In this document: positions 1 to 20,386 of the stretch, piece after piece
Layout: every line of letters begins with the position of its first letter
How positions within the stretch are numbered: position 1 is the first letter of the stretch
Source: a virus
Reading direction: 5' to 3' (one strand)
DNA length: 20,386 nt
Virus record (IMG/VR): IMGVR_UViG_3300031391_000023
Location: 1-20,386 of that record
Position numbers and translations under genes: made by a program
Notes under the pieces: generated by a model
What the model was told of the DNA's origin: nothing
The model's database searches: none
The model's input: only the letters and a program-made list of their open reading frames with translations

Positions 1-2162
1 CCGACGCCGACATTCCCACTCCCATCAACATTAATACGCTGATTCCCCGCTCCATCAGCAATAATAATGTTGTTTGATAACGTAGAGGAAAGTCCGGTGA
101 CGTTAGCTCCGAGGATAGTGTTGTTTACCCCGGTGACGATACCACGACCAGTGTTGTACCCGATGACGGTGTTTGCGCCGGTGTCGTCACCGGTGTTGAT
201 ATCGTAGCCAGCCTGGAAACCATTGGCGGTGTTTTGGCTACCGGTGGTGTTGTAGCGGAGGGCTTCGTAACCGTTGGCGGTGTTGCTGTTACCGGTGGTG
301 TTGGAGTAGAGGGCCTGGAAACCGTTGGCGGTGTTGCTGTTACCGGTGGTCTTGGAGTAGAGGGCGTTGAGACCATAGGCGGTGTTGAAGCTACCGGTGG
401 TGTTGGAGCGGAGGGCGTAGCGACCATAGGCGGTGTTGTTGGAACCGGTGGTGTTGGAGAAGAGGGCGTCGCGACCATTGGCGGTGTTGTTGTAACCGGT
501 GGTGTTGGAGCGGAGGGCGCCGAGACCATTGGCGGTGTTGCTGTAACCGGTGGTGTTGGAGCGGAGGGCTTCGAAACCATTGGCGGTGTTGAAGCTACCG
601 GTGGTGTTGGAGCGGAGGGCGTTGAGACCATTGGCGGTGTTGAAGCTACCGAGGGTGTTGGAGTAGAGGGCGTTGAGACCATTGGCGGTGTTGTTGGAAC
701 CGGAGGTGTTGGAGTAGAGGGCGTTGAGACCATTGGCGGTGTTGTTGGAACCGGAGGTGTTGGAGTAGAGGGCGTTGAGACCATTGGCGGTGTTGTTGGA
801 ACCGGTCATCGTCAAGTTCCCGGCTCCGCCGAAGAAGTAGTTGTTAAGGGTGGTAGAGGCGATGATAACATCGGCACCGTTGTATTTATAAGAGCTGGCT
901 GAGGTGATGTTTATGTCGCCAGCTACTTGCAATGCACTATCAGGTGCCGTCGTCCCGATACCGACGTTGCCTGTGCTAGCCACAAACACCCCCTCATTTC
1001 CCCCATCTCCTGAAAGGTAGTTACCATTAAGAGCAATGTTACCTGTCATTGTGCCTCCTGCTTTAGGAAGTAGACCTGACAGGTCTTGGTCTGCTGTAGC
1101 CCCGTCTTCTACATTTATTAAAGTACGCACCGCACTGGCTGTAAGTTGCTCTGAGTCACCTGTGCCTGCTGTGGTTCGTCCTAAGATTCGGTCTGTGGCT
1201 ACGTTTGATACTACGTCTACTGTGCCGCCTCCTCCTCCATTATCATCTACATACTTTTTAGTAGCAGCTTGTAGGTCTGTAGTTGGTGCTGGGATAATAG
1301 GTGAGCTAGAAAATGTCTTTACCCCTGCTACGGTTTCGTTACCTGTGTTCTGTACTGCTGAGTCTGCTAGTAAGCCTTGTGCTGCTGTAGCAAACGCTCC
1401 TGTTGCTTGTGTAGCTGCTGTGCCTAATCCAAGGTTAGTACGGGATGTTCCTGCATTGGCTACGTCTGAGAGGTTGTTAGAGCCGAGCATGTCACCACCA
1501 CCTGCGATAGATTCCCACGCTGGGTCTGTACCGTCTGTGGTGAGGAACTTACCAGCGTTGCCTGTTTGGTCGGGGAGGGATGAGCCACCGCCAGAGCCTA
1601 GGATGTAATTACCCTTAGCGTCCTGAGTAAGACCTGACAAGTCAACGTCAGTAAGTTGCCCAAGTGCCTGTGCTCCACCGCCAATATTTCCAACTCGTTG
1701 GGTCGGTAGTTTAATCTTCTTTACTTGTTTGTCGATGTACTCTTTAATACCAGCGTAGTCAACGTCTTCTGCCTCGTCTAGCTTTGGCATTACCTTCAAT
1801 AAAGATTCTACAATAGCGGGAATGTCCACTACTGCATCTTTACCAGGCTCTCCGTCTTTGGCTTTTGGAATCTTAGCCACTTGCTTGGTTACTTCTTTCT
1901 CCACCTCTTGTACTACGTAAGAGAATACAATGTCATAGTCTGCGTCTTCTCCGTCCTTAGGTACTGGTATACGTGAGACAACCTCTTTTATCATGACTTC
2001 CTTCTCTTGGTCAGTGAAGTAGTCAGTACCTTTCTTAGGCGTGTCACCCCTTTCGCCCTTTGCGTCAGCAATAAGCGTAGCGAAGAACTTCTCCATCGGA
2101 GAGTTACCTGTTTTTCCACTTTGGTACTGAGCACGTTCTTTAGCGTAGGGGTCTGGTTTCAT
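1..2162 (-). CDS. Tail fibre protein with 17-residue repeats, 3' end outside the window
   Basis: An uninterrupted minus-strand frame runs from ATG at 2162 past base 1, giving at least 720 residues with no stop. The N-terminus (about 1-160) is charged and helical and has GxxG/KDGEPGKDA-type linkers. Residues about 160-400 carry motifs typical of phage fibres: NLSDVANAGTSRTNLGLG, a V..VKTFSSSPI..P..AT.KYVDD segment and KAGGTMTGNI. A GNVGIGTTAPDSALQVAG segment follows near 410-430. Residues 455-658 are twelve 17-residue repeats of the SNNTANGLNALYSNTTG type. The last visible part reads NNIIIADGAG..RINVDGSGNVGVG. In known proteins this layout usually ends in a self-cleaving S74 chaperone, which would lie outside the window; that is inference. 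The protein probably binds the host surface. It has its own extended -10 box just upstream. Codon use changes near 915 from A/T-ending to C-ending codons. Confidence 0.9.
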   Translation of the reverse strand, partial: MKPDPYAKERAQYQSGKTGNSPMEKFFATLIADAKGERGDTPKKGTDYFTDQEKEVMIKEVVSRIPVPKDGEDADYDIVFSYVVQEVEKEVTKQVAKIPKAKDGEPGKDAVVDIPAIVESLLKVMPKLDEAEDVDYAGIKEYIDKQVKKIKLPTQRVGNIGGGAQALGQLTDVDLSGLTQDAKGNYILGSGGGSSLPDQTGNAGKFLTTDGTDPAWESIAGGGDMLGSNNLSDVANAGTSRTNLGLGTAATQATGAFATAAQGLLADSAVQNTGNETVAGVKTFSSSPIIPAPTTDLQAATKKYVDDNGGGGGTVDVVSNVATDRILGRTTAGTGDSEQLTASAVRTLINVEDGATADQDLSGLLPKAGGTMTGNIALNGNYLSGDGGNEGVFVASTGNVGIGTTAPDSALQVAGDINITSASSYKYNGADVIIASTTLNNYFFGGAGNLTMTGSNNTANGLNALYSNTSGSNNTANGLNALYSNTSGSNNTANGLNALYSNTLGSFNTANGLNALRSNTTGSFNTANGFEALRSNTTGYSNTANGLGALRSNTTGYNNTANGRDALFSNTTGSNNTAYGRYALRSNTTGSFNTAYGLNALYSKTTGNSNTANGFQALYSNTTGNSNTANGYEALRYNTTGSQNTANGFQAGYDINTGDDTGANTVIGYNTGRGIVTGVNNTILGANVTGLSSTLSNNIIIADGAGNQRINVDGSGNVGV
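189..800 (-). repeat. Twelve tandem 51-bp repeats inside the tail fibre gene
   Basis: The same point of the unit (ACCG on the plus strand) recurs at 189, 240, 291, 342, 393, 444, 495, 546, 597, 648, 699, 750 and 801, exactly 51 bases apart with no indel. Each unit encodes 17 residues with conserved NTAnG..AL.sNttG. Positions 1, 2, 8, 9 and 12 vary among S/N/Y/F/Q, L/F/R/Y and N/E/G/D/Q. The units at 699-749 and 750-800 are identical in DNA, so duplication is recent. Because the unit is a multiple of three, a unit without stops in the other frames also keeps those frames open, which creates false ORFs on both strands. Confidence 0.95.
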
Positions 2163-2171
2163 ATTCGTTTA

Positions 2172-2180
2172 ATTATAACA
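2172..2180 (-). promoter_or_regulatory. Extended -10 promoter of the tail fibre gene
   Basis: TGTTATAAT on the minus strand fills the 19-base gap between the 1807-aa gene and the fibre. Nine bases separate the box from the ATG at 2162, so transcription would start about 2-3 bases before the start codon. There is no Shine-Dalgarno sequence. The consensus match is seen; activity is inferred. Confidence 0.55.
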
Positions 2181-2181
2181 T

Positions 2182-5100
2182 TTAATTAGAAGTCGATTGC
2201 TGTTGTTTTAAGGCTCTGATTTGGTCTACTACTGACTTTGATATGACCCCTTTAACAGCCAAGTCTTTGATGTATGCGTTGGCTTCCTCTGGCTGCATGG
2301 TGTTAGCTTTCTTAAAGACGTACTCAGCCCGCTTGCCGTTCTCTACTCCTAGTTGTGAGATGGCTTGGTCAGTGGGTGTCCAGTCAGCTTTCTTTTTATC
2401 AGCCAGTACCTTCGCTTTAATCTTCTTCGCTAGTGGTAGGTTGGTCTTGGCTATCTCAGTTAGGCGAGCATTGGCTTGCTCTGGTGGTAGGTTGCCGAGT
2501 TCTTTAGAGACAGTTTCAACTTCTTCTGAGATGCTTTGTTTTTCGTCTTTCGCTTCCTTTAGGAAAGTGTCTAGTTCCGCATCTCCTGAAGTTCTGTTTG
2601 GTTTAGCAAACTGTCTAAATGCTGATGGAGTAAATTGACGTTGGATGGCGGTTAAGCCTTTTAAGTCACCCTCTTTGAAGTCTTTCCCGTCTGTTTTGTA
2701 CTCACTCCACATAGCTAGTTCTACTAAGTTGTCTGTCAACTTGGTTAAGAAACTAAGTAGTCGTGGCTCTCCAACAAACAGCCGTGGGTCAACGGCTCCG
2801 ATAATTGTCAACGCTTCTAGTTGAATACGAGCGTACCACTTTCCTGCAAAAGTATCTTCGTCGTTGTCTTGCATCGCTTGGCTTCCAACGTAAAAGATTA
2901 AGGCAGTAGCTTGCACCTCTCTAATAGTTTCTTGCATCTCCCTTGAGGTAATAATGCCTTTCAACTTGCCGCTTTTAATTCTAGTCGCCAGCGTAGTTAG
3001 GTTCTTTGCGGTAGTTCTAGCAATCGGAATAGCCCAGCCCTTGTACTTATTCACTGCCGCTCCAGCTGAAGTAGCTCCATAAATAGATTTAACATCTGCA
3101 CCCAAGTCACGCCACCGACCAGCTTCTAAACGCAACTCAGCCAGTCTCGCTGACGACAATTTACCAGCTCTTAGTTCGGCTTTAGTCATCCTAGACAAAA
3201 GAAATATCTTGTTCATTTCAACTGAAGACTGTGCAAAACCAATGAACATTGCATTCAATCCTTTTTCACCTAGTGATATGTTTGGTTCAGCTAATTCAGT
3301 CCACACGTTACGCCCGATAAACGGCTCAGCTTCCTTGATAATTTTAGCTGCGTTAGGGTCAATATACCCCTTGAGTCCAGCGTCCCAGACTCGACGTTTA
3401 GCACCCTTAGCAACACCTTTAGCTCCTAGAGCTACATAAGTAACTACTGACTCACCAACAACTGCTGCTGTCTGTGAAAGAACACTAAAACCTAAGTCTT
3501 TAATTGAGACAACAATATTGCCGAGCCGGAGTGTTACGTCTAGCTTACCGCCCTGTTCCAGCAATCCACCAAAGTTTTCCCTTCTACCCTTCTTGTTGTT
3601 TAGATATTTATTTATAAACGTCTTTAGGCTACGGTCTAGCTCTAGTCCCTTTTCAGTTAAACCTTTTGGGGTAAGGGCCTGTGTGTATACTTCTATTTCA
3701 GGAATAACCCTGTCGAGCATCTTCTTACGCTCCATCTGTTCTACGTAGTCAAGAAATACTTTAGTTGCATTATTACTCGCTTCCCCCTCTCCAGTTCGGC
3801 GCAAGGTATACTTAAAGAACTTAGACTTAGATAGTATCTGTCCAGTGTCTTGGTCAATAATCTTAGCTACTTGGGCAGCGTCTTTCTGCGCTTGGAATAC
3901 ACCACGTACTGCGTTTATCAGTCCGTCATCACTCCAACTCTCTAGAAATTGCTTCTTTGTGTGAGTAAAGTAAGCGTCTGCGTACCGACTCCCTCGTAGT
4001 TCCTCTATGGCTATAAGGTGGTCTAAGGCTCCACGGTAGTACTGCTCCATGTGTACGGCTAGGTCTAGCTCCTCTTTAGTGAGAGCTTTCATAGCCGCTT
4101 CTTTGGCTTCTGGTTCAGCTTCGAGGTAACGTACTATCTCCTTTTGTTTAGGTACAAGTGACTGTTTAGCCTTACTGAATATACTTGTATTACGTGATTT
4201 GTTAGCGGCTGCTGTTAGTCGGTTAGTCTCAGCTTGCACCTTTAAGAAGCTAGCTTTACCACGCATTACCTCGGTCTGGGTACGCTTTACTACTAGATTG
4301 TAGAAAGGATTAGCTTCTGCTAGGGCGGTATCGTAGCGCATGCTATCTAGTGTGGTAGATGTCATGTTCTCTAGGTCTTCAAGTTTAATATCTTTAAACT
4401 CAGGGTTTTTCTTTAACTCTTCCCATAAGTGAACCCGTACCTCACGCATAGTTTTGACACTACCTAGTTCTGTACGGCTGATAGTCTCTAGTGTTCGAGG
4501 AGACAGGAACTCATCACCCACACTAAAGCCCTCCAGTGACTTAGCGTACTGGCGTAACTGGGCTTCGTTCATCTGGCTGACTGGGGGTAAGTCCTGTGCC
4601 TTGCGGTAGTTTTCTACTTTATCAAAGTGTTTGTCTTCAATCAGAGCGTTTAGCTCCCACTTAGCTTGCTTGGTGTTCTGCATCTGCATGGCTCGGTTCT
4701 CCATTCCTCGAATGAATCCATTGAACTCACTCTCTCCCATCCGTTGCAAGTCCCGACCAAACGTCAACTTCTTTATCTCTCCGTCAGTTAGTTGAAATTG
4801 GTCTTGGAGGAAACGGACGTATGACTTACGTTCAGCCGATACGGTACTAGCCACCTTACTAGCTTTGTTAGCCAGCGCACGTTCAGCCTTAGCTGGCTTA
4901 AGTTCGTCTCGTAGCTCTTTAATTATAGTCGTACTCTCAGTGTATTTTAGATAAGCCTCTCTAGCCTCCTCAGACGTATCAAAACCAGCTTCGTCAGCCA
5001 GTTGGTCTCCCTTACGGGCAAATATAGACTTGCCTGAGCCTGTCACTTCTGGGAGTCCGTCTTTACCAGCGTACTTTGAAAGTGCTTTAGCTGGGTGGTT

Positions 5101-7605
5101 AGCTAGAGCCTCCTCTGCAATGTCTATACGTGTAGCTAGTTGCCCTATCTTCTCAGCGTTTAGGTCTTTGTTCTTTATAGCAGTACGAATGTCTTTTAGC
5201 TCGGAGTCTATTTTGATACGTGGGGCTGGTTTGGGTTTAGGAAACTCTTTGGGTACACCACCAGCGTACCCACCTTGTCGAAAGGCTGGGTTTTTTAGTT
5301 GGTCTAGGAGGGATGGTTTCTTAGGGGTGTTAGCTTGCTTCCAGATGTCTGTTAGTTGGGCTTTGGTTTGTACCATTTCTGCGTTTAAGATACGCACTTC
5401 ATTATCCTCTAAAGATTTAATAACATCGTAATTTTTAGACAAATCTGTTAGTTCGTTCGCGGACATATCATCTATTATGTCTCCGTCAGGCATTTCATAA
5501 ACTCTAGCATTTGGTTTTATATACATTTCGACTACTTCATCTGAATTTGCTATGTTTTTGGAAAATTGTTTAGCATAATTTATGTCGGGTGAGGTGCTTA
5601 GTCCTACAAAACCACCGCCACTTGACGGGAACGCTAATTTTTCTTCTGGAGAAAGTATTTTAACTTGTTTAATAAGTTCCTTAACTCCAGCACCTCCATG
5701 AAACACTGGCTCTCCTTGTGCTTTCACAAAAGCCTCAGCACTATCAAACCCCTTAGCTCCTTCTAGGATGGATGGTTTTTTAGCTTCTGTGCTAAGATTA
5801 GCAGATGATACGGATTGATTGTCTAGTCTGGGTGTCGGTACTGCTTCTGGCTGTGCTGTTGCTGTTGGCTGTTTTACTTTAGCTGCTTTATTAGCTTGCT
5901 TCCAAATTTCCTCTAGCTCTGCTTCTCTTTTCCTTATCAAAGGTAATTCCAAAGATTCTGCTTTCCTTATCTCTGAACTGATGTCACCCAAGTCTTTGGT
6001 TATTTGCGCACTCAGCCTTACAATATCCTGAGCAGGCTTTCCTTCTTCGGCAATAACCTTCACTCCCTTGAATACATTTTCAGGATCAGAACCAAGGATT
6101 ACTTGTTTGACAAAGGGTAAATTATTTTTCTTAGCAAAGTAATTATATATAGATTGTATATTTGTTTCTATAGAATCACCCATCACACCACTCTTTAATT
6201 TGTCGTAGGATAAGACATCAGTAACATCTCCAACCTCTTTTCCTCTTTTAATACCTAAATCTGCAAGAAGTTCAACTGGGTCAAAATCTAATTTTCCACC
6301 TGAAATTGCTTTTGTGTTACCAACACGATCAAACAAAGAGTCTAATTGTTTATCTACTCCAAACTCTCGGTTAATAGTTTTTGTTACAAACTCTTCCTCC
6401 GTCAGTCCTTTAGCGACGGCTTCTGAGGCAGGTGTGGTTTGTACTGGCTTTTTAATATCAGATACTCCACCGCGCGCACGTGAAGCTTCAGCTTGTTTGG
6501 CTGGGCGTTGTGCGTCTTGTGTGATAGCTAGACTCTCGTCCATGTGTTGCCGTAGGGTATTGGCGAGCGTCTTGTCTCCACCTGTAGTGGCTTCTTTTGC
6601 AATGAAACCTTTTGCGACCATAGCGTCTCCTAGCTCTTGAGCGAGTCCTTTTATTTCTATCTTCTCCGCTGAGGTGGCTCTACTGGTTTTGTTCACTATA
6701 TCAGAGAATCTCTTTACTACCTCGGTCATCTCAGGGTTGTATGTCGCTGGCTTCAGTAGCGTTTTGAGACCCATCTTGACCGGCTTGGTAGTTCCCAAGA
6801 ATACTGGAGCATCGAGTCCAGCAAACAGCTTCTCGGTAAAGTTAGTTAAGCGCAGGGCTGATTTTTCCTCCGGTGTGAGGTCTTCAGTGGGTACGTTGAA
6901 CCTAGAAAGAATTGGAGCGTTGGGGTTTTGATTAGCTAGGTTTCTAATCGCTTTGTCAATCGCTAACTCTGGGTCTGTCCCCGCTTCAATAAGTTTGTCT
7001 CGGTATTCAAATATACGCCTGTTAGCGTCTTCTTGAGTCGGGTTGAGCAATGAGTTAAATCCTTCAGTTAAAAGCCCTGGCACGCCCTTTTCACGCGCTA
7101 CAGACCCCATAGACTCTAATACACCAGTGAAACCCTTCTGTTGGTTTGGCTGCTCTGCTCTACCTGTACCTACAAGAAATGGCGCAAGCCCTCCCAGTTT
7201 TTCTCGGAGCTTTGCTTGACGGTCTTCATTACGGCTTTGTTGCTGTGACACCATCCACTCCCGCCCTTGCCCTAGTTTCTTAGCATCATTAAAGCTTGTG
7301 TTGAGTAAGGGGTTTACTCTTGGTGCAGTAATAGAACCACCTTTAGCGATAATATCGGCTTGAGTTGGTTTGTATGCTGGTATCCTTGTTTGATTGGGAG
7401 CTGGCGTTTGGTTTGGAGTTGGTGTAAATGGTACGGGCTGTGTTTGTGCTTGTTGGGTAGTATTCGCTGTCTGGGGTAGAACAGGCTGCGGTAGAGTAGG
7501 TGCTTTAGGCATACCAAACTTCACCGGCTGGGGTGGCAGGTTTCTTTTTCCACCGTCTAAGATGGCTTTGATACTTGGGGTGAAGATTCTATTCCAGTCT
7601 TTCAT
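2182..7605 (-). CDS. Giant polyvalent ejection-type virion protein with ADP-ribosyltransferase-like domain
   Basis: This 1807-residue protein is the largest in the window. Residues about 20-75 are proline-, glutamine- and threonine-rich and look disordered. Residues about 630-745 resemble an ADP-ribosyltransferase fold: PVFHGG with H636, GFVGLSTSP with S670-S672, and DNEVRIL with E736. LxxIWKQAN occurs on both sides of this domain (564-572 and 751-759), each followed by KKPS(I/L)L. The rest is mostly charged helix, with hydrophobic stretches near 1370-1392 and 1560-1575. Long helical proteins placed between tail genes and fibre in short-tailed phages are usually ejected with the DNA. Such proteins with embedded enzymes are known as polyvalent proteins. 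The ejection role and enzyme activity are inferences from position and motifs. The ATG lies 10 bases after the preceding stop, with no Shine-Dalgarno sequence. Confidence 0.85.
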   Translation of the reverse strand: MKDWNRIFTPSIKAILDGGKRNLPPQPVKFGMPKAPTLPQPVLPQTANTTQQAQTQPVPFTPTPNQTPAPNQTRIPAYKPTQADIIAKGGSITAPRVNPLLNTSFNDAKKLGQGREWMVSQQQSRNEDRQAKLREKLGGLAPFLVGTGRAEQPNQQKGFTGVLESMGSVAREKGVPGLLTEGFNSLLNPTQEDANRRIFEYRDKLIEAGTDPELAIDKAIRNLANQNPNAPILSRFNVPTEDLTPEEKSALRLTNFTEKLFAGLDAPVFLGTTKPVKMGLKTLLKPATYNPEMTEVVKRFSDIVNKTSRATSAEKIEIKGLAQELGDAMVAKGFIAKEATTGGDKTLANTLRQHMDESLAITQDAQRPAKQAEASRARGGVSDIKKPVQTTPASEAVAKGLTEEEFVTKTINREFGVDKQLDSLFDRVGNTKAISGGKLDFDPVELLADLGIKRGKEVGDVTDVLSYDKLKSGVMGDSIETNIQSIYNYFAKKNNLPFVKQVILGSDPENVFKGVKVIAEEGKPAQDIVRLSAQITKDLGDISSEIRKAESLELPLIRKREAELEEIWKQANKAAKVKQPTATAQPEAVPTPRLDNQSVSSANLSTEAKKPSILEGAKGFDSAEAFVKAQGEPVFHGGAGVKELIKQVKILSPEEKLAFPSSGGGFVGLSTSPDINYAKQFSKNIANSDEVVEMYIKPNARVYEMPDGDIIDDMSANELTDLSKNYDVIKSLEDNEVRILNAEMVQTKAQLTDIWKQANTPKKPSLLDQLKNPAFRQGGYAGGVPKEFPKPKPAPRIKIDSELKDIRTAIKNKDLNAEKIGQLATRIDIAEEALANHPAKALSKYAGKDGLPEVTGSGKSIFARKGDQLADEAGFDTSEEAREAYLKYTESTTIIKELRDELKPAKAERALANKASKVASTVSAERKSYVRFLQDQFQLTDGEIKKLTFGRDLQRMGESEFNGFIRGMENRAMQMQNTKQAKWELNALIEDKHFDKVENYRKAQDLPPVSQMNEAQLRQYAKSLEGFSVGDEFLSPRTLETISRTELGSVKTMREVRVHLWEELKKNPEFKDIKLEDLENMTSTTLDSMRYDTALAEANPFYNLVVKRTQTEVMRGKASFLKVQAETNRLTAAANKSRNTSIFSKAKQSLVPKQKEIVRYLEAEPEAKEAAMKALTKEELDLAVHMEQYYRGALDHLIAIEELRGSRYADAYFTHTKKQFLESWSDDGLINAVRGVFQAQKDAAQVAKIIDQDTGQILSKSKFFKYTLRRTGEGEASNNATKVFLDYVEQMERKKMLDRVIPEIEVYTQALTPKGLTEKGLELDRSLKTFINKYLNNKKGRRENFGGLLEQGGKLDVTLRLGNIVVSIKDLGFSVLSQTAAVVGESVVTYVALGAKGVAKGAKRRVWDAGLKGYIDPNAAKIIKEAEPFIGRNVWTELAEPNISLGEKGLNAMFIGFAQSSVEMNKIFLLSRMTKAELRAGKLSSARLAELRLEAGRWRDLGADVKSIYGATSAGAAVNKYKGWAIPIARTTAKNLTTLATRIKSGKLKGIITSREMQETIREVQATALIFYVGSQAMQDNDEDTFAGKWYARIQLEALTIIGAVDPRLFVGEPRLLSFLTKLTDNLVELAMWSEYKTDGKDFKEGDLKGLTAIQRQFTPSAFRQFAKPNRTSGDAELDTFLKEAKDEKQSISEEVETVSKELGNLPPEQANARLTEIAKTNLPLAKKIKAKVLADKKKADWTPTDQAISQLGVENGKRAEYVFKKANTMQPEEANAYIKDLAVKGVISKSVVDQIRALKQQQSTSN
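5329..5355 (-). repeat. Linker repeat copy 2 (L-T-D-IWKQAN)
   Basis: The segment encodes LTDIWKQAN, residues 751-759, directly after the ADP-ribosyltransferase-like domain. Fourteen bases (5330-5343) are identical to 5891-5904. KKPSLL follows at 5303-5324 and matches KKPSIL at 5762-5783 at 20 of 22 bases. Confidence 0.8.
5356..5760 (-). other. ADP-ribosyltransferase-like domain within the 1807-aa protein
   Basis: The segment encodes residues about 616-750. It begins with FDSAEAFVKAQGEPVFHGG, continues with GGGFVGLSTSPDINYAKQFSK, then VVEMYIKPNARVYEMP, and closes with DNEVRILNAEMVQTKAQL. ADP-ribosyltransferases found in phage polyvalent proteins share this order: a strand with H or R, a strand with STS or a tyrosine, an Ala-rich helix, a strand with a bulky residue pattern, and a final strand with E or Q. 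H636, S670/S672 and E736 are candidate NAD-site residues. The second acidic residue of a classical ExE is absent (E736-V-R), so the target may differ or activity may be lost. No fold search was possible. Confidence 0.55.
5891..5916 (-). repeat. Linker repeat copy 1 (L-E-E-IWKQAN)
   Basis: The segment encodes LEEIWKQAN, residues 564-572, upstream of the ADP-ribosyltransferase-like domain. About 35 residues of T/P/A-rich linker separate it from KKPSIL (5762-5783), whereas in copy 2 the two motifs are nearly adjacent. It may be the end of a preceding, degraded domain. Confidence 0.8.
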
Positions 7606-7615
7606 AGTGGGCTAC

Positions 7616-9430
7616 TTAAAATACGTTAAAGTCTTCTTCTTCGTCTGAGTCTTGTTTTATACCGTTCGCCTTTTTCCATTCTTCGTAGAATGTATTCGGG
7701 TTGAATGACTGTTGTTTATTCACTCGTTCATCTAAGTAGTCGTCTGTAAACAGAGCCATTTGCTCATCGGTTAGTTCTGAGATGATTTTAGTGGAGATTG
7801 CGTTGGGTAGGTTTGCCTTTAGGTCCTGTTTTACCTTTGAGTATGAAGTGCCTAGGGCTGTCTTCTTGCTATTACGTCCGAGCGTACCACCTTCCGTTTC
7901 TCCTAGTGTGAATAAACCAGAGCCACCACCCACGGCTCGACCTAATGCATTTACATCAAGTCCGTCACTGGCTGTCTTAAGGAACTGCTTAGCGAACGCT
8001 TCAGCTTCTTTCTTAAGGTCGGCTGTGTGTTTGTTCGTTCGGGATTGTAGGTCTTTAGAGTATCGTTCCTTGATTCGGAAGATTTCTTTCTGCGCTGATT
8101 GCTGGGCTTTGTTCACTTCCTTAGTGATGTCCTCGTAGTCTTTAGTGAGGTCTTGTTCTAGCTTAAGGATAGCTTCGTCTGTGTTGTTCTCGATGTTGTT
8201 TAGTTCGTCATTGAGACTGTTCTCGATAGTACGAGTAGCGAACTTGTATTGTATTTCAAGCTGTTGGGCTTGATTCTGGTACTTGGTCTCTAGGGTCTGT
8301 AAGGCCGCAGGAGCCGCACCAGTGGTTTTTAATGCCCCTAGCTTAGCCAGCTTACCTGTCATGTAATTTTTAGCTGCTAGACGGTTCTCTTCTACCTTGG
8401 CTGTTTGGATTTTCTGCTCAGCTTTGTTCTTAGCAATGGCTGTGTCAGCCTGAGCTTTGAGTGATTGGTTGGCATCTTTTTCTCGTTCCTCTAAGATACG
8501 CTTCTCTTCAATCGCTTGCTTCTTCTTCATTTCTACAATACCCACTTGCTGTTCTGTACCAAAATATAGGTCTACTAGGTCTTGCGGGATAGACGCTTGA
8601 CGCATGATTTCCTCTTGGTAGACCGCTTTCTCTGGGATAAGGTCGTTGAGAGCCTGTTCCTCAGCTTGTTTGTTCGCCATTGGGTTAGTGATACCAGCTA
8701 AGTAGTCACCAGTTGATTGAATATTTTGCTCTGTCCCTGCTACTGGTTCGCTAATCTTACTCGCTACGTTGGCCACGTCCCCGCCATAATTCTGAAAAGA
8801 CTGCATGAGTTGTTGCAGTTGGGGGTTGGTTTGCATAGCTTGGTTCATTTCCTCTTGAGAAGAGAATAGGCCAGCGATGTCTTTGGCTCCGGCTTCGAGG
8901 GTAGCTCTGGTTTTGTCTTGCTTAGTACCGTTACTGTCCCATGATGAGTTTTGAATATCAGTTAGCCCTAGACCTACTCTGTCGATAGTCTTCTTGAGTC
9001 CGGTGAGCGTTTGGGGGTTAAAGGCGTATGAGGTGTTCTCTGAGAGTTGCCCTGTTCGCTTCTGTTTCTCTGCTCTGGCTCGTGAAGCAGCCTCACCATA
9101 GGTGAGTCCTGAGAACTGTGATGGGTCGATAATACCCTCTAGACCCATTGAACGGCCTAGAGATTGAGCTTGTGCGCTATTTAGCGTAGGGATAGCGTTA
9201 CCTGTCTGAGACTTAGAGCCACCATCCTCAGTAACAGCACTCACTTGGTCTGAAATAATGGCTTGGTCTTCAGGGGTTTCAAAGCCCACACCAGAAGCTC
9301 CACCTATTTGAGCGGCGTTGAGTCCTGCTGGGAGCGTTGAGTTCGATGCTTCATACCCATCTAATAGGTCTTTGTCGATTCCATCGAGTCCCTTTAGTTG
9401 GTCTAGTTGTTTTTTAGTAAGTCCTGCCAT
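7616..9430 (-). CDS. Coiled-coil virion protein, probable ejection protein
   Basis: The 604-residue protein starts MAGLTKKQLDQL. Residues about 1-290 are rich in Gln, Ser, Thr and Gly. A long, highly charged coiled coil rich in K, E, Q and A spans roughly 300-480. The C-terminus is acidic (QDSDEEEDFNVF). No signal peptide, membrane segment or catalytic motif is visible. The ATG lies one base after the stop of the collar gene. The position, after the tail hub and before the giant protein, parallels the P22 ejection-protein genes 7-20-16. I therefore infer an internal virion protein delivered with the DNA. I do not recognise a specific family, and an external tail protein is possible. Confidence 0.8.
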   Translation of the reverse strand: MAGLTKKQLDQLKGLDGIDKDLLDGYEASNSTLPAGLNAAQIGGASGVGFETPEDQAIISDQVSAVTEDGGSKSQTGNAIPTLNSAQAQSLGRSMGLEGIIDPSQFSGLTYGEAASRARAEKQKRTGQLSENTSYAFNPQTLTGLKKTIDRVGLGLTDIQNSSWDSNGTKQDKTRATLEAGAKDIAGLFSSQEEMNQAMQTNPQLQQLMQSFQNYGGDVANVASKISEPVAGTEQNIQSTGDYLAGITNPMANKQAEEQALNDLIPEKAVYQEEIMRQASIPQDLVDLYFGTEQQVGIVEMKKKQAIEEKRILEEREKDANQSLKAQADTAIAKNKAEQKIQTAKVEENRLAAKNYMTGKLAKLGALKTTGAAPAALQTLETKYQNQAQQLEIQYKFATRTIENSLNDELNNIENNTDEAILKLEQDLTKDYEDITKEVNKAQQSAQKEIFRIKERYSKDLQSRTNKHTADLKKEAEAFAKQFLKTASDGLDVNALGRAVGGGSGLFTLGETEGGTLGRNSKKTALGTSYSKVKQDLKANLPNAISTKIISELTDEQMALFTDDYLDERVNKQQSFNPNTFYEEWKKANGIKQDSDEEEDFNVF

Positions 9431-9431
9431 G

Positions 9432-10883
9432 TTATGTCTTTATTATGTAGTTAATAACTACGAACGGTGGCATGTTGTTGTGGGGGGTGTCGCCTCCTGT
9501 GGCATCTGTGTCTCTTCGAGAAGCATTATCACTACCCGAACCAGAACTGTCAAAGTCACCACCAGATTGATTTATATTTGAACCATGTGTGTGAGTGGGC
9601 ATTTGAGAAATAAGAAGTGTATTCTCTTCTTCTCCCCCACTATCTCCAAGTAATCGGTCAGTTAGTTGAAAAATCATTGTCATTGTTCCTGCCCCTGCAT
9701 TTACAAGAGCCAATGAATGACCAGCCATTGCTTCTTTGTAACTACTCGCCAATCGAATAGTTGTTGATGTAAGTTTTATAACAAAGTAATCACCCGCACT
9801 TAGTCCAGTGGGTAAAGTATCGTCAGTACTAATAGTAACTTTTGTACCTGTTATGATGTTTTGACTAAGAGCTGCAACAGTAATCACTGCATCGTTTTTG
9901 ATAGCGGAGACTGAGGTTCCGTTAAAATCAGAACTAATTACATTTATTTGATTTTTACTTGCGATAGCATCTAGACCTGTTGCAAATAAACTAAATGTAC
10001 TGCCAGCGTCTCGTAAATAGTATGTTGTGCCACTATCTAGCCCATTTAATGTTGATGCAGGAGTAAATCCTACACCGTTTGCGATTCCAGAGGCAGCACC
10101 ATCAATTCGAATCCAGCCATCTTCACGGTGACCGCTTGTAATATCACCTAAGTCAGACCCAATTTCTATTGATGCCGCATCTACTGTAATTGATTCTTGT
10201 TTTTGTCCTGCACCTACTGGGAAAGATGAACGTAAGTCTGGTACGTTAAACGTAGTTGAGCCGTCACCCACACCATATGATGTGCTAGTTACAGCAAAAA
10301 GGTCAGCGTAAGTAGTTCTCGATACGGCGGCACCATCACAAAGTAGGAAACCTGTAGGGGCTGCTGCACCAGCGTACATAGAAATCATACCCGTAGTGGC
10401 CGCAATAAATTGTGCTTGAGTCGCTGTTACTCCAGCTCCTGCGTTCATTCTAGTATCGTTAGTACCCACCGCAATTGGCTCTGCTGCGTCTGCTGGAGCC
10501 GCTGATAGCTTTGAGATACCCTTTACCGTTGTACTGGCGTTAGGCGCACCGGCAGATACAATAGCGTTAATCGTATCGTCAATCTCTTGCTGGTGTTCTG
10601 CGGTGTAGTTCATTCGAACAGCCTCACCTGCGATGTGAGCTTGGTCAGTAGTCCCTCCGAGTCCTCTGTCACCGGCTAGAGCGATGGTTACGTAGTCTCC
10701 TGTACCGTCTGTGCCTGTGCCTGTGTATTTAATAATCTCACGTAGGGATTCACTCCCTGGGGAAATAACCAAGTAGCCGTTAATCGGTGTTGGTTTAGTT
10801 GATACGTAGATGTTAGTCGCTCCGGTTGTGCAATCGACTGCTACGGTTTCTTTATAAAAGTTCTGAAGGGTTGAGATAGCCAT
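9432..10883 (-). CDS. Tail collar-domain protein with internal beta-domain insertion
   Basis: This is a 483-residue structural protein. Residues about 15-110 form a beta-rich N-terminal region (GATNIYVST..., RGLGGTTDQAH...GEAVR). Residues 165-227 match the phage tail collar domain: MISMYAGAAAPTGFLLCDG, then YGVGDGSTTFNVPDLRSSFPVGAG. Residues about 413-483 carry the usual end of such proteins, GDSGGEEENTLLISQMPTHTHG and a final PPFVVINYIIK. In familiar collar proteins these two parts are nearly contiguous. Here about 180 residues intervene, including DTLPTGLSAGDYFVIKLTS. The HTHG motif probably binds metal, as in related fibre tips. A role in the tail tip or host contact is inferred. An extended -10 box lies 13 bases upstream of the ATG. 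Confidence 0.88.
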   Translation of the reverse strand: MAISTLQNFYKETVAVDCTTGATNIYVSTKPTPINGYLVISPGSESLREIIKYTGTGTDGTGDYVTIALAGDRGLGGTTDQAHIAGEAVRMNYTAEHQQEIDDTINAIVSAGAPNASTTVKGISKLSAAPADAAEPIAVGTNDTRMNAGAGVTATQAQFIAATTGMISMYAGAAAPTGFLLCDGAAVSRTTYADLFAVTSTSYGVGDGSTTFNVPDLRSSFPVGAGQKQESITVDAASIEIGSDLGDITSGHREDGWIRIDGAASGIANGVGFTPASTLNGLDSGTTYYLRDAGSTFSLFATGLDAIASKNQINVISSDFNGTSVSAIKNDAVITVAALSQNIITGTKVTISTDDTLPTGLSAGDYFVIKLTSTTIRLASSYKEAMAGHSLALVNAGAGTMTMIFQLTDRLLGDSGGEEENTLLISQMPTHTHGSNINQSGGDFDSSGSGSDNASRRDTDATGGDTPHNNMPPFVVINYIIKT

Positions 10884-10896
10884 ATATATATTGTTA

Positions 10897-10905
10897 ATTA
10901 TACCA
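10897..10905 (-). promoter_or_regulatory. Extended -10 promoter of the collar gene
   Basis: TGGTATAAT lies in the 24-base gap after the stop of the 594-aa gene. Transcription starting about 7 bases downstream would leave a leader of roughly 7 bases before the ATG at 10883. The interval AACAATATATAT has no Shine-Dalgarno sequence. Confidence 0.55.
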
Positions 10906-10907
10906 TT

Positions 10908-12692
10908 TTAATTCATGCTAATAACACTACTGGATTTAGTCAGCTTGCGTGGGCTTTTGTGACCAGATAGAGCGAATTGTGAGATGGTAAAGGTCTCACT
11001 TAATTTATCGTTACTCAGCTCGATACTGATTGACTGAGCCTTAGAGAGGAAAGATACTCTACGTTTAGTAAAGGGTGAGTTTGCCACCACTCGACCAAAG
11101 GAGTCTGCGATAAGCATGTCACCGATTGGTACTTCGGGGAGAGCGTTCTCTTCATTCTCTACTGGGTTGCCAACAAAGAAGATTTTAGCTTTAGTGTTAC
11201 GTATGTCGTTTGCGTCTGAGTAAACAGTGACTGTCACGCGAGCCAGTAGGTCTTTGAACATTAGGTCTAGGTAGCGGTAGACGTTGAAACGTGAGAAGTC
11301 ATCGTCCTCTACCCGCTCAAAGCGCACTGATGAAGGGATAGCTACCCCATTATCGTTTAGTGATTCTGTCCACTTGAGTACACCAAAGGGTGCTGATGAC
11401 TTGGCACTGTATATTACCCCGTCAATCTCCATGTAGTCTGAGCTTTTGGCTTTGATACGGTTGGTATTCTTAGTCCATGCGTTGCCGTGAAGTAGGTGAC
11501 AGACAAAAGTCACATCGTTTGTGTCTTCAACTAGGGGAATAGCCATATAGAACCGTCTGTTGTAGTAGAAAGTAACTATCTGTGAGTAGTCTGCTACTTT
11601 AATATAAGCTAGTGTCTCCTTAATATCCTCTGAAATGACTGATGTATTGACTCCAAGTACCCCTATTTGCTGGTCTTTGTACCCAATAGAGCGCACTTCT
11701 AGCCCTGTGAAGAACCAGATGTCGTTCTCTACCCATGAGATAGCGTCTTTCCCACACGCTCCGTACTGTCCGTTTTGAATCTCTAGCTTCGGTACGAACA
11801 AATCTACAATTTGGTCGTAAATAAAGGTCAGTTTCCAGATGCTCTCTTGTTTGAATATCAATAAAGAGCCAAAGTAGTTAACTGTGCCGGTGATTTTGTC
11901 TGTGCCGGTAGGTTTGATTATGTCTGTACCAGTAAAAGTAGTGGGGACTCCTACGTTTGAGTAATAGGTAGTTAGTGGCTCGGCTGTTACACCTGATACA
12001 AATAGTCTGTCCTCAAATATCTCTAAGATGTTACCCTTTGGCGCGCTTGCGTACTCAGTAAAGGTAGTACCGTCAAACTTAGTATACGGCTCGTTCGCGT
12101 TACTGAGGTATAAATCATCGTCATACACCAAGTAAGCGAACTCTGCGTCCTCTGTGTACGCTGCTGTGACAGTGTGTACGCCTGATTGTGTACCGGAAGT
12201 ATCAACTGCGCTTCCTCCTACTGTCTCGGAGAACTGAAAAGCGTTGGCGGTGAGTCCAGCAGCGATAACGAAGTAGGTGGTGCCAGCGGTGATACCTGTC
12301 GGTAGTGCGCCGGTAGTGCTGAATACGATAGGTGTAGTAGATACAAAGCTATGAGCTGTCTGAGTTACTACGGCCGGGGTGGCGATAGTGATAGTAGACG
12401 TTCCCCCACGCAAGTTCTCCCATAGGTTAGTAGTGGTGTTGTATCGCTGTAGGTGTTTACCTGTCGCTCCCAGGATATAGTTTGTGCCGTCCTTTTTCTT
12501 GTAGTTAAATAGCGAGTGAAACAATGATGCACTTTCAGCTCCAAACAACTCACAACCAGTGTCTTTAGTTAAATACCCTTCCTCAATGAAGTTCATGTTA
12601 ATCGGGACAGTCCGTCCTCGGTTGTCATCTACGTCAACAGCCTTTGCCAGCTCGTCTTTGATGATGGTGAATGGTTGCTTTTTGATTGGCAT
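10908..12692 (-). CDS. Tail hub / packaged-DNA stabilisation-type protein
   Basis: The protein has 594 residues, mostly beta strands. Phrases such as NYILGATGKHLQRYN, FAYLVYDDDLYLSNANEPYTKFDGTTF, FEDRLFVSGV and SLLIFKQESIWKL recur in propeller-like tail hub proteins of short-tailed phages. Its place directly after a ~200-aa adaptor matches P22 gene 10, whose product plugs the neck after packaging. Residues about 98-178 (TQTAHSFVSTTPIVFSTTGALPTG... to ...TSGTQSGVHTV) form a separate beta domain that seems inserted between propeller strands. The start codon lies one base past the stop of the adaptor gene, so translation is probably coupled. The family call rests on layout and strand motifs, not on a profile search. 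Confidence 0.75.
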   Translation of the reverse strand: MPIKKQPFTIIKDELAKAVDVDDNRGRTVPINMNFIEEGYLTKDTGCELFGAESASLFHSLFNYKKKDGTNYILGATGKHLQRYNTTTNLWENLRGGTSTITIATPAVVTQTAHSFVSTTPIVFSTTGALPTGITAGTTYFVIAAGLTANAFQFSETVGGSAVDTSGTQSGVHTVTAAYTEDAEFAYLVYDDDLYLSNANEPYTKFDGTTFTEYASAPKGNILEIFEDRLFVSGVTAEPLTTYYSNVGVPTTFTGTDIIKPTGTDKITGTVNYFGSLLIFKQESIWKLTFIYDQIVDLFVPKLEIQNGQYGACGKDAISWVENDIWFFTGLEVRSIGYKDQQIGVLGVNTSVISEDIKETLAYIKVADYSQIVTFYYNRRFYMAIPLVEDTNDVTFVCHLLHGNAWTKNTNRIKAKSSDYMEIDGVIYSAKSSAPFGVLKWTESLNDNGVAIPSSVRFERVEDDDFSRFNVYRYLDLMFKDLLARVTVTVYSDANDIRNTKAKIFFVGNPVENEENALPEVPIGDMLIADSFGRVVANSPFTKRRVSFLSKAQSISIELSNDKLSETFTISQFALSGHKSPRKLTKSSSVISMN

Positions 12693-12693
12693 A

Positions 12694-13293
12694 CTAAATA
12701 ATCAAGTTTTGGTGGGTAAACATTACAGCTCCTTTCTGGTTCGTTTCTTCGTAGACTGACTGTGCTGCCATTCGTTCACCCAGTTCAGTGGCAAACTTAT
12801 TCTTGTAGAAGGCTGAGAGTTCCTCGTCTTGCAGGTCTTCGTACGCACGAGTCATCGCTCCATAGATGATAGGTTCGTGGAAGTATTCGTTGATAGATGG
12901 TGTAGACCCACTGACTAGCTCGTCTGGTTTTGGCCAGTACTTCATTGTCAGGTTTGCTACGGTGGTGTCACTACACTTAATCTCCCCATCCTCAATCGTG
13001 TAGGCGTAGGGGATAGTCTCTTTAACAAAGTCATTGATTGATACCTCGGTGTATAAGTTACCGTCATTTCCTACCGCTTCACCGTGGGCTGTTCCAAAGG
13101 TACTAGGGAGTGTCCCCACCCCAGCAGTAAGGGTGATGATAGTAGTGTCTATATCAGTAGCAGTAAACAGACGCTTCCATACGTCTTTGTACGCCTCGTT
13201 GGTGTAGATGAGAAGGATATTGTCAGGAATAACGTCTGTCGTTGCTTCCAGTATCTTTCGTCTTATGATGGTTTGTATTTGGTTTGTTGTCAT
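12694..13293 (-). CDS. Head-tail adaptor (neck) protein
   Basis: The 199-residue protein begins with helices (IQTIIRRKILEATTD, then DNILLIYTNEAYKDVWKRL). A middle part concerns beta strands (TIITLTAGVGTLPSTFG), followed by a helical end with YGAMTRAYEDLQDEELSAFYKNKFATELGERM. This order is typical of podovirus adaptor proteins that dock under the portal. P22 gp4 has the same position and similar size (166 aa). It follows the coat gene across a hairpin-bearing gap. No peptidase or other catalytic motif is visible. Confidence 0.65.
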   Translation of the reverse strand: MTTNQIQTIIRRKILEATTDVIPDNILLIYTNEAYKDVWKRLFTATDIDTTIITLTAGVGTLPSTFGTAHGEAVGNDGNLYTEVSINDFVKETIPYAYTIEDGEIKCSDTTVANLTMKYWPKPDELVSGSTPSINEYFHEPIIYGAMTRAYEDLQDEELSAFYKNKFATELGERMAAQSVYEETNQKGAVMFTHQNLII

Positions 13294-13313
13294 ATGAATG
13301 TCTTAAGCCCAAT

Positions 13314-13341
13314 AAGCCCACCCTCATTAGAGAGTGGGCTT
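13314..13341 (-). terminator. Strong hairpin after the coat gene
   Basis: On the minus strand AAGCCCACTCTC, loop TAAT, GAGGGTGGGCTT forms a 12-bp stem with one G-U pair. It lies 7 bases past the coat stop codon and 21 bases before the adaptor ATG. No proper T-run follows (ATTGGGCTTAAG), so it may be a partial terminator or an mRNA-stabilising hairpin rather than a full stop. Confidence 0.6.
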
Positions 13342-13347
13342 GTGGGA

Positions 13348-14448
13348 TTATGAGATTGTTGCTCGGAGAACAGCTCCTCGTCCACGGTTGCCTTCGAATA
13401 CTTTGTATCCTCGGACAAGTAGTCCTTTACAGGTAGATACGAATGAGTTCGGGTCAGTCTCACTTGAGATGATAGAAACCTTCATAATCTGTGCTGCAAA
13501 AGCCATGAATTCCTTCGTACCAGCTAGGAAGAAGTAACCAGTTGTGTTGTTACCTGCTACTAGCTCTGAGAAGTAGATGTCAAAGTTTGCGAATCGGCCT
13601 ACAAACCCTTCCTTTACTACCTCTTCGTACGCTACGTCTACTGCTGGGATAAACTCTGGTGCTTGTCGCATGATACCTTCCATTGCTGAGTTAACAACTA
13701 GGAAACGTCGTTCCTTACGTGGTGTAAGTGATGCGTTTAGTACTGTACCGAGTTGTACCATGTACTGGTATACGTTGCTCTTAGTCAAAGCAACTGCTGT
13801 AGCTCCTGCGATTGTGTAAGAAGTACCACTTGATACTGCTCCACCTGTGTACTCACTTTCTGCTCCAACGTCTTTAATTGTGATTGAAGTTGCTGATGCG
13901 TACGCTGTAACGATTTGGTAAGTTGCTCCAGCGTCTGCTGTGAAGTAACCTCCTACCATTGCTGCGGTGAAAGTAGTTCCTGTACCTGTTACTGCTCCGG
14001 TAGTTGCTGCTACTGCTACTGATCCAGTTGAGTAATTTGTTCCAACTACGTTTGCTCCTGATGCGTTACGTCGTCCGTACTCTAGAAGTTCAGTGTCGAT
14101 AAGTTCTGACATGTCCATTCGTGCGTTTGATGCGTATTCTGACATTGTGTCTACATCGTTTTGTAGCTTGTCAATGTCGTCTACAACAAACTTGAAGTAG
14201 TCAGCTTGGTCGATAACTAGGTCTTCTGAGGTTGGGTTTAGGTCTTGTGCAACCAATGTCATTCCCTTTGTGTATGAAGAAAGACTGATTTTAGCTGCTG
14301 TACGAACTCGAACTCGGTCTCCCATGTTCTTGATTTCACCTTCGTACTTTGTGTTGGTGATGTTCTGGTAGATTGTCTCGTTGTAGAGAGTTTCTACTAG
14401 TTTAAGGCTAAATACTATTGGAGTATTAGCTGCTAATGATTGTGACAT
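13348..14448 (-). CDS. Major capsid protein with beta-domain insertion
   Basis: The 366-residue protein has the features of P22-type/HK97-fold coat proteins. These include an N-terminal arm (TPIVFSLKLVETLYNETIYQNI), RVRVRTAAKISLSSYTKG, the long helix DYFKFVVDDIDKLQND to TELLEYGRR (83-127), and a C-terminal ERRFLVVNSAMEGIM, GRFANFDIYFSE, FFLAGTKEFMAFA, KGLLVRGYKVFEG. The gene follows the scaffold directly, as expected. Residues about 140-218 (SVAVAATTGAVTGTGTTFTA to YTIAGATA) are small, Ala/Gly/Thr-rich beta sequence. They look like an inserted domain, which would probably project from the capsid surface. Many such subunits form the icosahedral shell. A short palindrome lies just before the ATG. 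Confidence 0.9.
   Translation of the reverse strand: MSQSLAANTPIVFSLKLVETLYNETIYQNITNTKYEGEIKNMGDRVRVRTAAKISLSSYTKGMTLVAQDLNPTSEDLVIDQADYFKFVVDDIDKLQNDVDTMSEYASNARMDMSELIDTELLEYGRRNASGANVVGTNYSTGSVAVAATTGAVTGTGTTFTAAMVGGYFTADAGATYQIVTAYASATSITIKDVGAESEYTGGAVSSGTSYTIAGATAVALTKSNVYQYMVQLGTVLNASLTPRKERRFLVVNSAMEGIMRQAPEFIPAVDVAYEEVVKEGFVGRFANFDIYFSELVAGNNTTGYFFLAGTKEFMAFAAQIMKVSIISSETDPNSFVSTCKGLLVRGYKVFEGNRGRGAVLRATIS
13795..14031 (-). other. Inserted beta-sandwich-like domain of the coat protein
   Basis: Residues 140-218 of the coat protein carry alternating hydrophobic beta pattern with GTGTTFTAAMVGGYFTADAG and SATSITIKD. This pattern is common in small surface or fibre domains of phages. 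The helical coat core resumes on both sides. The boundaries are estimated from the pattern. Confidence 0.55.
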
Positions 14449-14452
14449 TTTT

Positions 14453-14466
14453 GGATTTTATAATCC
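14453..14466 (-). repeat. Short palindrome in the coat gene leader
   Basis: GGATTATAAAATCC on the minus strand is a 5-bp inverted repeat with loop ATAA, ending four bases before the coat ATG. It also contains a TATAAA -10-like core. It could be a weak promoter or a translation-control hairpin; neither is shown. Confidence 0.35.
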
Positions 14467-14473
14467 AGAAGGT

Positions 14474-15220
14474 TTAATTGATTCCTTTTTTTAGGTCAGC
14501 GTTAAATTCTTTAGACATATTAGCGAACTTGGTTGGGTTTTCTTGAGACATACGTGTCCAATCTGCGAGTGAGCGTGCCTGAACTGGTGTTTTATCACCG
14601 CCGGTTACGTCCTCTAGGTCGACACGTGAAGTCTTCTTCCGTTCCTCTTCTGCTCCAATCTCTTTGGCTTTGTCGTATAGGTAGCTCTTTCCTAAGTCAA
14701 CGATGATGTCTTTGATGTTATCTGGGACGTTACTCGCGTTGTAGTAGGTGCTTTGAAAGTAATCTTTGTGGTCGGCTAGTTCAGGGAGGACTTGTGTAGC
14801 TTCCTGAAATGCGGTGTCCCACTTACTTTTACTATAAGCCTGGCGGGAGAAGGCGATGGCTGGGTCTTGCAGTATCTCATCCTTGGCTTTCTTGGAGATA
14901 GTCTGTGACCACTTAAGCAAGTTGGCTTGTGCGTCTTCATCTAAGTCTGAGAATCCTTCGAAAAGGGCTTCTTCTTCTGGTTGGGTAATAACTTCTGCGC
15001 TTTTTACATTTGTCTGAGCTGATTGAAACTCTCGTAGTGATTTGTTCTCTTCGTAGAGTCGCTGGGCTTCTCTGGCACTGTCTTTGAATTTCTGCTCGTA
15101 GTCTGTAACCTGTGCGTCAGGGGTTTCACCAGTTTCCGTCTGTTCCGTTCCTTCTTGTGGGGTCTCAGGGTTAGCTGTTGCGTCCTGTGTTTCCTCGTCG
15201 AATGAGTTTGGATTGTTCAT
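14474..15220 (-). CDS. Scaffolding protein
   Basis: The 248-residue protein is acidic and low in complexity at the N-terminus (about 1-45, rich in E, T, Q and P). It then becomes helical and charged (DYEQKFKDSAREAQRLYEENKSLREFQ). It ends with a basic helix-rich tail (WTRMSQENPTKFANMSKEFNADLKKGIN). Scaffolds usually place a coat-binding basic helix at the C-terminus and sit immediately before the coat gene, as here. There is no catalytic motif, so no maturation protease is suggested. An extended -10 box and a hairpin lie in the 59-base gap upstream. Confidence 0.75.
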   Translation of the reverse strand: MNNPNSFDEETQDATANPETPQEGTEQTETGETPDAQVTDYEQKFKDSAREAQRLYEENKSLREFQSAQTNVKSAEVITQPEEEALFEGFSDLDEDAQANLLKWSQTISKKAKDEILQDPAIAFSRQAYSKSKWDTAFQEATQVLPELADHKDYFQSTYYNASNVPDNIKDIIVDLGKSYLYDKAKEIGAEEERKKTSRVDLEDVTGGDKTPVQARSLADWTRMSQENPTKFANMSKEFNADLKKGIN

Positions 15221-15231
15221 ATAGTATTTTT

Positions 15232-15258
15232 GACCGTCCTGCTAAGGAGGGTTTGGTC
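15232..15258 (-). promoter_or_regulatory. Hairpin in the scaffold gene leader
   Basis: On the minus strand GACC pairs with GGTC, enclosing TCCT-TAGC-AGGA. The RNA would carry CCTCCTTA, the same string as the usual 3' tail of 16S rRNA. It lies between the extended -10 box at 15268 and the ATG at 15220. A leader structure is likely; its function is unknown. Confidence 0.4.
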
Positions 15259-15267
15259 TTATAGTTA

Positions 15268-15276
15268 ATTATAACA
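15268..15276 (-). promoter_or_regulatory. Extended -10 promoter upstream of the scaffold
   Basis: TGTTATAAT lies in the gap between the 78-aa gene and the scaffold. The predicted leader is about 41 bases and contains the hairpin at 15232-15258. This would give scaffold and coat a separate promoter, which fits their high demand. Confidence 0.55.
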
Positions 15277-15279
15277 CAT

Positions 15280-15516
15280 TTATTTGGTATCCTTCGCTGC
15301 TGGTCGCTTAGTTTTCTTCATGGCAGCAGTAGCTTTCTGTACTTCTGCTGAGGTCAGTGGCTCTGGTTCAGTGATACCAAGACGTTCCAGGGTGTCTTCA
15401 TCGAGCAAGTGTTCATGCTCAACTAGAAACTCTACGTCTTGTGAGTCCCATGCGGATTTACTGACAATCTCTTCAATGGTGACTACCTTTGGGCCGGAGC
15501 CTTCGAATTCCATCAT
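15280..15516 (-). CDS. Small acidic protein of unknown function
   Basis: The 78-residue product is acidic at first (MMEFEGSGPKVVTIEEIVSKS, VEFLVEHEHLLDEDTLERLG) and ends in a basic tail (MKKTKRPAAKDTK). It sits between the 104-aa gene and the scaffold. I recognise no family. Two adjacent ATG codons occur, and the upstream one was chosen. A role in head assembly is suggested only by position. Confidence 0.6.
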   Translation of the reverse strand: MMEFEGSGPKVVTIEEIVSKSAWDSQDVEFLVEHEHLLDEDTLERLGITEPEPLTSAEVQKATAAMKKTKRPAAKDTK

Positions 15517-15536
15517 AATTTAATATTTTTTATCCG

Positions 15537-15851
15537 TTAGTTTTTGTTATTGATAATATTAGCAATCATCTCTTTCTCTTTGGTTGGTGAGTCAAGGAAT
15601 GAACACAGGCTCTGTGTAAACTCTATCTTCATCTTAAGAAATAAGTCGTCACGTTCGCCTAGACTCTTAGTAGTAAGGCTTTTGATAGCCTGTTCTACCT
15701 CTTGGTCGAGGAAAGTACGCACGTCTGCCTCGGTTAACTGCCTACCACTGAGGGTCTTTTCCCATTCAGCGTAGGTAGACTTCTCTTCACTGTTCAACTC
15801 ATCGACTGACTTGACTCCTATTTTCTGTAGATAATCGGTTAGTATAGACAT
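15537..15851 (-). CDS. Small protein of unknown function coupled to the portal gene
   Basis: The 104-residue product is mainly helical (MSILTDYLQKIGVKSVDELNSEEKSTYAEWEKTL, then LTEADVRTFLDQEVEQAIKSL). Its ATG overlaps the portal stop as TAATG, so the two are translationally coupled. Small helical proteins at this place are common in related phages, and their role is not established. No motif identifies a function. Confidence 0.7.
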   Translation of the reverse strand: MSILTDYLQKIGVKSVDELNSEEKSTYAEWEKTLSGRQLTEADVRTFLDQEVEQAIKSLTTKSLGERDDLFLKMKIEFTQSLCSFLDSPTKEKEMIANIINNKN

Positions 15852-17560
15852 TATTGTGGGGTGTTAACTGGTAGTTGTGCCGGTTGCTGTGCTGACTGCT
15901 GTGCTGGTTGTGGCTGTTCACTTGCTCCTTCCTCTACTGGTGCGCCCATCCCTTGCGGCTGTCCTTTGTTCTCTTCAAACTGGATGACTTCCTCTATCTC
16001 AGCTGGAGACCAGCCAATCAGTTCAAGTTCTTTTCGCTTGGCAATCTTGAGTGCTACTGGGTTGTCTAAGAATGAGTTCTTGATGTAGGCGTTCTTCTTT
16101 AAGTCCATATCATCGTTGGCTGACTTCTCAGACTGGAGTACTACTCGCACTTCATAGCCCTGGGGGTTGTACCAGTCATCTCTCCCCACTTCTTTAGATT
16201 GGAACTTCCCATCAGCGGCCTTCTTGTATAGCTTGATGCGTCCACGTGAGTTTGAGTCTAGTAGGTCGTAGAATATCTGCCCACTTTGCTCCCATGACTG
16301 ACGGTATTGCTTGGCTACTACCTGCTGTCGTTGGTCTGACTGTTGGAATGATAGCTCTACCTCTCCAAGAGTTGCCATAGCTTTGTCTTGTAGTCCTCGT
16401 TCAGTCGGTGTTTGGGCTACTGAGGATTGAATCATGTTCTTTATGTAGTCAATTTGACCAGTAGTGTCTCCCAGCGGTTGGATTTGCATCTGCTGGATCA
16501 CCTCTGACGGATTGCCAGGTACACCATACATACCAAACGGTCGAGCCTCAAAGGCTTGTGGGGTAAAGGTTCCGTTCATTGTGTTGAAGAAGTACATACC
16601 AAAATTACGGTACGCTCGGTTCTCTAGGTCTTGAGAGAAGTACATGTTCACTACCTTGTTCATTTGCCGTACGTTGTCAGCGATAGCGTCACTCCAAATA
16701 TCATTCAGGTCTGGGTCTGATGCCCATGTTGCATACGGTAGGTAGTCAATACCAATCGCTTCCTTTAGTGGCTTGTTGTATAAGACTACTGAATCCAGGG
16801 CAATAACAATAAGATGCCGTACAAAACGGTTCTCTGTCTTATCCCAAATAAGTTTATGGCTACGGTTTAGCTCTACTTGTACGTCTGAGGCTTTGTAATC
16901 GTCATAGTTGGTTACTCCCAGGTCCTCTAGTCGTTGTCGTCTACTCTGGGCTTCCTCGTCACTCCGGTTAGCTTCTAAGAGTCCTTGCTTGCTGTCCAGG
17001 TAGACCTTAAGCGCATCCTTACCTTCCTTAGTGTATGACTTGTTCGCCAGGATAGCTCGTAGCGGTATGAAGATGTTCTTATGGTTGAAGTATCGAGCCG
17101 TGTTGATGTCTAGTGGGTTGGTCTGAGGGTCAATGTCGATGTCGTAGGGGTCTACTACCGCACATTTGATACGGTTATCCTTCATGTACCAGTACTTGAA
17201 TCCTCTACCCTGTATTCCGACTATCTTCTTCTCTAAGTTATCAATGATGTCTAGGCTCTGCGTGTCGTAGGTGTGTTGCCATAGTTCGTTAAGAACAACC
17301 TCACCGTCTAAGTCACGGTTGCCACTACCTCTGGTCTCAAACTCTAGCTGAGGAGCTTCGTCTATTTCACTAATCCAGTTTTGGACAGTATCACGAATAA
17401 TAGGGATGTTAACTGCTTGCCGTTGGGTGAGTCTATTGGTAGCTACCTTGTCTCGGTACAGGGTGTAGTTCTCGTTCCACTGGTCAAATCGTCGCTTCTT
17501 AAACTGGATAGATTGGTCTTTCTCCTGTTGGTGCTGATTGATTAAAGTTGAATTGTCCAT
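15851..17560 (-). CDS. Portal protein
   Basis: The 569-residue protein starts with a helical, charged region. It contains NYTLYRDKVATNRLTQRQAVNIPIIRDTVQNWISEID (about 31-67), a wing-type segment with VDPYDIDIDPQTNPLDINTARYF, and SDAIADNVRQMNKVVNMYFSQDLENRAYR. A helical crown region and a Q/P-rich tail follow from about 535. This agrees with portals of P22-like short-tailed phages, though shorter than P22 gp1 (725 aa). Twelve copies would form the vertex through which TerL pumps DNA. It lies directly after TerL and before scaffold and coat, the expected order. An extended -10 box is present upstream, and there is no Shine-Dalgarno sequence. Confidence 0.88.
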   Translation of the reverse strand: MDNSTLINQHQQEKDQSIQFKKRRFDQWNENYTLYRDKVATNRLTQRQAVNIPIIRDTVQNWISEIDEAPQLEFETRGSGNRDLDGEVVLNELWQHTYDTQSLDIIDNLEKKIVGIQGRGFKYWYMKDNRIKCAVVDPYDIDIDPQTNPLDINTARYFNHKNIFIPLRAILANKSYTKEGKDALKVYLDSKQGLLEANRSDEEAQSRRQRLEDLGVTNYDDYKASDVQVELNRSHKLIWDKTENRFVRHLIVIALDSVVLYNKPLKEAIGIDYLPYATWASDPDLNDIWSDAIADNVRQMNKVVNMYFSQDLENRAYRNFGMYFFNTMNGTFTPQAFEARPFGMYGVPGNPSEVIQQMQIQPLGDTTGQIDYIKNMIQSSVAQTPTERGLQDKAMATLGEVELSFQQSDQRQQVVAKQYRQSWEQSGQIFYDLLDSNSRGRIKLYKKAADGKFQSKEVGRDDWYNPQGYEVRVVLQSEKSANDDMDLKKNAYIKNSFLDNPVALKIAKRKELELIGWSPAEIEEVIQFEENKGQPQGMGAPVEEGASEQPQPAQQSAQQPAQLPVNTPQ

Positions 17561-17581
17561 AGGGGGGTGTTGATAAGTATT

Positions 17582-17590
17582 ATTATACCA
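17582..17590 (-). promoter_or_regulatory. Extended -10 promoter of the portal gene
   Basis: TGGTATAAT lies in the 33-base gap after the TerL stop. Predicted transcription would begin about 15 bases before the ATG at 17560. No -35 consensus is seen, as is usual for extended -10 promoters. Confidence 0.55.
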
Positions 17591-17593
17591 CGC

Positions 17594-18865
17594 TTAAATG
17601 CCGAACTCCTGAATGAGACCACCGGCTTGAGCTTGCATAGTTGACCTGTTCAGGCGTAGTGGTTGGCTTGGTAGCTCCCAGACTGATAAGGCTGTTCCCA
17701 TAACTGTGTCGTCATGAAGATGGTCTGGGGCTTTTACCTTTAACTTAGTACCGACTAGCTCGTATTGGAAGTATGATAGTTCCTTTTTAAGTACCTCATC
17801 GTCCAATAAAGCCACCTTACGCTGGTCTAGTTTGATTGATAGGTTGTTTAGTATGTCTTTACGACTCTGCTCAGTGAACTTGAATGGTTCTAGCATGATA
17901 CCTCTTTGGTTCAAGTCTTCTACTACAGGGTCTCCCACTCCAGTTGCGTCAATAAAACCAGCAGGTCGATTAAACTTATGATAGATAGCTTCTATCTTGG
18001 ACTTCTGAATGTTCCAGTCCATGTGATTGAAGCGTTCCAGGAAGACTTGTTCGTGCGTGTGTGCGTCTATGATTGAAATCACGGTAAAGTCTTGGTACTT
18101 GGCAAGGTCTACTCCCATGCGATAAAAGCGCAGTGGGTTCGCTTCCACTGGCTGGGTAATACATACATCGTTAATGTTCTTAAAGAAGTTAGTAGCGTTA
18201 GCAATGAACTTGCAGTAGTACTCCTGCTGAATCATGTCCTCCGGCATACCCTCTTGACGTTCTCTTTCGATGTCTTCCTCGGTTAATACGCCTGTATCAG
18301 TGATAGTTAGTACCTCTGTGAACCACTCTGGGTTGTTTCTAGCCATCTCATACAGCTCATAGGCGTGGTTTTGACCACGTGGAGTACCATTAAAGATAGC
18401 CCAGCCCTTGTTTACTAAAAGAATAGGGCGTATAAAACTCCATATATCAGCTCTAGTAATAGGGTACTCACTGAATACTACGCCAATCGGGTTCGTACCG
18501 ACTCCACTCTTATCAAAAGTATCGGCTCCGATCAGTTGAATGATTGAACCATTGACTAGCGTAACCTTCAAAGTAGACTCGTTTGTCTTAGCGATTATCT
18601 CTTTTGGAATATGGTCAAGCATGCGGAATCCGTCTATGTCTATGTTGTCCCAGATAACCTTACGGGCCTGTGTGTACTCTGGTAAGAAGTAGAAGTATGT
18701 GCCAACTCTCCCTAATGCTCGCTTTACCAAGTAGTTGAAACAGGTTTTATCTTTACCCGCTCGTCTATGGTGGATTATAAAGGCACGAAGGATACCGTTA
18801 TCCATCGCTTTATACAGTGGTAGCTGGTAGTTACGTGGCTGGAACTTATGTGGGACTGTCACCAT
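17594..18865 (-). CDS. terL: Terminase large subunit (ATPase and nuclease)
   Basis: The 423-residue protein drives DNA packaging and cuts the concatemer. The ATPase half has a Walker A variant HRRAGKDK (33-40), a Walker B PIGVVFSE ending in E133, and a coupling motif FNGTPRG (158-164). The nuclease half, RNase H-like, carries acidic residues D253 (GVDLAKYQDF), D306 (FIDATGVGDP) and D385/D386 (LHDDTVMG). Length and motif order are those of a complete TerL. The start overlaps the TerS gene by 20 bases. The gene lies directly upstream of the portal gene, as usual. Confidence 0.95.
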   Translation of the reverse strand: MVTVPHKFQPRNYQLPLYKAMDNGILRAFIIHHRRAGKDKTCFNYLVKRALGRVGTYFYFLPEYTQARKVIWDNIDIDGFRMLDHIPKEIIAKTNESTLKVTLVNGSIIQLIGADTFDKSGVGTNPIGVVFSEYPITRADIWSFIRPILLVNKGWAIFNGTPRGQNHAYELYEMARNNPEWFTEVLTITDTGVLTEEDIERERQEGMPEDMIQQEYYCKFIANATNFFKNINDVCITQPVEANPLRFYRMGVDLAKYQDFTVISIIDAHTHEQVFLERFNHMDWNIQKSKIEAIYHKFNRPAGFIDATGVGDPVVEDLNQRGIMLEPFKFTEQSRKDILNNLSIKLDQRKVALLDDEVLKKELSYFQYELVGTKLKVKAPDHLHDDTVMGTALSVWELPSQPLRLNRSTMQAQAGGLIQEFGI

Positions 18866-19214
18866 AGTTAATTACATTGATGTTTACCCCTGCTCGTTCG
18901 GTTTCCTTTCCGCTTAATAGCTGTACGTTCTTAGTTAGAGTATCTAGTGAGCGTACTAAGTCAGTGTGACGTTCGTTGTCTAGGTCTTTGGTGGATATTT
19001 CCATTAGAATTCTATTCCGTTCGGCTTCTAGCTTCTCTAAAAAAGGCATCACAACTGATTGATATGATTTAGTGCCCGTCACCTCTTGGGGGTTGCCTGA
19101 TGTGTTATCAGAATAGCCAACTTCCCTTAATATCTTTCCCATGTTCACCTTTTTGCCTGTTCCTAGGCTTTCCACAACTTTCGTGGCAGCTCTCTTAGCG
19201 TTTTCACTAGCCAT
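18846..19214 (-). CDS. terS: Terminase small subunit
   Basis: The 122-residue protein has an N-terminal helix-turn-helix-like region (KKVNMGKILREVGYSDNTSGNPQEVTGTKSYQ, about 21-52). A helical oligomerisation part follows (FLEKLEAERNRILMEIS, LVRSLDTLTKNVQLL), then a short tail. This arrangement is typical of small terminases that recognise viral DNA and stimulate TerL. It overlaps the HAD gene by 8 bases and TerL by 20 bases, which suggests coupled translation. The assignment rests on motif pattern and neighbourhood. Confidence 0.8.
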   Translation of the reverse strand: MASENAKRAATKVVESLGTGKKVNMGKILREVGYSDNTSGNPQEVTGTKSYQSVVMPFLEKLEAERNRILMEISTKDLDNERHTDLVRSLDTLTKNVQLLSGKETERAGVNINVINYGDSPT

Positions 19215-19578
19215 ATATAATAGTATTTACATCATCCCAGTTGCTGAATCTGATTGCTTTGTCGTCTATGTAGTAATCAGCATTGGGCTTTATGTTAGTA
19301 ATTGTATCATATGTCAAGCCGTAGTAGTCCATGAACTCAGCTATGTGTTCTGGTTGTCCTCCTCGAACTGAGTGAACGATGACGGCATAGCCAGCTTCTC
19401 GGTATCTTTTGAGACTCTCTTTTGCTCCTGGTAGTGGCTGTCCCATTCTCCTATTGGGTAATGGGTTCTTATAGTCGTGTATTACTCCGTCAAAATCTAT
19501 CGCTAGTACCTTTTTAGCTGCCTGGGTTGGGGCTTTTCTAGTATCTAGGACGGCTCGCTTGCTTTTAGGTATCTTCAT
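19207..19578 (-). CDS. HAD-superfamily phosphatase
   Basis: The 123-residue protein has the HAD motifs in order: motif I IDFDG with D28 and D30, motif II with S70 (VIVHSVRG), motif III K97 and motif IV YIDD (D105/D106). D28 would be the nucleophile and D30 the general acid. No cap domain is visible, so large substrates such as nucleic-acid ends or phosphoproteins could reach the site. Phages often carry such small HAD enzymes as DNA 3'-phosphatases or nucleotidases. The true substrate cannot be read from sequence. Its ATG overlaps the previous stop as TAATG. Confidence 0.85.
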   Translation of the reverse strand: MKIPKSKRAVLDTRKAPTQAAKKVLAIDFDGVIHDYKNPLPNRRMGQPLPGAKESLKRYREAGYAVIVHSVRGGQPEHIAEFMDYYGLTYDTITNIKPNADYYIDDKAIRFSNWDDVNTIIYG

Positions 19579-19925
19579 TACTTCTTATTACGGGTCTTGG
19601 AGACTCTTTTTCCCTTCTTGGGCTTGGTTTCTACTCCGTAGCTCTCTAGTGTGTGGGCTAGTGTGCCTGATTCTTTGGAAATCTTTAGCTTCTTCAGTGT
19701 TAGGGCTTCGATAATTAGTGATTGGATGCAATTCTTTAGAGCTTCGTTGTTATTTAAAGCGGTGGTGAAGTTAATTTCCTCTAACTCTGGCTCTGGCTTA
19801 AGTGTCGCTGGATTAGCTACTGTCTTACCAGTATCAATTACTAGGGTTCCCAGTACTGCTGCGATATTAAAAGCGTCTTTTGTGCTTACATCTTGTACCG
19901 TTAGTTTAAGTGATTTTACTTGCAT
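19578..19925 (-). CDS. First gene of the late operon, unknown function
   Basis: The 115-residue product has a mixed N-terminal part (MQVKSLKLTVQDVSTKDAFNIAAVLGTL), a helical middle (NNNEALKNCIQSLIIEALTLKKLK) and a basic tail (KPKKGKRVSKTRNKK). The tail suggests nucleic-acid contact. I recognise no family. It is the first gene of the block that includes HAD, TerS and TerL. Its extended -10 box lies 7 bases before the ATG, so the message is likely leaderless. It may assist packaging, but only its position says so. Confidence 0.7.
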   Translation of the reverse strand: MQVKSLKLTVQDVSTKDAFNIAAVLGTLVIDTGKTVANPATLKPEPELEEINFTTALNNNEALKNCIQSLIIEALTLKKLKISKESGTLAHTLESYGVETKPKKGKRVSKTRNKK

Positions 19926-19932
19926 TGGTTTT

Positions 19933-19941
19933 ATTGTACCA
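19933..19941 (-). promoter_or_regulatory. Extended -10 promoter for a likely leaderless operon message
   Basis: TGGTACAAT ends 7 bases before the ATG at 19925. Transcription would start at about the A of the ATG. No Shine-Dalgarno sequence or other leader is present. Confidence 0.5.
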
Positions 19942-19951
19942 CGTTATATTG

Positions 19952-20071
19952 TCCCCTATAGACGAATCGAACGTCTGCGTTGTAGTGAGTCGGTGTATTG
20001 GTATGATTCAATACAGATAGACAGAAAAGATAAATAAGAAACATCTCACTACTAGGTGCTTACCATAAGGG
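19952..20071 (-). ncRNA. tRNA-like structured leader RNA
   Basis: On the minus strand a 7-bp acceptor-like stem joins CCCTTAT (20065-20071) and ATAGGGG (19953-19959), followed by A at 19952. A perfect T-arm, AGACG-TTCGATT-CGTCT (19960-19976), abuts the acceptor with no gap. A 5-base variable loop (AACGC) comes before an 8-bp stem GTAGTGAG/CTCACTAC (20045-20052 with 19982-19989). That arm contains another hairpin, GTATTG/CAATAC. The D-arm is only GGT-AAGC-ACC. At 120 bases it is too long for a normal tRNA and I see no anticodon. It may be a tRNA mimic or leader RNA. Only pairing is seen; expression is not. Confidence 0.45.
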
Positions 20072-20109
20072 GGATGCTGGCGGAGACTTTAAGAGTTACC
20101 AGCCCTTAT
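20065..20109 (-). repeat. Alternative leader hairpin starting at the predicted transcript start
   Basis: ATAAGGG (20103-20109) pairs perfectly with CCCTTAT (20065-20071), with CTGG/CCAG stacked inside next to a 5-base bulge. CCCTTAT can also pair with ATAGGGG of the tRNA-like acceptor, so the two folds exclude each other. Confidence 0.45.
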
Positions 20110-20139
20110 ATTATACCTTATCGGGTGGGGTGTTGTCTA
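20110..20139 (-). promoter_or_regulatory. Late-operon promoter with -35 and -10
   Basis: TAGACA (20134-20139), an 18-base spacer and TATAAT (20110-20115) form a near-consensus sigma70 promoter reading left. Transcription would start near 20103, just before the structured leader. It is the only promoter here with a visible -35 box. Confidence 0.55.
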
Positions 20140-20218
20140 GGACTGATAAGTAATCACGTAACGTATTCCTGAAACGCTTGAATGCTATCCACTGTCTAGT
20201 TCCACCATCAGGTTCCAA
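20111..20218 (-). CDS. Tentative 35-residue basic peptide with TTG start
   Basis: The frame reads TTG then EPDGGTRQWIAFKRFRNT and on to LDNTPPDKV, ending in TAA inside the -10 box at 20110. No ATG is present. It overlaps the end of the hydrophobic ORF by 11 bases in the +1 frame. The pattern is protein-like (amphipathic, basic, no bias), so it could be the second part of one small membrane protein split by a frameshift. It may also be chance. Confidence 0.3.
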   Translation of the reverse strand: MEPDGGTRQWIAFKRFRNTLRDYLSVLDNTPPDKV

Positions 20219-20282
20219 AGGTTATTAAATACACTGCGATAATTAATGTGTTAAACCATGTTCCGATTACAAAGAAATCCAT
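20208..20282 (-). CDS. Micro-ORF for a 24-residue membrane peptide
   Basis: ATG at 20282 starts MDFFVIGTWFNTLIIAVYLI, followed by TFGT and a TGA stop. Almost the entire product is one hydrophobic segment. An AGGA lies 8 bases before the ATG, the only Shine-Dalgarno-like sequence near a start in the window. The start lies 3 bases past the preceding stop. A holin- or accessory-type membrane peptide is possible, but the evidence is small. Confidence 0.4.
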   Translation of the reverse strand: MDFFVIGTWFNTLIIAVYLITFGT

Positions 20283-20285
20283 ATT

Positions 20286-20386
20286 CTAATCCTGCTTATC
20301 CTTATAATGCTCCTCTGCGATTTGGGCGAGGTCTTTTAGTAGTTCGTCTAAAGGTAGTAAAAACCCATCAGTTTCGCGCCATTCAA
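20286..20386 (-). CDS. 3' end of an unknown gene entering from the right edge
   Basis: The visible 32 codons read EWRETDGFLLPLDELLKDLA then QIAEEHYKDKQD and TAG. The piece is a charged helix that ends 3 bases before the next ATG. The remainder lies outside the window, so no function can be assigned. Confidence 0.55.
   Translation of the reverse strand, partial: EWRETDGFLLPLDELLKDLAQIAEEHYKDKQD

Follow-up and report, generated by a model that had tools for sequence, protein, structure and literature searches.

The window analysed here (G000, a virus record of 20,386 bp from an uncultivated tailed phage) encodes a protein of 1807 aa, and the locus raises the question of how an enzyme-like segment came to lie inside so large a protein and what sets the limits of that segment. 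The minus-strand gene order begins with a small HAD-like protein, a small-terminase candidate, TerL, a portal candidate, a scaffold candidate and the capsid protein ('candidate' marks genes named from position only), and continues with tail proteins, a collar-domain protein, a 604-aa protein, the 1807-aa giant (2182-7605) and a fibre. The giant has an open frame, lies 3' of the TerL, portal, scaffold, capsid, tail and collar genes and has counterparts of giant size at the same place in relatives; its frame is also open in a second contig (L005). It has no match in Pfam, PHROG or NCBIfam and no relative among annotated phages, and single-sequence searches of annotated phages, plasmids and the PDB with the giant or with its ADP-ribosyltransferase (ART) segment returned nothing useful.

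We note some further features of the neighbouring genes. The capsid protein (13348-14448) has an internal segment (aa 139-216) that matches tail-fibre PHROGs and is possibly a decoration domain. The tail protein encoded at 10908-12692 and its relatives are ~594 aa long in some phages and ~515 aa in others, with a variably present insert near aa 70-180 that matches fibre PHROGs, and in the fibre protein (1-2162) repeats of the SNTTGSNNTANGLNALY type follow one another in a long run.

The original prediction saw in the giant an ART-like segment bracketed by a duplicated linker. The motifs and repeats are indeed in place, with IWKQAN at aa 567-572 and 754-759, KKPSIL at 609-614, KKPSLL at 762-767, and FHGG, GLSTS and NEVRIL between the linkers; the 14-nt linker identity is exact (TGGAAGCAAGCTAA) and is the sole repeated 14-mer in the giant gene. 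The downstream IWKQAN lies inside the trailer described below; the upstream linker copy is near chance. A 6-aa repeat arises in 11% of shuffles of the giant protein, the DNA identity given the amino acids has P = 0.41 for IWKQAN and P = 0.013 for KKPS-L (joint 0.006), and the copies are not collinear, with a motif spacing of 36 residues upstream vs 2 downstream. The upstream copy has neither the TK-QLTD part nor the conserved DNA that goes with it, and is therefore a decayed trailer at most. It is speculative that aa 395-575 are an older module, and no relatives of this region as another module were found. The brackets with real support are a header that the original prediction missed and the downstream trailer.

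2182-7605, minus strand: gene of the giant late protein (P0001), 1807 aa
5716-5754, minus strand: header bracket, aa 618-630, KGFDSAEAFVKAQ; predicted helix, 38 bp 89% identical to L199
5329-5367, minus strand: trailer bracket, aa 747-759, TKAQLTDIWKQAN; DNA similarity to L152 and L131, and the point at which homology with the L042 and L060 giants begins
5305-5322, minus strand: KKPSLL, downstream half of the originally predicted linker
5764-5781, minus strand: KKPSIL, its upstream copy (codon-level identity P = 0.013)
5890-5907, minus strand: upstream IWKQAN, possibly the decayed trailer of an older module; near chance, with no trailer-core DNA
5878-6432, minus strand: possible older module, ~aa 395-575 (GLTEEEFVTK ... 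EIWKQANKA), from by-eye likeness to the L048 header GLTEEQFMKGQ

We propose, with a probability of about 0.8, that giant late phage proteins house an in-frame cassette system and that the segment occupies one of its slots. A slot would be bounded by a header (KYKSAEEFVKAQ) and a trailer (TKSQLTDIWNKA), both predicted short helices, with one enzyme module between them, in the window a predicted ART fold of the polyvalent-protein kind. Bracket DNA of ~24-30 bp, and up to ~70 bp, conserved across diverged phages would supply homology for recombination, and whole modules could be exchanged, gained in tandem or lost with the frame intact. The giant protein probably travels in the virion and is ejected from it, and an ejected ART module, if catalytic, would modify a host macromolecule early in infection.

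The module and its active site

5368-5715, minus strand: predicted ADP-ribosyltransferase-fold module, aa 631-746 (AF2 model, ART/PARP fold neighbours, HMM of relatives)
5698-5700, minus strand: His636, putative NAD-binding His (motif 1, VFHGG; alignment A4)
5590-5604, minus strand: GLSTS, motif 2; the preceding GGFVG has Phe in place of the usual Tyr, or lacks it (alignment A4)
5398-5400, minus strand: Glu736, putative catalytic acidic residue (motif 3, NEVRIL; alignment A4; compare SEIRIL in L066 and GEIRVI in L105)

An AF2 model of the window module, built with 31 aligned modules, has a pLDDT of 85.5 and a pTM of 0.79, and the header and trailer helices are among its most confident parts. 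Its PDB neighbours are mostly ARTs, and the leading ones all belong to the ART superfamily: SAIP, RES toxins, tankyrases and ParT (best E 0.016, probability 0.94). The viral fold neighbours reach E 6e-4, with PARP and ART-PolyVal entries among them. An HMM of relatives, built without the window sequence and without brackets, scores the window module at 24.3 bits vs 9.3 for the best of 500 shuffles, with a mild bias in that the alignment columns were set with the window present. ART-PolyVal (PF18760) is matched by 18 of the 31 aligned modules at E <= 0.01; the window module has no Pfam match, so the PF18760 gathering cut-off is not reached. The ART-like fold originally predicted thus has the support of the structural model, and of fold neighbours that are consistent even with weak E-values.

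The original prediction also took the missing second acid of an ExE motif as a sign of unusual activity. We reject this argument, because the ARTs of polyvalent proteins use an H-Y-D and not an R-S-ExE layout (PMC5512222), and the absent ExE is therefore no anomaly. The unusual point in the aligned sequences is instead motif 2: His636 and Glu736 are kept, and the Tyr is Phe or absent in the window copy. This substitution and the weak family score would fit an inactive copy retained as a structural spacer, a reading that is compatible with a cassette slot; with both His636 and Glu736 retained, and the frame open in L005 too, we consider it unlikely.

The giant reads on for more than 1000 codons past the ART module, which is thus internal. 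One effector module is recognised in the window protein and two in the related L042 giant. LPD38, which is present in the syntenic giants L056 and L020, was not found in the window protein, whose C-terminal region does not match it. The late-operon position and the literature make injection with the DNA and modification of a host target plausible.

Other giants have features of their own. Those of L008, L020, L023, L048 and L049 have in common a C-terminal HNH-like motif, LEHIVPxxxGGxNxxxNL, on which Pfam is silent where scanned, and the related giant at L049:10597-14607 has by eye a J-domain-like HPDK segment near aa 205-235. The giant at the same place in L045 (10516-14370) has a lysozyme-like end (SLT_3, below cut-off), which is consistent with an ejected protein.

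Bracketed modules in other viruses and their DNA

More than 100 uncultivated-virus contigs have giant ORFs with the same header and trailer frame. A search of IMG/VR with a degenerate DNA pattern for the trailer QLT[DE]IW[NK][KQ]A gave 81 matching stretches, 80 of them in long ORFs and in frame, and most trailer-carrying ORFs have KYKSAEEFV upstream of the trailer. A scan with the header alone gave 96 distinct headers, all 96 in frame, and in 43 of these a trailer lies at most 330 aa away, though the trailer was not part of the query; in the newly found ORFs the density of trailers just downstream of the header is 29-fold that elsewhere. A genome-wide trailer scan gave 10 matches, two of which (L143, L146) we discarded as chance matches in unrelated proteins. 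Over 40 bp the window trailer DNA shares 95% identity with L152, and over 30 bp it shares 100% with L131; in cultured phage records there is no match to bracket DNA above noise.

The sequences between the brackets form ~31 clusters. Pfam assigns an ART-PolyVal (L119, 2e-13), a GNAT (L071, 7e-7) and an NTP_transf_2 domain of Pol-beta nucleotidyltransferases (L099, 1e-11), a ParB/Srx module is recognised by profile and fold (L043 homologue, the PDB neighbours listed being ParB/Srx and kin), and the frame also encloses several modules without any family.

Two further kinds of bracketed module were seen. One recurs in 8 non-redundant members with the motifs [TV]IYR[AGS]...GD[WF]V[TS] (for example L060:13024-13476, L111:6812-7276 and L073:12925-13344), and Pfam matches neither of the two members scanned (L132, L073). 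The other, in L069, L093, L122 and L138, resembles a phosphoribosyltransferase by eye (VDTVLGTGTT) and has no Pfam match.

Synonymous sites were compared between ORFs unlinked by similarity at E 1e-20, with the expectation taken from each ORF's own codon usage. Codon identity is 0.711 vs 0.494 expected in the header (null sd 0.014) and 0.747 vs 0.390 in the trailer (null sd 0.017); the corresponding values are 0.474 vs 0.429 (sd 0.026) for the ART motif YHG[TS] and 0.541 vs 0.455 (sd 0.037) for GYD[GA]. At E 1e-4 most bracket ORFs join one similarity component, and they are therefore to be described as diverged, not 'unrelated'. The conservation is local: across 42 groups every trailer Ser that is present is encoded by TCC (1.00 vs 0.21), and the following NKA has no excess. 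Synonymous conservation of the brackets and not of the ART motifs suggests that the brackets act as short DNA homology tags, and the simplest reading would be that recombination both uses these tags as homology and homogenises them. RNA- or protein-level constraint may also act on them.

The brackets might instead be protein elements only, such as docking helices or processing sites at module borders, with incidental DNA similarity and modules that move by illegitimate recombination and selection. The confident helix predictions for header and trailer fit this, as does the conservation of header L-6 and A-2 and trailer NKA without codon conservation. Core synonymous sites far above expectation in both brackets (0.71 vs 0.49 and 0.75 vs 0.39) and a Ser codon that is TCC in every group argue against it, as do the ART motifs of the same genes, which are not likewise conserved, and we see it as a minority reading.

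That the brackets are terminal inverted repeats, or form a structured recombination site in a mobile element moved by its own recombinase, seems less probable still. The consensus header and the reverse-complemented trailer have AGA-GT-CGG-GAGTT in common, their duplex energy is below that of codon-drawn controls, and the DNA conservation is local. When the third-base GC class is kept, however, the signal weakens to a small pairing excess (-12.2 vs -11.5, sd 0.34) with an ordinary consensus score, and for this reason we claim neither an inverted repeat nor an RNA hairpin; no gene for a recombinase is known, and out-of-frame tag copies are not seen among the loci collected.

Replacement of modules between related phages

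Relatives of the giant were found through the adjacent tail and 604-aa proteins (35 loci, then 21), and several have a giant at the same place. The L042 giant is 54% identical to the window giant over aa 748 to 1797, starting at the trailer TKAQLTDIWKQAN, and has two ART-like modules upstream of the homologous part, the second of which matches ART-PolyVal below the curated cut-off. L043 has a ParB-like DGMHRY module flanked by 'KYKTAEEFWKAE' and 'SKSQLTDIWNKAN', and L044, 74-75% identical to L043 in stretches on either side, has no module and no trailer. L060, whose YRAG...GDW module is unclassified, joins up with both L043 and the window giant at the trailer. Homology breakpoints thus fall at the trailer in the P0001/L042, P0001/L060 and L043/L060 comparisons. 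The alignment of homologous giants shows the module absent (L044), replaced (L043, L060) or doubled (L042), so the segment and both linkers are not constant companions of the protein.

Closer relatives give more recent events. L099 and L123 have flanks 100% and 97% identical and carry, in frame, a nucleotidyltransferase and an ART respectively; identity restarts 11 bp ahead of the trailer Gln codon, and L123 has ~360 bp extra just 5' of the header relative to L099. L108 (also L086) and L113 agree at 99.6% as far as the header core and at 91-98% past the trailer, with identity restarting at the same -11 position, and have ParB-like and ART-like modules respectively. L079 has a module missing in L097, L076 and L098, an in-frame gain of 414 bp bordered by a direct duplication of 67 bp whose start coincides exactly with the trailer Gln codon. 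A gain with duplication of the L079 type is the event that had been imagined for the window. The proposal of gain or swap by recombination at a linker thus holds in kind, for the homologues and for the L099/L123, L108/L113 and L097/L079 pairs, and its weak part is the duplicated linker cited for it.

All of the genomes are metagenome assemblies, in which misjoining at shared tags, the chief technical concern, could mimic exchange; against this are the short identical stretches at the joints, the in-frame joints, and the fact that L097, L076 and L098, and likewise L108 and L086, repeat each other. Vertical inheritance of an ancestral ART module and linkers, with loss and divergence making the differences, draws on the L109 alignment with P0001, which runs across the ART module, but is scarcely credible given non-homologous folds in the same slot of homologues (ParB/Srx in L043, another module in L060) and near-identical phages that differ in the slot only (L099/L123, L108/L113).

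We infer that recombination uses the brackets as homology, and these phages appear, as far as genome comparison can tell, to swap probable host-takeover enzymes like cartridges. A broader proposal, which we offer tentatively and at rather less than even odds, is that a widespread group of uncultivated phages practises intragenic cassette exchange, in which paired DNA tags of ~24-30 bp, translated in a single frame into two short helices, would allow any effector enzyme to be inserted, stacked or replaced in a giant late protein, perhaps with a dedicated recombination enzyme.

Relation to known systems

Polymorphic toxins of the CdiA/Rhs type have a constant carrier and exchangeable effector domains that recombine at a conserved junction; they have a single junction, a C-terminal toxin and an immunity gene. 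The giants are alike in their constant carrier and exchangeable effectors and differ in that the modules are internal, framed on both sides and can be tandem; the window module is not a C-terminal toxin, and no adjacent immunity gene is seen.

Phage T4 Alt, an injected phage ART that modifies host proteins (PMC5512222), offers a second comparison. The window module would resemble it as a phage ART that acts on the host. Alt is of the R-S-E type and a separate enzyme, whereas the window module appears to belong to the H-Y-D/E kind and is part of a giant protein.

The closest likeness is to the polyvalent proteins of phages and conjugative elements, which carry ART-PolyVal (PF18760), ddrB-ParB, GNAT and Pol-beta NTase domains (Iyer et al. 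2017, PMC5512222); ARTs are the modifying domain met most often there, with copy numbers from one to many. Both the repertoire of enzymes and the modular polyvalent-protein idea are thus already known. That paper raises possible recombinational variability for one kinase locus only, and linkers are unmentioned in a text search of it. A literature search, outside which lay most subscription journals and preprints, found no description of paired brackets or of bracket DNA conservation, and one with the motif peptides found no paper. The general idea that polyvalent proteins vary by recombination here becomes a concrete, testable rule, that two tags mark an exchangeable effector between them. The rule gives a direct listing of many probable host-takeover enzymes, unnamed families such as the YRG/YRA...GDW modules included, and opens to study how the frame is kept while phages shuffle effectors. 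The giants and the polyvalent proteins of PMC5512222 are alike as giant multi-domain late phage proteins with the same enzyme repertoire; they differ in that here a shared header and trailer with conserved DNA frame the modules, and exchanges are seen directly.

Follow-up and report, generated by a model that had tools for sequence, protein, structure and literature searches.

A covarying tRNA-like RNA domain behind a conserved promoter-like island at the head of phage packaging operons

Introduction

RNAs of viruses and phages that mimic tRNAs are a known kind. The tRNA-like structures at the 3' ends of plant viruses copy the acceptor and T-arm of tRNA to use host enzymes, and bacterial Y RNAs (YrlA) are non-tRNA RNAs that carry a tRNA-like module. 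To our knowledge, few phage RNAs mimic tRNAs, and none that we know of occupies a constant place at the start of the packaging operon in phages whose terminases are unrelated. The M3 RNA belongs to phage phi80 and the C4 antisense RNA to P1/P7. The put elements of phage HK022 lack the tRNA order of helices. In tRNA itself, acceptor and T-stem stack to 12 bp; RNase P, RNase Z and the enzymes that modify tRNA recognise this stack, the T-loop and the GG. For cleavage by RNase P RNA, a minihelix made up only of acceptor, T-stem and T-loop is enough, and M3 and C4 are non-tRNA substrates of RNase P (PMC11143913).

Here, we analysed a 20,386-nt fragment of a viral contig (IMG/VR record IMGVR_UViG_3300031391_000023; the window), for which a tRNA-like, possibly bistable leader RNA had been proposed ahead of the packaging operon from an inspection of the letters (the original prediction).

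Results

Nearly all genes of the window lie on the minus strand and make up a packaging and structural operon. Its first packaging gene (19578-19925, minus strand) encodes a 115-aa protein without a family match and is followed by the gene for a HAD-like protein, a probable TerS gene assigned by position, and the gene for TerL (17594-18865, minus strand); the major head protein is encoded at 13348-14448 on the same strand. The gene for the HAD-like or polynucleotide-kinase-like small protein (19207-19578) separates the leader from the terminase genes, and such a protein is encoded beside terminase genes in some other contigs too. Positions 3-2162 encode the C-terminal part of a structural protein, made of repeated NTANGLNALYSNTSGS-like units.

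The element lies upstream of the first packaging gene, and its tRNA-like domain as a whole, the conserved unit, spans 19950-20073 (minus strand) as delimited by a covariance model and homology spans. It is preceded by a 5' domain, directly after the probable start site, with the hairpin GCTGG...CCAGC (20076-20103) in the window; this domain varies among relatives in sequence and in length, from about 34 to 170 nt. In the tRNA-like domain, CCCTTAT (20065-20071) and ATAGGGG (19953-19959) form an acceptor-like stem of 7 bp including one G-U, next to a discriminator-like A (19952) without CCA. A minimal D-like hairpin, GGTAAGCACC (20055-20064; GGT/ACC), carries a GG resembling G18-G19. The anticodon-like arm is stretched to 71 nt (19982-20052), closed by the 8 bp GTAGTGAG/CTCACTAC, and contains an inner hairpin, TGTATTG/CAATACA (20015-20009 with 20000-19994). 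The variable loop AACGC of 5 nt (19981-19977) leads to a perfect 5-bp/7-nt T-arm, AGACG-TTCGATT-CGTCT (19960-19976). The acceptor-like stem, T-arm, 5-base variable loop and 8-bp arm of the original prediction are all present in tRNA order on the minus strand, as are its minimal D-arm (20064-20055) and anticodon arm of about 71 bases (20052-19982).

This tRNA-like fold is the minimum-energy fold of the window sequence. The original prediction had counted on an energy below that of shuffled sequence, which holds weakly for the window (z -1.97, 8/200; in a repeat z -1.85, 11/200), so energy is not the proof and the relatives decide; their domains reach z-scores of -2.6 to -3.3 against shuffles.

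It had also been proposed that ATAAGGG (20109-20103) pairs with CCCTTAT in place of the acceptor stem, giving two exclusive folds. The perfect 7-bp alternative pairing does exist in the window, but it is lost or shortened in every other member, where the site reads AGAAGGG, AGAAGAGC, ACAAGAG, ACAACAG, ACAAGGA or AGAGCC. Moreover, ATAA stands 1-4 nt after the -10 box and is therefore probably not transcribed. Since the pairing is confined to the window and its first four bases probably lie 5' of the start, a bistable switch is hardly credible.

Relatives were found by a TerL search and then by scans of viral contigs with a promoter pattern and a P2/T-loop pattern. We found at least eight clearly different relatives of the element in other viral contigs; the pattern scans recovered L168, L170, L171, L172, L174/L175 and L177-L181. 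L002, which came from the TerL search, is 90% identical with the leader over their overlap, with a wholly different T-stem around the same loop. Among ten window-like copies, the T-stem shows two-sided changes in all five pairs and is paired in 50 of 50 cells, around an invariant TTCGATT loop; this alignment was fitted to a covariance model and so leans towards structure, the T-stem, however, being fixed by its loop. Among the relatives, the loop start TTCGA stays invariant while the T-stem sequence changes completely. Over six representatives, among them the highly divergent L171, L174 and L003, two-sided changes occur in 17 of the 20 core pairs, and 97.5% of the cells are paired as against 62% when shuffled (0/500 shuffles came near), with the acceptor and long arm biased upwards because the cores were excised by hand from minimum-energy folds. 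The closing stem of the long arm covaries in L171, L174 and L003. The compensatory changes for which the original prediction had looked to related genomes are thus found, including at every T-stem pair.

A covariance model made from window-like copies only, with no tRNAs, matched L174/L175 independently (E 1.7e-4), and its next-best match (E 0.0068) overlaps a genuine tRNA gene in L166. In a one-step search, the model gave no match for L003 and an E of only 1.4 for L171; both were included because they have the promoter and the position in common with the other members and form such folds of their own. The leaders of the window, L174 and L171 had no blastn match among 50,697 phage records.

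The stack of acceptor and T-stem measures 12 bp in the window, L168, L172, L174 and L171, 11 bp in L170 and L177, and 11-12 bp in L003. The split between the stems shifts at constant stack, from 7+5 in the window to 6+6 in L171, and looks like 5+7 in L002, whose 5' part is missing. GG followed by TA/TAA in the D region is also present in L171, L174 and L003. Members differ in detail, with a bulge or mismatch in the acceptor of some (L178, L179), a G-U in window-like ones and a T-loop of 6 nt in L003; CCA is not conserved in the 3' flanks of the relatives. Tandem CTATTTT repeats occupy the long-arm loop of L174 (L174:268-300). Taken with the covariation, we regard the tRNA-like structure of the element as almost certainly real.

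The T-arm and the 3' strand of the acceptor resemble phage attachment cores that duplicate the end of a host tRNA gene, an origin that had been suggested for this site. The results do not support it. Among 84,980 genomes (species representatives only), none contains the 24-nt T-arm/acceptor block exactly; the element has both acceptor strands, which co-vary, and with them more than the 3' end of a tRNA; among relatives, the T-stem covaries, and L002 and L003 lack the G53-C61 pair, which is near-universal in tRNAs. In addition, no integrase was recognised among the neighbouring ORFs. An attachment core is therefore very improbable.

The genes downstream of the element belong to at least five unrelated packaging modules (window/L003; L168/L172/L174; L170/L177/L181; L178/L180; L171), with L179 perhaps a sixth, so the element is not tied to one terminase. 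Homology between pairs of contigs often sets in near -121 (5' strand of the acceptor) and breaks off between about +5 and +19, relative to the 3' end of the domain, and the promoter stands out as a separate conserved island in these comparisons. L174/L175 and L168/L172 share all downstream sequence and have different tRNA-like domains, with the junction near the T-loop. Selection acting on the fold as a unit would place the edges of homology there, at the 5' acceptor strand and shortly behind the 3' strand; the pattern is consistent with a folded unit that is under selection at a mosaic junction. A cos or pac role is unlikely, because the RNA is common to phages with different TerS/TerL and the changes in the T-stem preserve pairing, not sequence.

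At normal thresholds, ARAGORN called neither a tRNA nor a tmRNA in the element, and Rfam at gathering and permissive thresholds gave no relevant family match, whether to RF00005, to RF00023 or to bacterial Y RNA (YrlA). ARAGORN was also run in intron mode (introns of 30-80 nt allowed, 85% threshold) with dinucleotide shuffles as controls. It then called exactly the tRNA-like domain in five of six leaders, as against 2 of 900 shuffles, and at a 90% threshold in three of six, as against 0 of 900. Each call reports another anticodon (ccg, cct, acc, tac, cca, gat). Compared with a functional tRNA, the window has the 7-bp acceptor and the 5-bp/7-nt T-arm with TTCRA, from which some relatives deviate; in place of a 5-bp anticodon stem with a 7-nt loop and a consistent anticodon, it has the 71-nt arm. 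The geometry of an RNase P substrate is present, namely the acceptor/T-stem stack of 11-12 bp, the T-loop and a 5' leader.

These fits, with an intron of 48-57 nt in five members, and the tRNA genes upstream of related terminases in several loci would suit a decayed or intron-bearing phage tRNA gene. However, the anticodon changes from call to call, CCA is absent, normal thresholds fail and the long arm covaries as one helix; covarying stems mean that the domain is not decaying. This origin is quite improbable, and the element is not a working tRNA. With its long hairpin for an anticodon arm, its differing anticodons and its lack of CCA, it imitates the acceptor-elbow half of tRNA rather than the half that decodes. 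A mini-tmRNA with a tag reading frame was considered and rejected, as the ATG in the arm loop of the window reads ATA in relatives.

Other tRNA-like RNAs were seen near terminases. ARAGORN calls tRNAs with anticodon-arm insertions of 30-110 nt at full threshold in L164:2822-2962, L068:2523-2728 and L030:1902-2020, all on the sense strand upstream of terminase genes, and the one in L164 has a nested second T-arm-like hairpin. The tRNA-like RNA of L064:732-842, with a 7-bp acceptor, a perfect T-arm, an encoded CCA and an abnormal middle, lies shortly upstream of an ATG in an operon, before TerS/TerL. A structured RNA in L018:667-835, which precedes an operon containing TerL, has an 8-bp acceptor-like stem, a hairpin resembling a D-arm and, within the T-loop, what looks like an insertion of about 80 nt. 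The unrelated RNAs of L064, L068, L164 and L018 may be further examples of a class. In a phage contig, the Rfam search also detected a tmRNA gene (L051:2795-3149; RF00023, E 1.7e-19), flanked by TerL and the next large gene.

The conserved island behind which the element lies is a strong sigma70-like promoter (20109-20140, minus strand) that agrees with 11 of 12 consensus positions. Its -35 box is TAGACA (20139-20134), its 18-nt spacer contains ACCCCACC, and its -10 box is TATAAT (20115-20110). The island is kept in L168, L170, L171, L172, L174 and L003, and in L179 with one change; the -10 region of the relative L177 differs. A search of genomes with the promoter pattern gave a sole match, a chance one in Pantoea (L176). 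The spacer (ACCCCACC..AAGG) is conserved to the same degree as the boxes, which suggests that a regulator is bound there, and the promoter and parts of the upstream region are common to phages with different late genes. Together with the place of the element directly behind a promoter and at the head of a long operon, this would suit a cis-acting element controlling transcription or translation, such as an RNA antiterminator in the style of HK022 put or a site bound by a late regulator of the phage, with the tRNA-like fold merely a scaffold. Yet T-loop, GG and acceptor in the order of a tRNA are not required for a put-like element, the domain adjacent to the promoter is the variable part, and a search of the leader region found no minus-strand terminator. 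We consider such control possible, though doubtful.

We found no recognisable Shine-Dalgarno site at any start among the minus-strand genes of the window or in L010:1-3500; several genes have ACACCCT or CACCCCCC directly 5' of the ATG, and others a TATAAT-like box close upstream. This suggests a host with non-SD initiation and may be of use in identifying it. A -10-like TACAAT/TATAAT (GGTACAAT) stands about 6-20 nt 5' of the first ATG in the window, L003, L170, L174 and L179. Such boxes could yield separate, nearly leaderless mRNAs, so that the element may not be a leader. Both observations favour a free-standing small RNA that mimics tRNA in trans, for example as a decoy for a host tRNA enzyme or a tRNA-targeting defence, while the packaging genes use their own -10 boxes. 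No terminator was found at the 3' end of the element, which counts against this reading, and we regard it as unlikely.

Discussion

The reading that we prefer is that the element is a leader or small RNA that mimics tRNA and is most likely recognised by RNase P and RNase Z (probability roughly 0.35 to 0.4). It would be the 5' leader of the packaging or late operon, or a small RNA from the same promoter, in which a variable hairpin domain on the 5' side precedes a tRNA-like domain of about 120 nt on the 3' side. The latter would retain the grip points for tRNA-handling enzymes, namely the stack of 11-12 bp, the TTCGA T-loop and the D-like GG. Since these conserved parts are recognition features of tRNA enzymes, host tRNA-maturation enzymes most likely bind and probably cut the domain. 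The cut by RNase P would fall at the acceptor's 5' side, near 20071, and a second one, made by RNase Z or a different nuclease, would follow the discriminator (19952). Cutting would detach the 5' domain, free a small tRNA-like RNA that would otherwise stay joined to the packaging mRNA, or do both. The option, raised by the original prediction, of a tRNA mimic ahead of the packaging operon that recruits tRNA-processing factors is strongly supported in its structure, and the recruitment is what we infer from the retained features.

Within Rfam, phage records and the open literature, the family, its location and its spread over unrelated packaging modules appear new. Tentatively, it may represent a new class of phage RNAs, tRNA mimics that head unrelated packaging operons and pass the late transcript on to the tRNA-maturation enzymes of the host or set free a tRNA decoy. 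If confirmed, phages would use host tRNA maturation to shape their late transcripts, or as a target to block. The analysis supplies a covariance model for the element, and simple cleavage assays can test the reading.

Like the element, tmRNA (RF00023) has an acceptor and T-arm, a weak D region and a long helix replacing the anticodon arm, whereas the element has no mRNA-like part or conserved tag frame, measures about 120 as against about 350 nt and has both halves local. The tRNA-like module is shared with bacterial Y RNAs (YrlA), and the element has no Rfam match. The plant-virus structures are pseudoknotted 3' ends of RNA genomes, while the element is located towards the 5' end of what is predicted to be a phage transcript. 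The put leaders of HK022 are, like the element, structured RNAs just behind a phage promoter. The M3 RNA of phi80 and the C4 antisense RNA of P1/P7 are non-tRNA phage RNAs processed by the tRNA 5'-maturation enzyme (PMC11143913), as is proposed for the element. Likened here by description, M3 and C4 are small RNAs of temperate enterobacterial phages, whereas the element heads the packaging operons of uncultivated phages.
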